This document shows positions 1 through 64,000 of a stretch of 64,000 nt of DNA, piece after piece (within the stretch, counting starts at the first letter, position 1; the number at the start of each line of letters is the position of its first letter). Made by a program: the position numbers and the translations under genes. Origin of the DNA: Methylocapsa palsarum. GTDB lineage: Bacteria > Pseudomonadota > Alphaproteobacteria > Rhizobiales > Beijerinckiaceae. The DNA is taken from assembly GCF_900114285.1 (NCBI RefSeq), contig NZ_FOSN01000007.1, positions 62,001 through 126,000 on the forward strand. Direction: 5' to 3'. The notes beneath the pieces were generated by a model. It ran no database searches and was not told where the DNA came from. It saw nothing but the letters and a program-made list of their open reading frames with translations.

Positions 1-331
1 GAACCGCGACGATCGCGTCGGGAGCGGCCGCGGCGGCGAGTTCGGCGGCGACGGCCACGGCCGGACCCGAGTCGCGCCGCACAGGCTCAAGAACGATCCG
101 CGCCTCGCGCCCGATCTTTTGCAGCTGGTCGAAAACTAAAAACCGGTAATCGTGATTCGTAATGACGATCGGGGTCTCAAAAACGTCGTCGTCGAGGATC
201 TGCATCGCGGACTGGAAGGTGGATTGCATTCCGATAAGGGAAATGAACTGCTTTGGCAGGCTCTCCCGCGATTCGGGCCAGACTCTCGTCCCCGACCCGC
301 CGCACATGATGACCGGAAGGATTTTCACCAT
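1..331 (-). CDS. manC: Mannose-1-phosphate guanylyltransferase, N-terminal part (runs off left edge)
   Basis: The first 110 residues are present, starting MVKILPVIMCGGSGTRVWPE. The GGSGTR...WPxSR...PKQF motif marks the nucleotide-binding site of NDP-sugar pyrophosphorylases that make GDP-mannose from mannose-1-phosphate and GTP. It supplies exopolysaccharide or LPS mannose and its derivatives in the cytoplasm. The ATG at 331-329 opens the Rossmann strand directly, so the start is firm. The rest of the gene, including any phosphomannose isomerase domain, lies outside the window. GlmU or RmlA relatives are less likely because of the PKQF motif. Confidence 0.85.
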   Translation of the reverse strand, partial: MVKILPVIMCGGSGTRVWPESRESLPKQFISLIGMQSTFQSAMQILDDDVFETPIVITNHDYRFLVFDQLQKIGREARIVLEPVRRDSGPAVAVAAELAAAAAPDAIVAV

Positions 332-517
332 TTCTTGCTTTCCCGACTTCTGCCGCCCGACTTGTTTCCCAAACAGCGCCGATGCCTACGGCGCCCGCGC
401 GGCCCAGACCGCTGAAATCGGTTCTTTAGCGCGGCCTGACGCATTGCACAAAATATCTTACACGACAGCGTCGTTACTGTCGCCTGTTTCCAGGGCTGCG
501 CGCGCGCTCGCCTGCAC

Positions 518-550
518 GGTGGCTTGCAGGGTCGCTTGCAAGGTCGCTTG
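518..550. repeat. Three short tandem repeats upstream of rnhB
   Basis: Three imperfect 10-12-nt units built on GGTCGCTTGCA sit between manC and rnhB. The divergent intergenic stretch 332-596 otherwise shows no gene that I can support; open frames there are on the strand opposite manC or lack a plausible start. Confidence 0.5.
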
Positions 551-596
551 AATGAGCGGGGAAACGCGGGGCTCGCGGCCCGGCGGGGGGAATGCG

Positions 597-2541
<1,945 letters not shown>

Positions 2542-2566
2542 TGCTGCGTCAGACGGCCCGGCCGTC

Positions 2567-3481
2567 CTAACTCTCACCGAGGTCAAAAGCGGCCGGCGCC
2601 GTCTGGTTAACCGCGCCATATTTCACAAACAGGAGGTCCAGAGCCTCCGCCGCGAGATCTCCGACCGGCCGGCCCTGCTCGTCAGCGAGCGCCCTAAGTT
2701 TGCGGCGCGCAGCCTCCGGAGCGTGGATGACCATTGGCTCGGCGCCGGCCCCCGCCGCTTCTTGCAGACGGACGCTAGCGCCTCTAAGCGCCGGCCCGGA
2801 CGCAGACTGGTTTGGACTCATGTCGCGTTCGCACCGCCTTGCGACAAGACGCGTCACATAGAACCCGAATTCGGGATTTTGGAAACAAAGCTGCTCGAAC
2901 GCCTCGTAAGTGATGAACAGAAGCTGCGCCTCGGTCGCGCAGATTGCGGAAGCGGTGCGCTGCCTTCTCCCAGTGAACAGCGCCATCTCGCCGAGCATTT
3001 CGCCGGGACCGAGGGCGACCGACGCTTCCATGATCTCGACCCGCCCGCTGACGATGAGGAAGGCTTCATCGGCGTCGTCGCCTTTCGAAAAAATGATCTC
3101 GCCCTTCTTCAGAACGCGCGGATGCATGAACGGCTTCAGCCACTGGAGCTTCAGGTCGGAGCCGGACGCAGCCTTCACGGTAGTGACGAGCTTTTGCATT
3201 TGCCGCAAACGCGAGGCGTTGAGCGGAAAATTGACCGTATGCTTGACGACAGAAGCGAGGCTGCCGTTGCCAAGCCCCGCGAGCACGCCAAGAACGTTGT
3301 TCAGGAGAGCGATCGACCGCAACTGGATCATCCCCCTGGCGCGCGCGGAGGCGATCGCCGAAAGAGCTTCGGCCCAGGTCACAATCTCTACCGCGAGAAA
3401 AAGGTAGTCGCCCGCGCCGGCCGGTTTGCGCGGCGCGGCGGAAAAGACGACATTGATGAGACTTAGACCACCGTCGACCAT
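2567..3481 (-). CDS. Membrane cyclic-nucleotide-binding-domain protein
   Basis: The first 90 residues contain two hydrophobic stretches and the pattern LRSIALLNNVL...PLNASRLRQM, common in membrane proteins that carry a Crp-like sensor. A cyclic-nucleotide-binding domain follows at about residues 120-225 (KKGEIIFSKGDDADEAFLIVSG and GEMLGEMALFTG). The last 60 residues form a helical tail. No DNA-binding domain is visible, so it is unlikely to be a Crp-type transcription factor. The ligand is unknown. It runs convergent to ccrM, with the two stops about 25 bp apart. Confidence 0.75.
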   Translation of the reverse strand: MVDGGLSLINVVFSAAPRKPAGAGDYLFLAVEIVTWAEALSAIASARARGMIQLRSIALLNNVLGVLAGLGNGSLASVVKHTVNFPLNASRLRQMQKLVTTVKAASGSDLKLQWLKPFMHPRVLKKGEIIFSKGDDADEAFLIVSGRVEIMEASVALGPGEMLGEMALFTGRRQRTASAICATEAQLLFITYEAFEQLCFQNPEFGFYVTRLVARRCERDMSPNQSASGPALRGASVRLQEAAGAGAEPMVIHAPEAARRKLRALADEQGRPVGDLAAEALDLLFVKYGAVNQTAPAAFDLGES

Positions 3482-3683
3482 TCAAATCCTCGAAAGTTCC
3501 AGTCTTTCGCGACGCTCATAGCGCAAGCGCCAGCCAGATCTTTTCCACCCAAATCTATTCCACTTTGCGGGCAGCGCTCGTTGGCGAGAGCGGGAATCAT
3601 TCTGGCTGAGGCCGCAAAGCCGGAACTCTAATGGTTCGCAGGAATTGAAGCGGCAAGGGTTCAGCTCAACGGGAGGACATGTC

Positions 3684-4073
3684 ATGGAGCGCCGCCAATT
3701 TCTCGCCGCGATCGGAGTCGCGGCCGCCGCGTCGGCCGCCACCGATGTTTTCGCGGAAAGCGCCGAAGCGAAAGTCGCGAACGGGCTTTACGTGCTCCTC
3801 GAGGCAAAGCCCGGTAAGGAAGAAGAGGTCGCGGAATTTTTGCGCCAGGGCAAGGAACTCGTCGAGGCGGAGCCGGGGACGATCGCCTGGTTCGGCATCC
3901 GCCTTGGTCCGACGACCTTCGCCATATTCGACGCTTTTCCAGATGAAGCGGGACGGCAGGCTCATCTGACCGGCAAGGTCGCCGCCGCCCTGATGGCGAA
4001 AGCGCCGGACCTGCTGGCCGCGCCGCCCAAAATCCAGAAGGCCGACGTTCTCGCCTCGAAATTGCCGGGCTAG
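3684..4073 (+). CDS. Tat-exported antibiotic-biosynthesis-monooxygenase (ABM) fold protein
   Basis: A twin-arginine-like leader (MERRQFLAAIGVAAAASAAT, cleavage near DVFAES) precedes an ABM-type dimeric alpha/beta barrel at about residues 35-115 (VLLEAKPGKEEEVAEFLRQG, FAIFDAFPDEAGRQAHL). Proteins of this fold act as small quinone monooxygenases or as stress proteins; the substrate cannot be read here. The start at 3684 is chosen over 3645 because GGGAGG lies 7 nt upstream and it opens the signal peptide. Its TAG stop is part of interspersed-repeat copy A. Confidence 0.78.
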   Translation: MERRQFLAAIGVAAAASAATDVFAESAEAKVANGLYVLLEAKPGKEEEVAEFLRQGKELVEAEPGTIAWFGIRLGPTTFAIFDAFPDEAGRQAHLTGKVAAALMAKAPDLLAAPPKIQKADVLASKLPG

Positions 4074-4178
4074 CGCATATTCCGACTGGATTCCAATCGA
4101 CAGGAATCTGCTCAAGTTTTTGACTCTTGAGCGATTTCTGATCGATCCGCACGACGGCATGCGATCGGAAAGCGCTCA
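4071..4178 (+). repeat. Interspersed two-hairpin element, copy A
   Basis: Forward copy: TAGCGCATATTCCGACTGG at the left end and GCGATCGGAAAGCGCTC at the right. The left end supplies the stop codon of the ABM gene. It carries GATTC and GACTC (GANTC sites) and is the most diverged full-length copy in its inner stem. Confidence 0.85.
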
Positions 4179-4189
4179 TGGCCGCTTCA

Positions 4190-4459
4190 TCAACTGAATT
4201 CGACGACGAGGCCCAAGCGGTCGAATTCGTCTTCGATCGCTTTGAGAATCTCGAGCAGCTCCGCGACCTCGATTTCGACGGACTCGTGAGGGGCGTCCCA
4301 GCACAGGATCTCGTCGAGATCGACGACGAAATCAGCCCCTTCCGCTTCCGACATCCCGGCGGCCGCCGGGAAGATCGTCACAACCTTGTCCCGCGAGCGG
4401 ACCTTGATCGACCCTTCAGTCAGTGTGACCAGGAACGGTCTGGAGCTGCGCCTTGTCAT
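4190..4459 (-). CDS. Small acidic protein, possibly Imm74-like
   Basis: This 89-residue acidic protein begins MTRRSSRPFLVTLTEGSIKV and has a beta-rich N-terminal half, then FVVDLDEILCWDAPHESVEIE and a helical end. I recall similar small proteins beside mutY in Rhizobiales annotated as Imm74-family immunity proteins, but this is family memory and not shown by a motif. It starts 3 nt past the mutY stop on the same strand, so it is almost certainly co-transcribed with mutY. No toxin is nearby, so a housekeeping role is as likely as immunity. Confidence 0.6.
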   Translation of the reverse strand: MTRRSSRPFLVTLTEGSIKVRSRDKVVTIFPAAAGMSEAEGADFVVDLDEILCWDAPHESVEIEVAELLEILKAIEDEFDRLGLVVEFS

Positions 4460-4461
4460 TC

Positions 4462-5619
4462 TTATCCCGCATCGGCCATGGACGCGATGGCTCGCGGCGC
4501 CCGCGGCTTCGCCTGCCGCGCCTGTTCGCCATTTGGCTTCAGGTCGCCGCCCCGGCCCACGGCTTCGAGAACCTTTCGCATCACGCCCGGCAGCGCCTCC
4601 CGGGAAAGGTCAGCGGGAGCGACCCAGCGGCAGCCCGCGGGCGCCTCCTGCGCGAGAGGCGCCGCCGCCGCGAAAACCTCAAGAGTGAGGGAAAAATGGG
4701 TGAACACGTGCTCGATCGTGACATCGAGCCGCTTGAACGGAACCCGCATGGGGGCCTGTCCCAATGCGGCGGCCGGGTCGAAATCGGCGTCCCAGACGCT
4801 CCCCGGCACTTCGCTCATCCCGCCGAGAAGCCCTTTGTTCGGGCGCGTGCGGAGCATCACGGCTCCATCCTCGCGGCAAATATAGAACGCCGCGCCGCGC
4901 CGGCGGGGGCGGACGGCCTTCGGCGCCTTCACCGGGAACCGCGCCGGATCGCCCGATCGCCGGCCCTCGCAGAAATCCGACAAGGGGCAGATCGCGCAAG
5001 CCGGACTGCGGGGCGTGCAGATTGTAGCGCCGAGGTCCATCATGCCTTGGGCGAAATCGCCCGGGCGTTCGTGCGGAGTGAGGACGTCCGCCTTCGCCCG
5101 TATAAGCGGCCTGACCGAAGGAAGCGGCGCCTCGATCGCGAAAAGCCGCGCGACGACGCGTTCGACATTGCCATCGACGACGACCGCGCGCCGCCCGAAG
5201 GCGATCGCCGCGATCGCCGCCGCCGTGTAGGGTCCGATCCCCGGCAGACGACGCAATTCGGCTTCAGACTGGGGAAACCGGCCCTCGAAGGCGCCGGCGA
5301 TCATTTTCGCGCAGGCGTGCAGGTTCCGGGCGCGCGAATAATATCCAAGCCCGGCCCATTCGCGCATCACCTCTTCGATCGGCGACGCCGCCAGATCATG
5401 GACGCTCGGCCAACGCGCCAGGAACGCGGAAAAATAGGGTTTGACCGCGGCGACCGTCGTTTGCTGGAGCATGATTTCCGACAGCCAGACGGCGTAAGGG
5501 TCGGCGGGCTCAAGCGGTTTCGCGCGCCAGGGCAGATCGCGGCGATGCCGATCGTACCAGCTTAAAACGGCGTCGGAAGCGCAGAAAGGCGCGATTTGGG
5601 CCGCGTCAGGGTCATACAT
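4462..5619 (-). CDS. mutY: A/G-specific adenine glycosylase
   Basis: MutY removes adenine paired with 8-oxoguanine in base-excision repair. The order is: catalytic Glu region SEIMLQQTTVAAV; helix-hairpin-helix LPGIGPYTAAAIAAIAFG with the following VVDGNVERVV; the 4Fe-4S ligands in CTPRSPACAICPLSDFC; then the C-terminal NUDIX-like 8-oxoG recognition domain (GLLGGMSEVPGS). At 385 residues it has the usual length. The C-terminal 30 residues are rich in Lys, Arg and Pro and look disordered. It is divergent from the glyoxalase-fold gene and upstream of the small ORF at 4190. Confidence 0.95.
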   Translation of the reverse strand: MYDPDAAQIAPFCASDAVLSWYDRHRRDLPWRAKPLEPADPYAVWLSEIMLQQTTVAAVKPYFSAFLARWPSVHDLAASPIEEVMREWAGLGYYSRARNLHACAKMIAGAFEGRFPQSEAELRRLPGIGPYTAAAIAAIAFGRRAVVVDGNVERVVARLFAIEAPLPSVRPLIRAKADVLTPHERPGDFAQGMMDLGATICTPRSPACAICPLSDFCEGRRSGDPARFPVKAPKAVRPRRRGAAFYICREDGAVMLRTRPNKGLLGGMSEVPGSVWDADFDPAAALGQAPMRVPFKRLDVTIEHVFTHFSLTLEVFAAAAPLAQEAPAGCRWVAPADLSREALPGVMRKVLEAVGRGGDLKPNGEQARQAKPRAPRAIASMADAG

Positions 5620-5738
5620 GCGCCGAGTTTAGCCACTTTGATGAACTCAATCCACGATCGAACTTCGCGTTTGCGTCGCGCCGGGGGGCGGATGGCGTCA
5701 ATCGTTGGCGCAAGTTATTGAAATCAAGGGGGATAGAA

Positions 5739-6206
5739 ATGATCGAAAATACCAAGCCGATTCCGGCGGGCCATCAGGGGGCCATTCCCTATCTGACGGT
5801 GGACGCGGCGAGCGAAGCCATCGCGTTTTATCGGGAGGCGTTCGCGGCGGTCGAAACCATGCGAATCGAGCATGAGGGCAAGGTCGGCCACGCCGAAATC
5901 GTGATCGGCTCCGCCAAAATCATGCTGTGCGACGAATTTCCCGATCATGACGCGCTCAGTCCGCAAACCATCGGCGGGACTCCTGTCCTGATTCACCTTT
6001 ATGTCGAGGATGTCGATCAGTTCACATCCCGGGCGATCGAGGCCGGAATGCGGGTTCTGCGTCCCGTCGAAAACCAGTTCTACGGCGATCGCGGCGGCAA
6101 ATTCGAAGATCCGTTCGGACATCGCTGGTGGATCGCGTCGCGCCGGGAAGAGCTCTCCGAGGCCGAGATCGTCCGGCGCGCGACGGCGCTTCACGGCGCG
6201 CCCTGA
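5739..6206 (+). CDS. PhnB-like glyoxalase/VOC-fold protein
   Basis: This 155-residue VOC protein has two beta-alpha-beta-beta-beta modules: PYLTVDAASEAIAFYREAF near the N-terminus and VEDVDQFTSRAIEAG...DRGGKFEDPFGHRWWIASR near the C-terminus, the latter typical of PhnB/YdcJ relatives. The activity is unknown; family members include epimerases, dioxygenases and antibiotic-binding proteins. The ATG at 5739 follows AAGGGGG at good spacing and is preferred to the upstream ATG at 5718. Confidence 0.8.
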   Translation: MIENTKPIPAGHQGAIPYLTVDAASEAIAFYREAFAAVETMRIEHEGKVGHAEIVIGSAKIMLCDEFPDHDALSPQTIGGTPVLIHLYVEDVDQFTSRAIEAGMRVLRPVENQFYGDRGGKFEDPFGHRWWIASRREELSEAEIVRRATALHGAP

Positions 6207-6301
6207 GGGGGCGGCGTCGCGCAGACCTTGCGCCGTTTTTTCGGACCTGCGACGATCAGCGTCCGAAGCCTGAGCGCAGGCGAATAAAGAAGGCGCGGAA
6301 A

Positions 6302-6883
6302 ATGTCATCCGAACCCTCGCGCAATTTCCGGCGCCGTAAAGCCGCATGGTCGTCTCCTCTGGCCGATCTCGTCGGCGCGGTGATCGACCCGGTTCTGGCC
6401 CGGCAGGGCTTCAGCCAGTCCGACCTGATTTTGTACTGGGACGAGATCGCGGGCGAGCGCCTCGCCTCGATGTCGCAGCCAATCAAGCTGCAATGGCCGC
6501 GAACGCCTGACTGGTCGCGGGCGCCGCAGACACGGGGAGAGCGGAGCGGCGGACCGCAGCGCCAGGACGCGGCGACCCTCGTGGTCCGCGTCGAATCCGG
6601 GTTTGCCCTTGAAATGCAGCATCTTGCCGGCGCGCTCATCGACAGGGTAAACGCGCATCTGGGCTGGCGCTGCGTCGGCCGCATCGCGCTCAAGCAGGGG
6701 CCGGTGGAGCGCCGCCGGACCGGAAGGCGCGCCGCGCCTGCTCCAGACCAGCAGATCGCACGCGAGGCCGAAAGGATTGTGGCCGGAATCGAGGACGACC
6801 CTCTCCGTTCCGCCCTGGCGCGTCTTGGCGCGAACATCCTCGCCCGGTGCGAAGGCCCGGCCAAAATTAACAGTGCTGAATAG
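6302..6883 (+). CDS. dciA: DUF721 / DciA-type protein
   Basis: The 193-residue protein shows the DUF721 core: LADLVGAVIDPVLARQGFSQSDLILYWDEIAGERLA, then a beta-rich segment (TLVVRVESGFALEMQHLAGALIDRVNAHLGW). DciA proteins load or help the replicative helicase DnaB in bacteria that lack DnaC (family knowledge). The longer open frame from 6128 overlaps the previous gene and is not needed; MSSEPSRNF at 6302 fits homologs. In many Rhizobiales it sits in a mutY-dciA-dsbA-smc string, as here up to dsbA. Confidence 0.8.
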   Translation: MSSEPSRNFRRRKAAWSSPLADLVGAVIDPVLARQGFSQSDLILYWDEIAGERLASMSQPIKLQWPRTPDWSRAPQTRGERSGGPQRQDAATLVVRVESGFALEMQHLAGALIDRVNAHLGWRCVGRIALKQGPVERRRTGRRAAPAPDQQIAREAERIVAGIEDDPLRSALARLGANILARCEGPAKINSAE

Positions 6884-6979
6884 ACCAACAAGAGACTTGA
6901 TACTGGCCGCTTGCCGATATAGCCGGTCTATGAAGCTGGCGGTCAGCTTCCCCCAAGCCCTCCGGATGGAGCGATCCCT

Positions 6980-7639
6980 ATGTGTTCAGATAAAGCCGCT
7001 TCAGCCGTAAACAGGCGGCGCCATTTCCTGCGGATCGCCGGCGCGGTCCTGGCCTTGACCTCGTTCGCCGCGGGGGCGGCGGGCGCCGGCGCGCCGCCGG
7101 CCGAATTGATGGCGGCCGAGGCGTTGCCCGATATAGCCCTCGGCAAGCCCGACGCTCCGGTCACCATCGTCGAATATGCGTCGATGACCTGCACCCATTG
7201 CGCCGCCTTTCACGCCACCGCCTATCCGAAGCTGAAAAGCGATTATATCGACGCTGGCAAGGTCCGCTTCATCCTGCGTGAATTTCCGCTCGATCCCCTG
7301 GCGACCGCAGGCTTCATGCTGGCGCGCTGTTCTGGAGACGAAAAACGGACCGCGATCGTCGACCTTCTCTTCGCGCAGCAGAAAAACTGGGCGTTCACCG
7401 AAAAGCCTGTCGAATCGCTCGCCGGCCTGCTGAAGCAGACCGGCATGAGTCAGGAGAGCTTCGAGGCGTGCCTCAAGAATCAGGATCTCTATGACAACAT
7501 CAACAAGGTGCGCGACCGGGCGGCGGAAAAGTTCCAGGTCAACGCGACGCCGACGTTTTTCATCAATGGCGAGAAGTTCAGCGGCGAACTCACGGCGGAA
7601 AGCCTCGCGAGCAAGATCGACACACTCGCCAAGCAGTGA
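6980..7639 (+). CDS. DsbA-family periplasmic thiol oxidoreductase
   Basis: An N-terminal NRRRHFLRIAGAVLALTSF segment resembles a Tat or Sec leader that ends near AGAGAPP. The thioredoxin fold follows with active site C71-T-H-C74 (SMTCTHCAAFH) and the cis-proline region NATPTFFINGEKF. It belongs to the DsbA-like group that normally precedes smc in alphaproteobacteria. It would oxidise cysteine pairs in the periplasm. The expected smc gene is not downstream; instead there is a foreign-looking AT-rich patch. Confidence 0.88.
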   Translation: MCSDKAASAVNRRRHFLRIAGAVLALTSFAAGAAGAGAPPAELMAAEALPDIALGKPDAPVTIVEYASMTCTHCAAFHATAYPKLKSDYIDAGKVRFILREFPLDPLATAGFMLARCSGDEKRTAIVDLLFAQQKNWAFTEKPVESLAGLLKQTGMSQESFEACLKNQDLYDNINKVRDRAAEKFQVNATPTFFINGEKFSGELTAESLASKIDTLAKQ

Positions 7640-7808
7640 ACGGGGATGAGCGAGAATATCAGGATGATGCGCGAAAGGGCGGTTCCGCTCGTCAGGCCAC
7701 TATCCGCCTGGAGGTCAAAGGACGTCGTGGCCCGTTGCCTGCCGTGAGATCACCGCAACATTCGGCCCCCGTAATGAGAGTTTGCAACCAAACCCCTTGA
7801 GCGGCCAG
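7640..7808. other. Intergenic region after dsbA
   Basis: No gene or clear terminator seen. A short frame beginning MSENIRMM stops after about 30 codons. The GC content falls sharply at about 7815. Confidence 0.4.
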
Positions 7809-8342
7809 TTAGCCCCCTTTGAAATGGAATAGCTGAATAATAACTGCACGGACTGCGTCTCGCTCGAGGGAAATTATGTAAATTAAAGGAAAAAGTACGT
7901 ATATCAAAACAGATAAGCTATAAACAACAAATATAAACTTAGCTACTTTCTTAACACGAGATATGTGCTTGTCCTTAAGTGTGTGTAATATTGTTGTTTT
8001 TCCATGAACAACACGAAATGTTGTTGATAGACGATATATGAGCAGCCGAAAAATCTCTTTGTTATTAAAATTTAAGAAAAGTCCAAAATATAAAATATAC
8101 ATAAAAAAATATATCGTAAATGCAACAGAAATAACAAAGAAAAACCCCGGAATTACGTTTCTGTTATGAACGGAAAACTCAAGTCCCAACGCTGAGAATT
8201 TTTCCGGCTCAATCGCTAGAATTCTGGAGGCAAGCCCCAAAGCGAAGGCTATGTAAATTCGTCCACTTATCTTGTAAACTTTTTCAGCAATTTTCTCTCT
8301 AGAATAATCTTTTAGGTCGCGCCATCTCAGCACCGCTTGCAC
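7809..8342 (-). CDS. AT-rich putative membrane protein, unrecognised
   Basis: The product is a 177-residue Lys- and Phe-rich protein with at least three hydrophobic segments (near residues 30-45, 65-92 and 138-160: VIPGFFFVISVAFTIYFF and FIFVVYSLSVLIYVLFPLIY). I do not recognise the family. Base composition and codon use (many AAA, ATA and TTT) contrast strongly with every neighbour, which points to recent horizontal acquisition. Nothing beside it suggests a partner. A phage or island exclusion protein is possible but not supported. Confidence 0.6.
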   Translation of the reverse strand: MQAVLRWRDLKDYSREKIAEKVYKISGRIYIAFALGLASRILAIEPEKFSALGLEFSVHNRNVIPGFFFVISVAFTIYFFMYILYFGLFLNFNNKEIFRLLIYRLSTTFRVVHGKTTILHTLKDKHISRVKKVAKFIFVVYSLSVLIYVLFPLIYIISLERDAVRAVIIQLFHFKGG

Positions 8343-8684
8343 CCCTCGGTCAGGTATGATGCGTCAAGCCTTACAGCGAAACTATAATATCGACGGGATG
8401 AGGGTCTCATCCTTTCGAGTTCAACACCAAAAGTTCCTTGTGAGAAAGTTATCAACGGTGCACGGAAACGGCTTCCGTCATCTGTATAGAGAATTCCCCG
8501 CAAGGTTTTTGCAGATATTTTCCGCCCAAATCGACCGCTGCCGCGGCTATCCCTCAGCGTTCAAACCCGCCGCGGGGCGTGGCAGGATCGACCCGACTAT
8601 CCGGGCCGCGCGGCCCTTCAGGCAGCAGCCGCTGTGCCAGACAGAGCTTTTCAAGCTTCAGGCGCATCATATCCGTCGTCGCGT
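8343..8684. other. Gene-poor stretch between AT-rich ORF and sufT
   Basis: GC content recovers gradually across this stretch. I see no convincing gene: frames on both strands lack conserved motifs. A sufA-like gene, often found at the end of suf operons, is not present here. Confidence 0.4.
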
Positions 8685-9089
8685 TCAGAACATATCGAGC
8701 GCCACGCGCGCCTCGTCGGACATGCGGCCCTGATCCCACGCGGGTTCGAAGACGACGCGCGCCTTCGAGGCCATGACGCCCGGGACCGTGGCGACCGCGG
8801 TTTCAACCCAGCCGCCCATCTCGCCCGCGACGGGACAACCCGGCGCGGTCAACGTCATGTCAACCCTGACTTCGCGATTTTCGCAGACTTCCACCGTGTA
8901 GATCAGTCCGAGTTCATAGATGTCGCAGGGTATTTCTGGATCGAAGACGGTCTTGAGAGCCGCCGTCAGATCTTCCTGATAACGATCCCGCTCGTGTTGC
9001 GGCACCGACCCGTCAAAAATCCATTGCGGTTCGTTCGGCTGCGCTTCGCGATGAGCGTCCGCGGGTTCGATCGTTTGCGGCTCGGTCAT
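8685..9089 (-). CDS. sufT: SufT / DUF59 (MIP18-family) Fe-S assembly factor
   Basis: A DUF59 domain fills the C-terminal 100 residues: AALKTVFDPEIPCDIYELGLIYTVEV then DMTLTAPGCPVAGEMGGWVETAV, with the conserved DPE and a cysteine in APGCP. SufT proteins help mature Fe-S proteins. The start at 9089 is chosen because GAGGAAAA precedes it; that ribosome site overlaps the end of sufS. It is the last gene of the suf operon. Confidence 0.9.
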   Translation of the reverse strand: MTEPQTIEPADAHREAQPNEPQWIFDGSVPQHERDRYQEDLTAALKTVFDPEIPCDIYELGLIYTVEVCENREVRVDMTLTAPGCPVAGEMGGWVETAVATVPGVMASKARVVFEPAWDQGRMSDEARVALDMF

Positions 9090-9102
9090 GACTTTTCCTC
9101 GT

Positions 9103-10347
9103 TCAAGCAAACAGGCTTTCAGCCTTGGTCAGCGCCTCGGCGAGTTTATCGACCTCCTCCAGCGTATTGTAGAGCGCGAAGGAGGCGCGGCAGGTGGAAG
9201 TGACCCCAAAACGGGCCAGCAGGGGCTGCGCGCAATGCGTGCCGGCGCGCACCGCGACGCCATATTGATCAATCACAGCCGCGACGTCATGCGCGTGGGC
9301 GTTTTTCATCTCGAAAGCGATGATCGAGCCCTTGCCTTTGGAGCGCCCGAAAATCCGCAGGGATTTGATCTCCGCCAGGCGTTCGCGCGCATATTCGCCC
9401 AAGGCGCCTTCATGAGCCTCTATGGCGTCGCGGCCGATCCGACGCATGTAGTCGCAGGCGGCTCCAAGCCCGATGGCCTGCACGATAGGCGGCGTTCCGG
9501 CCTCGAACCGCTGCGGCGGCGTGTTGTAGGTGATATGGTCCCGTGTCACTTCGCTGATCATCTCGCCGCCCCCCAGAAACGGCGGGAGAGTCTCCAACCA
9601 TTTCTTCTTGCCGTAGAGCGCGCCGACGCCGGTTGGCCCGTAAAGCTTGTGGCCGGTGACCGCATAAAAGTCTACATCGAGGCCGCTCACGTCCACATCA
9701 AGATGCACGGCGCCTTGCGAACCGTCGATCAGCACGGGAATTCCCCGTTCATGCGCGATCCTGACGATCTCCTTGACCGGCGTCACGGCCCCGAGCACGT
9801 TCGACATATGCGTCAGCGCGACGATCTTCGTCTTCGGAGTCAGCGCCCTTTCGAACGCTTCCAGCGACAAGTTTCCCTCATCGTCGACTTCGAGCCATTT
9901 CAACACCGCGCCCTTGCGTTCGCGCAGGAAATGCCAGGGAACGATATTGGCGTGGTGTTCCATGACCGAAAGGACGATCTCGTCGCCTTCGTTGATGTAG
10001 GCCTGGCCGTAGGAGGAGGCGACCAGGTTGATCGCCTCGGTGGCCGATTTCGTAAAGATGATTTCGTCCACGGATCCGGCGTTCAGGAACCCCCGCACGC
10101 TTTCGCGCGCCGCCTCGAAGGCGTCGGTCGCGGCGTTGGCGAGAAAGTGCAATCCCCGGTGAACGTTAGAATATTCATGGTAGGTCGCATGAACCATGCG
10201 ATCGACCACCTGACGCGGCTTTTGCGCGGACGCGGCGTTGTCGAGATAGACCAGCGGTTTTCCATTGGCCAGCGTCGAGAGGATCGGAAAGTCGGCGCGG
10301 ATGCGGGCGAGATCGAATGACCCCTCGGTCGCAATATGTTTGTTCAT
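9103..10347 (-). CDS. sufS: Group II cysteine desulfurase
   Basis: This PLP enzyme takes sulfur from cysteine for the SUF scaffold. It is 414 residues long. The PLP lysine is K234 in AVTGHKLYGPTG, and the persulfide cysteine is C372 in RAGTHCAQPLL, the short-loop type of SufS/CsdA rather than IscS. Other landmarks are YLDNAASAQKP, EHHANIVPW and DGSQGAVH. The ATG at 10347 follows GGGGAGCGAG. No SufE is visible in the operon, so the sulfur acceptor must be encoded elsewhere. Confidence 0.95.
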   Translation of the reverse strand: MNKHIATEGSFDLARIRADFPILSTLANGKPLVYLDNAASAQKPRQVVDRMVHATYHEYSNVHRGLHFLANAATDAFEAARESVRGFLNAGSVDEIIFTKSATEAINLVASSYGQAYINEGDEIVLSVMEHHANIVPWHFLRERKGAVLKWLEVDDEGNLSLEAFERALTPKTKIVALTHMSNVLGAVTPVKEIVRIAHERGIPVLIDGSQGAVHLDVDVSGLDVDFYAVTGHKLYGPTGVGALYGKKKWLETLPPFLGGGEMISEVTRDHITYNTPPQRFEAGTPPIVQAIGLGAACDYMRRIGRDAIEAHEGALGEYARERLAEIKSLRIFGRSKGKGSIIAFEMKNAHAHDVAAVIDQYGVAVRAGTHCAQPLLARFGVTSTCRASFALYNTLEEVDKLAEALTKAESLFA

Positions 10348-10378
10348 ATCTCGCTCCCCAAAAGCCCCGGCGTCAAAA

Positions 10379-11761
10379 TCATGAATGAACGCCTGGCGGC
10401 GCGCGCCGGGAGAGCCACGCCCGAACTTCAGATCTGCAGACTTCGGCGAGGTTCTCGTCACCAAGACCGTCGATCAACTCTCCGGCGAACGCTTCGAGCA
10501 ACAGCGCCTCGGCCTGCGCGAACGGCAGCCCCCGCGTTTGAAGGTAGAACAACTGGTCGGCGTCGAGACCGCCGCTCGTCGCGCCGTGGCCGCAGGCGAC
10601 GTCGTCAGCAAAAATTTCAAGTTCGGGCTTGTTGTTCATCGCCGCCGTGTCGGACAGCAGCAACGCCTTGCTGAGCATCCGGGCGTCCGTCTTCTGCGCG
10701 AGCGGATCCACCACGATCTTGCCCTGGAAAACGCCAGTGGCCTCTTCGTCGAGTATATATTTGAACAATTGGCGGCCCGAACAATCTGGCGCCGCATGTT
10801 CGACGACAAGCGTGGTGTCCGCGTGCTCCCGCCCGCGAAGAAGCGAGACGCCGCGCAGCGCGCTTTTCGCGCCAGGGCCTTGGAACCGCATGAAAATCTG
10901 GCGCCGGATCAGCCCGGCGCCGGTGACAAGGGCGAAACTGTCGAATTGCGCGCCGGCGCCGATCGATGCGATCAGGCTCTCGACCCGCACGCCGCCTGGC
11001 TCGCCGCCGGTCATCCTCGTCGTGTGGTTGAAGGTCGCGCCCTCGCCCACCGACGCGATAAGACAATTGAAGTTTTGCAGACAATTGAAGTTTTGCAGCC
11101 CACTGAAGGTTTCGTCCGCTCGCGCGGCGCGAACATGCAGGGATTCGGCAAGGCGGATCGACGCCCCGGCCCCAACGACGATCAGCGAACGCGAAAAGCG
11201 CGCGGAGGGTCCGCCCGGCGTCGAGGCGTAAACGAGGTTGATCGGATCATCGCTCCTTGCGCCGGGCGCGACCTCGATCACCACGCCGTCCTGCATCAGG
11301 GCGGCGTTCAGGGACAGGATCGGATCGGCGCCGTCGGCATTCGCCGGCGCCAGCAGCGCGATGAGGTCGGCGCGGCCTTCGTTGAGAACGGATGCAAGCG
11401 AGCGCACACGAACGCCCTCCGGCATCGCGCTCGACAGCTCAGGCGCGAAAACGCCGTCCACAAGCACAAGGCGTTGAGCGAGCGCGCCGGGATGCGAAAA
11501 GTCCGGTCGAAGCGCTTCGATCTCGGCGGCGCCCGGCGCCTCCACCATGGGCAGGGCGGAACGCATGATCGCGCGCAGGTCCGTGTAATGCCAGGACTCG
11601 ACGCGGCGATGCGGAAGCCCGGCCGCCGCGAAGGCCCGAAACGCGGCGTCCCGATACCTCGCGACGTCGCGGCCGCCCGGAAGGGCGCCCTTGCGAGCGT
11701 CGAATCCGGCGCTGAGGGCCCGCTCAGCGGAGGTTCCAGTTGATAAAACGTCAGCGCTGAT
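10379..11761 (-). CDS. sufD: Fe-S scaffold subunit SufD, apparent ATC start
   Basis: SufD forms the SufBC2D scaffold complex. The C-terminal core is clear: SGRQLFKYILDEEATGVFQGKIVV, QKTDARMLSKALLLSD, KPELEIFADDVACGHGATSG. The first ATG in frame (11566) would remove the conserved ESWHYTDLR segment, which is encoded upstream in the same open frame. Between the in-frame sufC stop (11773-11771) and 11566 there is no ATG, GTG or TTG. The codon 5 nt after a perfect AGGAGG is ATC (11761-11759), giving an N-terminus like that of homologs (xSADV). An 18-bp tandem duplication doubles the LQNFNC residues near residue 225. Confidence 0.85.
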   Translation of the reverse strand: MSADVLSTGTSAERALSAGFDARKGALPGGRDVARYRDAAFRAFAAAGLPHRRVESWHYTDLRAIMRSALPMVEAPGAAEIEALRPDFSHPGALAQRLVLVDGVFAPELSSAMPEGVRVRSLASVLNEGRADLIALLAPANADGADPILSLNAALMQDGVVIEVAPGARSDDPINLVYASTPGGPSARFSRSLIVVGAGASIRLAESLHVRAARADETFSGLQNFNCLQNFNCLIASVGEGATFNHTTRMTGGEPGGVRVESLIASIGAGAQFDSFALVTGAGLIRRQIFMRFQGPGAKSALRGVSLLRGREHADTTLVVEHAAPDCSGRQLFKYILDEEATGVFQGKIVVDPLAQKTDARMLSKALLLSDTAAMNNKPELEIFADDVACGHGATSGGLDADQLFYLQTRGLPFAQAEALLLEAFAGELIDGLGDENLAEVCRSEVRAWLSRRAPPGVHS

Positions 11762-11770
11762 GGCCGCCTC

Positions 11771-12532
11771 CTACGCCACGGCCTGATCGGGATCGGTCAG
11801 GTAGTTTCGATAGCCGCTCTTCTCAAGCTCGAGCGCCAGTTCCTTGCCGCCGCTTTTGACGATCCGGCCTTCAGCCATCACATGTACGCGGTCGGGAACG
11901 ATGTAGTCGAGCAGGCGCTGATAATGGGTGATCACGAGAAATCCCCGGTGCGGCGCGCGCAACGTGTTGACGCCGTCGGCGACGACCCGCAGGGCGTCGA
12001 TATCGAGGCCGGAATCGGTCTCGTCGAGGATGCAGAATGTCGGTTCGAGCAGCGCCATTTGCAGGATGTCCATCCGCTTTTTCTCGCCGCCGGAGAACCC
12101 CACGTTGAGGGCGCGCTTCAACATGTCCGGCTTGATCCCGAGTCTTTCGGCGGCGCCTTTCACGCGGCGCATGAAGTCGGGCGTCGACAATTCAGCTTCG
12201 CCGCGCTGTTTGCGCTGCGCGTTCAGCGTCGCCTTGAGAAATGTCATCGTGGCGACGCCGGGAATTTCGATCGGATACTGAAACGCCAGGAACAGGCCCC
12301 TGGCCGCCCGCTCGTCGGGCTCAAGGGCGAGAAGGTCAACGCCGTTCAAGATCACTTCGCCCGACTCGACACGATAGTCCTTGCGGCCAGCGATCACATA
12401 GGCGAGCGTCGATTTGCCGGCGCCGTTCGGCCCCATGATCGCAGCGACTTCGCCATCCTCGACGGTGAGGCTGCAATCGTCGAGGATCTTGCGTCCTCCG
12501 ATCGACACGTTGAGGCGTCTGATTTCAAGCAT
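11771..12532 (-). CDS. sufC: Fe-S assembly ATPase
   Basis: This is an ABC-type ATPase of 253 residues. Walker A is GPNGAGKST, the signature is GFSGGEKKR, Walker B is [12 protein letters not shown], and the switch is [12 protein letters not shown]. SufC drives conformational change in the SufBC2D scaffold. MLEIRRLNV at 12532 starts the domain; the longer frame to 12628 overlaps the upstream region and is unlikely. The stop lies inside the ribosome-binding site of sufD, so the two are translationally close. Confidence 0.95.
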
Positions 12533-12641
12533 AAGTCTGTTCTCTAAAAGGAGCCGGCCGAGCCTGTCGTATCGCGACCACGGGGGGCTTGTGGAAACAA
12601 CATGCCGGAGGTTATACGCCCGGCGCATGGGGCGGATCCGA

Positions 12642-14108
12642 TCAGCCGACGCTTCCCTCGAGGGAGATGGCGATCAGCTTTTGCGCCTCGACCGCGAACT
12701 CCATCGGCAGCTGCTGCAGCACATCCCTGACGAAGCCGTTGACGATCAGCGCCGTCGCCTCCTCGGCGGAGAGGCCGCGCTGCAAGCAATAGAACATCTG
12801 GTCTTCGGATATCTTCGAGGTCGTCGCTTCGTGTTCGAACTGCGTGCTCGGGTTTCTCGATTCGATGTAGGGAACGGTGTGGGCGCCGCAGGAATTGCCG
12901 ATCAGCAGCGAGTCGCAATTGGTGAAATTTCGCGCGCCCGTCGCCTTGCGGTGCGCCGAAATCTGGCCCCGGTAGGTGTTCTGCGATTTACCCGCCGCGA
13001 TTCCTTTCGAGATGACCCGGCTCGTCGTGTTCTTGCCGAGGTGGATCATCTTGGTTCCGGAATCGACCTGCTGACGACCATTCGAAATCGCGATCGAATA
13101 AAATTCACCGCGCGAATTGTCGCCGCGCAGAATGCATGAGGGATATTTCCAGGTGATCGCGGAGCCAGTCTCGACCTGCGTCCAGGAAATCTTTGAATTT
13201 GCGCCGTGGCAATCGCCGCGCTTGGTGACAAAGTTGAAGATGCCGCCTTTGCCCTCTGAATCGCCCGGATACCAGTTCTGGACGGTTGAATATTTGATCT
13301 CCGCGTCGTCGTGCGCAATGAGTTCGACGACCGCCGCGTGAAGCTGATTTTCGTCGCGCTTCGGGGCGGTGCAGCCTTCGAGGTAAGAGACATAGGAGCC
13401 TTTGTCCGCGATGATCAGCGTGCGCTCGAACTGCCCCGTGTTCTGCTCGTTGATGCGGAAATAGGTCGACAGCTCCATCGGGCAGCGAACGCCGGGAGGC
13501 ACGTAGACGAAGGACCCGTCGGAAAACACGGCGCTGTTCAGCGTCGCGAAATAATTGTCCGTCGTCGGCACGACCGAGCCGAGATATTTCCTGACGAGTT
13601 CCGGATGGCTGTGGACCGCTTCCGAGATCGGGCAGAAGATGACCCCGGCCTTGCCGAGTTCCTCCTTGAAGGTCGTGACGACGGAGACCGAGTCGAACAC
13701 GGCGTCGACCGCCACCCTGCGTTCGACGCCCGCCAGGATTTCCTGCTCCTGAAGCGGAATGCCGAGCTTGGCGTAGACCTTCAGCAACTCCGGATCGACG
13801 TCCTCCAGCGATTTCGGGCCCGGAGCCGTCTTCGGCGCCGAATAATAGTAAAGGTCCTGGTAGTCGATGCGCGGATAGTCGACGCGCGCCCATTTCGGTT
13901 CTTGCATCGTCAGCCAGCGCCGGTAGGCGTCGAGACGCCATTCCGTCAGCCAGGACGGCTCGTTCTTTTTCGCTGAAATGAACCTGACGATCTCTTCGTT
14001 CAGCCCCTTCGGGGCCTTGTCGGATTCAATGTCGGAAAAAAACCCATACTTATATTCCGCGACGTCGATCGATTTGACGCGATCGACGGTCTCCTGAACA
14101 GCCGCCAT
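12642..14108 (-). CDS. sufB: Fe-S scaffold subunit SufB
   Basis: This 488-residue core scaffold protein shows the family pattern [11 protein letters not shown]...[10 protein letters not shown]...YYSAPK near the N-terminus, [34 protein letters not shown] in the middle and [29 protein letters not shown] at the C-terminus. It assembles 4Fe-4S clusters together with SufC and SufD. The gap to sufC (about 110 bp) is larger than others in the operon but holds no gene. Confidence 0.96.
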
Positions 14109-14196
14109 TTTTCTTTCTCCTCACCGCCGCGGTTTCAAGGACCGCTGGTTCAGACTTCAATATCCGCCGAAAATCCGCCGGGACTACCCGGAGACG

Positions 14197-15402
14197 TTAC
14201 GCTGCGGCCTGCCTCGCCGTCCTGGTCGTTCTCGCGCCGATGGTCTTCATCGCCTTTGTAAAGGCGCGGATGAACAAATCGCAATCCTCGGCTCGAGAGT
14301 TCCAGCCAAGGCTCACCCGGATCGCGCCCTGGGCCAAATTGTCCGCGACGCCCATCGCCGTCAAGACATGCGATCGTTTGACCTTTCCGGAGGAGCAAGC
14401 CGATCCGGACGAAACGGCGACGCCTTCGATATCCATAAACATCAACAGCACCTGCGCCTCGACGCCCGGGACGGCGAAACAGGACGTATTCGGCAACCGC
14501 TCCGCTTGCGCGCCAAAGAAAACCGCCCCGCCGCACACCCGCCGTATGTCCGTTTCGATACGGTTGCGCAGGCCTTCCATGGCCTGATGGTCGAGTTCCG
14601 ACGCTCCCGTTCCGCTCGACCTGTCCTCAACCGCGCGGATCGCCGCCGCCGTTCCCGCGATCGCTGCGACATTCTCGGTGCCGGCGCGCGCGCCGCGCTC
14701 CTGTCCGCCGCCCCGATGCAATGGACTTCTTATGTGTGACGCGCCGCCGGCAAAACACACCCCCCCGGCGCCTTTGGGGCCGCCGAATTTATGGGCGGAA
14801 AAGACCAGCGCGTCGGCGCCCAGTCGCTCAAGACCGCAGTCAACCTTGCCGGCGCCCTGGACCGCGTCGCAAACCACAAACCCGCCAGAGGCATGAACGA
14901 GCCGCGCCGCTTCCGCCACAGGCTGAAGGGCGCCGGTCTCGTTATTCGCCAGTTGCAGGGCGAGCATGACTCGCGATCCGCGGCGTCTGTCGAGCGCGGC
15001 GTCGAGCGCGGCGATATCGAGAACGCCACGCGGCGTAAGGCCAATGGACTCAACGGCACCCGCTGGAAACCTGCAGCCGGAGAGGACCGCCGGATGCTCT
15101 CCCGCCCCGGCCAGAAGACAATCGAAGGGCCGGGCGTCCCCCGCCGTTTCCAGATCGGGCGTCAACACGAGATTCAGCGCTTCGGTCCCGCCAGAAGTGA
15201 ATATCAGGCTCTTGGCGTCCGCCTGGAAAAAGCCTGCGATCTCTTCGCGGGCCGACTCAATCATCGCGCGCGCCGCCCGTCCTTCGGCGTGGACGGAGGA
15301 CGGATTGCCGCAATGATCGAGCGCCGCACAGATCGCGGCCCGAGCCGAAGGGTGAAGCGGCGTCGTCGCGTTATGATCGAGATACGCGCGAGGCCCATGC
15401 AT
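14197..15402 (-). CDS. NifS/IscS-like cysteine desulfurase, first gene of suf operon
   Basis: This 401-residue class V aminotransferase has PLP lysine K205 (FSAHKFGGPKG) and active cysteine C336 in the long loop SSGSACSSGKV, so it is group I, unlike SufS in the same operon. Other landmarks are YLDHNATTPLHPSA and GTENVAAIAG. Starting at MHGPRAYLDH (15402) fits the family; the frame is open to 15504 but the extra 34 codons cross the promoter. A group I enzyme heading the suf operon is common in Rhizobiales. It could serve tRNA thiolation as well as Fe-S assembly. Confidence 0.9.
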   Translation of the reverse strand: MHGPRAYLDHNATTPLHPSARAAICAALDHCGNPSSVHAEGRAARAMIESAREEIAGFFQADAKSLIFTSGGTEALNLVLTPDLETAGDARPFDCLLAGAGEHPAVLSGCRFPAGAVESIGLTPRGVLDIAALDAALDRRRGSRVMLALQLANNETGALQPVAEAARLVHASGGFVVCDAVQGAGKVDCGLERLGADALVFSAHKFGGPKGAGGVCFAGGASHIRSPLHRGGGQERGARAGTENVAAIAGTAAAIRAVEDRSSGTGASELDHQAMEGLRNRIETDIRRVCGGAVFFGAQAERLPNTSCFAVPGVEAQVLLMFMDIEGVAVSSGSACSSGKVKRSHVLTAMGVADNLAQGAIRVSLGWNSRAEDCDLFIRAFTKAMKTIGARTTRTARQAAA

Positions 15403-15508
15403 GGCGGAGGTCCATCGTAACGGCGAAAACCCGGAAACGACCTCAAGCCTGCGAAAACCGCTTGCAATCCTTCGGGTCGAACGTGGTAAAGAGAAACGGC
15501 GCAAAGAT

Positions 15509-15543
15509 TTTAGAATTATTCTTATGCGCCATGACGATCACAA
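15509..15543 (-). promoter_or_regulatory. Putative suf-operon promoter overlapped by an Irr-box-like palindrome
   Basis: On the minus strand TTGTGA (15543-15538) and AATAAT (15520-15515) are separated by 17 nt, a good sigma-70 layout. The -10 lies within TTTAGAA-TTA-TTCTTAT (15509-15525), close to the TTAGAA-N3-TTCTAA iron-control element bound by Irr in Rhizobiales. Inference: iron-responsive control of the suf operon. The rest of 15403-15760 shows no gene. Confidence 0.5.
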
Positions 15544-15760
15544 GTCAAGCAGGTCCGGAAGCAAGCACGTTTGGTATTGGCGGCGGAGTTTTGATCACAG
15601 CTTGCGAGTATTCGAGAAAAGATCAATGAACGAACGCCCCGGCTTGCGGGTTTAGCGCGAACGTAAGACGCGCGGCCCCGTTGGGCTCCATTGACGCTCA
15701 GTCTGCCGCAGGCCCTCTCATCCGCAGACCGGCGGCGCCGGTATTTATCAGGGAGCACGA

Positions 15761-16450
15761 ATGCCCGAGGTTATGTTTAACGGTCCGGCCGGCCGCATCG
15801 AGGGCCGTTTTCATCCTTCGAGCGTACGCGGCGCGCCCATCGCGATCATCCTTCATCCACACCCGCAATTTGGCGGGACGATGAACAATCAGATTGTCTA
15901 TAATCTCTATTACACGTTCGCCGAGCGCGGCTTCGCGGTGCTACGGTTCAATTTTCGCGGCGTCGGCCGCTCCCAGGGCGGGTTCGACCACGGCCAGGGC
16001 GAATTGTCGGACGCCGCGGCGGCGCTGGACTGGGCGCAGGCGTTCAATCCCGAAGCGCGAGCCTGCTGGATCGCCGGCATTTCGTTCGGATCCTGGATCG
16101 GCATGCAGCTTTTGATGCGCCGCCCGGAAATCGAAGGTTTCGTCTCGATCGCTCCGCCCGCGAACCGGTTCGACTTTTCGTTTCTGGCGCCCTGCCCCTC
16201 CTCCGGTCTGTTCGTTCATGGAGATCAGGACCGCGTCGCGCCATTGCGCGAGGTCACCGGCCTGATCGAGAAACTCAAGACGCAAAAAGGCATCGTGATC
16301 GAACACGCCGTCATTCCGGGCGCCAATCACTTCTTCGAGAACCGGGTCGAACATCTGATCGAGGAGGTCGGCCTCTATCTCGATCGCCGCCTCGGCAATC
16401 CGCCGAGACTGCCGACGCCGACACGAAGCGAACCGGCCGAACGACGTTAG
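15761..16450 (+). CDS. Alpha/beta hydrolase (YfhR/CIC-like small hydrolase)
   Basis: This 229-residue single-domain hydrolase has HPHPQFGGTMNNQIV near the N-terminus (oxyanion region), the nucleophile elbow GISFGSW, an acid in FVHGDQDRVAP and the catalytic histidine in GANHFFENR. The family is widespread in alphaproteobacteria and mostly uncharacterised; the substrate is unknown. It is divergent from the suf operon and its 3' end faces two tandem copies of the interspersed element. Confidence 0.85.
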   Translation: MPEVMFNGPAGRIEGRFHPSSVRGAPIAIILHPHPQFGGTMNNQIVYNLYYTFAERGFAVLRFNFRGVGRSQGGFDHGQGELSDAAAALDWAQAFNPEARACWIAGISFGSWIGMQLLMRRPEIEGFVSIAPPANRFDFSFLAPCPSSGLFVHGDQDRVAPLREVTGLIEKLKTQKGIVIEHAVIPGANHFFENRVEHLIEEVGLYLDRRLGNPPRLPTPTRSEPAERR

Positions 16451-16481
16451 CGCGCGCGGAGCGTTTGAGGTTCGTCTCCTG

Positions 16482-16594
16482 GAGCATATTCCGATTGGAT
16501 TGAAATCAATCCAATCGACAAGAATATGCTCAAGCTTTTGATTCTGGAGCGATTTCTGATCGATCGCATGACTGCATGCGATCGGAAAGCGCTC
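16482..16594 (+). repeat. Interspersed two-hairpin element, copy B1
   Basis: Full forward copy, head-to-tail with B2. The first hairpin arm is GAGCATATTCCGATTGGATT. It lies 31 nt after the hydrolase stop and contains one GANTC site (GATTC). Confidence 0.88.
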
Positions 16595-16709
16595 GAGCAT
16601 ATTCCGATTGGATTGAATCAATCCAATCGACAAGAATATGCTCAAGCTTTTGACTCTGGAGCGATTTCTGATCGATCGCATGACTTCATACGATCGGAAA
16701 GCGCTCTAG
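16595..16709 (+). repeat. Interspersed two-hairpin element, copy B2
   Basis: Full forward copy, nearest to consensus. The right end GCGCTCTAG supplies, on the minus strand, the TAG stop of the sensor kinase gene. It carries GAATC and GACTC. Confidence 0.9.
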
Positions 16710-17749
16710 ATATTGTCCTCGCGCGGGAAGCTTAACCGGACTGTGGTCTGAGGCGCGCGCGAGAATTCCAGCTCTCCGCCCAATTGCCGCGTCAACGCCT
16801 GCATGATTAAGAGGCCCTGGCCCGTGCGCATCGACGGCTGGAAGTTGTCCGGGAGACCTCGGCCATTGTCGCGAACGGTCAGGACGCACGCGCCGCCCGC
16901 GGCGCCGAGATGAATGTCGATCTCACCGGACTCGCCGTCGAATGCATGTTTGACGGCGTTGGTCACAATCTCGGTCAGGATGAGCGACACCGGCACGAGC
17001 TTGCGGTCATCGATTGTCTCCAGGGTCGATTCGACGCGGCACGCAATGTCCTTCGAGGTGCTCGCCTCGATAAGGTCGAGGCAAAGACCCTCAAGGTAGG
17101 CTGAAAGCGAGACCCGCATCTGGCCCGGCGCATAGAGGCGGCGATAGATGATCGCCATATTCACCAGCCGCTCCCTCGCGTCGTCGAGGGCGTCCGGCGC
17201 GGACGAGGGATCTTCCATCACGCGCCGCCTCTGCAACGTCAGGACGCTTGAGGCGAATTGCAGATTGTTGGCGACGCGATGCTGCAAATCGCGAAACAAT
17301 AGATGCTGCTCGGTCAGCTTCGCCTCTGTTTTTTGCAGGGTGACGGACAAATCCTTCCGGGTTTGCTGAAGCCGGCGGACGATTTCGATCTGAAAGGCGG
17401 CCCCAAAAGCGAAAATCAAAGCGGCGGCGGCTGGAGAATCCGGCGAAACCGTATGCGCAGGCGGCGCAAGGAACGCGAACATGGCGGAGACCGCCGCCGC
17501 CGCCACAGCGGGTCCGGCGCCCGCGGCCAATGCGGCAAGGCTCACCGCCGGCAGCGACATCAAAAGAAAGATCCCTGGAGACGGGATTATGAAAAAATCC
17601 CGTATCAAAACAACCAGAATCGCCAGCGCCACGGCGAACAGATAGCCGCCGAACGCGTTTCGCCTGGCGGAGGGCAATTTCAAAACTTTCCATTTGTCGA
17701 GATGGATCGGCTTTAGCTTTCTGTCGGACTCAACCATAAGGTAGGCCAT
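16706..17749 (-). CDS. Membrane sensor histidine kinase (HisKA_2 / HWE-like)
   Basis: The 347-residue protein begins with a DUF4118-like membrane region of three to four hydrophobic segments (residues 35-125). A coiled linker leads to the phosphoacceptor helix RDLQHRVANNLQFASSVL (His near 156), characteristic of the HisKA_2 group. The ATPase domain has the N box LTEIVTNAVKHAF, G1 VRDNGRGLPD and a final GLLIMQALTRQLGG. It may sense light, redox or general stress; no sensor cofactor motif is visible. A lone response regulator is at 24012 but is not adjacent. The stop codon lies in repeat copy B2. Confidence 0.85.
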   Translation of the reverse strand: MAYLMVESDRKLKPIHLDKWKVLKLPSARRNAFGGYLFAVALAILVVLIRDFFIIPSPGIFLLMSLPAVSLAALAAGAGPAVAAAAVSAMFAFLAPPAHTVSPDSPAAAALIFAFGAAFQIEIVRRLQQTRKDLSVTLQKTEAKLTEQHLLFRDLQHRVANNLQFASSVLTLQRRRVMEDPSSAPDALDDARERLVNMAIIYRRLYAPGQMRVSLSAYLEGLCLDLIEASTSKDIACRVESTLETIDDRKLVPVSLILTEIVTNAVKHAFDGESGEIDIHLGAAGGACVLTVRDNGRGLPDNFQPSMRTGQGLLIMQALTRQLGGELEFSRAPQTTVRLSFPREDNI

Positions 17750-17856
17750 CGCGCGCCTCGGAGGTTACTGGTCTTGAATGGTAAGGCGGCGAACTGGGGC
17801 TCGTCATTAAACTATGACATAACGCCCATGGAGGGTCTGCCAATGCAGACATCTCA

Positions 17857-18609
17857 ATGACGAGGAAACCGGCCTTGGACCGCTCCACGCCCTGCAAGGA
17901 TTGCCCGCTACGTCCCCTCGACGTGTTTCGCGACCGCAGCCCGACCGACGTCGACTTTATTCAGGCTTTCAAGGCGGGGGAACTCGTCGTCGGCCCCGGC
18001 GCGACGATCATCCGGGAGAATAGCAAAAGCATCCATTTGTTTACGCTGCTGTCCGGCTGGGCGTTCCGCTACAAGACGCTGGAGGACGGCCGGCGGCAAA
18101 TTATCAACTATGCATTGCCGGGCGACTTTCTCGGGCTCCAGGCGTCGATCTCCAATGAAATGAATCATGGCGTCGACACCCTGACCGACGCGGTCTTTTG
18201 CGTCTTCCCGCGTGACCGGCTGTGGACGCTCTTCACGCAGCATCCGCAGATCAGTTTCGACATCACCTGGCTCGCCGCGCGCGAGGAGCGCACGCTCGAT
18301 GAACATCTCCTCTCGATTGGGCGCAAGACCGCCATCGAGCGCGTCGCCTACCTGCTCTGGTATCTCTACGATAAAGCGCGCGATGTCGGTCTCGTCAAAG
18401 GCGACAAGCTCGACCTGCCGATGCGTCAGGCCCACCTCGCCGATACGCTTGGCCTTTCGCTCGTCCATACCAACAAGACGCTGCAGAAGCTGCGCGAGAA
18501 ACGCTCCCTTGTTCTTGAGGACGGCAGCCTGCGAATCATCAACGAAAGCGCGCTCAAGCTTCTGGGCCGGATCGAAACCGCCGAGATGAACTCGCGCCCG
18601 CTGATCTAG
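17857..18609 (+). CDS. Crp/Fnr-family transcription regulator
   Basis: The 250-residue protein starts with a Cys-containing stretch (CKDCPLRPLDVF), then a cyclic-nucleotide-like sensor barrel (FKAGELVVGPGATIIRENSKSIHLFTLLSGWAFRYKTLEDGRRQI, GDFLG), a dimerisation helix, and a C-terminal winged helix with QAHLADTLGLSLVHTNKTLQKLREK as the recognition part. The two N-terminal cysteines alone do not make an Fnr-type cluster. It is of the FixK/NnrR-like set common in rhizobia. It is divergent from the sensor kinase. The TAG stop is the end of repeat copy C. Confidence 0.87.
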   Translation: MTRKPALDRSTPCKDCPLRPLDVFRDRSPTDVDFIQAFKAGELVVGPGATIIRENSKSIHLFTLLSGWAFRYKTLEDGRRQIINYALPGDFLGLQASISNEMNHGVDTLTDAVFCVFPRDRLWTLFTQHPQISFDITWLAAREERTLDEHLLSIGRKTAIERVAYLLWYLYDKARDVGLVKGDKLDLPMRQAHLADTLGLSLVHTNKTLQKLREKRSLVLEDGSLRIINESALKLLGRIETAEMNSRPLI

Positions 18610-18723
18610 GGCGCATTCCGATCGCAGCGAGCCCTGCGATCGAACAGAAATCGCTTCAGCGTCAAAAGCTTGAGCTTATTCTTGTCGATGGGATGGATTC
18701 AATCCAATCGGAATATGCTCCAG
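18606..18723 (-). repeat. Interspersed two-hairpin element, copy C
   Basis: Reverse-orientation copy: CTAGGGCGCATTCCGATCGC at the left and CCAATCGGAATATGCTCCAG at the right. It supplies the stop codon of the Crp-family gene and lies between it and mutS. One GANTC site (GATTC). Confidence 0.88.
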
Positions 18724-18795
18724 CGCGGGGCTCATGCCGTTTTTCGGCCCCGACGGACCGGTGCAATGCGCCGCGGCCTTTGCTAGGCTCATCTC

Positions 18796-21660
18796 ATGCG
18801 AAAGATCCTCCGCCCCATGCCGCCCGCCGCCAAGGCCGGCGCGTCCGACGATCGCGCGAGCGAGGATGGCACCCGCGCGGGGACCGCGGACCCGGCGGCC
18901 AAGATCTCGCCGATGATCGCGCAATATCTCGACATCAAGGCCGCCCACCAGGACGCTCTCCTGTTCTACCGGATGGGCGATTTTTACGAATTGTTCTTCG
19001 AGGACGCCGAAACGGCGGCGCAGGCGCTCGGCATTGTCCTCACCCGGCGAGGCAAGCACGCGGGGCAGGACATCCCGATGTGCGGCGTGCCGGTCGAGCG
19101 GTCGGAGGACTACCTGCATCGCCTGATCGGGCTCGGGCATCGGGTCGCGGTCTGCGAACAGATCGAGGACCCTGCCGAGGCGCGCAAACGCGGCGCGAAA
19201 TCCGTCGTCCGGCGCGAGGTCAAGCGCCTCGTGACGCCCGGAACCATCACCGAGGAGCATCTGCTCGATCCCTCGCGGGCCAATTGCCTGCTTGCGATCA
19301 CGGCCGTTGCGCAACCAGCCGGGGAAATTCGCTACGGACTCGCGGCGGTCGATATTTCAACCGGGGCCTTCGCTGTTTGCGAAACATCCGACGCGTTCCT
19401 CGAGTCGGAGATCGCCCGGATCGATCCGGCCGAGATCGTCGTTCCCGAAGCTCTGCTGAACCTGCCGAGCCTCACCCGTCTCGCGAAAGAGGACAAGCGT
19501 CCCCTAACGCCGCTCGGGGGCGACGCCGGCGCGGCGGCCAGCGCGGAGCGCCGGATCAAAGCTTTTTTCGGCCTGGCGACGCTGGACAGTCTTGGGGCTC
19601 TCTCTGGAGCTGAAAGCGCCGCCGCCGCCGCCGCGATCTTCTATATCGAGCGGACCCAGCTCGGCGCGCGGCCCGCCCTCAGCCTGCCCTCGCGCAACGG
19701 GCGCAGCGACCATATGGACATCGACGCCGCGACGCGCGCCAATCTCGAGCTGACCCGAACCTTGGCGGGAGCGCGCGAGGGCTCGCTGATCGGCGCGATC
19801 GACAGGACTGTGACGCCCGCGGGCGGGCGGCTGTTTGTCGAGCGGCTTTCGGCGCCCCTCATGAGCCCGGACCGCATCGCGCGCCGCCTCGACGCGGTCG
19901 CATTTTTTGTCGGCGACCCGAGCCTGCGCAAGGAATTGCGCGCCCGTCTCAAGGCCGCGCCTGATCTCGCCCGCGCCCTGTCGCGGCTATCGCTCGGGCG
20001 GGGCGGCCCGCGCGATCTCGCGGCGCTGCGCGACGGCATTGAGGCCGCGCAGGCCGTGGCGGCCCTCTTCGCCGAAGCCTCGCAGCCGCCGGAGGAATTG
20101 GCCGCAGCCGCCGGCTCCGCCGCCGCTCTAGAGTCCTCCCTCGCCGCCCGGCTTCGGGCGGCCCTCGCCGATTCGTTGCCGCTGAACCGGCGCGACGGCG
20201 GCTTCGTGAGGAGCGGCCACGACGACGCGCTCGACGAGCAGCGCGCCCTGCGCGACGAAAGCCGCCGCGTCATCGCCGCGTTGCAGGCGCGCTATTGCGA
20301 AGACCTGGAGACCCGCCAGCTCAAACTCAAGCACAATCATTTCCTCGGCTATTTCATCGAAGTTCCACAGGCGCAGGGCGAAAAGCTTTTGCGGCCGCCG
20401 CATGACTCTTTGTTCACGCATCGCCAGACGATGGCGGACGCAATGCGCTTTTCGACGCGGGAACTCGCTGAACTCGAGGTCCGGATTTCGTCCGCCGCCG
20501 ACGAGGCGCTCGCCCGCGAGCAGGCGGTTTTCGATGAGCTGGCGACGCTGGTTCTGGCGCATGAGGCGGCGATCAAGCGCGCCGCTGACGCGCTCGCCGT
20601 CTTCGATGTCGCGGCGGCGCTCGCGGATCTCGCCGCGGGTTGCGGCTGGACGCGCCCGGAGGTCGATCACTCGCTGGCGTTCAAAATCGAGTCGGGACGC
20701 CACCCGGTCGTCGAAGCCGCGCTGCGCGAAAGCGGACAGCCCTTTGTCGGCAATGATTGCGATCTTTCGGGCGGCGCCGGCAAGGCGGGACGCATCGCGG
20801 TGCTGACAGGGCCGAACATGGCCGGAAAATCCACCTATTTGCGCCAGAACGCCCTGATCGCGGTCCTCGCGCAGACCGGCTCCTTCGTCCCGGCCGCGAA
20901 AGCGCACATCGGCATTGTCGATCAGCTCTTCTCCCGGGTCGGCGCGGCCGACGATCTCGCAAGGGGCCGCTCGACCTTCATGGTCGAAATGGTCGAGACC
21001 GCCGCGATCCTCAATCAGGCGAAAGAACGCTCGCTGGTGATCCTTGACGAGATCGGGCGCGGCACCGCGACCTTCGACGGTCTCTCCATCGCCTTCGCGG
21101 TCATCGAACATCTGCATGCGAAAAACCGGGCGCGCGCGATTTTCGCCACCCATTTCCATGAACTGACGCAACTCGCAAAGCGGCTCGACCGGATCGATAA
21201 TCTCACGGTCCGGGTGACCGACTGGAACGGAGAAGTGGTCTTCCTGCATGAGATCGTGGCGGGCGCCGCCGATCGCTCCTACGGCATTCAGGTCGCCAAA
21301 CTGGCGGGTCTGCCCGCAAGCGTCGTCGCCCGCGCCAAAACTCTGCTGGCGGACTTCGAAGCGGCCGACCGGCTGGCGCAAACCGAGCGGCTTGTCGCGG
21401 ACCTGCCGCTGTTCACCGTAGCGGCGCCGTCCGCATCTTCCCCGCCCGGCGCGCCAGAGGCCGATAAGATTTTTGCAGACAAGTTTCCTCCGGAGACTCT
21501 TGCCGACCAGACTCTTGCCAACCAAAGTTTGGCCGACCAGAGTTTTGCAGATCTTGCACTTCGCAAGGCGATCGACGCGCTCGATCCAGACAGCCTTTCC
21601 CCCCGGCAGGCGATGGCGGCGCTGTATGAGCTGAAACAGCTTCGCCGGGGAGGAGCCTAG
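18796..21660 (+). CDS. mutS: DNA mismatch recognition protein MutS
   Basis: At 954 residues this is slightly longer than the usual 850-910. The mismatch-binding motif is GDFYELF near residue 58, Walker A is [10 protein letters not shown] near residue 673, Walker B is [11 protein letters not shown], and [10 protein letters not shown] follows. The extra length is partly an N-terminal Ala/Gly-rich leader and partly a linker near residues 890-925 made of short repeats ([15 protein letters not shown]), followed by the normal C-terminal helix [23 protein letters not shown]. An alternative ATG is at 18817. The TAG stop is the left end of repeat copy D. Confidence 0.97.
21467..21560 (+). repeat. Short tandem repeats within mutS linker
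   Basis: Degenerate 15-nt units around CTTGCCGACCAG (exact at 21499-21510) encode the LADQ/LANQ/LADQ/FADL series. The same 12-nt core occurs in the tsaB tail at 50756-50767. Confidence 0.6.
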
Positions 21661-21769
21661 AGCATATTCCGATCGGATTGAATCAATCTCATCGACAAGA
21701 CTATGCTCAAGCATTTGACTCTGGTGCGATTTCTGATTGATCGCACTACATGCGATCGGAAAGCTCCAG
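21657..21769 (+). repeat. Interspersed two-hairpin element, copy D
   Basis: Forward copy whose TAGAGCATATTCCGATCGG end contains the mutS stop codon. It carries GAATC and GACTC. The second hairpin is shortened (GATCGCACTACATGCGATC). Confidence 0.88.
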
Positions 21770-21888
21770 GCGAGACAATGGGCGGGCGGCATATCGGAAG
21801 CCCACGATCATTTCGCCTACAATTGTTATAATTTGCTCCGTTTGATCGTTTGCTTGCGATGCGCCGGAAGCGGACTTAAGAAAGACGA

Positions 21889-22398
21889 ATGATTGAAAAG
21901 GTCCGTTCCGCGTCCAGCGCCGAGGACGCCCTCAACAGCGACGCGCCGAAACTCGACCAGCAGTTTTGCTTTGCGGTCTACTCGACGCAGCATGCGCTCA
22001 ACAAGATCTACGCGCCCCTGCTCGAACGCCTGGGACTGACCTATCCGCAATACCTTGTGATGCTGGTCCTGTGGGAGACCGACGATTTGACGGTCAAGGC
22101 GATCGGCAACCGGCTTCAGCTCGACTCCGGCACGCTGACCCCGCTGTTGAAGCGCGTCGAGGCGATGGGTCTGATCGGACGCGCGAGGGACCCGGGGGAC
22201 GAACGGCAAGTGCGCGTTAAGCTGAGCGCAAGCGGATCCAGGCTGCGAAGGGAGGCCAAAGGAATCGCCTCGGAAGTTTCTCGCGCCACGGGCCGGTCGA
22301 ACGACGATCTCAAGGCTATCCGCAAGGATCTGCGCAAGGTCCGCAACGCGCTGCTCGGAAAACGCGATAAGCCGGACGGCAAAGTACCGGCTGGCTAA
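21889..22398 (+). CDS. MarR-family regulator, OhrR-like
   Basis: The 169-residue winged-helix protein has the OhrR pattern LDQQFCFAVYSTQHALNKIYAPLLERLGLTYPQYLVMLVLWE, including the N-terminal cysteine (residue 27) that senses organic peroxides in OhrR. The DNA-binding part is VKAIGNRLQLDSGTLTPLLKRVEAMGLIGRARDPGDERQVRVKLS. The usual target gene ohr is not in the window, so a different MarR role remains possible. Downstream lies repeat copy E, then a convergent small gene. Confidence 0.82.
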   Translation: MIEKVRSASSAEDALNSDAPKLDQQFCFAVYSTQHALNKIYAPLLERLGLTYPQYLVMLVLWETDDLTVKAIGNRLQLDSGTLTPLLKRVEAMGLIGRARDPGDERQVRVKLSASGSRLRREAKGIASEVSRATGRSNDDLKAIRKDLRKVRNALLGKRDKPDGKVPAG

Positions 22399-22423
22399 GC
22401 TGCCCCTCCGCCCGCAAGCTTAA

Positions 22424-22540
22424 AGCGACGCTTTCCGATCGCATGCGGTCATGCGATCGATCAGAAATCGTTGCAGAATCAAAGGCTAGAGCATATTCTT
22501 GTCGAATGGATGGATTCAATCCGATCGGAATATGCTCTAG
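22424..22540 (-). repeat. Interspersed two-hairpin element, copy E
   Basis: Reverse-orientation copy between convergent genes. Its right end (ATATGCTCTAG) supplies, on the minus strand, the TAG stop of the 68-residue ORF. It carries GAATC and GATTC. Confidence 0.88.
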
Positions 22541-22743
22541 GTCCGGTCGGCGCTCGCGTTCTCTTTCAGGAGGTCGTTGAAGTCCTCAATCAACCTTTTC
22601 AGGCGCGCTTTTGTCGCCTCGGACGCGCTTGCGGCGACCGCGCCGCCCGTTCCCATCTTTCCGGCTTCGATCAGCCCAAGCTGCTTCTTGAGCTTGGAGC
22701 GAATTTCGATCAGGTCCTCGATAAATTCGTGCTCCGGCGTCAT
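22537..22743 (-). CDS. Small helical protein, unrecognised
   Basis: This 68-residue charged protein has two predicted helices (HEFIEDLIEIRSKLKKQLGLIEAG and ATKARLKRLIEDFNDLLKEN) joined by a Gly/Ala linker. I do not recognise it. It follows hrcA by about 50 bp on the same strand, where grpE is more usual, so it is probably co-transcribed with hrcA. The stop codon is formed by repeat copy E, which may have trimmed or replaced the original C-terminus. Confidence 0.6.
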   Translation of the reverse strand: MTPEHEFIEDLIEIRSKLKKQLGLIEAGKMGTGGAVAASASEATKARLKRLIEDFNDLLKENASADRT

Positions 22744-22791
22744 TGCAGTTTCCCCGTTCTCGCGACGAGCCTACAAAAGATCGCTTCTGGA

Positions 22792-23910
22792 TTATCTCCC
22801 GGCCAGCAGGCGGCTGACAACCCTCGACGTATAATCGACCATGGGAACAATTCGCGCATAATTCAGCCGCGTCGGACCGATGACGCCGAGAACGCCGACG
22901 ATCCGATGCTGGTCGTCATGAAAAGGCGCCGCGATCATCGAAGACCCCGAAAGCGAAAAGAGCTTGTTCTCGGAGCCGATGAAAATTCGCACGCCTTCGC
23001 CCCCCTCGGCCCGGCTCAGGAGGTCGATGACGTCCTTTTTGGTTTCGAGATCGGCGAAGAGCAGCCTGATACGCTCGAGATCCTCGAGCGCCGTCAGGTC
23101 CTGGAGCAAATTCGCCTGCCCCCTCACGATGAGCTGCGGTCCTTGCCCCGAGCCGTCAGCCCAGCTTGCAAGACCCGCGTCGACGAGGCGGGTGGTCAAT
23201 TGCCCCAATTCTTCCTCGGCCGCCCTGTGCGACAGCTCTATTTCGACCTTGACCTCGAACAGGGTGCGCCCGCGTATCCGGGCGTTCAGGAAATTTCCGG
23301 CTTCGCTCAGGGCCGAGGGCGGCAACCAGGCCGGAATTTGAAGAATTCGGTTTTCGACCGTTCCATCCTCGGCGACCAAAACGGCGAGAGCCCGTTCAGG
23401 CTCGATGCGGACAAACTCCATATGTTTGAGCCGGGCGTTGTCCTTCGTCGTCACGACCACGCCCGCGCCGCGAGTCAGGCCGGACAGCATCGACATCGCA
23501 TCGCTGAGCAGGTCTTCGAGAGGTTGAGCCTGCCCTGTCGCCCTGACCTGCGCGTCAATCTGCTCGCGCTCGCCGTGGCCTATATCGCCAAGCTCAAGCA
23601 GGGCGTCCACATAGAACCGCAGGCCAAGCTCGGTCGGAAGCCGGCCCGCGCTCGTGTGGGGAGCGTAGACCAGGCCCAGCTCTTCGAGATCCTGCATCAC
23701 GTTGCGCACGGATGCGGGAGACAAGGCCATCGGCAGAAGGCGGGACAATTGCCGCGATCCGACCGCCTCGCCATTGGTCAGATAAGAATCGACCAGCCGA
23801 CGAAAAATTTCCCGGGAACGTTCGTTGAGGCTGGCGACGCCTGCACCGAAACGGCTGGGATCGCGAGGATGGTCAAAGTCGATGGTCACGGAATGAAGAT
23901 GATGAAGCAT
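22792..23910 (-). CDS. hrcA: Heat-inducible transcription repressor HrcA
   Basis: HrcA represses groESL and related heat-shock genes through CIRCE operators. The N-terminal winged helix ([69 protein letters not shown], written here only for orientation around residues 30-100) is diagnostic of the family; the C-terminus has [26 protein letters not shown]. The ATG at 23910 gives 372 residues; starts at 23973 (ATG) or about 23889 (GTG) are possible. No CIRCE element is near, so autoregulation is not apparent here. Confidence 0.93.
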
Positions 23911-23964
23911 CGCCAACGATGCAAGCGAATTTGCGAAACAGTCGCAGAGCCGGGCACGTTCATG

Positions 23965-24030
23965 CGAGCCCAAGAAACGTTCAAGACACGCTAATGAGAG
24001 CCCAAGACACGTTAATGAGAACCTAAGACC
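23965..24030. repeat. Tandem repeats between hrcA and the response regulator
   Basis: Three imperfect units around GAGCCCAAGACACGTTAATG. They encode the last residues and stop of the response regulator on the minus strand and lie directly upstream of hrcA. Confidence 0.55.
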
Positions 24031-24398
24031 TGTTTTTGATCAGCGACCGCATCGTCTACGACGCGGCGAAGGTCGTCCAGCCGAAACGGCTTTTGCAAGA
24101 TCCTTGCGCCCGAATGACCGCTTTCAAGGCCGCCCTCGCCATAACCTGAGATGTAAACGAAAGGGATGTCCCGGCGGCGCAGGAGATCGGCGACGGGAAA
24201 GCTCTTTTTGCCGTTCAGGTTGATGTCGAGGATTGCGAAATTCGGCGCGCCGTCGGCAAGATATTCGATCGCTTTCTCGACCGATGCAGCCACATCGATC
24301 TTTGAACATCCCAGATCCATCAGCATGTCTTCAAGGAGCATGCTGATAAAGACTTCGTCCTCGACGACGAGAACCCGAAGGCCGTTTCCGTTTCTCAT
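24012..24398 (-). CDS. Single-domain response regulator
   Basis: The 128-residue receiver has the acidic pair VVEDE, the phosphoacceptor Asp in [10 protein letters not shown], the Thr/Ser-position serine in VYISGYG and lysine in [10 protein letters not shown]. It has no output domain, so it acts by protein contact in a phosphorelay, as with PhyR/HWE-kinase systems (family inference). The start at [15 protein letters not shown] is preferred to the ATG at 24413. Its final residues come from a tandem-repeat tract. Confidence 0.9.
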
Positions 24399-24772
24399 AA
24401 GAAAGCCCCTCAAGGCGTCATCACGGTTTGATTAACGGTCAAGATCGGCGATGGTTCCACATTGCGTCCTTTTGCGCGCCTCGATCCCATCGGAGAGGAA
24501 GTTTCCTTCCTCCGCATTCGAAAGCGCCCGCTCGCCGCGACGCGCCTGAGCCAGACCATGATCGCAGGCTCCGCCGTCAGGTCCGCGACAGCTTCTTGAG
24601 CTTAACTCCTTCGTGAGGTTTACCGCGATCAAACGAACCGCTTCGGCGCGCCCGCCCCTCTCCGTGACCTGGCGCCGGATTGATCAGGATTAAATCGAAC
24701 CCAGTGGTGAAAAATTGGAGCGAAGTTCGCGTTGACCGGGAGGGTCGCCGGACTCTGGACGAGCGCAGTCGC
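24399..24772. other. Divergent intergenic region, no gene seen
   Basis: It holds the divergent promoters of the response regulator and the TPR protein. Open frames here have no conserved features. A frame upstream of the TPR gene is open from 24680, but 24773 (MSIPKLEQNE) is the better start. Confidence 0.4.
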
Positions 24773-27604
24773 ATGAGCATTCCGAAGCTGGAACAAAATG
24801 AAGAGGCTCAGGGCAAGGCCAGGGCGAACGCGCTGCTCCAGCGCGCCGTTTCGGAGGCTTTTACCTTGCTCGAGGCCGGGGCAGCCGAGGAGGCGATCGC
24901 GCACGTCAGGCATTATGCCGATCTTGCGACCCTGAGCGACGTTGGATGCTATGTCTTCGGTCTGATTTATTTCAATGCGGACGATTTGCGAAGTTCGCTT
25001 CGCTGGTTCGACCGCGCCCTTTCATTGAACTCCACTTACGTCGAGGCTCAGAGCGCTCGCGCGATCGTGCTGCAGCGGCTTGGGCAGCCTCTCGACGCCC
25101 TCGATGCGTTTGAGAGCCTCTTAAGATCCCGGCCGAACGACGCCGACGTCATGTTCAGCATCGGCGTTATCTTGCAAAGCCTCGGCCGGATGAAAGACGC
25201 TCTCTCCGCCTACGAGAAGGCGCTTGTTGTTCGTCCGGAACATTGCGAGGCGCTGACCAATCGAGGCGCTCTTCTCGAGCGCTTCGGGCGGTTCGAGGAG
25301 GCGCTGAGTTGCTTCTCCGACATCGCAAGGCTAAGGCCGGACGACAGCAAGAACATGTTCAACAAGGGCTCGACGCTGCAGAAACTCGGGAGGCGAGACG
25401 AGGCCCTCGCCGCCTACGAACAGGCGGCGGCATGTGGTCCGCCCGACGCAGAAATTGAACTCAACCGCGGCAATGTCCTGCAAAATCTCGGACGCCTCGA
25501 AGAGGCTGTGCTGTGCTACGACCGCGCCCTGCAATATCGCAGCGGCTATCAGCAGGCTCAATACAACAAAGGCATTGCGCTCCAGGCGCTCGGCCGGCGC
25601 GAGGAAGCATTGCGCGCCTATGACGCCGCTCTTGCGATCGATCCCTGCTATTGCGAAGCATCGTGCAATCGCGGAAACGTCCTACATGAACTGGGGCGGC
25701 TCGAGGAGGCGCTCGCGGCTTACAATGCGGCTCTGCGGATACGCCCCGGGTTTCTGCCCGCCCTCGCCAACAGGGCGAGCGTGCTCTTGCAGCGCGGATG
25801 CGCGGAACAGGCGCTTTTGTCCTGCGACGAGGCTCTGCGGCGCAATCCGGATCACCCGCAGACGCTAGGCATTCGTGGCGCGGCGCTCCAGAAGCTCGGC
25901 CGGCTGAACGAATCCCTGACTGATCTCGACCGTGCGCTGCGGCTGAATCCCGGCGCGCCAGAAGCCTGGCTCAATCGCGGCAACGTGATGCAGGAGCTCG
26001 ATCGCCGCTTCGAAGCGATCGCCGCTTACGATGAAGCCTTGCGGCTTCGGCCCAACTACCCCGAAGCGCTGTCAAGCGTCGGCGTCGTGTTGAAGGAAGC
26101 CGGGGAAATCGACAGGGCGCTGACATATTTCGACGCCGCCCTGCGCCACAAACCCGATTACGCCGACGCCCGCAACAACCGCGCAGGCGCGCTTCTGCTC
26201 AAAGGCGACCTCAAAGCGGGTTTTGAAGATTATGAAAGCCGTTGGGACCGTTCCAACGCGCCGCCGCGAACATTCGTATCACCATCGCCCTATTGGCAGG
26301 GTCAGCATAGAGCCGGTCATCTCCTCGATGGACGAAGCATCGTTGTCTGGGACGAACAGGGTCTTGGTGACCTCATCCAGTTTTCGCGTTATCTCATCTG
26401 TCTCGCCGAGGCGGGCGCTGATGTCGCCGTCCATTGCCGAAAAAACATGCGGCGCCTTCTCAGCACCCTTCCTGCGCGCATCCGCTTTATCGACGCCGCG
26501 GACAATGGAGAATCATTCGCGTTTCAATCGGCGCTGCTCAGTCTGCCCCGCAGTTTTCAGACCGATCTGGAAACTGTTCCCGCCCGAACGCCCTATTTCT
26601 ATCCCGAACCGGACCTTGTCACGAAATGGGGAGACAGAATCGGCGACGAGGGATTTCGGATCGGAGTGTGCTGGCGCGGCAACGCCTACATCAATCTGAA
26701 ACGATCCCTACCGCCGCGCTGCTTCGCCCCAATCGCGGCGATTCCCGGCGTGAGGTTGATCAGCCTGATGATCAATCAGGGCGCGGACTCATCCGGAGCG
26801 GCGCAACTACCCTTCTCGGTCGAGAGCCTTGGGGAGGATTTCGACGCAGGCCCGGATTCCTTCGTCGATTGCGCCGCGGCGATGGCGAACCTCGATCTCG
26901 TCATCACCTCCGACACCGCGATCGCTCATCTCGCGGGCGCCCTTGGCCGGCCGGTCTTTGTCGCGATGAAAATGGTCCCGGACTGGCGCTGGCTGTTAAA
27001 TCGAGCCGACAGCCCCTGGTACCCGACAATGCGGCTTTTCCGTCAAAGCGAAAAAGACGTGTGGGAGGACGTTTTCGAGGCCATCACCGCCTGTGTCGAG
27101 AGCCTCGCCGGGCAGGCCCCTGTTCGCGATAACGCCGTGGCGGCGCAGATCTCTCTGCCCGGCGCAATCGGCGAACTCATCGACAAGATCACCATTTTGG
27201 AGATCAAGGAAAGTCATGTCACCGATGCAGCGAAGCTAGGCAATATCCGCCGCGAACTTGGCTTGCTCCGCAAGGTGGAGGCCGAGGCAGGTTTCTCAAG
27301 TGAAAAACTCGCGGAGCTCAAGACGGACCTCAGAACTGTCAACGCCAGGCTCTGGGATATCGAGAACGCCCTGAGGGAACACGAGTGCCGCGCCGATTTT
27401 GGAGCCGCCTTCATCGCTCACGCGCGACAGGTGTACAAGACGAACGATCAGCGCGCGAGCCTCAAGAAAAAGATCAATCTGATGTTCAATTCCGCGATCG
27501 TCGAGGAAAAATTTTACCCGGCGCAACAGCGCAGTTCGGCCGTGGAAACGAGAATTCGAAATCCGGCGTTTAATCCGGCGCTTAACGATTTGATCGCGAA
27601 ATGA
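24773..27604 (+). CDS. TPR / glycosyltransferase / DUF6165 fusion protein
   Basis: The 943-residue cytoplasmic protein begins with about a dozen 34-residue TPR units (residues 40-480; recurring GN-LxxLGRxEEALxxYDxALRxxP). A GT-B-type domain related to GT9 heptosyltransferases or GT41-like proteins follows (IVVWDEQGLGDLIQFSRYL, ICWRGN-like ICVCWRG region, DLVITSDTAIAHLAGALGRPVFV) at about 510-790. The end (about 815-925) is a DUF6165-type module starting SLPGAIGELIDKITILEIK. Such proteins are linked to capsule, flagellin or protein glycosylation; the acceptor is unknown here. The longer frame from 24680 is less likely. Confidence 0.85.
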   Translation: MSIPKLEQNEEAQGKARANALLQRAVSEAFTLLEAGAAEEAIAHVRHYADLATLSDVGCYVFGLIYFNADDLRSSLRWFDRALSLNSTYVEAQSARAIVLQRLGQPLDALDAFESLLRSRPNDADVMFSIGVILQSLGRMKDALSAYEKALVVRPEHCEALTNRGALLERFGRFEEALSCFSDIARLRPDDSKNMFNKGSTLQKLGRRDEALAAYEQAAACGPPDAEIELNRGNVLQNLGRLEEAVLCYDRALQYRSGYQQAQYNKGIALQALGRREEALRAYDAALAIDPCYCEASCNRGNVLHELGRLEEALAAYNAALRIRPGFLPALANRASVLLQRGCAEQALLSCDEALRRNPDHPQTLGIRGAALQKLGRLNESLTDLDRALRLNPGAPEAWLNRGNVMQELDRRFEAIAAYDEALRLRPNYPEALSSVGVVLKEAGEIDRALTYFDAALRHKPDYADARNNRAGALLLKGDLKAGFEDYESRWDRSNAPPRTFVSPSPYWQGQHRAGHLLDGRSIVVWDEQGLGDLIQFSRYLICLAEAGADVAVHCRKNMRRLLSTLPARIRFIDAADNGESFAFQSALLSLPRSFQTDLETVPARTPYFYPEPDLVTKWGDRIGDEGFRIGVCWRGNAYINLKRSLPPRCFAPIAAIPGVRLISLMINQGADSSGAAQLPFSVESLGEDFDAGPDSFVDCAAAMANLDLVITSDTAIAHLAGALGRPVFVAMKMVPDWRWLLNRADSPWYPTMRLFRQSEKDVWEDVFEAITACVESLAGQAPVRDNAVAAQISLPGAIGELIDKITILEIKESHVTDAAKLGNIRRELGLLRKVEAEAGFSSEKLAELKTDLRTVNARLWDIENALREHECRADFGAAFIAHARQVYKTNDQRASLKKKINLMFNSAIVEEKFYPAQQRSSAVETRIRNPAFNPALNDLIAK

Positions 27605-27920
27605 GGAGCAGAAAGCGAAGCGGTAAAGAAAAGCTACATCCTTGCCGTAAACGTGCTACACAGAAAATACATATTTCGTTCGGCGCTGACATCTTGAACG
27701 CGCGGCTGTGTTTATAAACAGCAATTTCCTTAACCTTGCTCATCGGCCGAAGCGGCGCAGCCACAATTAGGCCGAAGGATGCCTTGCTTTCCCTTGCAGC
27801 CCAGGGCGCGGCTATTGAAACGGGAGCATCTAAAACGGAACTTCGGCTTGCCTCGAACATTTGGAGATCAACTGAAGCATCTTAAAATTGTGGTCTTCGT
27901 TTCGCCGAAAGGAAATAATC
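27605..27920. other. Intergenic region before GT4 gene
   Basis: No gene recognised. The stretch is less GC-rich than its surroundings and probably contains the promoter for the GT4/debranching pair. No confident terminator for the TPR gene was seen. Confidence 0.4.
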
Positions 27921-29051
27921 ATGCGGATTGCGCTCGTGGCTCCCCTCGCGGAAGCCGTGCCCCCGAAGCTGTACGGCGGCACGGAGCGCGTAGTGTCCTG
28001 GCTCTCGGACGAGCTGGTCCGACAGGGCCACAAGGTCACGCTGTTTGCGAGCGGAGGATCACGGACGAACGCCAATCTCTTGGTTTGCGCGCCGGAAAGC
28101 TTGCGTCTGGCGGGAATTCGAGATCATATCGGAAGCACGCTGCATATGCTGCGGCAAGTTCGCCTGCGCGCCCATGAGTTCGACATCATTCATTTTCACG
28201 TTGATCTTCTTCCGCAGGCGCTGTTTCACGATCTCGCGCATAAATCTCTGACGACGCTGCATGGACGCCTTGACCTCGTCGATAGCCTCCCGCTTTACGC
28301 CGCCTATCCGGAAATGCCGCTGGTTTCGATCTCCAACTCACAGCGCAAACCGATGCCGTCCTGCTCCAGATGGCTCGCCACGATCCCTCACGGCCTGCCG
28401 TCGCAAGTCTGTCCCTTCGATCGCCTTGGCGGTGATTATCTGGCGTTTCTCGGCAGGATCTCCCCTGAAAAACGCCCAGACCGAGCGATTGAAATCGCGA
28501 AGCGGGCTGAAACGCCGCTTAAAATCGCGGCGAAGGTCGACAACGCGGATTTCGAATATTTCAAGACGATGATCGAGCCCATGCTCGACCATCCGCTCAT
28601 CGAGTTCATTGGCGAAATCAATGAAGTTCAAAAGGCGGAGTTCCTGGGCAATGCGCTGGCGCTGCTCTTTCCGATTGACTGGCCCGAGCCTTTTGGCCTG
28701 GTGATGATCGAGTCGATGTCAGCCGGGACTCCGGTGATCGCCTGGCGCCAGGGTTCTGTTCCGGAGGTGATCACTGACGGCGTGAGCGGCGTCATCGTCG
28801 ATTCGATGGAGGGCGCGGTCGCCGCCGTGAAAACGGCTTCAGCGATGGACCGCCGCGAGGTCAGGGCGGAGTTCGAGACGCGATTCACCGTCGCCCGTAT
28901 GGCTCGCGACTATATCACCGCCTATCAATCGTTGCTGGCGGATATTCCGTTCCCGTTTGCGGTGAAGCAGCAGCCTCAGAGAGCGCCTCTTGGGCAGGTG
29001 TCGCGACAAGGCAATGGCGCCCCGGCGTTCGGAGCGGCCGCGTCCGGCTGA
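27921..29051 (+). CDS. GT4-family glycosyltransferase
   Basis: This 376-residue GT-B enzyme begins MRIALVAPLAEAVPPKLYGGTERVV, the donor/acceptor site signature of GT4 enzymes. The C-terminal Rossmann half has DYLAFLGRISPEKRPDRAI and EPFGLVMIESMSAGTPVIAWRQGSVPEVI, containing the EX7E motif. The ATG at 27921 follows AAAGGAAATAATC. It is followed 75 bp later by the debranching enzyme, so a trehalose/glycogen-like or stress-sugar role is plausible, but the donor cannot be told from sequence. Confidence 0.9.
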   Translation: MRIALVAPLAEAVPPKLYGGTERVVSWLSDELVRQGHKVTLFASGGSRTNANLLVCAPESLRLAGIRDHIGSTLHMLRQVRLRAHEFDIIHFHVDLLPQALFHDLAHKSLTTLHGRLDLVDSLPLYAAYPEMPLVSISNSQRKPMPSCSRWLATIPHGLPSQVCPFDRLGGDYLAFLGRISPEKRPDRAIEIAKRAETPLKIAAKVDNADFEYFKTMIEPMLDHPLIEFIGEINEVQKAEFLGNALALLFPIDWPEPFGLVMIESMSAGTPVIAWRQGSVPEVITDGVSGVIVDSMEGAVAAVKTASAMDRREVRAEFETRFTVARMARDYITAYQSLLADIPFPFAVKQQPQRAPLGQVSRQGNGAPAFGAAASG

Positions 29052-29070
29052 CCGGGCCTGCTGGAGCGCC

Positions 29071-29119
29071 GCTTTTTTTGAAAGCCGACCTTTTGAAAGC
29101 CGACTTTTTTTGAAAGAAA
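29071..29119. repeat. Short direct repeats between GT4 and debranching genes
   Basis: Three units based on TTTTTTTGAAAGCCGAC immediately upstream of the debranching-enzyme start. Confidence 0.55.
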
Positions 29120-29125
29120 AGCACG

Positions 29126-31330
29126 ATGCATGATCCCGACTGGCATGATCCGGCCCGAGGGGTCGATCAAATCATGGATCGTGCTGTAGAACTGCCCCAG
29201 CACTACATCGAAACAGATACCGCGCTTGTGCAGCGCTCGCTCCGAAGTCTGAAGTATGGCGACATGTTCGCTGTGTTCGACGATTACGGCGACATCGGCG
29301 GCGGCAAATCCGGCCCAGAGGGGCTGTACTTCAACGACACGCGGTTTCTTTCGAAGTACGAACTTCAGCTCGAGGGACAACGCCCGCTGCTGTTGAGTTC
29401 GGTCGTGCAGGACGACAACGCCGCCCTCTCGGTCGATCTCGCCAATGCCGACGTTCACGTCGATGGTGTCATCACGCTCCCTCGTGACACCATCGCCCTA
29501 GAGCGAACCAAATTCCTGTGGCAGGCGGTGTGTTATGAGCGGATCGGCTTTTGCAATTACGCCGACAGTCACAGGCGGTTTCGTATCGATATCGTTTTCA
29601 ACGCAGATTTTCGGGACCTCTTCGAAGTTCGGGGATCGCAACGCGAAAAGCGCGGAATCGTCAAAGCGCTGGTGACGAAGACAGGCGCTGAATTTCACTA
29701 CGTGGGACTTGATGGCGTCACCCGGACGACGGAGCTGCGATTTACTCCGACGCCCGTCAAACTCGAAGCGAACCGGGCGATGTTTGAATTTGATCTCGCC
29801 CCCAATCAGCGCGGATCATTGTTTGTGTCCGTGCTGTGCCAGGACAGAAATCAGCCGAAGTGCATCGCCTTTCAAATGGCTTTCCGGGACCGCCGGCGCG
29901 ACATTCGCGCCAAGACCTCCGAAATTGCGACGGTTGCGAGTTCGAACGACGTGTTCAACGAAATTTGCCGGCGCTCGACGTCGGACCTTTACATGCTGAT
30001 CACGCGGACGCCCTACGGACTTTATCCCTATGCGGGAATTCCATGGTACAGCACGCCGTTCGGACGCGACGGCATTATCACCGCCATGCTGTTGCTTTGG
30101 CTCGATCCGTCGGTCGCGAAGGGCGTGCTTTCCTTTCTTGCGGCGACGCAGGCCAAGACCGTCGATGCGGCCGCTGACGCCGAACCCGGCAAGATTCTGC
30201 ACGAGACCCGCAATGGAGAAATGGCCCGCCTCGGTGAAGTGCCGTTCCGACTTTATTACGGAACCGTGGACGCGACTCCCCTGTTCGTGATGCTCGCCGG
30301 TATGTATTTCGAGCGCACTGGCGATCAGGCGACGCTCACGGCGATCTGGCCGAATGTCAAAGCGGCCCTCGACTGGATCGACATCTTCGGAGATATGGAC
30401 GGCGACGGCTTCGTCGAATACGCGCGGCGCACGGGATCAGGCCTCGCCAACCAGGGCTGGAAAGATTCGCACGATTCGATTTTTCACGCCGATGGAGCGC
30501 TGGCGGAAGGCCCTATCGCGATGTGCGAAGTGCAGGGCTATGTTTTCAGCGCGAAGGTTTATGCGGCGGGCCTCGCCAGTCAGTTCGGCGATCTCGAACT
30601 CGCGAAGAAGCTTCTTGCCGAGGCCCATTCGCTCCAGAGGCGTTTCGAGGCGGCGTTCTGGTGCGAGGATCTCGGCGTCTACGCGTTGGCGCTTGACGGC
30701 CGCAAGAAACCCTGCCGGGTCCGCACTTCCAATGCGGGGCACGCCTTGTTTACCGGGATCGCCTCGCCAAGGCGCGCGGCAAGAGTGGCGCAAACGCTCT
30801 TGAGCGCCGATTCGTTCAGCGGCTGGGGCGTTCGCACGGTCGCAAGAGGCGAAGCGCGCTACAATCCGATATCCTACCACAATGGTTCGATCTGGCCGCA
30901 TGACAACGCGATCATAGCCCTCGGCTTTGCGCGTTACGGGCTCGCGCAGGAGGCGAACCGCTTGTTCACAGCGATGTTCGAGGCCGCGCGCCATCAGGAA
31001 TTGCGGCGCCTGCCGGAGCTTTTCTGCGGTTTTATCCGGCGTCCGCACCGCGGACCTACCGCCTATCCCGTCGCCTGCGCGCCACAGGCCTGGGCCGCCG
31101 CCACGCCCTTCGCTTTTCTCGCGGCCTGCCTCAACATGGAGCTTCGCGACGAAACCAACGCTGTCCGCTTTAACGATCCCGTCATGCCTGACTTTCTCGA
31201 TTATGTCGAAATCCGCCGTTTGAGCCTGCGGCAATCGCGGTTCGATCTACGCTTTCAACGGCACGGCGAAGACGTGACGCTTAACCTGCTGTCGAGGCGC
31301 GGCGACGCCAAAGTGATGCTGCTCAAATAA
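29126..31330 (+). CDS. Glycogen-debranching / amylo-alpha-1,6-glucosidase family protein
   Basis: The 734-residue protein has an N-terminal GDE_N domain (LKYGDMFAVFDDYGDIGGGKSGPEGLYFNDTRFLSKYEL) and a C-terminal six-hairpin glucosidase domain (YPYAGIPWYSTPFGRDGIITAM, ENQGWKDS-like ANQGWKDSHDSI, SYHNGSIWPHDNAIIA). Acid residues in GRDG and WKDSHD fit the GH133/GH-like catalytic region. It probably trims alpha-1,6 branches of glycogen or a related glucan. It pairs with the GT4 gene upstream, a common pairing in Rhizobiales. Confidence 0.9.
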   Translation: MHDPDWHDPARGVDQIMDRAVELPQHYIETDTALVQRSLRSLKYGDMFAVFDDYGDIGGGKSGPEGLYFNDTRFLSKYELQLEGQRPLLLSSVVQDDNAALSVDLANADVHVDGVITLPRDTIALERTKFLWQAVCYERIGFCNYADSHRRFRIDIVFNADFRDLFEVRGSQREKRGIVKALVTKTGAEFHYVGLDGVTRTTELRFTPTPVKLEANRAMFEFDLAPNQRGSLFVSVLCQDRNQPKCIAFQMAFRDRRRDIRAKTSEIATVASSNDVFNEICRRSTSDLYMLITRTPYGLYPYAGIPWYSTPFGRDGIITAMLLLWLDPSVAKGVLSFLAATQAKTVDAAADAEPGKILHETRNGEMARLGEVPFRLYYGTVDATPLFVMLAGMYFERTGDQATLTAIWPNVKAALDWIDIFGDMDGDGFVEYARRTGSGLANQGWKDSHDSIFHADGALAEGPIAMCEVQGYVFSAKVYAAGLASQFGDLELAKKLLAEAHSLQRRFEAAFWCEDLGVYALALDGRKKPCRVRTSNAGHALFTGIASPRRAARVAQTLLSADSFSGWGVRTVARGEARYNPISYHNGSIWPHDNAIIALGFARYGLAQEANRLFTAMFEAARHQELRRLPELFCGFIRRPHRGPTAYPVACAPQAWAAATPFAFLAACLNMELRDETNAVRFNDPVMPDFLDYVEIRRLSLRQSRFDLRFQRHGEDVTLNLLSRRGDAKVMLLK

Positions 31331-31382
31331 TCCGCAGGACCGCGATGACCGCATCGAGAACAGGCGATCCTTTCGCGCGGAC

Positions 31383-32066
31383 TTATCGCGAAGGCGCGCT
31401 TCTGCGTTTGAGCGCAGCGGCGCGGGACGAGATGGCCGTCGAATTCTTTCGCGAGCTTCTGGCCAATCCGTGCTCGGTCTTGGCCCAATGAAACGGGCGC
31501 AGCACGAGATCATAGACCGCCAGCCACGCCGCGACCGACATCAGTAGATAGTAGGGAGCGAGCAGCGGCAGAAAAGGCCAGAGGGAAAGCAGTTTGCGCC
31601 GGGTCATGCCAAGGATTGCAAGCCAGACCGTGGAGAAGAGACCGAAGAGCCCGACGGACATCCATAAGGTCGAATGAATGAGCTGGAGGAGTCCTGTCGG
31701 CGCCGGCAGGCCTCCGACGGCGAGGTCATGGATCATGAAGCCCGCCAGCAGTGGCCAGAGCGGCGGGGCGACGACCAGGGCCGTCAACAGAAGCACAAGC
31801 GCGCCCGCGTCGGCGGCCCCGACTTCGGCGACGAGCCGCCCCGGGTTCCGGCTCAATGTGATGAAGGTCTGCATCCATCCCTTCGACCAGCGGCGGCGTT
31901 GCGACAGCCAGGCCGCCAGATGCGCCGGCGCCTCTTCTTCGGTATTGGAGAGGAGCGTATCAGTCCGGTAGCCGAACCGCGCGAGCCGAAGACCGAGATC
32001 GGCGTCCTCGGTGACGTTCCAGGCGTCCCAGCCGCAAACCTCCCTCAAGACGTCGGCCCGGAAATG
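31383..32066 (-). pseudogene. GT2 glycosyltransferase, 3' half (gene split by transposon)
   Basis: This fragment encodes the C-terminal half: RADVLREVCGWDAWNVTEDADLGLRLARFGY, SQRRRWSKGWMQTF (the QxxRW motif of processive GT2 enzymes) and four to five membrane segments ending before position 31383. It has no start of its own; the frame continues into the transposon end at 32067. It joins the 5' half at 36083-37365. Taking one 8-bp duplication away gives 1,959 nt, exactly 653 codons. Confidence 0.9.
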
Positions 32067-32089
32067 CGGTATTAGGTAGCAAACTCACC
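32067..32089 (+). repeat. Left terminal inverted repeat of the transposon
   Basis: It matches the right end (36060-36082) in inverted orientation at 21 of 23 positions. The adjoining 8-bp target duplication CGGAAATG is at 32059-32066. Confidence 0.92.
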
Positions 32090-32133
32090 AAGGGCCGGCC
32101 CCCTATCGCATCAATGCCTAATGTGATAGAAGA

Positions 32134-32172
32134 TTGACTCTAGCGCGATTTGTGCTATTCCTCGCGCTAGAG
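32134..32172 (+). promoter_or_regulatory. Promoter with overlapping palindromic operator
   Basis: TTGACT (32134-32139) and TATTCC (32156-32161) are 16 nt apart. A perfect inverted repeat with 11-nt arms, CTCTAGCGCGA and TCGCGCTAGAG (32138-32148 and 32162-32172), spans the promoter and ends 11 nt before the start codon, so repressor control of the first passenger gene is likely. Confidence 0.6.
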
Positions 32173-32183
32173 AGGGGCGCGTT

Positions 32184-32714
32184 ATGGCGAATCAATTTAT
32201 TGACCAAATTATTCCGCGCGAAACGGAGCATCTGCGGTCTTTGTTAGAGGCCGCCTTTGAGGCTGGACGTGCAGCGGAACGCGAGGCTATGAAACGCCAA
32301 TTGCTCGCGGTCTTATCTCCTAGCGAATTGAATATTGAGAATGTGCCGATGGCTCAAACAGGGCTAGATACAGTTTCTCAAAGAGGTCCGCTAGCTGATG
32401 AACATATTGCGGCCACCCATGCTGAGACTCGCGCCCAGCCGGGCACAGTCAAGCCTGTTATCAAGGGGCTGATCGAGACCGCAAAAAATGGGATTCTCAC
32501 TTCCACAATCATTGAACGAACCGGGTTCAAAGAAAATTCGGTTCGCGGAACACTCTCTGCGCTGAAGTCAGAAGGGTTCGCAGAACGTCGCGGAGACCTA
32601 TGGTTCGTCGCCCCCGACCAAGATCGTTCAAAACCGGAAGAAACCTTCGCAGACGAAGAATTTGCAGAGGAAGATGAATGGGGTGAGCCCTTAAACAAGG
32701 AGCCCACGGAATAA
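32184..32714 (+). CDS. Transposon passenger, winged-helix-like protein of unknown role
   Basis: The 176-residue acidic protein has an N-terminal amphipathic helix (ETEHLRSLLEAAFEAGRAAEREAMKRQLL), a linker, and a helix-turn-helix-like segment near residues 95-140 (LIETAKNGILTSTIIERTGFKENSVRGTLSALKSEGFAERRGDLW) that resembles a winged helix. The tail is very acidic. I do not recognise a family. It has its own promoter, operator and terminator, so it is a self-contained passenger unit; it might be a regulator of the element. Confidence 0.7.
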   Translation: MANQFIDQIIPRETEHLRSLLEAAFEAGRAAEREAMKRQLLAVLSPSELNIENVPMAQTGLDTVSQRGPLADEHIAATHAETRAQPGTVKPVIKGLIETAKNGILTSTIIERTGFKENSVRGTLSALKSEGFAERRGDLWFVAPDQDRSKPEETFADEEFAEEDEWGEPLNKEPTE

Positions 32715-32715
32715 A

Positions 32716-32760
32716 AAAGCCCCGGCGCACTGGCGCACTGGCGCACCGGAGCTTTTTGAA
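32716..32760 (+). terminator. Rho-independent terminator after first passenger gene
   Basis: AAAAAAGCCCCGG pairs with CCGGAGCTTTTT around a loop of three GCGCACTG-type units. The T run follows the stem directly. Confidence 0.75.
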
Positions 32761-32762
32761 TT

Positions 32763-32832
32763 GGGGGTGCACAGTGCAGGGCTGGACCGTCCAAGCCATC
32801 GCCCGGCGGGCGCAAGTCCCGCTACCTCCACC
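32763..32832 (+). other. tRNA-like fold candidate
   Basis: GGGGGTG (32763-32769) can pair over seven positions with TACCTCC (32823-32829), counting two G-U pairs. It is preceded directly by a 5-bp GCGGG/CCCGC stem with the 7-nt loop CGCAAGT, the geometry of a tRNA T-arm, and followed by ACC. The middle has no normal D-arm, so this is not a functional tRNA by eye. The remainder of 32833-33067 has a 7-bp hairpin at 32896-32920 and no gene. Confidence 0.3.
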
Positions 32833-33067
32833 TATCGCCGCTAGAGGGCCAGTCTTGGCCGATCAACCCTCTGGCATTTCATGAAATACGCCAGACCGTC
32901 CACTGGCTTTAGTTGGACGGAGATTTAGGAGCATCCCATGTGGCAAGCCAAAATAATATCGCTGTAAGGGCTTAAAGCTCTCGCGTCCTGCGATCTTTGG
33001 CTCGGCCGCCGCGCTCTCGTACAGTGCGGCGGTTCTTCTATTTAATATACGAGTCGTAAGAATCCGT

Positions 33068-33310
33068 CTAGTGCGCTGTTCCGTTTTTGGGGGCGGCGTA
33101 GGTGATCCCGCATGTCTCGCCGTCATCAACAAAACCAATCCCCTTCCCCTCAAGCGCAGCTTGCATTGCCCCTAGATTGTTCGGAATCGGAACGCGCCGC
33201 CCTTTCTCGAAATCGCGCACCGTTGAAAGGGAAACGCTCGCAGCGCTGGCAAGATCGCCCTGCGACCAATCAAGCCATCCTCGAGCCGCGCGGCATTGTT
33301 CAGGCGTCAT
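33068..33310 (-). CDS. XRE-family helix-turn-helix regulator (transposon passenger)
   Basis: The 80-residue protein has a single HTH: MTPEQCRAARGWLDWSQGDLASAASVSLSTVRDFEKGRRVP, then a short beta end (GIGFVDDGETCGITY), typical of small transcription regulators in rhizobial islands. It lies between the first passenger gene and the transposase, and it is divergent from the transposase across a palindrome, so it may repress one or both. Confidence 0.82.
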   Translation of the reverse strand: MTPEQCRAARGWLDWSQGDLASAASVSLSTVRDFEKGRRVPIPNNLGAMQAALEGKGIGFVDDGETCGITYAAPKNGTAH

Positions 33311-33339
33311 GGGAGTCTAATAGCGACAAAATGCGCGCA

Positions 33340-33360
33340 CGTCAACGATTTGTGTTGACG
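33340..33360. promoter_or_regulatory. Palindromic operator candidate between XRE gene and transposase
   Basis: CGTCAAC and GTTGACG arms with a 7-nt spacer GATTTGT. On the minus strand the TTGACG half can act as the -35 box of the XRE gene (CTATTA about 16 nt on). The core CGATTTGTG is also present in the operator at 32134-32172. Confidence 0.5.
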
Positions 33361-33409
33361 CCAACAATTTCAACGCTTATTAATGAGGTCAACGGAAAGC
33401 GTTGGTCTC

Positions 33410-34363
33410 ATGTCGCAGCATTTTCTTCTCTCCAAAGCCGCAAGGAGCCTGAGCCTCGCTCGGGTTGCTCGGCTTTCGGACGAAGAAGCGCATGACGCCT
33501 TCCGCTTAATCCGCTGGACCGCGACCGAAGGCGAGCCGGTCTGCCCGCGCTGCCAATGCGGCGCGACCTACAAATACGAAACCCGCAAGCTCTGGAAATG
33601 CAAGGCTTGCTCGCATCAATTCAGCGTCACGTCCGGCACCATCTTCGCCAGCCGCAAGATGCCGATCCGCGATATTCTTCTCGCCATTGCCATCTTCGTG
33701 AACGGCGCGAAAGGTCATAGCGCGTTGCAGCTCTCCCGCGACTTGGATTGCCATATAAGACGGCGTTCGTGCTGGCGCACAAAATCCGCGAAGCTCTCGC
33801 CGCTGAAAAGGCCGAAGAAACCGTTTCCGGCGAAGTCGAAATCGACGGCGCCTATTTCGGCGGTTACGTGAAGCCTGCGAACTGGAAAGAGAACCGGGTT
33901 GATCGCCGCCTTGCTCAGAACCAAACCGGCAAGCGCCGCGTCGTCGTCGTCATGCGCGAGCGCAACGGAATTACGCTCCCCTTCGTGTTCAAGAGCGAAG
34001 CGCAGTCAGTCGCCACGATCGGCCAGCGCGTTCATCCCGAGGCTACGATCCATGCCGACCAAGCTGCGGGCTGGGACGTTCTTCACGAGCGCTTCCTGAC
34101 GAAGCGGATCAATCACGAAGAATGCTATTCGGACGGCGATGCCTGCACCAATCAGGCGGAAAGCTTTTTCTCCCGCCTTCGCCCGCGCTGAGATCGGAAC
34201 GCATCATCGTATCGGCGGGAAATATCTTTCTGCTTATGCCTCAGAGATGGCTTGGCGCGAGGATAATCGGCGCATCAGCAATGGCGAACAATATCTCATC
34301 GCGTCAAACGCCGCACTTAAGCATGGCGTTTCGCGCCAATGGAAGGGGTATTGGCAGAGGTAA
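33410..34363 (+). pseudogene. IS1595/ISXO2-type transposase, two frameshifts
   Basis: Frame 1 encodes the N-terminal zinc ribbon (CPRCQC...WKCKACSHQFSVTSGT) to LSRDLD. Near 33751 one base is missing and the next frame carries the DDE-type ISXO2 domain (GEVEIDGAYFGG, IHADQAAGWDVL, NQAESFFSRL). Near 34185-34190 one extra C shifts to a third frame (AEIGTHHRI...ALKHGVSRQWKGYWQR). The shifts cancel, giving a full 317-residue family-length protein if corrected. As read, the transposase is dead unless recoding or sequence error explains it. Confidence 0.88.
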
Positions 34364-34365
34364 TC

Positions 34366-34764
34366 TCATTTTCCAGAAGGGAAAACAGCGTGGTTCCTAT
34401 CCAACCAGACGAGATAGAATCGGCCACTCTCCACAAACCCATGGACACGCGACTTTCCAGATATTCTCATTTCGGCGAGCGCAATGTCCTTCGACACGGC
34501 TGCTGGACGAGAAAATCCGCTGCTCGTTTTCCCCTTGTGTAGTTTATAGCAAAGTCCCTGGTCCGTTTGAATTTCGGTTGGAGTAAGATTCTGAATCTTG
34601 TCCACAAATTTTCTCAAAAACTTTAGTTGGGCCTGCTGCCAATCCGATAGGCATTCCGAGCCGGAACTCCAATATTTGAAGCTAACTTCTATCTTTGAGA
34701 CTACTGAGAACTCTAGCTTGCTGCTGTCTAGCGTGTCACTAGGAAGCTTCATCGGCTGCCGCAT
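34366..34764 (-). CDS. Small protein downstream of Panacea-domain gene, candidate toxin
   Basis: This 132-residue basic protein is not from a family I can name. It has a beta-helix start (LEFSVVSKIEVSFKYWSSG), a helical middle (DWQQAQLKFLRKFVDKIQNL) and a compact C-terminus (KDIALAEMRISGKSRVHGFVESGRFYLVWLDRNHAVFP) whose fold-like pattern recalls small toxin proteins. It begins 12 nt after the Panacea-domain gene on the same strand, so the two form one operon. By analogy with Panacea toxin-antitoxin pairs it is the likely toxin; that is inference. An alternative start is ATG 34752. Confidence 0.6.
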   Translation of the reverse strand: MRQPMKLPSDTLDSSKLEFSVVSKIEVSFKYWSSGSECLSDWQQAQLKFLRKFVDKIQNLTPTEIQTDQGLCYKLHKGKTSSGFSRPAAVSKDIALAEMRISGKSRVHGFVESGRFYLVWLDRNHAVFPSGK

Positions 34765-34776
34765 GGAAAACCAGCC

Positions 34777-35241
34777 TCAAAGAGAAGCAAAATGTATTGC
34801 CATCGATTCTTTTGAGATCACGTTTTCGCAGCGCTCCTCCGGCAAAGCGCCTGCCCTGGCTGCAATCCACGGCGGTTCGCTATGGGTCTTTTTCTCAAGC
34901 CCCTTTGCGGAGTACACGGAATACGTATCGTTCACCGCAGATAAGAGCCGAAGTGGCTCTCCCGATATTTTGCAGGTCAGTTTTTTTTCTGGCAGCGCGT
35001 CATAGCCCGCGCCTTTGTAAAAGTCATAGACACTGCGGGCGACCGGTCCATGAACCCATGCCTGCAAGTCTTCGTCAAAAAGTGGCCGATTCAATTTCGC
35101 CAAGGACCAGCCCTGCGCATAATAGATCAGCTTTTGCACTTTTAGTTGCGTGATAACATTGCCTGATTCACGATCTGTGACGAGCACAAACCATTTCGCA
35201 ATCTCTCTCGCTGGAATTTCGAAGGATTTTCTGATTTTCAT
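34777..35241 (-). CDS. Panacea-domain (DUF4065 / SocA-like) antitoxin
   Basis: The domain is recognised from VITQLKVQKLIYYAQGWSLAKLNRPLFDEDLQAWVHGPVARSVYDFYK, with KLxKLxYYAQ and AWxHGPV typical of DUF4065, here at about residues 35-90. Panacea proteins act as antitoxins that partner with many unrelated toxins. MKIRKSF at 35241 is preferred to the ATG at 35274, because the latter lies in the upstream palindrome. The partner is the small ORF just downstream. Confidence 0.82.
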   Translation of the reverse strand: MKIRKSFEIPAREIAKWFVLVTDRESGNVITQLKVQKLIYYAQGWSLAKLNRPLFDEDLQAWVHGPVARSVYDFYKGAGYDALPEKKLTCKISGEPLRLLSAVNDTYSVYSAKGLEKKTHSEPPWIAARAGALPEERCENVISKESMAIHFASL

Positions 35242-35273
35242 GGCATTCGCCTGATAATAATGGGCATTTATCA

Positions 35274-35296
35274 CTCCGTATGGTTAGATTACGGAG
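35274..35296. promoter_or_regulatory. Inverted repeat upstream of the Panacea operon
   Basis: Perfect 7-nt arms CTCCGTA and TACGGAG with a 9-nt loop, about 33 nt ahead of the chosen start. On the minus strand TTGTCA lies farther upstream. It is a plausible autoregulatory operator. The rest of 35297-35585 shows no gene. Confidence 0.45.
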
Positions 35297-35585
35297 ACCT
35301 AGCAGGCATTTTGACAAGTAGTTTATATCCGAAAAAATTGAGTCGTGGTTTTTTTATTCCCCATTATTTCCGCGCTCTGACGCCGCCGCGTCCTCACACC
35401 GGAAACTGGCCCGCGCCTCAATTGTTGCCTCATCACGTTGATAATCGAACAACGACCGCGCTCCTTAGAGCTGCGTCGCCGTCATCCATGTCCTTTGAAC
35501 GAAGCGCTGCGCGAGCCTGTCTCTAGTTAGAGGCTCTAAAGCTTGCACGAGAACGGCGCAATAAATCGTAAAGTTGGGCGCAAAG

Positions 35586-36014
35586 TCAGACAGAAAGTCG
35601 CCAAACCTGACCGGCGCTGGTCCGTTCCCCTTCCACGACGCGCCCCGCTCGCATTTTCCGCAGAGCGCACCCTACCCGCCGTGTAACGTCCGAGAGCAAT
35701 CTCCGGTCCTTGGCGTCCTTGCCTTCGCATTGGCAGACCAAGCAGGCCAGTTCCCGGCTTGTCAGCGGCCTTCCAGCTTTCCTGAGTTCGGCTAACAGAT
35801 ACTGGCGAAGCTCGTTCCGATAGAACAGCACGATCCGGGCCTGCCTTGGCGTCTTGCCGTCTAGCTCGCCCTTGAAGCCGCAAGTGTCGAGAACCCGGTC
35901 TATGGCTTCTATATCGTTTGCCAGCACCGCCATACGTTCGCGAAGCTCGGCGTTTTCGCGCATGAGTTCTTCGCGCTTTGCCAGAAGTCCGTTGATAAGG
36001 GTTTCGTCCTGCAT
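35586..36014 (-). CDS. Coiled-coil / winged-helix-like passenger protein
   Basis: The 142-residue protein starts with a coiled coil (LLAKREELMRENAELRERMAVLANDIEAIDRVL) and has a C-terminal winged-helix-like part (RQYLLAELRKAGRPLTSRELACLVCQCEGKDAKDRRLLSDVTRRVGCALRKMRAGRVV). I recall similar ORFs in rhizobial accessory DNA, function unknown. It lies just inside the right end of the transposon and reads outward-to-inward, so it belongs to the element. Confidence 0.72.
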   Translation of the reverse strand: MQDETLINGLLAKREELMRENAELRERMAVLANDIEAIDRVLDTCGFKGELDGKTPRQARIVLFYRNELRQYLLAELRKAGRPLTSRELACLVCQCEGKDAKDRRLLSDVTRRVGCALRKMRAGRVVEGERTSAGQVWRLSV

Positions 36015-36059
36015 CCGCTAAGGCTAGCGGTTTCCAGCGACATCGCCCATATTGGTTGA

Positions 36060-36082
36060 GGTGAGCTTGCTACATAATACCG
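36060..36082 (-). repeat. Right terminal inverted repeat of the transposon
   Basis: Inverted match to 32067-32089. The adjoining target duplication is CGGAAATG at 36083-36090. Confidence 0.92.
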
Positions 36083-37365
36083 CGGAAATGATTTGACGAC
36101 CCCCCGAGAGGCAGCGGGAGGCGCAGACCCGCGAGCCCCTGATGGAGAACATCGAACAATATCGCGTACTCGATGGAGAACAAACGGGTCAGCCAGGAAT
36201 CCTCGACATTGTCGATGGACAACCGGGCCTGCAGGCAGGCGACCCGTTTCGGCGCGCGCAGGAAACGTTCCGCGGCTTCGCGCAACTGCGTCGGCGCCGG
36301 CGTATCCTCGGCGTCGAAGACGGCGACGAACTCTCCGCGCAGCAGCGGAAGGGCGACGTTGAGCGCGCGCGGTTTTGTTCTGGGCCAGCCCGGCGGGGCT
36401 ATGACGATTTCGTAGATCGGAGGCAGGCGCAAAGACTCGAGCGCCTGCCGGGTCAGGCTGTCGTCCGCTTCGATCACGAGCTTGATGTCCAGCTTGCCGC
36501 GCGGATAGTCGATGTCGTCGAGCGCCGCCGCGAGCTGGCGCACGATCCTCGCCTCGCGATGCAGCGCGACGACAATCGAATAGCGCGGCAGTCGACGATC
36601 CTCGAGAGGAGCGCGGAACGTCTGCTTGACGGATCCCATACTGGCCGCGCCGGCGAACAGGCGCAAAAAAATGGCCGCAAGGAAAAGCGCGTTCACGCTG
36701 AGCGACATGAAACTCGCGCCGACGCCGGGCGTCAGGACGATGGCGAGCGACAGAATCCAGAGGGACGCCATTGCGAGCCTGCGCTGCTGCGGGCTTGGTC
36801 CGGATCGCGCCGAAAAATCCGGATCGAAATTCGCCAGAGCGAAGCTCGCCTCCCAGGCGATCGCGTCGATCGACGCCGCGCGCACGAGGCGCGACAGGTT
36901 GGCGGGAGTCGTGATGACGAAATCCGCGCCGTCGAGTTCGCCCCGCCTCGCCAGCCCCAACAGGTCCGTGAGATCGCCTTCGCGCGGAGCGACGAGCCAT
37001 CGCGGTCCGCGCCCGGGCGCAAGCGGAGCAAAGCCGAGATGGATCGATTCCGGATAGCGCGCCGCGGGGTCGATCTCGATCGGGCCATCGACGTAGCCGA
37101 CGCCAAGATGGACCGCGAGAGACCGATAAAAGACGGGTTCGTCAACGGCGCCGGACGCGAGCAAGGCCGCGTCGGGGGAAACGGCTTGGTCCCGGGCCTG
37201 TTGGGCGGCTTTCGCCAGAACGGCGGCGGGGGCGGGCAAGAACGCGATTTCGCCCGGTAACGGGGGCGGCCGATCATCTGACCGCCGCATCGGCGGGCTC
37301 GCGGCGGCGGGCACGGCGGTTCGAGCCGCTTGGATTGCGTTTTCACTGCCGCCAGGCACGATCAT
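36083..37365 (-). pseudogene. GT2 glycosyltransferase, 5' half (gene split by transposon)
   Basis: The 5' part encodes a GspE-N-like region (residues 70-170), two membrane segments (LWILSLAIVLTPGVGASFMSL, VNALFLAAIFLRLFAGA) and the GT2 catalytic fold: YSIVVALHREARIVRQL, DIKLVIEADDS, EFVAVFDAEDTP and the acceptor loop LGGSSNHFR. Translation then hits a stop after three transposon-encoded residues. With the 3' half at 31383 it makes a 652-residue enzyme of the cellulose synthase/poly-GlcNAc-like class. It probably made a polysaccharide; the insertion should abolish it. Confidence 0.9.
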
Positions 37366-37463
37366 AAGATATTTCAGCTCGTGCTTAGCCGCGCGAATTC
37401 AAACTACATAACGCAACAGATCAATAATGTCAGTCAAAAATGCTTATCTCGAATGCCGGCGCT

Positions 37464-38186
37464 TCAGATCGCCTGACCCTCCGAGAGCCACGCGCCGAGA
37501 AACGCGTTCGACCAGCGCGCGATGGCTCTATCGTGACGAAGCCATCCTTCGAGATGCCTGTGACGGGGATGCGCTCCCGGCGAAACCATACGATCCTGAC
37601 ACGTCATCGACCACCGGCACATCATGGCGAGGGTCACCTCGGGATGAAACTGAAGCCCGTAGGCCGCCGGTCCGTAGCGGAAGGCCTGCGCCTCGAAATC
37701 CTTCCCGCTGGCCAGAAGGGTCGCCCCTTTCGGCAGCTCGAACCCTTCGCGATGCCATTGGTAGACGCGGTCGGGAAACCGGCAATCGCAGACCTGATGG
37801 CCCTGCTCGGTCGGATGAATGGGATAATATCCGACCTCGACTCGCCCCTGCGGATGCGGACGCACGCAATGACCAAGATGGGTCGCGAGCATTTGCGCGC
37901 CGAGGCAAATGCCGAGCAGCGGCTTTTCTTCCTTCAATGGCGTTTCGATCCATTGAATTTCGCGGCGGATCCAAGCGTCCGTGTCGTTGACGCTCATCGG
38001 CCCGCCGAAAATGATCACGCCAACGTGATCACAAAGCGTGGCGGGCAGCGGATCTCCGAACCGCGGACGCCGGACGTCGAGCTGATACCCTTTGGTCAGC
38101 AGAAGACGGCCGAGCCTGCCCGCCGTGGAATGTTCCTGGTGCAGGATGATGAGAACCCTGCCGGAGGAATCGTGTCGCGATGCCAT
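37464..38186 (-). CDS. Class I glutamine amidotransferase-like protein
   Basis: The 240-residue stand-alone GATase1 domain has the nucleophile in GICLGAQM, and His and Glu in YGLQFHPEVT; the oxyanion strand is VIIFGGPMSVND. This group is related to the GMP-synthase-type GATase (GATase1_2), usually of unknown partner. The ATG at 38186 (MASRHDSSGR) is preferred to the open-frame start at 38249. It is downstream of the TerB gene in the same direction. Confidence 0.85.
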   Translation of the reverse strand: MASRHDSSGRVLIILHQEHSTAGRLGRLLLTKGYQLDVRRPRFGDPLPATLCDHVGVIIFGGPMSVNDTDAWIRREIQWIETPLKEEKPLLGICLGAQMLATHLGHCVRPHPQGRVEVGYYPIHPTEQGHQVCDCRFPDRVYQWHREGFELPKGATLLASGKDFEAQAFRYGPAAYGLQFHPEVTLAMMCRWSMTCQDRMVSPGAHPRHRHLEGWLRHDRAIARWSNAFLGAWLSEGQAI

Positions 38187-38288
38187 ATAGCGCAAGTGTG
38201 ACCAACAACGCAGGCGCGCGTCAAGCGATTTTGCTGCAACAGCGAACAAACAATTCAGGGCCGAAGGCGAAAGCCGGAAAATCCGCCC

Positions 38289-38759
38289 TTATGCGGAATC
38301 CTTGGCCACTGAATCCCTCGCCGCGCGCTGGCGCGCCTGGACCCGGTCGTTGTTGGAAATATCGAGCAGTTCGGCGATGCGCCCGATCGTGCTTTCCTCG
38401 AATTCATCGATCTTGCCGTCGACCAAAGCGATATCCCACATCATTTCCACGATGTTCGCCCGGCCCTCCTCGTCAAGGCGGCGCTTCAGAACGCTGGTGA
38501 ACTGGAAAAAATCGATTGCTTCGCGGTCGCTTTCCTCCCCCTCGGCGATCAACTCGGCGGTCGCCGCCGCGTCGAGACCGAACCGCTCCTCGATGAGGTT
38601 GGTCAGGCGGTTGCGCTCGGCCTCATCGGCCTTGCCGTCGATCTTGGCGATATTGATCACAAGCGCCACGGCGGCGAGGCGGTAATCGTCGTCGCCGAAA
38701 GCCTTTTTGGGTTCGGAGCCGCTGAGTTCGGTGAGAAACGCCTTCAAATTGTCGAACAT
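38289..38759 (-). CDS. TerB-family protein
   Basis: This 156-residue helical protein carries the TerB metal-binding fold: AAVALVINIAKIDGKADEAERNRLTNLIEERFGL and a second repeat MWDIALVDGKIDEFEESTIGRIAELLDIS, each with the conserved DGxxDxxE pattern. TerB proteins bind divalent metals and are linked to tellurite or envelope stress. Here it stands alone without other ter genes. MFDNLKAFL at 38759 is the natural start. Confidence 0.88.
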   Translation of the reverse strand: MFDNLKAFLTELSGSEPKKAFGDDDYRLAAVALVINIAKIDGKADEAERNRLTNLIEERFGLDAAATAELIAEGEESDREAIDFFQFTSVLKRRLDEEGRANIVEMMWDIALVDGKIDEFEESTIGRIAELLDISNNDRVQARQRAARDSVAKDSA

Positions 38760-38849
38760 GCAGGGTCTCCATTCAGAGGTTTTTGCAAGAGATTCCAAGG
38801 GTTTGGCGAGGAGGTCGCGACTTTCGGCGCCAGCCAGGTCGACCCCCGG

Positions 38850-39284
38850 CTACCGAAGCATCAGGCACGTAAAATAACCCTCCGGGCGATGGTAGGCGCC
38901 GCGCAGGGCCTTCACCCAGGACTGACAAAGCGATTTCGAGGAAAAGCAGATTTTTTCGTCGCGCCAGTCGGTCCAGCTCCGCCCATAAGGATCGACGAAC
39001 GGGCGCCCGCCGGAGAAATGCCCGTACCAGACCGAGCGCCAGGGCAATTCCTCGGCGGTGATCTCGGACGGCTCCCAGAACGGCTGGCCGATCGAACATG
39101 GAACGCCTGCCTCCGGCGACGGACCGGGACCGACGGCGGGAGATGTCTGGCGAAGCTCCGACGCCTGGTCGATATCGGCGGCATGGCCCGGCGGCGGCAA
39201 ACTGGAAAGCGCCCACAAGGCGACGATTGCGCCGAGCGCAGGGCCGGACCGCCGGCCTGTTCGGGTTGCCTCGCATACGCCCAT
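38850..39284 (-). CDS. Exported protein, unrecognised
   Basis: The 144-residue protein has a signal peptide (about residues 15-36, GAIVALWALSSLPPPGHAAD) and a mature domain with four cysteines and the aromatic-rich pattern WYGHFSGGRPFVDPYGRSWTDWRDEKICFSSKSLCQSW. I do not recognise a characterised family. The paired cysteines suggest periplasmic disulfides. Confidence 0.7.
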   Translation of the reverse strand: MGVCEATRTGRRSGPALGAIVALWALSSLPPPGHAADIDQASELRQTSPAVGPGPSPEAGVPCSIGQPFWEPSEITAEELPWRSVWYGHFSGGRPFVDPYGRSWTDWRDEKICFSSKSLCQSWVKALRGAYHRPEGYFTCLMLR

Positions 39285-39598
39285 GAAATCAATCCCGCTG
39301 TCTGTTCCTTCGCCGCAGAAAAGCGGCTCGTGAAATCTTGAGCATGGAAAGAGCGACGCCTCAAGCGCGAAGGCGATTTTGTCGTAGGCTCCCCGATCAA
39401 TCGAGGCGCCATGGCGCCCGCGGCCTCGCCGAATCGACGCCGAAACCTAAGCCTTGAGCCCGCTCGCGCGCTCAGAAAACGCAAAGCCAAACGCGCGCCG
39501 GCGACTTTTCGCTCGACATTGGCGGTCGCTGCAGAAAGAAAAGGTCCGGCATATCCACGGGCGGACGCGTTTCGCCTTTTTTCCCTCCCGAGACCGCA
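39285..39598. other. pheT leader region
   Basis: pheS, the usual upstream partner of pheT, is absent. A 63-codon Arg-rich frame (39411-39602) overlaps the pheT start as ATGA; it could couple translation but has no conserved features, so I do not call it a gene. Confidence 0.4.
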
Positions 39599-42028
39599 AT
39601 GAAGTTCACCGTTTCCTGGCTCAAGGATCACATCGAGACGCACGCGACGCTCGAGGTCATTACCGCCGCCCTGACAAAAATCGGCCTTGAGGTCGAGCGC
39701 GTCGAAGACCGGGCGGCGGCCCTCAAGGACTTTGTCATCGCCTCGATTCTCGAGGCGAAACCGCATCCCAACGCCGACCGCCTGCAGGTCTGCCTCGTCG
39801 ACGCCGGGGGAGACGCGCCCGTGCAGGTCGTTTGCGGCGCGCCCAACGCCCGGGCGGGGATGAAGTCGGTTTTCGCTCCGCCTGGAGCCCTGATCCCGAG
39901 CAAGAACACCGTGCTCGGCAAAGGCGTCATTCGCGGCGTCGAATCGCTCGGAATGCTGTGTTCGGGCGCAGAACTCGAACTCGATTCCGAATCGGACGGA
40001 ATCCTCGACCTGCCCGAATCGGCGCCGGTTGGAACGGTTTACGCCGTCTGGGCCGGCCTTTCCGATCCGGTGATCGAAATCAATCTGTTGCCGAACCGTC
40101 CCGACGCCATGGGCGTCCACGGAATCGCGCGCGATCTCGCCGCCGCCGGACTAGGCCGCTTCAAGGACCGGCCCGTGACCTCCATTGAGGGCGCGTTTCC
40201 CTGCCCGATCGTGGCCCGGCTCGACCTCGCCGAGGGCGACGCGCATCTCGCGCCCGCCTTCGCGTTGCGCCTTGTCAAGGACGTGCGCAACGGGCCCAGC
40301 CCCGACTGGATGCAAAAGCGGCTCAAAGCCATCGGCCTGCGCCCGATCAACGCGCTCGTCGACATCACCAATTATCTCGCCTTCGACCGCGCAAGACCGC
40401 TGCATGTCTTCGACGCCGGCAAGGTGCGCGGCGCGATTTACGTGCGCCGGGCGAAATCCGGAGAGGAATTGCTGGCGCTCGACGGCAAGACCTACCTGCT
40501 CGACGAGAGCAATGTCGTCATCGCCGACGACGCGGGCGTCGAATCCCTCGCCGGCGTCATGGGCGGCACGGCGTCGGGCTGCGACGAGGCCACGACCTCG
40601 GTGCTGATCGAATCGGCGCTTTGGGACCCGGTCAATATCGCGCGGAGCGGACGCAGGCTCGGCCTGAATTCAGACGCCCGCTACCGCTTCGAGCGCGGCG
40701 TCGATCCGGCGTTCTGCCTGCCGGGCCTCGACCTCGCCACGGCGCTCGTGCTCGAATTCTGCGGCGGAACGGCCTCACAAACCTCGATCGCCGGAAAAAT
40801 TCCGCACCCCGCGACGCGCATCGTTTTTCCCTGGAGCGAAGTCAAGCGCCTCACCGGCCTGGAACTCGACGTCTCCGAAATGGCGGGCATTCTCGAATCG
40901 CTCGGATTCGAGATCGCCGGTTCGCCGGGCAACAGCGACCGGGTCGTCGTCAAGGCGCCGTCGTGGCGCCCCGACATCGAGGGCAAGGCCGACCTCGTCG
41001 AGGAGATCGTCCGCATCGCCGGACTTGACCGCGTCGCGCCGCGCGCCTTCCCTAGAGAAAACGCTCAGGTCGCGACAGCCGTCCTCACCCCGGCCCAGCG
41101 CCGCGTCCGAACCGCCAAAAGGTCGCTCGCCGCCTCGGGACTGGTCGAAGCGGTGACCTGGTCGTTCATTTCGCGCCAGCGCGCCGAACTGTTCGGCGGA
41201 GGAGCGCAAGCTCTCGCCCTCGCGAACCCGATCGCGCCAGAACTCTCCGACATGCGTCCGAGTCTTCTGCCGGGGCTGATCGCGGCGGCGCAACGCAGCG
41301 CCGACCGCGGCCATGGCGGCGCCGCGCTGTTCGAGGTCGGCCAGGTTTTCCTTGGGGACGAACCCGGCGGCCAGAAAATCGCGGCGGCCGCGATCCGGAC
41401 CGCGCCGGCGGGTTCCCTGGCGAGGCACTGGTCGCTCGCGCCGGGCGGCGTCGACGCCTTCGACGCCAAAGCCGACGTTCTCGCCCTCGTCGCCGCGCTT
41501 GGCGAGCCGACCAGCGGATTGCAGATCGTTCGGGGCGGACCGCCCTGGTTTCATCCCGGCCGCTCGGCGAAGCTCCAGTTCGGCGCCAAGAACGTCATCG
41601 GCGCCTTCGGCGAAATTCATCCGGCACGGCTTGAGGCGCTCGGCGCGCAGGGGCCGCTGGTTGGTTTTGAATTGATCCTCGATGACATACCGGCGCCCAA
41701 ATCAAGGCCGACAAAGACGAAATCGAAGCTCGAACTTTCGGACTTCATGCCGCTTGAGCGCGACTTCGCGTTTGTCGCCGATCGCTCCGTCGAAGCAGGC
41801 GATATCGTCAAGGCCGTGATGTCGGCCGATCGCGCCCTCATCTCGGAGGCCGGCGTGTTTGACGTCTACGAAGGGAAAGGAGTTCCCGAGGGCAAAAAAT
41901 CCATCGCTGTCTCGGTGATTTTGCAGCCGCGCGAAAAGACATTGACCGATTCCGAGATCGAAGCCGTCGCGGCCAGGATCATCGCCGAGGTCGCGAAAAA
42001 AACCGGCGCGGCGCTCAGAGGACTTTGA
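39599..42028 (+). CDS. pheT: Phenylalanyl-tRNA synthetase beta chain
   Basis: PheT charges tRNA-Phe together with PheS. The 809-residue chain shows the N-terminal tRNA-binding (EMAP-like) domain (LEAKPHPNADRLQVCLVDAGG), the B3/B4 editing region (RPINALVDITNYLAFDRARPLHVFDAGK, RRLGLNSDARYRFERGVDP), B5 (DLVEEIVRIAGLD) and the FDX-ACB anticodon-binding C-terminus (FMPLERDFAFVADRSVEAGDI). Length is normal. The gene stands alone and is convergent with rplT-rpmI, unlike the common rpmI-rplT-pheS-pheT order. Confidence 0.96.
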   Translation: MKFTVSWLKDHIETHATLEVITAALTKIGLEVERVEDRAAALKDFVIASILEAKPHPNADRLQVCLVDAGGDAPVQVVCGAPNARAGMKSVFAPPGALIPSKNTVLGKGVIRGVESLGMLCSGAELELDSESDGILDLPESAPVGTVYAVWAGLSDPVIEINLLPNRPDAMGVHGIARDLAAAGLGRFKDRPVTSIEGAFPCPIVARLDLAEGDAHLAPAFALRLVKDVRNGPSPDWMQKRLKAIGLRPINALVDITNYLAFDRARPLHVFDAGKVRGAIYVRRAKSGEELLALDGKTYLLDESNVVIADDAGVESLAGVMGGTASGCDEATTSVLIESALWDPVNIARSGRRLGLNSDARYRFERGVDPAFCLPGLDLATALVLEFCGGTASQTSIAGKIPHPATRIVFPWSEVKRLTGLELDVSEMAGILESLGFEIAGSPGNSDRVVVKAPSWRPDIEGKADLVEEIVRIAGLDRVAPRAFPRENAQVATAVLTPAQRRVRTAKRSLAASGLVEAVTWSFISRQRAELFGGGAQALALANPIAPELSDMRPSLLPGLIAAAQRSADRGHGGAALFEVGQVFLGDEPGGQKIAAAAIRTAPAGSLARHWSLAPGGVDAFDAKADVLALVAALGEPTSGLQIVRGGPPWFHPGRSAKLQFGAKNVIGAFGEIHPARLEALGAQGPLVGFELILDDIPAPKSRPTKTKSKLELSDFMPLERDFAFVADRSVEAGDIVKAVMSADRALISEAGVFDVYEGKGVPEGKKSIAVSVILQPREKTLTDSEIEAVAARIIAEVAKKTGAALRGL

Positions 42029-42040
42029 GAGGATAAAACC

Positions 42041-42457
42041 TTGCGACCTTTTCAATTTTTTTGCGCGATGGCGCTCTGCGTCGCGGCGGGCGCCCTGCCC
42101 GGAACGGCGGACGCGGCGCCCCGAACGATCGACGATTGCGAATCGATCCAGGCGCCCGACGCCTATAATCAGTGCCTTGCCGCCTTCGGCCCCGTCGCTC
42201 ACGCTCACGGCGGCGTCGCGAATGTTGAGGAGCCGGCCGCAGGCGCACCGGACACGCATTCAGAGTCGTCGGAGCCGGCTAAAGCGTCGAAATCGCAGTC
42301 CCGGCGCGGACATTGGGCGCACGCCGCGCATCACGAGAAGAAGCATCAAGGCGCCGGCAAGGGCGGACATCGCCATCGGGTCGCCGCGAGCGGGCGTTCG
42401 CAAGGCGGCAAAAGATTGCAGTTCAGCGTCGTGTCGGGACACACGCGCCTGCGTTGA
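42041..42457 (+). CDS. Exported His/Lys-rich protein, unrecognised
   Basis: A signal peptide (RPFQFFCAMALCVAAGALPGTADA) precedes a short conserved-looking stretch with two cysteines (TIDDCESIQAPDAYNQCLAAFG), then a low-complexity basic tail (GHWAHAAHHEKKHQGAGKGGHRHR). It starts 12 nt after pheT, so it is likely co-transcribed. The His-rich tail might bind metal. A terminator follows. Confidence 0.72.
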   Translation: MRPFQFFCAMALCVAAGALPGTADAAPRTIDDCESIQAPDAYNQCLAAFGPVAHAHGGVANVEEPAAGAPDTHSESSEPAKASKSQSRRGHWAHAAHHEKKHQGAGKGGHRHRVAASGRSQGGKRLQFSVVSGHTRLR

Positions 42458-42460
42458 TGA

Positions 42461-42498
42461 TAAAAAGCTCCCGCATTTGAATGCGGGAGCCTTTTTCA
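42461..42498. terminator. Bidirectional rho-independent terminator
   Basis: GCTCCCGCATT and AATGCGGGAGC form an 11-bp stem around a 3-nt loop, with A-rich and T-rich flanks on both sides. It serves the pheT operon and could also end leftward transcripts. The next 40 bp contain CTTGGC-type direct repeats (42503-42545). Confidence 0.88.
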
Positions 42499-42571
42499 AA
42501 TACTTGGCCAAAAATACTTGGCGAGGAACCCTTGGCGAGGCATTCCCCCGCGCAATCAGGCCTTCGGCAGT

Positions 42572-42952
42572 TCAGGCCTTGGCGGGCTCAGGCTTGGCCG
42601 GCAAGGCGGCTTTCGCCTGCTCGACAATCGCCTTGAACGCCTCGGGCTGGCTGATGGCGAGTTCGGACAGAACCTTGCGGTCGATCTCGATTCCGGCCTT
42701 GGCGAGCCCGTCGATGAACCGCGAATAGGTGAGCCCCAGTTCGCGCACCGCGGCGTTGACCCGCTGAATCCACAACGCGCGGAAGACGCGCTTTTTGGCC
42801 CGGCGATCGCGCGTCGCATATTGCATCGAGCGGTCGACGGCGGCCTTGGCGGCGCGGATCGTGTTCTTGCGGCGGCCATAGAAGCCTTTGGCCGCGGCGA
42901 GGGTTTTCTTGTGCTTGGCGTGCGAAGTGACGCCGCGTTTGACGCGTGCCAT
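42572..42952 (-). CDS. rplT: 50S ribosomal protein L20
   Basis: The 126-residue protein [30 protein letters not shown]...[30 protein letters not shown] is unmistakable L20. The ATG at 42952 is chosen over 42958 (MIMARV), because L20 begins MARVKRG. The extra Ala/Pro-rich tail ([11 protein letters not shown]) is usual in alphaproteobacteria. It follows rpmI. Confidence 0.98.
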
Positions 42953-43058
42953 GATCAATCTCCGGAGTGCTTGGAACCAGAGCGCTTATCCGCCGATCCG
43001 GCCATTGGCCGAAGGGGACGCTCTCAATGGAAAAACAGTACAAGTGGCCAGCGAGGCG

Positions 43059-43259
43059 TCAGCCGTTCGGCAGGAAGTACTTGATGATATTGTCGCCGTC
43101 GCTCTTGAACAGAACATTGGTCCCGCGCAAATTCCGGATCTGCTTGTTGGTGCGTTTGATCATGCCATGGCGCTTTCCGGCCTGCGCATACATGACCTTG
43201 CCGGTCCCGGTGATCTTGAAGCGCTTCTTCGCGCCCGATTTCGTCTTCAGTTTGGGCAT
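43059..43259 (-). CDS. rpmI: 50S ribosomal protein L35
   Basis: The 66-residue protein [20 protein letters not shown]...[17 protein letters not shown] is typical L35. It is the first gene of the rpmI-rplT pair. infC is not next to it. Confidence 0.98.
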
Positions 43260-43480
43260 TTTGCTCGTCTCCGCCGGGCGTCTTGCGCCCGCATGTGTTT
43301 GATATGAGCAGGCTTACGCCCGCTCCCGTTCGTTTCCGAACGAGCGAACAAACCGCCACGGCAGCCCTACAGCCGGTCGGTTCGAAGCAGCGGCTTATAA
43401 AGGAAGGACGGGGAAAAGCAATGGCTTCGTAGCAATCCGGCCATAATTCGTTTCGCACCGCGAGCCTTCGGGAACCGCCG

Positions 43481-44866
43481 ATGTCTTACGCCTGCGCCCT
43501 TGGCGCCTCGAACTATGTCTTCCCGGATCTGCGCACGCTGCTCGCCCGCGCGTCGCCCGATCGCGCCGGCGACCGCCTCGCCGGATTGGCCGCAAGGAGC
43601 GGCGAGGAACGCGTCGCCGCCCGCATCGCCCTCGCCGACGTCGAACTCGTCCGCTTCCTCGGGGAAACGCTCGTTCCATATGAAACGGACGAAGTGACGC
43701 GGCTCATCCTCGACAGCCACGACCGCGCCGCGTTTGCTCCGGTCGCGTCGATGACCGTCGGCGATTTCCGCGATTTTCTTCTTTCGGACGAAGCCAGCGG
43801 CCGGTTTCTCGCCGCTCTCGCTCCTGGGATCACGCCAGAGATGGCGGCGGCCGTCTCGAAGCTGATGCGCAACCAGGATCTGATCGCGGCGGCGAGAAAG
43901 ATTTCGGTCGTGTCCCGCTTCCGCACCACCATCGGACTGCCGGGCAGACTCTCGGCGCGGCTTCAGCCCAATCACCCAAGCGACGATCTGACCGGCATCG
44001 GCGCGGCGATCCTCGACGGCCTGATGTATGGCTGCGGCGACGCCTGCATCGGGATCAATCCCGCGACCGACAGCGCCGCCCGCGCGCTCCTGCTGCTCGA
44101 GCGGATCGACGATCTGCGGCTTCGCTTTGACATCCCGACGCAATCCTGCGTCCTCGCGCATGTGACGACGACGCTTCAAGTCATCGCGCGCGGCGGTCCG
44201 GTCGATCTCGTGTTTCAGTCGGTCGCCGGCTCGGAAGCAGCCAACCGCGCCTTCGGCGTCGATCTCGCCCTGCTTGATGAAGCCCATTCCGCCGTCCGCG
44301 GCCTGAACCGAGCGCCGCAGGGCGCGAACCTCATGTATTTCGAGACCGGCCAGGGGGCGGCGCTTTCGGCGGGGGCGCATCACGGAGTGGATCAGCAGAC
44401 CATGGAGGCGCGGGCCTACGCCGTCGCGCGGCGCTATTCGCCGCTGCTCGTCAACACCGTCGTCGGCTTCATCGGCCCGGAATATCTTTACGACGGCAAG
44501 GAGATCATCCGCGCGGGACTCGAGGATCATTTCTGCGGCAAGCTGCTCGGGCTGCCGATGGGTGCCGACGTCTGCTACACCAACCACGCTAGAGCCGATC
44601 AGGACGATATGGACAACCTTCTGACCCTCCTTGGCGTCGCAGGCTGCGCCTATGTCATGGGCGTGCCGGGAGCCGACGACATCATGCTCGGCTACCAATC
44701 CACCTCCTATCACGACGCGCTCTATGTCCGACGCGCGCTCGGGCTACGCCCGGCCCCCGAATTCGAATCCTGGCTGAAAACCTATGAAATCATGGATGCG
44801 CGCGCGCGGGTGCGCCCGAAATTGACGGGACGCTCGGCGAAGCTGCTCGGGCGAGGCGCGTCATGA
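43481..44866 (+). CDS. eutB: Ethanolamine ammonia-lyase large subunit
   Basis: EutB is the catalytic TIM-barrel subunit of the B12-dependent enzyme that splits ethanolamine to acetaldehyde and ammonia. The 461 residues include LMRNQDLIAAARKISVVSRFRTTIG, GDACIGINPATDS, PTQSCVLAHVTT and a final MLGYQSTSYHDAL. It overlaps eutC by 4 nt (ATGA). No microcompartment, EutA reactivase or transporter is in the window. Confidence 0.96.
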   Translation: MSYACALGASNYVFPDLRTLLARASPDRAGDRLAGLAARSGEERVAARIALADVELVRFLGETLVPYETDEVTRLILDSHDRAAFAPVASMTVGDFRDFLLSDEASGRFLAALAPGITPEMAAAVSKLMRNQDLIAAARKISVVSRFRTTIGLPGRLSARLQPNHPSDDLTGIGAAILDGLMYGCGDACIGINPATDSAARALLLLERIDDLRLRFDIPTQSCVLAHVTTTLQVIARGGPVDLVFQSVAGSEAANRAFGVDLALLDEAHSAVRGLNRAPQGANLMYFETGQGAALSAGAHHGVDQQTMEARAYAVARRYSPLLVNTVVGFIGPEYLYDGKEIIRAGLEDHFCGKLLGLPMGADVCYTNHARADQDDMDNLLTLLGVAGCAYVMGVPGADDIMLGYQSTSYHDALYVRRALGLRPAPEFESWLKTYEIMDARARVRPKLTGRSAKLLGRGAS

Positions 44867-45606
44867 CCTCGGCGCAGGAAGATTTCTGGGCTTTTCTGCG
44901 CGCGGCGACGCCGGCGAGGATCGCCCTCGGGCGGACCGGCGACAGCCTGCCGACCCGGCGCGTGCTGGACTTCCAGCTGGCGCATGAGCAGGCCCGCGAC
45001 GCGGTCCACGCCGAACTCGACGCCGACGCACTAGGGGAAGAACTTAGCGCCTGGACCCCGGCGATCGTTCACAGCGAAGCCGCGGACCGCACGTCCTTTC
45101 TGCAACGGCCCGATCTTGGCCGCGCGCTTTCGCCGCACTCGGCAAAAGCGCTTATCCCCGGCAATTATGACGTAACCATCGTCATCGCGGACGGGCTTTC
45201 CGCCGCCGCCGCGCAAACGCTGGCGCCGACCGTCTGCCGGATGCTGCTGGCGCAAGATTTCGTCTTCGCGCCTCCGGTCGTCGCGGTTCAGGCGCGGGTC
45301 GCCCTCGGCGATGAGATCGCAGTCGCGCAGGGCGCACGGATGGTCGTCATGCTGATCGGGGAAAGGCCGGGGCTCTCCGCCTGCCGCAGCCTTGGCGCCT
45401 ATGTGACCTTCGATCCGCGGCCGGGCGTCACCACCGACGCCGGACGCAATTGCGTCTCGAACATCCGTCCCGGCGGGCTTTCGGCGGAAGAGGCGAGTTC
45501 GCGCATCCTCGCGATCATGCGTCTCGCCCAGACCATCAAAGCGACAGGGACACGGCTCAAGGAGGACGCCGCACTGGCCTTGACGGCGCCTCAGAACATC
45601 AGCTGA
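44863..45606 (+). CDS. eutC: Ethanolamine ammonia-lyase small subunit
   Basis: The 247-residue EutC has the base-off B12 contact region (NYDVTIVIADGLSAAAAQTLAPTVCRML), LIGERPGLSACRSLGAYVTFDPRPG and RNCVSNIRPGGLSAEEAS. It completes the active site with EutB. The start overlaps the eutB stop. Its stop overlaps the convergent aldo/keto reductase gene by 8 bp. Confidence 0.95.
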   Translation: MTSAQEDFWAFLRAATPARIALGRTGDSLPTRRVLDFQLAHEQARDAVHAELDADALGEELSAWTPAIVHSEAADRTSFLQRPDLGRALSPHSAKALIPGNYDVTIVIADGLSAAAAQTLAPTVCRMLLAQDFVFAPPVVAVQARVALGDEIAVAQGARMVVMLIGERPGLSACRSLGAYVTFDPRPGVTTDAGRNCVSNIRPGGLSAEEASSRILAIMRLAQTIKATGTRLKEDAALALTAPQNIS

Positions 45607-46555
45607 CGGCGGCGAGAATATCTTCGGCGCGCTCGAACAATTCGGGCGCGATTTCGAGGTCCGCCGCCGCCGCGTTCTCGACAACCTGCGCCGGCCGCGT
45701 CGCGCCGATGATGGCGGAGGCCACCTCCCGCCGGCGCAACACCCACGCGAGCGCGAATTGCGCGAGGCCGACGCCGGCCTCCTGCGCCACGCGCCGAACC
45801 TGCTCGACCGCTTCCAGAACCGGCGTCTCCAGCCATCGCCTCGGCATCATCGAACCCATCTGAGGCGAGGCGACCCGGGAATCGTTGGGCGCCGGCGCAT
45901 TCGGCTTGTACTTGCCCGTCAGCACGCCTTGCGCCAGCGGCGACCAGACGATCTGGCTGATCCCGAGGGCGGCGCAGCCAGGGAAGATGTCCTGTTCCGG
46001 CTTGCGCCAGAGCATCGAATATTGCGGCTGGCTCGAGACGAAAAGCGGCGCGCCGCTTTTCGCGGACTGAAGTTCCGCCGCCTGTTCGATCTTGTCGCGC
46101 GGCCATTCGCTAAAGCCGATATAGCGCGCCTTGCCCTGGCGGACCACATCGGTCAGCGCCGCCATGGTCTCGTCAAGCGGCGTCTCGTCATCATAGCGGT
46201 GGCACTGATAAAGATCGACGTGATCGGTTCGAAGACGCTTCAGCGAAGCGTCGATCTGTTTCAGGATTTGCGCCCGCGAAAGACCCCAATCGGAGTCGCT
46301 CATCGGGAAATAGGCCTTGGTCGCGAGAACATAGGAGCCGCGGTCAACACCTTTCAGCACTTCGCCAAGGAACGTCTCGGACGCCCCGCGTCCGTAAACA
46401 TTCGCCGTATCGAGGAAATTGACCCCGACGTCGAGAGCCTTGTAGACGCACGCCGCCGCCTGAGCCCGTTCGACGCCGCCAGAATAGGTCAGCCAGGACC
46501 CCAGCGAAATCACAGAAACGCGCAGGTCGCTCTCGCCAAGCTGTCGATATTTCAA
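45599..46555 (-). CDS. Aldo/keto reductase (AKR6, Kv-beta-like)
   Basis: The 318-residue TIM-barrel oxidoreductase carries Asp and Tyr in FLDTANVYGRGASE, Lys in YVLATKAYF and His in LYQCHRYDDETP, and the NADPH-binding end SAIIGATRPAQVVENAAA. The frame is open to an ATG at 46684, but the first 43 codons look non-coding; TTG at 46555 (MKYRQLGESDLRVSVISLGSWLTYSGG-like, TTG read as Met) follows GGGAAG and starts the barrel. Substrate unknown. Confidence 0.85.
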   Translation of the reverse strand: MKYRQLGESDLRVSVISLGSWLTYSGGVERAQAAACVYKALDVGVNFLDTANVYGRGASETFLGEVLKGVDRGSYVLATKAYFPMSDSDWGLSRAQILKQIDASLKRLRTDHVDLYQCHRYDDETPLDETMAALTDVVRQGKARYIGFSEWPRDKIEQAAELQSAKSGAPLFVSSQPQYSMLWRKPEQDIFPGCAALGISQIVWSPLAQGVLTGKYKPNAPAPNDSRVASPQMGSMMPRRWLETPVLEAVEQVRRVAQEAGVGLAQFALAWVLRRREVASAIIGATRPAQVVENAAAADLEIAPELFERAEDILAAVS

Positions 46556-46690
46556 TCCGACTTCCCGAAGTCGCGTTAGACTCAGCCCTAAATGCAAAGG
46601 TCTGCGCCGTCCGGTCGAGCGCTCCGCACCGTCGATCACGGACGGATCAAGCACGGCGGGCGCATCGCCTCTGCGCGATGACACGAGTGT

Positions 46691-47038
46691 TTATTTTAGA
46701 TGCTGCGCAAGAAACTTGTTCATTTCGAACATCGTGACTTTGTTCTTCCCGAAAACCGCGGTGAGCTTGTCGTCGGCGAGGATTTCCCGCTTGTTGGCTT
46801 CGTTCTGGAGCTTGTGCTTCTTGATATATTCCCAGACCTTGCTCACGACCTCGGTGCGCGGCAGCGGAGCCGATCCGACGACGGCCGCGAGTTCCTTCGA
46901 GGGCTGCAGAGGTTTCGAAAATGCGCTGGAAGCCGGTTTCGCGGTCTTGGCGGCGGCTTTGCCGGCCGGAGCCTTCTCGGAAGCCTTTGCCGGAGCCTTG
47001 CTCGCCGCGGCTTGCGGCTTCTTGGGTGTAGTTGTCAT
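46691..47038 (-). CDS. SWIB/MDM2-domain protein
   Basis: The 115-residue protein has an Ala/Lys/Pro-rich N-terminal half, like a histone H1-type tail, and a SWIB domain in the second half (LAAVVGSAPLPRTEVVSKVWEYIKKHKLQNEANKREILADDKLTAVFG). Bacterial SWIB proteins probably act on chromatin or topology. A strong TAAGGAGG site lies 10 nt before the ATG. Confidence 0.92.
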   Translation of the reverse strand: MTTTPKKPQAAASKAPAKASEKAPAGKAAAKTAKPASSAFSKPLQPSKELAAVVGSAPLPRTEVVSKVWEYIKKHKLQNEANKREILADDKLTAVFGKNKVTMFEMNKFLAQHLK

Positions 47039-47347
47039 TTCCGTCGACCTCCTTACTTAAATTTTTTCATCATGCGAGCATAGGCGGGCATGGCGACGCT
47101 GCGTCCGACTCAATTTTGGATCACGCCAGGTAGACGGAACCCCAACCGCCGCCCTCCGTCAAGCGAGGACCCCAACTTTGTCGAGGGAAAAAACCGGCAT
47201 TTTCAATTCGGCGCCGGGATCAAGCTATTGAAGGGCGTTGGCGCGGGCCACGCATGAGCGAAATTTATGCGGGTCGATTCAAACGCGCCGCCAGCCAATA
47301 AAAGGCTATGATAAAATCTCCCGTAGTTCTCCTCCGGCTCCGAGACG
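47039..47347. other. Divergent intergenic region before SulP gene
   Basis: It contains the ribosome site of the SWIB gene and presumably the SulP promoter. I see no further gene or motif. Confidence 0.4.
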
Positions 47348-49063
47348 ATGCGTTTTAATCCATCACCCGCACGATCCGAACCCAGCTTTTTCGAACTATT
47401 TGTCCCCAAGCTCTGGACGGTCCTTCACGAGAATTATCGCTGGACAGACCTGCGCGCCGACATCATGGCCGGCCTCACCGTCGCGATCGTCGCGCTGCCC
47501 CTGTCCATGGCCATCGCAATCGCATCGGGCGTCAGCCCCGACCGGGGGCTTTATACGTCGATCGCCGGCGGGTTCATCGTCTCGGCGCTCGGCGGCAGCC
47601 GGTTCCAGATCGGCGGCCCCGCCGGCGCCTATATCGTTCTCGTCTGGACCACGGTTCAGGCCTACGGGATCGAAGGCCTGATCGTCGCCACGATTCTTTC
47701 TGGGCTGCTTCTGACGACGATGGGTTTCCTGAAGCTTGGCGGCTATATCAAATTCATTCCCTATCCGGTGACCGTCGGCTTCACCGCGGGCATCGCGGTC
47801 ATTATTTTTGCAAGCCAAATCAGAGACTTGCTTGGCCTCACACTTGCCGGCCCGGAACCTGGCCCGTTGCTCGCGAAAATCGCCGCGCTGAAAGCCGCCC
47901 TTCCGACCTTCAACGCCGATTCTCTGGCGATCAGCCTTTCGACCATCGCCGTCATCGCGCTGTTCCGCCGGTTTTGGCCGCGCTGGCCAGGCATGCTCTT
48001 CGCCATCGCCCTCGCGGCGGTTCTCGCAAAGGCGTTCGGGCTTCCGATTGAAACGATCGGATCCCGTTTCGGCGGAATTCCGCAATCGCTTCCCGCGCCG
48101 GAGCTACCATATCTCTCGGCCGCCTTGCTGCTCGCCGTCTTTCCCGCCGCCGTCACCTTTGCGCTGCTCGGCAGCATCGAAAGTCTGCTGTCGGCGACCG
48201 TCGCGGACAGCATGACCGGAGGCCGCCACCGTTCGAACGCCGAACTGGTGGCCCAGGGCTTCGCCAATATCGGATCGGCGCTCTTTGGCGGATTTTGCGT
48301 GACCGGCGCCATCGCCCGCACGGCGACCAACATCAGGGCGGGCGCGCGAGGTCCTGTCGCAGGCATGGCGCACGCCGTCTTTCTGGCGCTGTTCATGGTC
48401 CTCGCCGCGCCGCTCGCAAAATATATCCCGCTCGCGGCTCTCGCCGGGGTGCTCGCCGTGGTCTGCTGGACGATGGCGGAGAAAGAAGCGTTCGGCGTCC
48501 TTCTGCGCGCCTCGCGAGGCGACGCGGTCGTCCTTCTCGCCACGTTTTTCCTGACGATTTTCCGCGATCTGACCGAAGGCATTCTGGTCGGCTTCGGCCT
48601 CGGCGCCCTGCTGTTCATCAACCGCATGGCCGAATCGGTCGAGATCCAGGCCGGCCGGCCCATCGCCCTTCCCGATGAAGCCGACGCCGATACGAACGCG
48701 CATTACGATCCTGCTCTCGCAGCCGATCCCGCCATCCAAGTCTATCGGATTTCCGGGGCGTTCTTCTTCGGCGCGGCGGCGAATGTCGGAGCCGCTCTCG
48801 ACGAGATCGCGCTGCGGCCCAAGGCCTTGATCATCGACTTTTCGCAGGCGCCGGTGATCGATTCGACCGCCGCGGCGACGCTCGAAGGCTCGATTCGCAA
48901 GGCGGCGCGGCGCGGGACCGCGGTCTACATCTGCGGCGCGAGCCGGGCCGTCCGCCGCGACCTGATGATTCACGGAGTGCGGCCGCCGCTCGTAAAATTC
49001 CGTTCGGATATCCGCACGGCCCTGCGATTCGCCCGCGCCGGGCTTCCGGCGGTCCCGGACTGA
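47348..49063 (+). CDS. SulP-family anion transporter with STAS domain
   Basis: The 571-residue membrane protein has about 12 hydrophobic segments from residue 30 on (ADIMAGLTVAIVALPLSMAIAIASGVSPDRGLYTSIAGGFIVSALGG, IGGPAGAYIVLV) and a C-terminal STAS domain from about residue 455 (IQVYRISGAFFFGAAANV, LIIDFSQAPVIDSTAAATLEG). SulP proteins move sulfate, bicarbonate or organic anions. No carbonic anhydrase or cys gene is beside it to choose between them. The next feature is repeat copy F, 13 nt past the stop. Confidence 0.93.
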   Translation: MRFNPSPARSEPSFFELFVPKLWTVLHENYRWTDLRADIMAGLTVAIVALPLSMAIAIASGVSPDRGLYTSIAGGFIVSALGGSRFQIGGPAGAYIVLVWTTVQAYGIEGLIVATILSGLLLTTMGFLKLGGYIKFIPYPVTVGFTAGIAVIIFASQIRDLLGLTLAGPEPGPLLAKIAALKAALPTFNADSLAISLSTIAVIALFRRFWPRWPGMLFAIALAAVLAKAFGLPIETIGSRFGGIPQSLPAPELPYLSAALLLAVFPAAVTFALLGSIESLLSATVADSMTGGRHRSNAELVAQGFANIGSALFGGFCVTGAIARTATNIRAGARGPVAGMAHAVFLALFMVLAAPLAKYIPLAALAGVLAVVCWTMAEKEAFGVLLRASRGDAVVLLATFFLTIFRDLTEGILVGFGLGALLFINRMAESVEIQAGRPIALPDEADADTNAHYDPALAADPAIQVYRISGAFFFGAAANVGAALDEIALRPKALIIDFSQAPVIDSTAAATLEGSIRKAARRGTAVYICGASRAVRRDLMIHGVRPPLVKFRSDIRTALRFARAGLPAVPD

Positions 49064-49075
49064 GCCGCCTCCGCC

Positions 49076-49191
49076 TAGCACATATTCCGATTGGAGTGAA
49101 TCAATCCAATCGACAAGAATATGCTCAAGTTTTTGATCCTGGAGCGCTTTCTGATCGACCGAATGATCACATTCGGCTGGAAAGCGCTCTA
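49076..49191 (+). repeat. Interspersed two-hairpin element, copy F (variant stem)
   Basis: Forward copy with CTAGCACATATTCCG at the left. The second hairpin has arms CCGAATG and CATTCGG in place of the usual CGATCGCATG/CATGCGATCG, and its outer stem GAGCGCTTTC/GAAAGCGCTC is perfect. One GANTC site. Confidence 0.88.
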
Positions 49192-49324
49192 CCGCCTCGG
49201 GTCGCCATCCCGGAAAAGGGCGCGCTTCGAAGCGCTTGCTCCTTGGCGCTGCCTCGATCATACCTTAGAATTATTTTCATCCGCATCAAGCTCCGGCCTT
49301 GAACCGGACGTTTGGGAGAAGTCA

Positions 49325-49888
49325 ATGTTTATCCAGACCGAAACCACGCCCAATCCAGCAACCCTGAAATTCCTGCCCGGCCGCACGGTCATGGAGCGGG
49401 GAACGCTCGACATCAAATCGGCCGATAGCGCGGATCAATCGCCTCTCGCGCAGGCGCTGTTCGCGCTTGACGGCGTTTCAGGCGTCTTTTTCGGATCCGA
49501 CTTCATCTCGGTCAGCAAGTCCGAGGGCGACTGGCGGGAATTGAAGCCGACCGTCCTTGGCGCGATCATGGAGCACTTTATCTCCGGCGCGCCGCTCTTG
49601 AATGCGGAGGCCGGCGCCGCGCCCCAAACCGGCGACGAGGAATTTTTCGAGGCGACCGACGCGGAAACGGTCGCGTCGATCAAGATCCTCATCGAGACCC
49701 ATGTCCGCCCGGCGGTCGCCAACGATGGCGGCGACATCAAATTCAGAGGGTTCCGTGACGGAACCGTTTATCTGGCGATGAAAGGGTCATGTTCGGGATG
49801 CCCGTCTTCGACAGCAACGCTCAAGCATGGAATTCAGAACCTGCTAAAGCATTATTTGCCCGACGTGCAGGCCGTGGAGCAGATTTGA
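49325..49888 (+). CDS. NifU-like Fe-S scaffold/carrier (Nfu type)
   Basis: The 187-residue protein has the N-terminal Nfu domain (MFIQTETTPNPATLKFLPGR, GVFFGSDFISVSK) and the C-terminal NifU domain with the cluster-binding CxxC in MKGSCSGCPSSTATLKHGIQ. It delivers Fe-S clusters to target proteins. The ATG at 49325 follows GGGAGAAG; the longer open frame crosses repeat copy F. An imperfect Irr-like half site (TTAGAATTATTTTCA, near 49265) lies upstream. Confidence 0.94.
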   Translation: MFIQTETTPNPATLKFLPGRTVMERGTLDIKSADSADQSPLAQALFALDGVSGVFFGSDFISVSKSEGDWRELKPTVLGAIMEHFISGAPLLNAEAGAAPQTGDEEFFEATDAETVASIKILIETHVRPAVANDGGDIKFRGFRDGTVYLAMKGSCSGCPSSTATLKHGIQNLLKHYLPDVQAVEQI

Positions 49889-49982
49889 CCAGACCGTTGT
49901 CCCAGTTCACCCGCACGCTCAGATTTTTCCGGCATGACCGGCGGGGCGCGGCCCCGCAAGGCGCGCCGGAGGAGAGCCGCGC

Positions 49983-50987
49983 TTGAAAATCCTTGCGATC
50001 GACACCGCGCTCGGCGCCGTTTCGGCCTGCGTCCTCGATGATGAATCGGGCGTTCCCGAGGCCCAGGAATCGCTCGCGATGGAGCGCGGCCACGCAGAGG
50101 CGCTGCTTCCTCTGATTGACCGGGTGATGGCTCGCGTCGCCGGCGGATTTCCCGCCCTCGGCCGGGTCGCGGTCACCGTCGGTCCCGGCTCGTTCACAGG
50201 GCTTCGCGTCGGCGTCGCGGCGGCGCGGGCGATCGGCCTCGCCTGCGAAATTCCGGTGGTGGGGGTCTCGACACTCGCCGCTTTCGCCGCGCCTTTGATC
50301 ATCGAACAGCAGCCGGGGCTCACCGCGGTCGCGATCGACGCCCGGCACGGAAATGTCTATTTCACCGCTTTTGGCCCGGACGGGCGCGCCATTCTTTCGC
50401 CCCGGATCGCGCCGGCGCGCGAAGCAGCCCGCTCCCTCGGCGCGGGGCCGGTACGGATCGTTGGCTCTGGCGCGCCGATGCTCGCGGCGGAAGCCGCGGC
50501 CGTTGGCACCGACGCGGAAATCGTCGACGGGATCGCCGTCCCGGACATCGTCTTCGTCGCGAAGGTCGGGCTGCTCGCCGATCCCCTTCTCTCGCCGCCG
50601 AGGCCCTTGTACCTCAAGGCGCCCGACGCCAAGCCCCAGGAGACGAAAGTCCACGACGTCAAGCCGCCAGTCCCTGCGGGTGAAGACCATGGGCTCGAAG
50701 TTCAAGCGGCGGAATCCCTAGCGACCCCGGCGATTGAGGATCAAGCGACCAGGGACTTGCCGACCAGGGACTTGCCAGCCGAGAACTTGCCGGCTGAGAA
50801 CTTTCCTGCTGAGAACTTGGCGATCGAGGACTTGACCGAGATCTTGGCGATCGAGGACTCGCCGCCGGTGGAAGACTCGCCGGTGGAGGACGTAACGAAT
50901 GAGAACTTGGCGAATGAGCAAGATTTGGCGTCGAAAGACCGCGTGAACCCACAAGATCCGTCCCCACTGCCTCTGACCGCGCCGTGA
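49983..50987 (+). CDS. tsaB: tRNA threonylcarbamoyladenosine (t6A) protein TsaB with long repetitive tail
   Basis: TsaB is the partner of TsaD in t6A37 synthesis. The first 210 residues match: LAIDTALGAVSACVLD, GPGSFTGLRVGVAAARAIGLA, LTAVAIDARHGNVYFTAF. Typical length is about 220-230; here a tail of about 110 residues follows, built of short acidic units (RDLPAENLPAENFPAENL, EDSPPVEDSPVED) from tandem 15-nt repeats. The start is TTG at 49983 behind GGAGGAGAG. rimI begins 8 nt downstream of the stop. Confidence 0.92.
   Translation: MKILAIDTALGAVSACVLDDESGVPEAQESLAMERGHAEALLPLIDRVMARVAGGFPALGRVAVTVGPGSFTGLRVGVAAARAIGLACEIPVVGVSTLAAFAAPLIIEQQPGLTAVAIDARHGNVYFTAFGPDGRAILSPRIAPAREAARSLGAGPVRIVGSGAPMLAAEAAAVGTDAEIVDGIAVPDIVFVAKVGLLADPLLSPPRPLYLKAPDAKPQETKVHDVKPPVPAGEDHGLEVQAAESLATPAIEDQATRDLPTRDLPAENLPAENFPAENLAIEDLTEILAIEDSPPVEDSPVEDVTNENLANEQDLASKDRVNPQDPSPLPLTAP
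50737..50943 (+). repeat. Tandem short repeats encoding the tsaB tail
   Basis: Degenerate 12- to 15-nt units such as GAGAACTTGGCGATC and CTTGCCGACCAG repeated about a dozen times in frame. The 12-nt core CTTGCCGACCAG is shared with the mutS linker. Confidence 0.65.
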
Positions 50988-50994
50988 CGGCCAG

Positions 50995-51477
50995 ATGTTC
51001 AGTCCGTTCGCCAAGGCGCCCGCCCCTTTCATTCGCAACATCGGAGTGGAGAGAAGCGCCGAGTGTGCGAAAATTCACGCCGCCAGCTTCGCATATCCGT
51101 GGCGGGAAACGGACATCGAACAGCTTCTGTTCGCGCCGGAGGTTTTCGCCAGCGGCGCGATCGACGCGAGGGATCTCGGCCTCGCCGGCTTCATCATGTC
51201 CCGGGCGGCGCAGGACGAGGCTGAAATTCTCACCATCGCCGTCGCCAGCGACCGGCGCCGCAGCGGAATCGGCAGGAGCTTGCTCTCGGCTCATCTGGCG
51301 ACCCTGTCCGCGATCGGGATCAAGAAACTCTTTCTCGAAGTCGACGCGGACAATGCCGCCGCGCTGGCGCTCTATGACACATTCGGCTTTCACGCCGTCG
51401 CCGAACGCAAGGCCTATTACCGGACCGCTGACGCCGGAAGAGCGAAGGCGCTCGTCATGCGCCTCGATATGCCATAA
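50995..51477 (+). CDS. rimI: GNAT acetyltransferase, RimI-like
   Basis: The 160-residue GNAT protein has the acetyl-CoA loop region EILTIAVASDRRRSGIGRSLLSAHLATLSAIGIKKLFLEVDADNAAALALYDTFGFHAVAERKAYYR. RimI acetylates ribosomal protein S18 and often sits beside tsaB, as it does here, which supports the call. Confidence 0.9.
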   Translation: MFSPFAKAPAPFIRNIGVERSAECAKIHAASFAYPWRETDIEQLLFAPEVFASGAIDARDLGLAGFIMSRAAQDEAEILTIAVASDRRRSGIGRSLLSAHLATLSAIGIKKLFLEVDADNAAALALYDTFGFHAVAERKAYYRTADAGRAKALVMRLDMP

Positions 51478-51539
51478 AAGGTCTCCGGCGCGACGGACAG
51501 GCGGCGTTTACGCCTTTGCGCAAGCGCGGCCGGATAATA

Positions 51540-51600
51540 AGGTCAGGCGCCGGATTGGCAGACGTCGTATTGTCAGGCGTCGGAGTGTAGGGTCAGGCGA
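51540..51600. repeat. GTCAGGCG direct repeats upstream of miaB
   Basis: GTCAGGCG-type octamers recur three times (near 51542, 51570 and 51592) within about 60 bp. Confidence 0.5.
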
Positions 51601-51631
51601 AAGAGGCTGAGCCTCTGAAATCGCGGGGACG

Positions 51632-53137
51632 ATGTCAGGTTTCGATCACAAAGGCGCGGCGGCCAGGGACGCGGTCGGATCCGGGGACGAGCCGGAAGGC
51701 CGCAGGCTTTTTGTGCAATCCTTCGGCTGTCAGATGAACGTCTATGACGCGCAGCGGATGGCCGACATCCTCGGGCCCGAGGGCTTTGTCGAAACGTCCC
51801 GGGCCGAGGACGCCGATCTCGTAATCCTGAACACTTGCCATATCCGCGAACGCGCCTCCGAAAAGGTGTTTTCCGAACTCGGCAAGCTGCGTGAACAAAA
51901 GGCGGAGCGCGCCGCCGCCGGCCGCGAGATGAAAATCGTCGTCGCGGGGTGCGTGGCGCAGGCCGAAGGCGGCGAAATCATCCGCCGGCAGAAGGCGGTC
52001 GATATCGTCGTCGGCCCCCAGAGCTATCATCGCCTCCCCGAACTTCTGCGCCGCGCCGGGACGGAACGCGCCCTGATCGAGACTGAGTTTCCGGCCGAGT
52101 CCAAATTCGACTTTCTGCCGCCTGCTTCCTCGCAGCAGGTTCGTCTGCGCGGAGTCAGCGCTTTCGTGACGGTGCAGGAAGGCTGCGACAAATTCTGCAC
52201 CTTCTGCGTTGTTCCTTACACCCGCGGCGCCGAAAGCTCCCGCCCTGTCGCGGACATCGTCCGGGAGGTGACGGCGCTGGCCGAAGCAGGCGTCCGCGAA
52301 GTCACCTTGCTGGGGCAGAACGTCAACGCTTACCATGGCGCTACAGGAACGGGCGCTACAGGAACGGGCGCGACCGCGTCGCTGGCGGGGCTCTGCGCGA
52401 CGATCGCGAAAATCCCGGGAATCGCCCGGGTTCGCTACACCACGAGCCATCCGGCGGACATGTCGGACGATCTCATCGCGGCTCATCGCGACGAGCCCGG
52501 TCTGATGCCCTTCCTGCATTTGCCGGTTCAATCGGGCTCGGACCGTATTCTTGCGGCCATGAACCGCAAACATACGGGCGCGGATTATCTTCGCCTCGTC
52601 GCCAAAATCAAGGACGCGCGCCCGGACATCGCGCTGTCCTCCGATTTCATCGTCGGCTTTCCCGGCGAAACTGAAGCGGATTTCGCCGCCACCCTGAACC
52701 TTATCGAGGCGGTCGGCTTCGCCAGTTCGTTCTCGTTCAAATATTCGCCTCGTCCTGGAACGCCGGGCGCGGAACTCGAGGATCAGGTCGACGATGAGAC
52801 CAAGTCGAACCGCCTCCGCCTTTTGCAGGACGCCCTTGAGCGGCAAAGGCAGGAGTTCAATCGCAAGATGATCGGGCGCTTCGTCGAGGTCCTGTTCGAA
52901 AAACCCGGCCGTCACGCGGGACAGATCGCCGGGAAAACCCCCTGGCTCCAGGCCGTTCAGGTCGAGGGGGACGTCGGCCGGATCGGGAAAGTCCTGCCGG
53001 TCGAGATCGTCAGCGCAGGCCCCAACTCACTGTTCGGGCGCCTTGCGCCAGGCGAGGCTCCCCATCCTGCGTCAAACGACGCCGGCAGGACTCATCTTGC
53101 TCCCGAGACTCATCTTGCTCCCGAGGGCGCGCTTTGA
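51632..53137 (+). CDS. miaB: tRNA-2-methylthio-N6-dimethylallyladenosine synthase
   Basis: This 501-residue radical-SAM methylthiotransferase has three N-terminal cluster cysteines ([29 protein letters not shown]), the SAM motif [15 protein letters not shown] and a C-terminal TRAM domain ([28 protein letters not shown]). It adds ms2 to i6A37 of tRNA. Two local duplications are visible: GATGTGAT near residue 235 and [12 protein letters not shown] at the C-terminus. It overlaps phoH by 4 nt (ATGA-type). Confidence 0.97.
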
Positions 53138-54186
53138 AACCAACTGATCGTTCCGCTCCCTTCGCGCGATCCGGCCTCAAGCCGCCAGGGGAGGACGTCA
53201 AGTCCACGGAGATCAATCTGGCTTTCGACGACAATCGCGACGCTTCGCTGGTTTTTGGCCAATATGATCAAAATCTTGCGAAGCTGGAGCGCAGACTTGG
53301 CGTCATCGCCAACGCCAACGGCAATCTGGTGACGATCAAAGGCCCGCCGGAAGCGTGTGAACACGCCCGTCACGTGCTGGAAAATCTCCACGCCCGCGTC
53401 AAGCTCGGCCAGAGCATCGGACTTGGCGACGTCGACGGCGCCATCCAGGAAGGGGCGATGCAGGGATCGCTTTTTCCCAAGGAGGCCGAGGCCGGGCGCA
53501 TCGTCTTCGAGCAGATCGGGACGCGCAGGCGCGGGCCGGTCCGGGCCCGCAACGCGGCGCAGGATCTCTACCTGCGCACATTGAAGCGCCACGAGCTTGT
53601 CTTCGCCGAAGGACCGGCCGGGACAGGCAAGACCTGGCTCGCGGTCGGCTACGCGGTGCTCCTTCTGGAACAGGGCGCCGTCGAACGGCTGGTCCTGTCG
53701 CGTCCCGCCGTCGAGGCGGGCGAACGGCTCGGATTTCTGCCCGGCGACATGCGCGAGAAGGTCGATCCCTACCTGCGTCCGATCTTCGACGCGCTTGCGG
53801 ACTTCATGGACCCCCGCATGCTCGAACGCGGGATGCAAACCGGAATGATCGAGGTCGCTCCCCTCGCCTTCATGCGCGGGCGCACCCTCAGCAACGCCTG
53901 CGTCCTTCTCGACGAAGCGCAGAACGCGACGACGATGCAGATGAAGATGTTTCTGACCCGGCTCGGCGAAGGCTCGCGCATGATCGTGACGGGCGATCCG
54001 TCCCAGACCGATCTTCCGCCCGGGCAGAAATCGGGTCTGAGCGAAGCCATATCGCTGCTGTCCGGGCTCGAGGGCATCGGCCACGTCGTGTTCAAGGAAG
54101 GCGACGTCGTCCGCCACGACCTCGTGCGGCGGATCGTCGGCGCCTATGAGGCGGCGCATCGGGAAACGCTGGACAAGCGTAAATGA
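53134..54186 (+). CDS. phoH: PhoH-family ATPase / RNA-binding protein
   Basis: The 350-residue PhoH-like protein has an N-terminal KH-like part ([25 protein letters not shown]) and the P-loop core [51 protein letters not shown]. It overlaps miaB by 4 nt and ybeY by 4 nt, so the three are translated as a coupled unit, the standard miaB-phoH-ybeY-corC order. Confidence 0.96.
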
Positions 54187-54740
54187 CCGGTTCGCCCCTC
54201 GCCCTTTCCGCGCCCGCCGTCGAATGTTCGATCGAAGCCCCCGGCTGGGAGGCCCTCGAGGATCCGCAGGCTCTCGCGGAGACCATTATCGCCGAGGCTG
54301 TCGGATTGAGCGGCGCTGAACTTTCCCCCGAAGCCGAGGTCAGCATCGTTTTTTCGGACGACGCGTTCGTCCACGGCCTCAATCGCAAATGGCTCGGCAA
54401 CGACAAGCCGACCAATGTCCTTTCTTTTCCCGCGGGCGGCGATCTGCGCACGGCGACGATGCTTGGCGACATCGTCATTGCGTTCGAGACCTCTGCCCGC
54501 GAAGCGGCCGAGGCGGGCCGGCCCTTGCGCGATCATGCCGCCCATCTTCTGGCGCACGGCTTTTTGCATCTGATCGGATATGATCATGTCGAGAATTCCG
54601 ACGCCGAGGAGATGGAGACGCTGGAGCGTCGCATTCTTGCAAGGCTCGGGATCGGCGATCCTTACGAAGACGATATCCGCAAGGACGATATCTTCGAAGG
54701 CGATATCTGCGAAGGCGCCCCTGATCCGGCCGCCAACTGA
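54183..54740 (+). CDS. ybeY: Endoribonuclease YbeY (rRNA maturation)
   Basis: The metal-binding motif HGFLHLIGYDHVENSDAEEME carries the three histidines, and VSIVFSDDAFVHGLNRKWLGNDKPTNVLSFP is the conserved upstream part. YbeY takes part in 16S rRNA 3' processing and ribosome quality control. At 185 residues it has a tail extended by repeated acidic units (DDIRKDDIFEGDICEG) made from 15-nt repeats at about 54664-54715. Confidence 0.95.
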   Translation: MTGSPLALSAPAVECSIEAPGWEALEDPQALAETIIAEAVGLSGAELSPEAEVSIVFSDDAFVHGLNRKWLGNDKPTNVLSFPAGGDLRTATMLGDIVIAFETSAREAAEAGRPLRDHAAHLLAHGFLHLIGYDHVENSDAEEMETLERRILARLGIGDPYEDDIRKDDIFEGDICEGAPDPAAN

Positions 54741-54746
54741 GGACCC

Positions 54747-55841
54747 ATGAGCGAACGCGACGTGCTCGCCCCCGGCGAGAGCGCAACCGACAGACCTGCG
54801 GCAGGCGCAAGACCTGGACTGTTCGACCGCTTGCGGGCGTTGTTTGGTCTCGCCGGCGCCTCGATCCGCGACGACATCCAGGATGCGCTCGCCGACACCT
54901 CGACCGACGTCGACGTGTCGCCGCAGGAACGCGCCATGCTGCGGAACGTGCTCGGGCTGCACGAGGTGCAGGTCGAGGACGTGATGGTGCCGCGCGCGGA
55001 CATTATCGCGGTGTCGCTCGACTCGAGCATGGCGGAAGTGCTCGAAACCTTCCGGCTCGCCGGCCATTCGCGCCTGCCGGTCCACGGCGATACGCTCGAC
55101 GACCCGCGCGGCATGGTCCACATCCGGGATTTCCTTGCGTTCCTGACGAATGTCGCGACTTCGCTCTCCGAGACTGCGCCCCCCGAGACTTCGGAGTCCG
55201 AATCGAGCCCTGACGGAGATGAAATCCGTTCCGAGGCCGCTCGCGTCGATCCCGCGCGATTCGTCAATCTCGCGCGGCTCGACATGTCCCTCGCCAAGGC
55301 TGGAATCATCCGGCCGGTCCTCTTCGTTCCGCCCTCCATGCCGGCGCTCGATCTGCTGGTGAAGATGCAGGCGACGCGCACCCATATGGCCCTCGTCATC
55401 GACGAATATGGAGGAACCGACGGCCTCGCCTCGATCGAGGACATCGTCGAGGTCATCGTCGGGGACATCGAGGACGAACATGATCTCGACGAAAGCCCGC
55501 GGATCGACTCCGTGTCCGACGGATCCTTCATCGTCGACGCCAGGGCCGGACTCGAGTACGTCTCCTCCGCGACCGGCTGCGGCCTGACCGAGATCAGCGA
55601 CGCGGAGGAGGTCGATACGCTCGGCGGGCTGATCACGACGCTCGCCGGCCGCGTGCCGGTGCGTGGAGAAATCATCACCGAAGACGGGATCGAGTTCGAG
55701 GTGCTCGACGCCGACCCGCGCCGGGTCAAGCGAATCAGGATCCGGGTCAGCGAGGACAGTCCCTTCGCGACGACAAAGGCTGATCCGCCGGAGCGCGCCC
55801 GCGAGGCGAAAACGGAGAGTTCGCCGGACAGTCAGGACTGA
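54747..55841 (+). CDS. CorC/HlyC-type CBS-domain protein
   Basis: The 364-residue protein has the linker motif LRNVLGLHEVQVEDVMVPRADIIAV, two CBS modules (residues 80-250, HMALVIDEYGGTDGLASIEDIVEVIVGDIEDEHD) and the C-terminal CorC_HlyC domain (GLITTLAGRVPVRGEIITEDGIEFEVLDADPRRVKRIRI). It links to magnesium/cobalt efflux or membrane function. It follows ybeY by 6 nt. An insert of acidic repeats (SETAPPETSESESSPDGDE) lies between the CBS halves. Confidence 0.93.
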   Translation: MSERDVLAPGESATDRPAAGARPGLFDRLRALFGLAGASIRDDIQDALADTSTDVDVSPQERAMLRNVLGLHEVQVEDVMVPRADIIAVSLDSSMAEVLETFRLAGHSRLPVHGDTLDDPRGMVHIRDFLAFLTNVATSLSETAPPETSESESSPDGDEIRSEAARVDPARFVNLARLDMSLAKAGIIRPVLFVPPSMPALDLLVKMQATRTHMALVIDEYGGTDGLASIEDIVEVIVGDIEDEHDLDESPRIDSVSDGSFIVDARAGLEYVSSATGCGLTEISDAEEVDTLGGLITTLAGRVPVRGEIITEDGIEFEVLDADPRRVKRIRIRVSEDSPFATTKADPPERAREAKTESSPDSQD

Positions 55842-56126
55842 GAGGTTGCGAACCGGATCGAAACGGCCTCACGCCTCTGGCTTCTCACGCGGTAAATATT
55901 TTTCTCCCCAGCATTCCCCGCCCCCATATTCCCCGCGAGACCTGAGCTCCCGTGGCGTCCCGGCTCTTTGGCCGTCCGCGCCTTGCCCGTTGCGGCGCGC
56001 CGCGCGAGAAGGGCGTCAGAATCGAGGGCCGGGCGACAGCAGCGAGAACGCTTTGCGAAACCATCTTTTCCACGCCATTTTGTTGCGCGCCTTTTTGCCT
56101 GGTCCGTGGGTTGAGGGCGCGAACTG

Positions 56127-57974
56127 ATGCGCTTGCTTTACGCTGCGCTTGTCTCGGCCCGGGGCTGGCGACGCCGCCTGATCGCCTTCGCCGCCGGCGC
56201 CGTGGGCGCGCTTGCGATGGCGCCATTCGATTTCATGCCCGCGATGATCGTTTCGATGACCGCCGCCGTCTGGCTCATCGACGCCTGCGTCGAGGCGGCG
56301 CCCGCGAAGCAAGAGCATATTCCGATCGGATTGAATCCATCCAATCTACAAGACTATGCTCAAGCTTTTGACTCTGGAGCGATTTCTGATCGATCGCATG
56401 ACTTCATGCGATCGGAAAGCGCTCTAGCCGCGCGCTTGCGCCTTCCAGCCGGCGCGTGGAGCGCCTTCGGGGCCGGATGGTGGTGGGGTTTTGGCTATTT
56501 CGTCGCCGGCCTCTGGTGGCTTGGCGCCGCTTTTCTCGTCGACGCCGATGAATTTCTGTGGGCTCTGCCGCTGGGCGTCGCCGGCCTTCCGGCCTATCTC
56601 GCGATTTTTCCCGGGTTTGGCTTCATGCTCGCGCGGCTTCTCTGGTCGCCGGGATCCGGGCGCCTTTTTGCGCTCGCGGCGGGGCTCGGACTGACGGAAT
56701 GGCTGCGGGGACACGTCCTGACCGGATTTCCCTGGAACAATTTCGGCATGGCGCTGGGCGGAAATCTCGTGACGGCGCAACTCGCCTCCATTGTCGGACT
56801 TTACGGATTGACCGTCATTTCCGTGGCGATGTTCTCCGCCCCGGCGGCCGTCTGCAGCCCCCGCGCGAAGCTGACGCCGCGCTCGGCCGCCTCTCCCGTT
56901 CTCGCCGCGCTCGCCGCGCTCGCCGCCATCATCGGATTTGGCGAGCTTCGCCTCGGGGAGCCAGATCCCGGCGTCACGCCCGGAATAGCGATCCGCATCA
57001 TGCAGCCCAATCTCGCGCTCGATGCGAAGTTCCGGCCGGAAAACAAGGTCGCGATCCTTTCACACTACCTGAATTTAGCCGGCCGCCCCGCTGAGGATGC
57101 GGCGTTTGAACATGCGACCGCGACCCTTCATGTCTGGCCGGAATCAGCGTTCCCGTTCGTCCTCTCGCGCGACGCCTGGGCGCTGGACAAAATCGGCGCG
57201 TTCTTGCCCCCTGATTCTTTTTTGTTCACCGGCGCGGCAAGAGCTCAGGAAGCCGCGCAGGAGGCTGCGGATGAGGCCGCTGAGCAGGCGGCGAGACGGG
57301 ATGAAGCGGACAATGGCGCGGACGACGAGGATCCGCTGGCGTCGTCGGCGCCGTCCGTGAAATTCTATAACGCCATTCAGGTCGTCTCGGCGGGAGGCCT
57401 CATACTCGACAATTACGACAAGGTCCACCTTGTCCCGTTCGGCGAATATCTGCCCCTTGAATCGCTTCTGAGGCGATTGGGCCTTCGTCAATTCATCCAT
57501 GTGCCGGGGGGATTTTCGCCCGGCTCCGCCAGAGCGAGCCTTTCCGCACCCGGCCTTCCGAAGGCGGCGCCGCTGGTCTGCTACGAGGCGATTTTCCCGG
57601 GCGAGGTCGTTCCCGACGACCCCTTAAGCGAGCGGCCGGGCTACCTCCTGAACGTCACCAATGACGGATGGTTCGGACAGACCGCCGGACCCCATCAGCA
57701 TTTCGCCCAGGTCAGGCTGCGCGCGATCGAGGAGGGATTGCCCGTCGTCCGCGCCGCGAACAGCGGCGTTTCCGCCATCATCGACGCCTACGGGCGTGTT
57801 CTCCGCGAACTTCCGCTCGGCGCAACCGGCGTCCTCGACGGTCCTTTGCCGCTGCGAATCGCGCCTCCCCTGTTCGCCCGGTTTCCGCGAGGGGCGACGA
57901 TTCTGGTCTGGTTCGCCGCGTTGGCCATCGCTTTCGTAAGTCACCACAGAACGTTGACAAAAATGAATAAATGA
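56127..57974 (+). CDS. lnt: Apolipoprotein N-acyltransferase with in-frame repeat insertion
   Basis: Lnt adds the third acyl chain to lipoproteins in the inner membrane. The N-terminal membrane region is followed by the nitrilase-fold domain with the triad E339 (WPESAFPF), K432 (NYDKVHLVPFGEYLP) and C485 (PLVCYEAIFPGE). The 615 residues exceed the usual 510-560. Residues 63-100 are the translation of interspersed-repeat copy G, inserted between membrane segments 2 and 3; a further acidic/Ala stretch near 375-405 (AQEAADEAAEQAARRDEADNGADDED) adds length. The catalytic core is intact, so function is probably kept. Confidence 0.94.
   Translation: MRLLYAALVSARGWRRRLIAFAAGAVGALAMAPFDFMPAMIVSMTAAVWLIDACVEAAPAKQEHIPIGLNPSNLQDYAQAFDSGAISDRSHDFMRSESALAARLRLPAGAWSAFGAGWWWGFGYFVAGLWWLGAAFLVDADEFLWALPLGVAGLPAYLAIFPGFGFMLARLLWSPGSGRLFALAAGLGLTEWLRGHVLTGFPWNNFGMALGGNLVTAQLASIVGLYGLTVISVAMFSAPAAVCSPRAKLTPRSAASPVLAALAALAAIIGFGELRLGEPDPGVTPGIAIRIMQPNLALDAKFRPENKVAILSHYLNLAGRPAEDAAFEHATATLHVWPESAFPFVLSRDAWALDKIGAFLPPDSFLFTGAARAQEAAQEAADEAAEQAARRDEADNGADDEDPLASSAPSVKFYNAIQVVSAGGLILDNYDKVHLVPFGEYLPLESLLRRLGLRQFIHVPGGFSPGSARASLSAPGLPKAAPLVCYEAIFPGEVVPDDPLSERPGYLLNVTNDGWFGQTAGPHQHFAQVRLRAIEEGLPVVRAANSGVSAIIDAYGRVLRELPLGATGVLDGPLPLRIAPPLFARFPRGATILVWFAALAIAFVSHHRTLTKMNK
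56312..56427 (+). repeat. Interspersed two-hairpin element, copy G, inside lnt in frame
   Basis: This forward, near-consensus copy is read as 38 codons starting [20 protein letters not shown] and ending RSESAL. Unlike most copies it contains no stop in the reading frame used. It carries GAATC and GACTC. Confidence 0.93.
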
Positions 57975-57982
57975 TTTTTATC
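57954..57982 (+). promoter_or_regulatory. Possible promoter for the XRE gene
   Basis: TTGACA (57954-57959) with TTTATC 17 nt later, located at the end of lnt and about 110 nt ahead of the regulator start. Confidence 0.35.
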
Positions 57983-58091
57983 CATACTGTTCCGTCCTGC
58001 ATGCAAATCGGTACTTGGACTGCCTAGCTGGTTCTCCGCCGGTTGCGGCTTGAGCCATAAGCTTTTAATTTTCTGCGAAGGGACGGCGCTG

Positions 58092-58583
58092 ATGAGCGAA
58101 CAAAGTCTGGTGATGGATAAGCCGAAGAAGGTACCTAATCCGATCGACAGGCACGTCGGCAGCCGGGTCCGGATGCGCCGCGTGATTCTCGGCATGAGCC
58201 AGGAAAAACTAGGCGAGGCTCTGGGGCTGACCTTCCAGCAAATCCAGAAATACGAGAAGGGCGCCAACAGGATCGGCGCCAGCCGGCTGCAGCAGATCTC
58301 GCGGACTCTTGACGTGCCTCCTGCGTTTTTCTTCGAGGGCGCCCCCTCCTTCGAAACCGTTGGCGTCGTGAACAATCTCGCCTTTGCGGAAGAGCCGAAC
58401 ACAAGCTATGTCGCGGACTTCCTGTCGACGTCCGAAGGCTTGCACCTCAATATGGCGTTCGCTCGCATCCACGACCCCAAGATCCGCAAACGCATCGTCG
58501 ATCTGGTCCTCGCGCTGGCGGGAGACGATTCGCCGTCAGAAACGGCCTCCCACGAAACGAACGGCAGCGGGCGGGCGGATTAG
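58092..58583 (+). CDS. XRE-family transcription regulator
   Basis: The 163-residue protein has an N-terminal HTH (NPIDRHVGSRVRMRRVILGMSQEKLGEALGLTFQQIQKYEKGANRIGASRLQQISRTLDVPPAFFFEG) and a C-terminal helical region. This regulator type precedes metK in many alphaproteobacteria, and the conserved order lnt-xre-metK-trmB holds here. Starts at 58050, 58092 and 58113 are all possible; MDKPKKVPNPIDRHVG (58113) is also plausible. Confidence 0.9.
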   Translation: MSEQSLVMDKPKKVPNPIDRHVGSRVRMRRVILGMSQEKLGEALGLTFQQIQKYEKGANRIGASRLQQISRTLDVPPAFFFEGAPSFETVGVVNNLAFAEEPNTSYVADFLSTSEGLHLNMAFARIHDPKIRKRIVDLVLALAGDDSPSETASHETNGSGRAD

Positions 58584-58623
58584 CCAAACCGTTCGATCTA
58601 ACGAACACAACGGCTCGGATGGC

Positions 58624-58652
58624 TTGACAAAACGAACGCAATCCGGAATTTA
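58624..58652 (+). promoter_or_regulatory. Putative metK promoter
   Basis: TTGACA (58624-58629) and AATTTA (58647-58652) with 17 nt between. No SAM riboswitch that I recognise lies between it and metK. Confidence 0.55.
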
Positions 58653-58732
58653 GCCCGGACGTTCCGGTTCGGCTGCACAACCTGCGGTCGGCGCCCTTTA
58701 TCGCAACCTTTTTTCCCCAATGGAGACGAGCC

Positions 58733-59929
58733 TTGCCGCGCGCCAATTATCTCTTCACGAGCGAATCAGTGGCCGAGGGCCATCCTGACAAGGTGTGCGA
58801 CAGGATTTCCGACGAGATCGTGGACCTTTTCTTCCGCGAGGGAGAAAAGGCCGGGATCGACCCTTATCAGATCCGGGTCGCCTGCGAGACGCTGGCGACG
58901 ACCAATCGCGTCGTGATCGCCGGCGAAGTGCGCGGTCCGACCATCGCTCCCGAAGCGATCGAGGCGGCCGCCCGGGCGGCGATCAAGGACATCGGCTACG
59001 AACAGGCCGGTTTTCACTGGAAAACCGCGAAGGTCGAAGTGCTTTTGCACGCGCAGTCCGCGGACATCGCCCAGGGCGTCGACGCGTCCGGCAACAAGGA
59101 TGAAGGCGCGGGCGACCAGGGCATCATGTTCGGCTACGCCTGCCGCGAAACGCCCGAACTCATGCCTGCGCCGCTTTATTACGCCCACAAGATTCTCGAG
59201 GTTCTCGCGAGGGAGCGCAAATCGGGCGTGGGCGAGGCGGCGAAGCTCGGCCCCGACGCCAAGAGCCAGGTGACGGTGCGGTACGAAAACGGAAAGCCGG
59301 TGGGCGTGACGCAAATCGTGCTGTCGACGCAGCATCTCGACGAGAACCTGAGTTCTCTTGACGTCCAGAACATCGTCGAACCCTATATCCGCGCGACGCT
59401 CCCCGCGAACTGGATCGATAAGGACACCGTCTGGCACGTCAATCCGACTGGAAAGTTCGTCGTCGGCGGCCCTGACGGCGATACCGGCCTGACCGGGCGC
59501 AAGATCATCGTCGACACCTATGGCGGCGCGGCGCCCCACGGCGGCGGAGCCTTTTCGGGCAAGGACCCGACCAAGGTCGACCGTTCGGCGGCCTATGCCG
59601 CGCGCTATCTGGCGAAAAACGTGGTCGCCGCCGGCCTCGCCGACCGCTGTACGATCCAGCTCGCTTATGCGATCGGAGTCGCAGAACCGCTCTCGATCTA
59701 TGTCGACACCCATGGCACGGGACAGGTCGCCGAGGACAAGCTTGAAAAGGCGCTCGGCCAGAGCATGCGCCTCTCGCCGCGCGGCATCAGGGAGCACCTG
59801 AGGCTCAACCGGCCGATCTATGCGCGAACCTCGGCCTACGGACATTTCGGCCGCAAGCCCGACGCCGAAGGCGGCTTCTCCTGGGAAGGAGTCGATCTCG
59901 GAGACAAGATCAAGGCTCATCTGAGCTAG
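58733..59929 (+). CDS. metK: S-adenosylmethionine synthetase
   Basis: MetK makes SAM from methionine and ATP. The 398 residues carry [22 protein letters not shown], the [12 protein letters not shown] loop and [34 protein letters not shown]. The start is TTG at 58733 behind GGAGACGAG; the nearby ATG at 58720 is out of frame. Confidence 0.97.
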
Positions 59930-59964
59930 TTTCGCTCCGCTGACGGCGGCCTCAGGCGCGCGCG

Positions 59965-60744
59965 ATGGATCCGAAAGGGCTAATTCCCGAGGATCGCCGG
60001 TCCGGCGAAAACGAGCCGTCGGCGGGCGGGCGCTCGCCTGATCCGACGGATGGCGAGGGCAGCGGCGCTCCCGCCCAGCGCCGACTTTATGGCCGACGGC
60101 GCGGCAAAAAATTGAGGATGCGCGGATCGGCGCTGATCGGGGCTCATTTGCCGGGCCTTTCGCTCGACGTCTCGCAGCCGATTCTCGATCCGGCCTCCCT
60201 CTTCGCCGAACCCTATTCGGCGCTTTGGCTCGAAATCGGCTTTGGCGGCGGCGAACATCTCGCAGCCGAGGCCGCCCGCCATTGCGAACGGGCCTATATC
60301 GGCTGCGAACCTTTTCTGAACGGCGTCGCCAAAGCGCTCGGGCTCATCGAAGACATGGCCCTGACGAATGTCCGGCTTTACGAGGGCGACGCGGGCGACG
60401 TCATCGGCGCCCTGCCGGCCGGATCGCTCGGGGGCGTCTATCTGCTTTTCCCCGATCCCTGGCCGAAGCGGCGCCACCGCAAGCGCCGGTTCTTGTCCGA
60501 TGAAGCGCTGCAGCGGCTCGCGCGCGCGATGCGCCCGGGCGCAGAATTGCGTTTTGCGACGGATATCGACGACAATGCCGGCTGGACCCTGGCGAGAGTG
60601 CTCCGCTCAGGCGCGTTCGCATGGCCGGCGGAGAGCGCGGCCGACTGGAGAAGCCCCTGGCCGGACTGGAAGGGAACCCGATACGAGGCGAAGGCCCTCG
60701 CGGAGGGACGCACCCCCGCCTTTTTCACATTCCGCCGAACGTGA
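59965..60744 (+). CDS. trmB: tRNA (guanine-N7)-methyltransferase
   Basis: TrmB makes m7G46 in tRNA. After an N-terminal basic/Pro-rich part, the SAM-binding core is LEIGFGGGEHLAAEAAR, ANVRLYEGDAGDV-like region, and the diagnostic LLFPDPWPKRRHRKRRF. It is 259 residues and follows metK by 35 nt, in the usual cluster. rimP does not follow. Confidence 0.95.
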   Translation: MDPKGLIPEDRRSGENEPSAGGRSPDPTDGEGSGAPAQRRLYGRRRGKKLRMRGSALIGAHLPGLSLDVSQPILDPASLFAEPYSALWLEIGFGGGEHLAAEAARHCERAYIGCEPFLNGVAKALGLIEDMALTNVRLYEGDAGDVIGALPAGSLGGVYLLFPDPWPKRRHRKRRFLSDEALQRLARAMRPGAELRFATDIDDNAGWTLARVLRSGAFAWPAESAADWRSPWPDWKGTRYEAKALAEGRTPAFFTFRRT

Positions 60745-60789
60745 CGCGGCGCAGCGCGCCTCAGCCCTTCCCGTTAAGAGATTCCGGGC

Positions 60790-61092
60790 TCAAATTTTCC
60801 GCCGCGGCCGCAGGCCCGCCAACCCGGCAGTGCGACGCGGCGCGAAGGCCCCCTTGAACATTGCTTTTGGAAAATAGACGTGAAGAGCGGCGCCGGAGAG
60901 ATATCCGATCTGAAGCATCGCGACCAAAGCCGTCGATTGAAGGAAAAGCCCTCGCCACGACCAGCCTGCATCATAGGGATTCAGCAGGATCAGGAGAACC
61001 GCCAGCACCGCAACAGGAAAAAGGCTGTAAAATTTGAAAAAATGCGCCAGCAGCGCGCCGATAACAAAACTTCCTGCCGCGAACACCAGCAT
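60790..61092 (-). CDS. Small membrane protein, unrecognised
   Basis: The 100-residue protein has three hydrophobic segments (LVFAAGSFVIGALLAHFF, SLFPVAVLAVLLILLNP, STALVAMLQIGYLSGAALHVY) and an Arg-rich tail. GGGAGGAATTC precedes the ATG at 61092, so this start is firm. An AT-rich stretch at 61125-61165 probably holds its promoter. Convergent with trmB. Confidence 0.72.
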   Translation of the reverse strand: MLVFAAGSFVIGALLAHFFKFYSLFPVAVLAVLLILLNPYDAGWSWRGLFLQSTALVAMLQIGYLSGAALHVYFPKAMFKGAFAPRRTAGLAGLRPRRKI

Positions 61093-61207
61093 GAATTCCT
61101 CCCGGCATCTATTATTAAGATTCACTTAACATATTTTTAATAAATACATTACAAAAAAAATAGTTCCCTGCCTCCCCGCGTTTTTCGGGCTTTTTCCGAG
61201 ACGGCGC

Positions 61208-62149
61208 TCACTCGTCGAGGAGCGGGTGCAGGTCGCGCACCATGGCTTTCATGCGCTCATCGAGAACGTGGGTATAAATCTGCGTGGTCGAAATGTCGGC
61301 GTGGCCGAGAAGTTCCTGAACCACCCGCAGATCCGCTCCGTTCTGGAGGAGGTGGCTGGCGAAGGCGTGGCGCAGCACATGCGGACTGATTCGCGATGAT
61401 GCGATTCCGGCGGCCGCGGCGCAGACCTTGAGTTCTCTCGCGAATGTCTGCCGGGTCAGGTGCCCGCTGTCGCTGTCGGCGGGAAACAGCCACGGCGACG
61501 CCGCGGCGCCGGGGCGCTTTTCTTCCAGAAAAGAGCGATAGAGTTTGATCGCCTCGCGCGCCGGCGGCGGCAATGGCGCAAGACGCTCCCGGCCGCCCTT
61601 GCCGCGCACCGTCATGAAGGCCTCGCGGACCCGCGCCGCACGGGCGGGGAGCGCGACGAGCTCGGAGACCCGCAGCCCCGTCGCGTAGATCAGCTCCAGC
61701 AGGCAGGCGATGCGCAGAGCGCGCAGCCGCTCGCCATCGGGACGCGTCGCGTCGCCCAGCCCCTCCTTCGAGACCGCCAGCAGATGATCGACTTCGGCGA
61801 CGGAGAGGACCTTGGGCAGCCCCCGGCCTCGCCGGGGGCCTTCGAGGATCGCGGCGGGATCGTCGGCGCGGCGGCCTTCCGCGGCCAGAAACCGATGGAA
61901 CTGCCGGATCGATGAGAGCTTGCGCCCGCTCGAGGACGGCTTCAGGCCGCGCGCCTCGAGCCGCGACAGATAGGCTCCGATCTCGCCCGAATCCGCGTCG
62001 AGCGGAGTCCGGCCCGCCTTTGACAGAGCTTCGAGATAGTCGGTCAGATCGCGACGGTAGGCCTCGATGGTGTTTTTCGCCGCGCCGCGCTCGGCGGCGA
62101 TCATGTCGAGAAAGGATTCGAGCGTTTGGCGCGCGATCGGGGGCGGCAT
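61208..62149 (-). CDS. xerD: Site-specific tyrosine recombinase XerD
   Basis: XerD, with XerC, resolves chromosome dimers at dif. The 313 residues have the SAM-like N-terminal domain (LESFLDMIAAERGAAKNTIEAYRRDLTDYL) and the catalytic R-H-R-H-Y set: ATGLRVSELVALP, HVLRHAFASHLLQNGADLR, LGHADISTTQIYTHV. The ATG at 62149 fits the family. The frame to 62302 overlaps the small membrane ORF upstream and is not real. Confidence 0.96.
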   Translation of the reverse strand: MPPPIARQTLESFLDMIAAERGAAKNTIEAYRRDLTDYLEALSKAGRTPLDADSGEIGAYLSRLEARGLKPSSSGRKLSSIRQFHRFLAAEGRRADDPAAILEGPRRGRGLPKVLSVAEVDHLLAVSKEGLGDATRPDGERLRALRIACLLELIYATGLRVSELVALPARAARVREAFMTVRGKGGRERLAPLPPPAREAIKLYRSFLEEKRPGAAASPWLFPADSDSGHLTRQTFARELKVCAAAAGIASSRISPHVLRHAFASHLLQNGADLRVVQELLGHADISTTQIYTHVLDERMKAMVRDLHPLLDE

Positions 62150-62154
62150 GAACG

Positions 62155-62298
62155 CTACTTGTTCAGCCGCGCGGCGGGGATGGCCTGAGTGATCTCGCGC
62201 GGCTGCGGCTCGACGAATGCGACGAGCGCGATCATCCCGGCGTAGACGAGGCCGCCAAGGATCGCCAGTCCCAGCAAAAATCGGATGAGCGTCGGCAC
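62155..62298 (-). CDS. Conserved 47-residue membrane protein upstream of xerD
   Basis: One membrane segment (FLLGLAILGGLVYAGMIALVAFV) is followed by EPQPREITQAIPAARLNK. Small proteins of this pattern ahead of xerD are common in Rhizobiales (family memory). The start is GTG at 62298 behind CAGGAGAT. The stop is 6 nt before xerD. Confidence 0.75.
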   Translation of the reverse strand: MPTLIRFLLGLAILGGLVYAGMIALVAFVEPQPREITQAIPAARLNK

Positions 62299-62499
62299 GC
62301 AAATCTCCTGTTGGCCGCCCGGCGGAGGGAGCGTCGGCATTGGCCGATCGACCCGGTTCGGCCAGTCATGACCCTAACCGATCATGCCGCAAAAGTGTGA
62401 ACGAACCTTGGACGGCGGCGGCGTTTGAAGATCCGCCTGCTCTGACCGACGTCGGGATCGCGCCAGCGCGGGCGGACGGGGGAGACAGGCACCGTCGCC

Positions 62500-62573
62500 T
62501 GGAGCGCTTTCCAGCCGAATGTGTTCATTCGGTCGATCAGAATTGATTCAATCCGATCGGAAAATGCTTTAGG
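62500..62573 (-). repeat. Interspersed two-hairpin element, copy H (internally deleted)
   Basis: Reverse-orientation copy lacking the middle 40-50 bp. It keeps the variant hairpin arms CCGAATG/CATTCGG of copy F. The right end CCGATCGGAAAATGCTTTA gives the TAA stop of the L,D-transpeptidase on the minus strand. One GANTC site. Confidence 0.8.
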
Positions 62574-63297
62574 CCGGCAGAAGGATCACCTTGGTCTTGA
62601 TCGGCGTGCGCTCGTAGAGGTCGAGCATGTCCTGCGTCAGAAGGCCGGTGCAGCCGCTGGTGACGCCCCTGCCGATCGACTCGGGGTCGCTGGTCGAATA
62701 GATCGTGCAGACCGTGTATTTGCCATTCTGATAAAGATAGAGCGTGCGGGCGCCGAGCGGATTGTCGAGGCCTCCCGGCATGCCGGCGGCGTATTTGGCC
62801 GCCTCGGGCTGACGCACGATCATCTCCTTGGGCGGGGTCCAGGTCGCCCATTCCGCCTTGCGCCCGACGTATGCGTCGCCGTTCCACAGGAAGCCCTTGC
62901 GGGGGACATTGGCGCCATAGCGGGTGGCGTTCCCGTCGCCTTCGACGCGGTAAACATAGTAATTGGCAGCATCGATGATGATCGTGCCGGGCGCTTCACG
63001 AGTGTCGTAGCGCACGGTCCGACGATAATATTTCGGATCGATCTTGCTGACGTCGACCGCCGGTATCGGAAATTTCTTTTCGGGTACGGGCCCGTAGAGC
63101 TTCGCCGCCTCCCTGTGGACGAGGTCGTCGGTTGTCGCGCAACCGGCGAGCCCGAGCGCGCCGAGACTGGCGGCGGAGCCGAACAGAAACGACCGGCGGT
63201 TGAGACGTTCCGACCGCAGCCCGAGCAAAGCCGCTTCGTCCATCTCGCCTGCGCCGGCAATCTCACCGTCCCTGATCATGATTTTGGAGTTTCCCAT
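62569..63297 (-). CDS. L,D-transpeptidase (YkuD-type) lipoprotein
   Basis: A twin-Arg leader with lipobox (RRSFLFGSAASLGALGLAGC, Cys near residue 52) precedes a YkuD domain (TIIIDAANYYVYRVE, LGARTLYLYQNGKYTVCTIY, SIGRGVTSGCTGLLTQD). The catalytic Cys is in SGC; the usual following Ile/Val-Arg is replaced by Thr-Gly. It probably cross-links peptidoglycan or attaches proteins to it in the periplasm. The stop codon lies in repeat copy H. Confidence 0.88.
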   Translation of the reverse strand: MGNSKIMIRDGEIAGAGEMDEAALLGLRSERLNRRSFLFGSAASLGALGLAGCATTDDLVHREAAKLYGPVPEKKFPIPAVDVSKIDPKYYRRTVRYDTREAPGTIIIDAANYYVYRVEGDGNATRYGANVPRKGFLWNGDAYVGRKAEWATWTPPKEMIVRQPEAAKYAAGMPGGLDNPLGARTLYLYQNGKYTVCTIYSTSDPESIGRGVTSGCTGLLTQDMLDLYERTPIKTKVILLPA

Positions 63298-63450
63298 ATC
63301 CTGTCGACGATCATCCTTGTTGATCTGAGATTGCCGTCACATCGCTCGAGAGGCAAGACCAAGCGTCGCTGGGCGGGGCTCGCCATGTGCAAGAACTCGT
63401 CCATGTGGTTTCGCAGTCACACATCGCGCAGACGTCCGCTTCGAATCCGT

Positions 63451-63663
63451 TCAGTCGATCCTGAAGGTCTCGCGCAACCAGCTCACGAGGCGCGCCTGAT
63501 CGCTGAGGATATCCATTTCGGGTTCCCTGACACGGCGGAACCCATGTTTTTCAAGCAGATCCGCTATTCGCAATCCGCGGTTAGCCGGGTTGACGACGGC
63601 GATGGTCTTCGTGGCGATTTCGACGGCGAGGGTGCGAGACATCGGCTTGGGGGGCTGCGGCAT
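63451..63663 (-). CDS. Small protein, unrecognised
   Basis: The 70-residue frame (MPQPPKPMSRTLAVEIATKTIAVVNPANRGLRIADLLEKHGF...) looks coding in the GC-rich local pattern, with a plausible alternative start at 63642. No function can be assigned. The following stretch to 63890 has only a 6-bp hairpin (GCGGAC/GTCCGC near 63830-63847). Confidence 0.5.
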   Translation of the reverse strand: MPQPPKPMSRTLAVEIATKTIAVVNPANRGLRIADLLEKHGFRRVREPEMDILSDQARLVSWLRETFRID

Positions 63664-63890
63664 TTGCGAAGGGCCTAATGGTTGAACGCCTCTCACGGCG
63701 ATCCGATGCTGCGAATTTCACCGGATCAAACTAGCACACGCGAAGGCGTGGGGGCGACGCCAACCGACGTGCCGCGGAGGAAGTTCTATAGCATTGGCCT
63801 TTCCGGCCATGACTTCCCGAGGCGATAGGGCGGACTTTTCTGTCCGCTTTTGGGAAACGGCCCAAAGCAGAAACTCATCCCGCCACATGC

Positions 63891-64000
63891 CTAACCGGCC
63901 ATCCCCGCGCGCGCCCCGACCAGCGCGCCGCCTTCGGCGCCGGTGATCCTCATCTCGATCATCCGCGAGGGCGGCGCGTCGCCGGTGCGCACGCGGGTGA
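63891..64000 (-). CDS. Probable MtaB methylthiotransferase, C-terminal end (runs off right edge)
   Basis: Only about 36 residues are present, in frame to a TAG at 63891: TRVRTGDAPPSRMIEMRITG then EGGALVGA. This matches the end of the TRAM-like region in MtaB-type radical-SAM enzymes of alphaproteobacteria, which make ms2t6A in tRNA. The fragment is short, so the call is tentative. Confidence 0.45.
   Translation of the reverse strand, partial: TRVRTGDAPPSRMIEMRITGAEGGALVGARAGMAG

Follow-up and report, generated by a model that had tools for sequence, protein, structure and literature searches.

A 112-nucleotide palindromic repeat read through in frame in the lnt gene of Methylocapsa palsarum

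One copy of a high-copy palindromic repeat lies in the lnt gene of Methylocapsa palsarum and leaves its reading frame open, in what appears to be a recent insertion that the gene has tolerated. The repeat is very likely a non-autonomous MITE-like element, a bipartite palindrome of 112 nucleotides with an architecture resembling the CIR repeats of Caulobacter, which inserted at a TA dinucleotide in lnt and duplicated it. In the following, the window is the whole stretch of 64,000 nucleotides that was analysed (contig NZ_FOSN01000007.1, positions 62,001 to 126,000), numbered from its first letter, and the features discussed are collected in Table 1.

Table 1. Coordinates of the lnt gene, the parts of its insert and the other repeat copies in the window
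Feature	Position	Strand	Basis
lnt with insertion	56127..57974	+	open frame, Pfam LNT_N/CN_hydrolase, PDB Lnt matches
112-nt unit GAGC...GCTC, placed in the one combination of orientation and phase that is open	56313..56424	+	repeat family comparison
Right-end TA, putatively the second TA left by target duplication	56425..56426	+	right TA in 111/172 copies
38 inserted codons, residues 63-100	56313..56426	+	frame and alignment of relatives
Arm 1 hairpin, GANTC in apical loop	56313..56361	+	fold of family consensus
Linker with second GANTC	56362..56376	+	fold of family consensus
Arm 2 hairpin	56377..56424	+	fold of family consensus
Copy on TAG stop codon	4073..4177	+	
First copy of tandem pair	16482..16596	+	
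Second copy of tandem pair, on TAG stop of minus-strand gene	16595..16709	+	
Copy on TAG stop codon	18606..18720	-	
Copy on TAG stop codon	21659..21766	+	
Copy on TAG stop codon	22428..22538	-	
Copy without assigned gene end	49078..49191	+	
Partial copy, 3' part only	62500..62542	-	

The lnt gene and its insert

The gene is a single open frame of 615 codons encoding an apolipoprotein N-acyltransferase of 615 residues, which matches the Pfam families LNT_N and CN_hydrolase and ten Lnt sequences of the PDB (best E 4.4e-36). Its insertion corresponds exactly to codons 63-100 and consists of one repeat unit followed by TA, with the junctions AAG CAA/GAG and GCT CTA/GCC; the dinucleotide to the left of the unit (56311-56312) is AA instead of TA. 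A sequence-only reading of this DNA had rightly recognised a copy of an interspersed element in these codons, with the frame passing through it and adding 38 residues, and had drawn its limits (56312-56427) one base too wide on each side. The copy has a G+C content of 46% compared with 65% for the remainder of lnt, and among 142 copies of 112 nt it differs at three positions from the consensus and at three from its nearest other copies, a distance consistent with a recent event. A chance origin of the observation is excluded.

The alignment of related Lnt proteins, set beforehand by that reading as the test of an insertion, left its claim standing, as the 38 residues are missing from all 47 aligned lnt rows of relatives, 40 of them distinct in sequence, and a search of these rows with the 38-residue peptide returned the window as its sole match. 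In relatives the loop that follows the residues '..WLID' spans 12-56 residues, with a median of 19, and in the window it spans 59. Glu339, Lys432 and Cys485, taken from Lnt biochemistry to be the catalytic triad, are unchanged across all 25 aligned Lnt proteins. An AlphaFold2 model of the enlarged protein (mean pLDDT 83.2, pTM 0.84) places the insert between helices 39-56 and 108-128, that is helices 2 and 3, where residues 61-100 form a low-confidence loop (block means 49-66) with two tentative helices. Both the intact catalytic residues and the position between membrane segments 2 and 3 had been anticipated from the sequence. The loop bearing the insert presumably lies on the cytoplasmic side, and we infer that the enlarged Lnt folds and works with it.

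Architecture of the repeat family

A DNA search of the M. palsarum genome with the repeat gave at least 84 matches (40 of 287 candidates scored), a covariance model gave at least 150 full-length matches (150 of 3112 candidates scored), and an HMM run over 605,776 sampled bases of the same genome found 199 copies, 184 of them near full length and 15 partial. The unit measures 112 nt in 142 of 172 near-complete copies and has the ends GAGC(A/G)...TTCCGATC in a TA context. Across these 172 copies the flanks follow the pattern (C/T)TA, unit, TA(G/A), which can be written YTA-unit-TAR: the left outer base is C in 74% and T in 22%, the right outer base is G in 66% and A in 26%, and the outer T and outer A of the flanks are conserved in 85% and 87%, respectively. 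Inner flank bases are conserved less than the outer ones, with TA present at the left end of 95 copies, at the right end of 111 and at both ends of 68. The motif GANTC occurs in all 172 copies, with the site in the loop of arm 1 present in 126 of 142 and the linker site in 117 of 142. A search of Rfam over positions 56000-56800 returned no family up to an E value of 1.

Folding of the family consensus gives two hairpins of about 49 nt each, with a linker of 15 nt between them (-49.0 kcal/mol, z -5.87). In an alignment of 32 copies from four genomes, compiled without both-strand doubles and without the rows L433 and L435, 96.8% of cells pair and 45 are doubly changed, compared with 12.5 in shuffles (none of 500 shuffles reached as high a value); shifting the pairing partner destroys the signal. 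RNAalifold applied to 55 copies from the M. palsarum genome gave an end-to-end structure instead (-26.3 kcal/mol, 2 of 32 pairs doubly changed). The two-arm fold is preferred because the changes between species back two arms.

Head-to-tail arrays with a period of 111-112 occur at window positions 16482-16709, G000 C47:205690-206026 and G000 C37:168249-168588. The joint between neighbouring units reads GCTC/GAGC without TA in the window pair and at loci L081 and L089, and GCTC-TG-GAGC at L052, which suggests that neighbouring units arose by slippage duplication or through a circular junction, not by new insertions.

Placement at stop codons

Coding-like frames of at least 60 codons that enter a copy end within 3 nt of its edge in 68 of 79 cases, while 10 end inside the copy and one passes through it, an excess of edge endings with P = 4e-22 against an expectation of 1/3. 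The 68 edge stops comprise 64 TAG and 4 TAA codons, and of the window's eight full copies five show such an ending. Gene prediction places 60 of 172 full copies on stop codons, 98 in intergenic DNA, 9 over a gene end and 5 inside a gene. The 76 stop codons at elements are divided into 64 TAG, 7 TGA and 5 TAA, as against 73, 260 and 67 among 400 stops elsewhere. Stop sites are used in excess when non-coding YTAR sites serve as the reference (60/158 vs 61/665), and within 300 nt of copies there are 179 3' gene ends and 67 5' ends. That the element elsewhere overlaps stop codons had already been noted; the overlap is real, but it is the usual position of the repeat near genes rather than damage to them.

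The same edge ending is observed in 18 of 21 cases in relatives (8/9 in G004, 10/11 in G014 and 0/1 in G011). Of three Methylosinus matches one was examined, in Methylosinus trichosporium OB3b, and there the edge of a half-copy coincides exactly with the end of an annotated gene; the two plasmid copies of Methylocella tundrae adjoin no listed gene. Stops at the edge are mostly TAG because the target TA and the first G of the element together form TAG in either orientation. This accounts for the survival of the stop codon and not by itself for the excess at stops, which may reflect a benefit of a 3' hairpin or a target preference.

Reading frame and other in-frame insertions

One unit and one TA together make 114 nt, a multiple of three that adds 38 codons. 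When the M. palsarum consensus with a TA at each end is translated, five of the six combinations of orientation and phase hold stop codons and a single one is open, with TA at codon positions 2-3 and the repeat in the orientation of the gene. This is the combination found in lnt, and it recurs in two further in-frame insertions, in an MFS transporter gene of the same genome (C37:203494) and in cobN of G004. The G011 consensus has a second open combination besides it. The MFS_1 domain match spans the insert of the transporter, which sits where the two matching halves of its relatives leave a gap and is missing from all 17 aligned homologues; the coding scores flanking it are weak (0.10 and 0.16). 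CobN of G004 (PF02514, 1167 aa) carries the repeat after residue 706, and the insert is missing from all 13 homologues covering the site, which are 64-78% identical to the G004 protein on either side.

In-frame cases are rare, with two recognised among the 199 sampled copies of the M. palsarum genome. If coding NTA sites were used and kept as often as stop sites, about 70 would be expected, a figure good to an order of magnitude only, which assumes that 86% of the DNA is coding and draws on a sample picked around copies. In the stretches fetched for the 199 copies, 31 frames that pass through a copy possess a start and extend over 25 aa or more on either side of it, and the sequence is coding-like on both sides in lnt and, weakly, in the MFS gene only. 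A first classification by codon score was dropped, as wrong-frame scores overlapped true ones. The five copies that gene prediction places inside genes are that of lnt and four others, the MFS gene being missed. In three of these four, and in one further frame, a Pfam domain begins past the repeat (a Cys/Met PLP enzyme, an aldo/keto reductase, a fumarase and a member of the IF-2B family), and since the domains begin after the repeat these four frames are read as upstream extensions rather than as in-gene copies. The remaining predicted gene that holds a copy (C40:177354) encodes 137 aa. Upstream copies in frame with genes are found at G000 C46:435617, C55:316426, C46:469010 and C45:59441, and automatic annotation may extend the N-termini of those proteins through the repeat.

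Selection on the encoded peptide

It could be argued that Lnt gained the 38 residues as a functional addition under selection, a domesticated peptide, and that the frame of the family is kept open by its use in proteins. The frame is open in 120 of 142 copies, compared with 97.4 (sd 5.6) expected from randomly placed substitutions, and the consensus sequences of G014 and G011, like the cobN copy, keep it open as well. However, the excess of open copies is only apparent, since variants are shared between copies, and it is gone once only private mutations are counted: among 85 of these, synonymous changes number 18 (19.0 expected), non-synonymous changes 65 (62.9 expected) and stop changes 2 (3.1 expected). 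Codon-level selection on the peptide was rejected on this ground. Moreover, the open frame is shifted in the commonest unit of G004, which is 113 nt long (9 of 17 rows, where both strands of at least one copy were counted); the cobN copy of that genome has 112 nt. The copies of relatives counted for these frame comparisons include some that were read on both strands, 7 of 33 listed 112-nt rows being such doubles. The insert is missing from all 47 lnt rows of relatives. A selected addition is thus unlikely. The sequence-only reading had left the choice between selection and chance survival of a frame-open copy; with one combination in six open and private mutations free of protein-level constraint, the balance leans towards chance survival.

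Mobilisation and origin

The repeat is small and non-coding, has inverted-repeat ends and sits in a TA context, all of which are features of TA-targeting MITEs. IS630 elements prefer the TA within CTAG, and the target in lnt was probably such a CTAG (AAG-CTA-GCC). In the proposed mechanism, a transposase acting in trans would have moved the element, the target TA would have been duplicated upon insertion, and the left TA in lnt would later have changed to AA. Purifying selection would then purge insertions in other phases or at more rigid sites, leaving those at stops, at intergenic sites and in a few in-frame loops. The AA to the left of the lnt unit and the weaker conservation of the inner flanks count against a simple TA duplication. 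Among the 131 junction-spanning matches listed by a search with joined flanks for an empty site, none is clean by eye and most are tandem arrays matching themselves.

The M. palsarum genome has four IS630-type and six IS5-type transposase matches. Neither type was accepted as the source of the repeat, as no repeat-like flanking ends were recognised in the 40 loci obtained in two transposase searches of 15 genomes each; single end-like motifs occur in two of these loci (L278 and L287) and are not paired around the transposase.

The high copy number, the preference for 3' ends and the tandem arrays of these palindromes would also suit a REPIN-type element moved by a RAYT transposase, and a Y1 transposase match is present in G001, G003 and G006, members of the genus with some copies. 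Against this, the M. palsarum genome and G002, G004, G005, G007, G009, G010 and G011 all bear copies and give no match to Y1_Tnp (PF01797), the arms of about 49 nt do not fit a REPIN, nor do the TA flanks, and we regard a REPIN as quite improbable compared with the TA-targeting MITE. A high-copy repeat in a draft genome of 78 contigs also raises the suspicion that a copy was misjoined into lnt during assembly, but the unit is only 112 nt long and the contig that holds lnt in its interior has 219,649 bases. The insertion also keeps the frame perfectly between intact flanks and has independent counterparts in the MFS gene and in cobN of another species, which makes an artefact very unlikely. It is least credible that lnt is decaying and that a large insertion in a conserved enzyme gene marks its loss of function, given that all 615 codons are open, the Glu, Lys and Cys residues are invariant, the coding signal is strong on both sides of the insert (0.39 and 0.32), and a search of the M. 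palsarum genome with the Lnt protein gave at least 21 matches (21 of 275 candidates scored), of which, among the matches listed, a single one is full-length and the rest are repeat copies.

Comparison with known repeats

CIR were reportedly first described by Chen and Shapiro in 2003. The CcrM-associated intergenic repeats of Caulobacter are about 110 bp long and consist of two palindromic arms and a linker, with GANTC sites, one of them at the apical loop, and with TA at both termini; stop codons close each of their six frames, and no intragenic copies are reported (PMC2229807). They are elsewhere called 'strictly intergenic' (PMC10969869). By this description the architecture of the M. palsarum repeat matches that of CIR: it is of similar size (112 nt in 142/172), has a high copy number (199) and an alphaproteobacterial host, and shares the two arms with linker (the RNAalifold structure of 55 copies being a different one), the GANTC at the apical loop and the terminal TA. 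It differs in having one open frame and three copies inside genes. Rickettsia palindromic elements are short palindromic repeats that are inserted in frame and tolerated in conserved genes (PMC2229807, PMC10969869). The parallel with these elements drawn from the sequence holds, in that the present repeat, judged by their description, appears to work like them and is read through in frame inside protein genes (lnt, MFS and cobN). In contrast to them, its host lies outside the Rickettsiales and has a genome of 4.1 Mb, in-frame cases are rare and placement at stop codons is dominant.

The TA-flanked MITEs RUP, ERIC and Correia resemble the repeat in size, TA context, high copy number and lack of autonomy (PMC2229807). 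RUP of Streptococcus pneumoniae shares its ends with an IS630 (PMC2229807), whereas such a partner was not found here in 40 loci; in other TA-flanked MITEs the stem is formed from the two ends (PMC2229807), whereas the present consensus is two-armed, although RNAalifold pairs it end to end. Coxiella QMITE1 and QMITE2 overlap the 3' ends of genes, in two cases by 2-3 bp that give the stop, and some are inserted in frame (PMC5896051). The likeness extends to both properties, but the host is unrelated and QMITE2 has direct repeats of 7-11 nt and a GTAG REP (PMC5896051). Bradyrhizobium Br-REP1 and Br-REP2 are likewise alphaproteobacterial palindromic repeats of 3'-UTRs and intergenic DNA, with other consensus sequences and no in-gene copies mentioned in the accessible part of the source (PMC5082802). 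The accessible portions of PMC2229807, PMC2759123, PMC10969869, PMC5896051 and PMC5082802 contain no description of the 112-nt repeat, and for stop-codon placement they offer nothing closer than the Coxiella QMITE (PMC5896051).

A tentative and rather doubtful proposal is that the repeat is a CIR-like mobile element of 'silent landing', which restores a TAG at stop codons in either orientation and can add a 38-residue loop rather than a null mutation when it lands inside a gene, its ends having been shaped by selection for low host cost. If true, this would mark the first demonstration of a CIR-type repeat within genes, along with a counterpart outside the Rickettsiales to the protein-coding palindromes of Rickettsia. 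The sum of 112 + 2 = 114 nt and the single open combination in six would explain when an insertion is tolerable, and landing on a stop codon while returning a TAG suggests how a high-copy repeat could spread at low cost. Lnt, the MFS transporter and CobN provide three natural loop insertions for testing the uptake of mobile DNA by proteins. Annotators should be aware that the starts of some genes downstream of copies may be wrongly extended through the repeat.

Distribution among relatives

A repeat search of 20 genomes found matches confined to the same genus, in 11 of 12 members including M. palsarum itself, and 15 of 60 genomes matched in a broader search (with no more than 14 candidates scored per relative). 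Outside the genus (G019 and G045), the matches listed cover the 3' part of the repeat only, as do those on Methylosinus plasmids, for example NZ_CP023738.1 217856-217907. Several matches listed within the genus (e.g. in G010) are also restricted to the 3' part. Given such matches in and outside the genus, single palindromes may have been joined to form the two-arm unit. G008, of the same genus, gave no repeat match in either multi-genome search and has at least 150 matches to the DUF4096 (IS5-type) transposase.

The nearest named relatives of the Lnt protein belong to the Beijerinckiaceae, and the N-terminal Lnt rows of several members of the genus are those of the Methylocapsa acidiphila, Methylocapsa aurea, Methylocella tundrae and Methylocella silvestris records, which places the host in the Methylocapsa/Methylocella clade. 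Judging from an identical N-terminal row, G004 is probably M. aurea.
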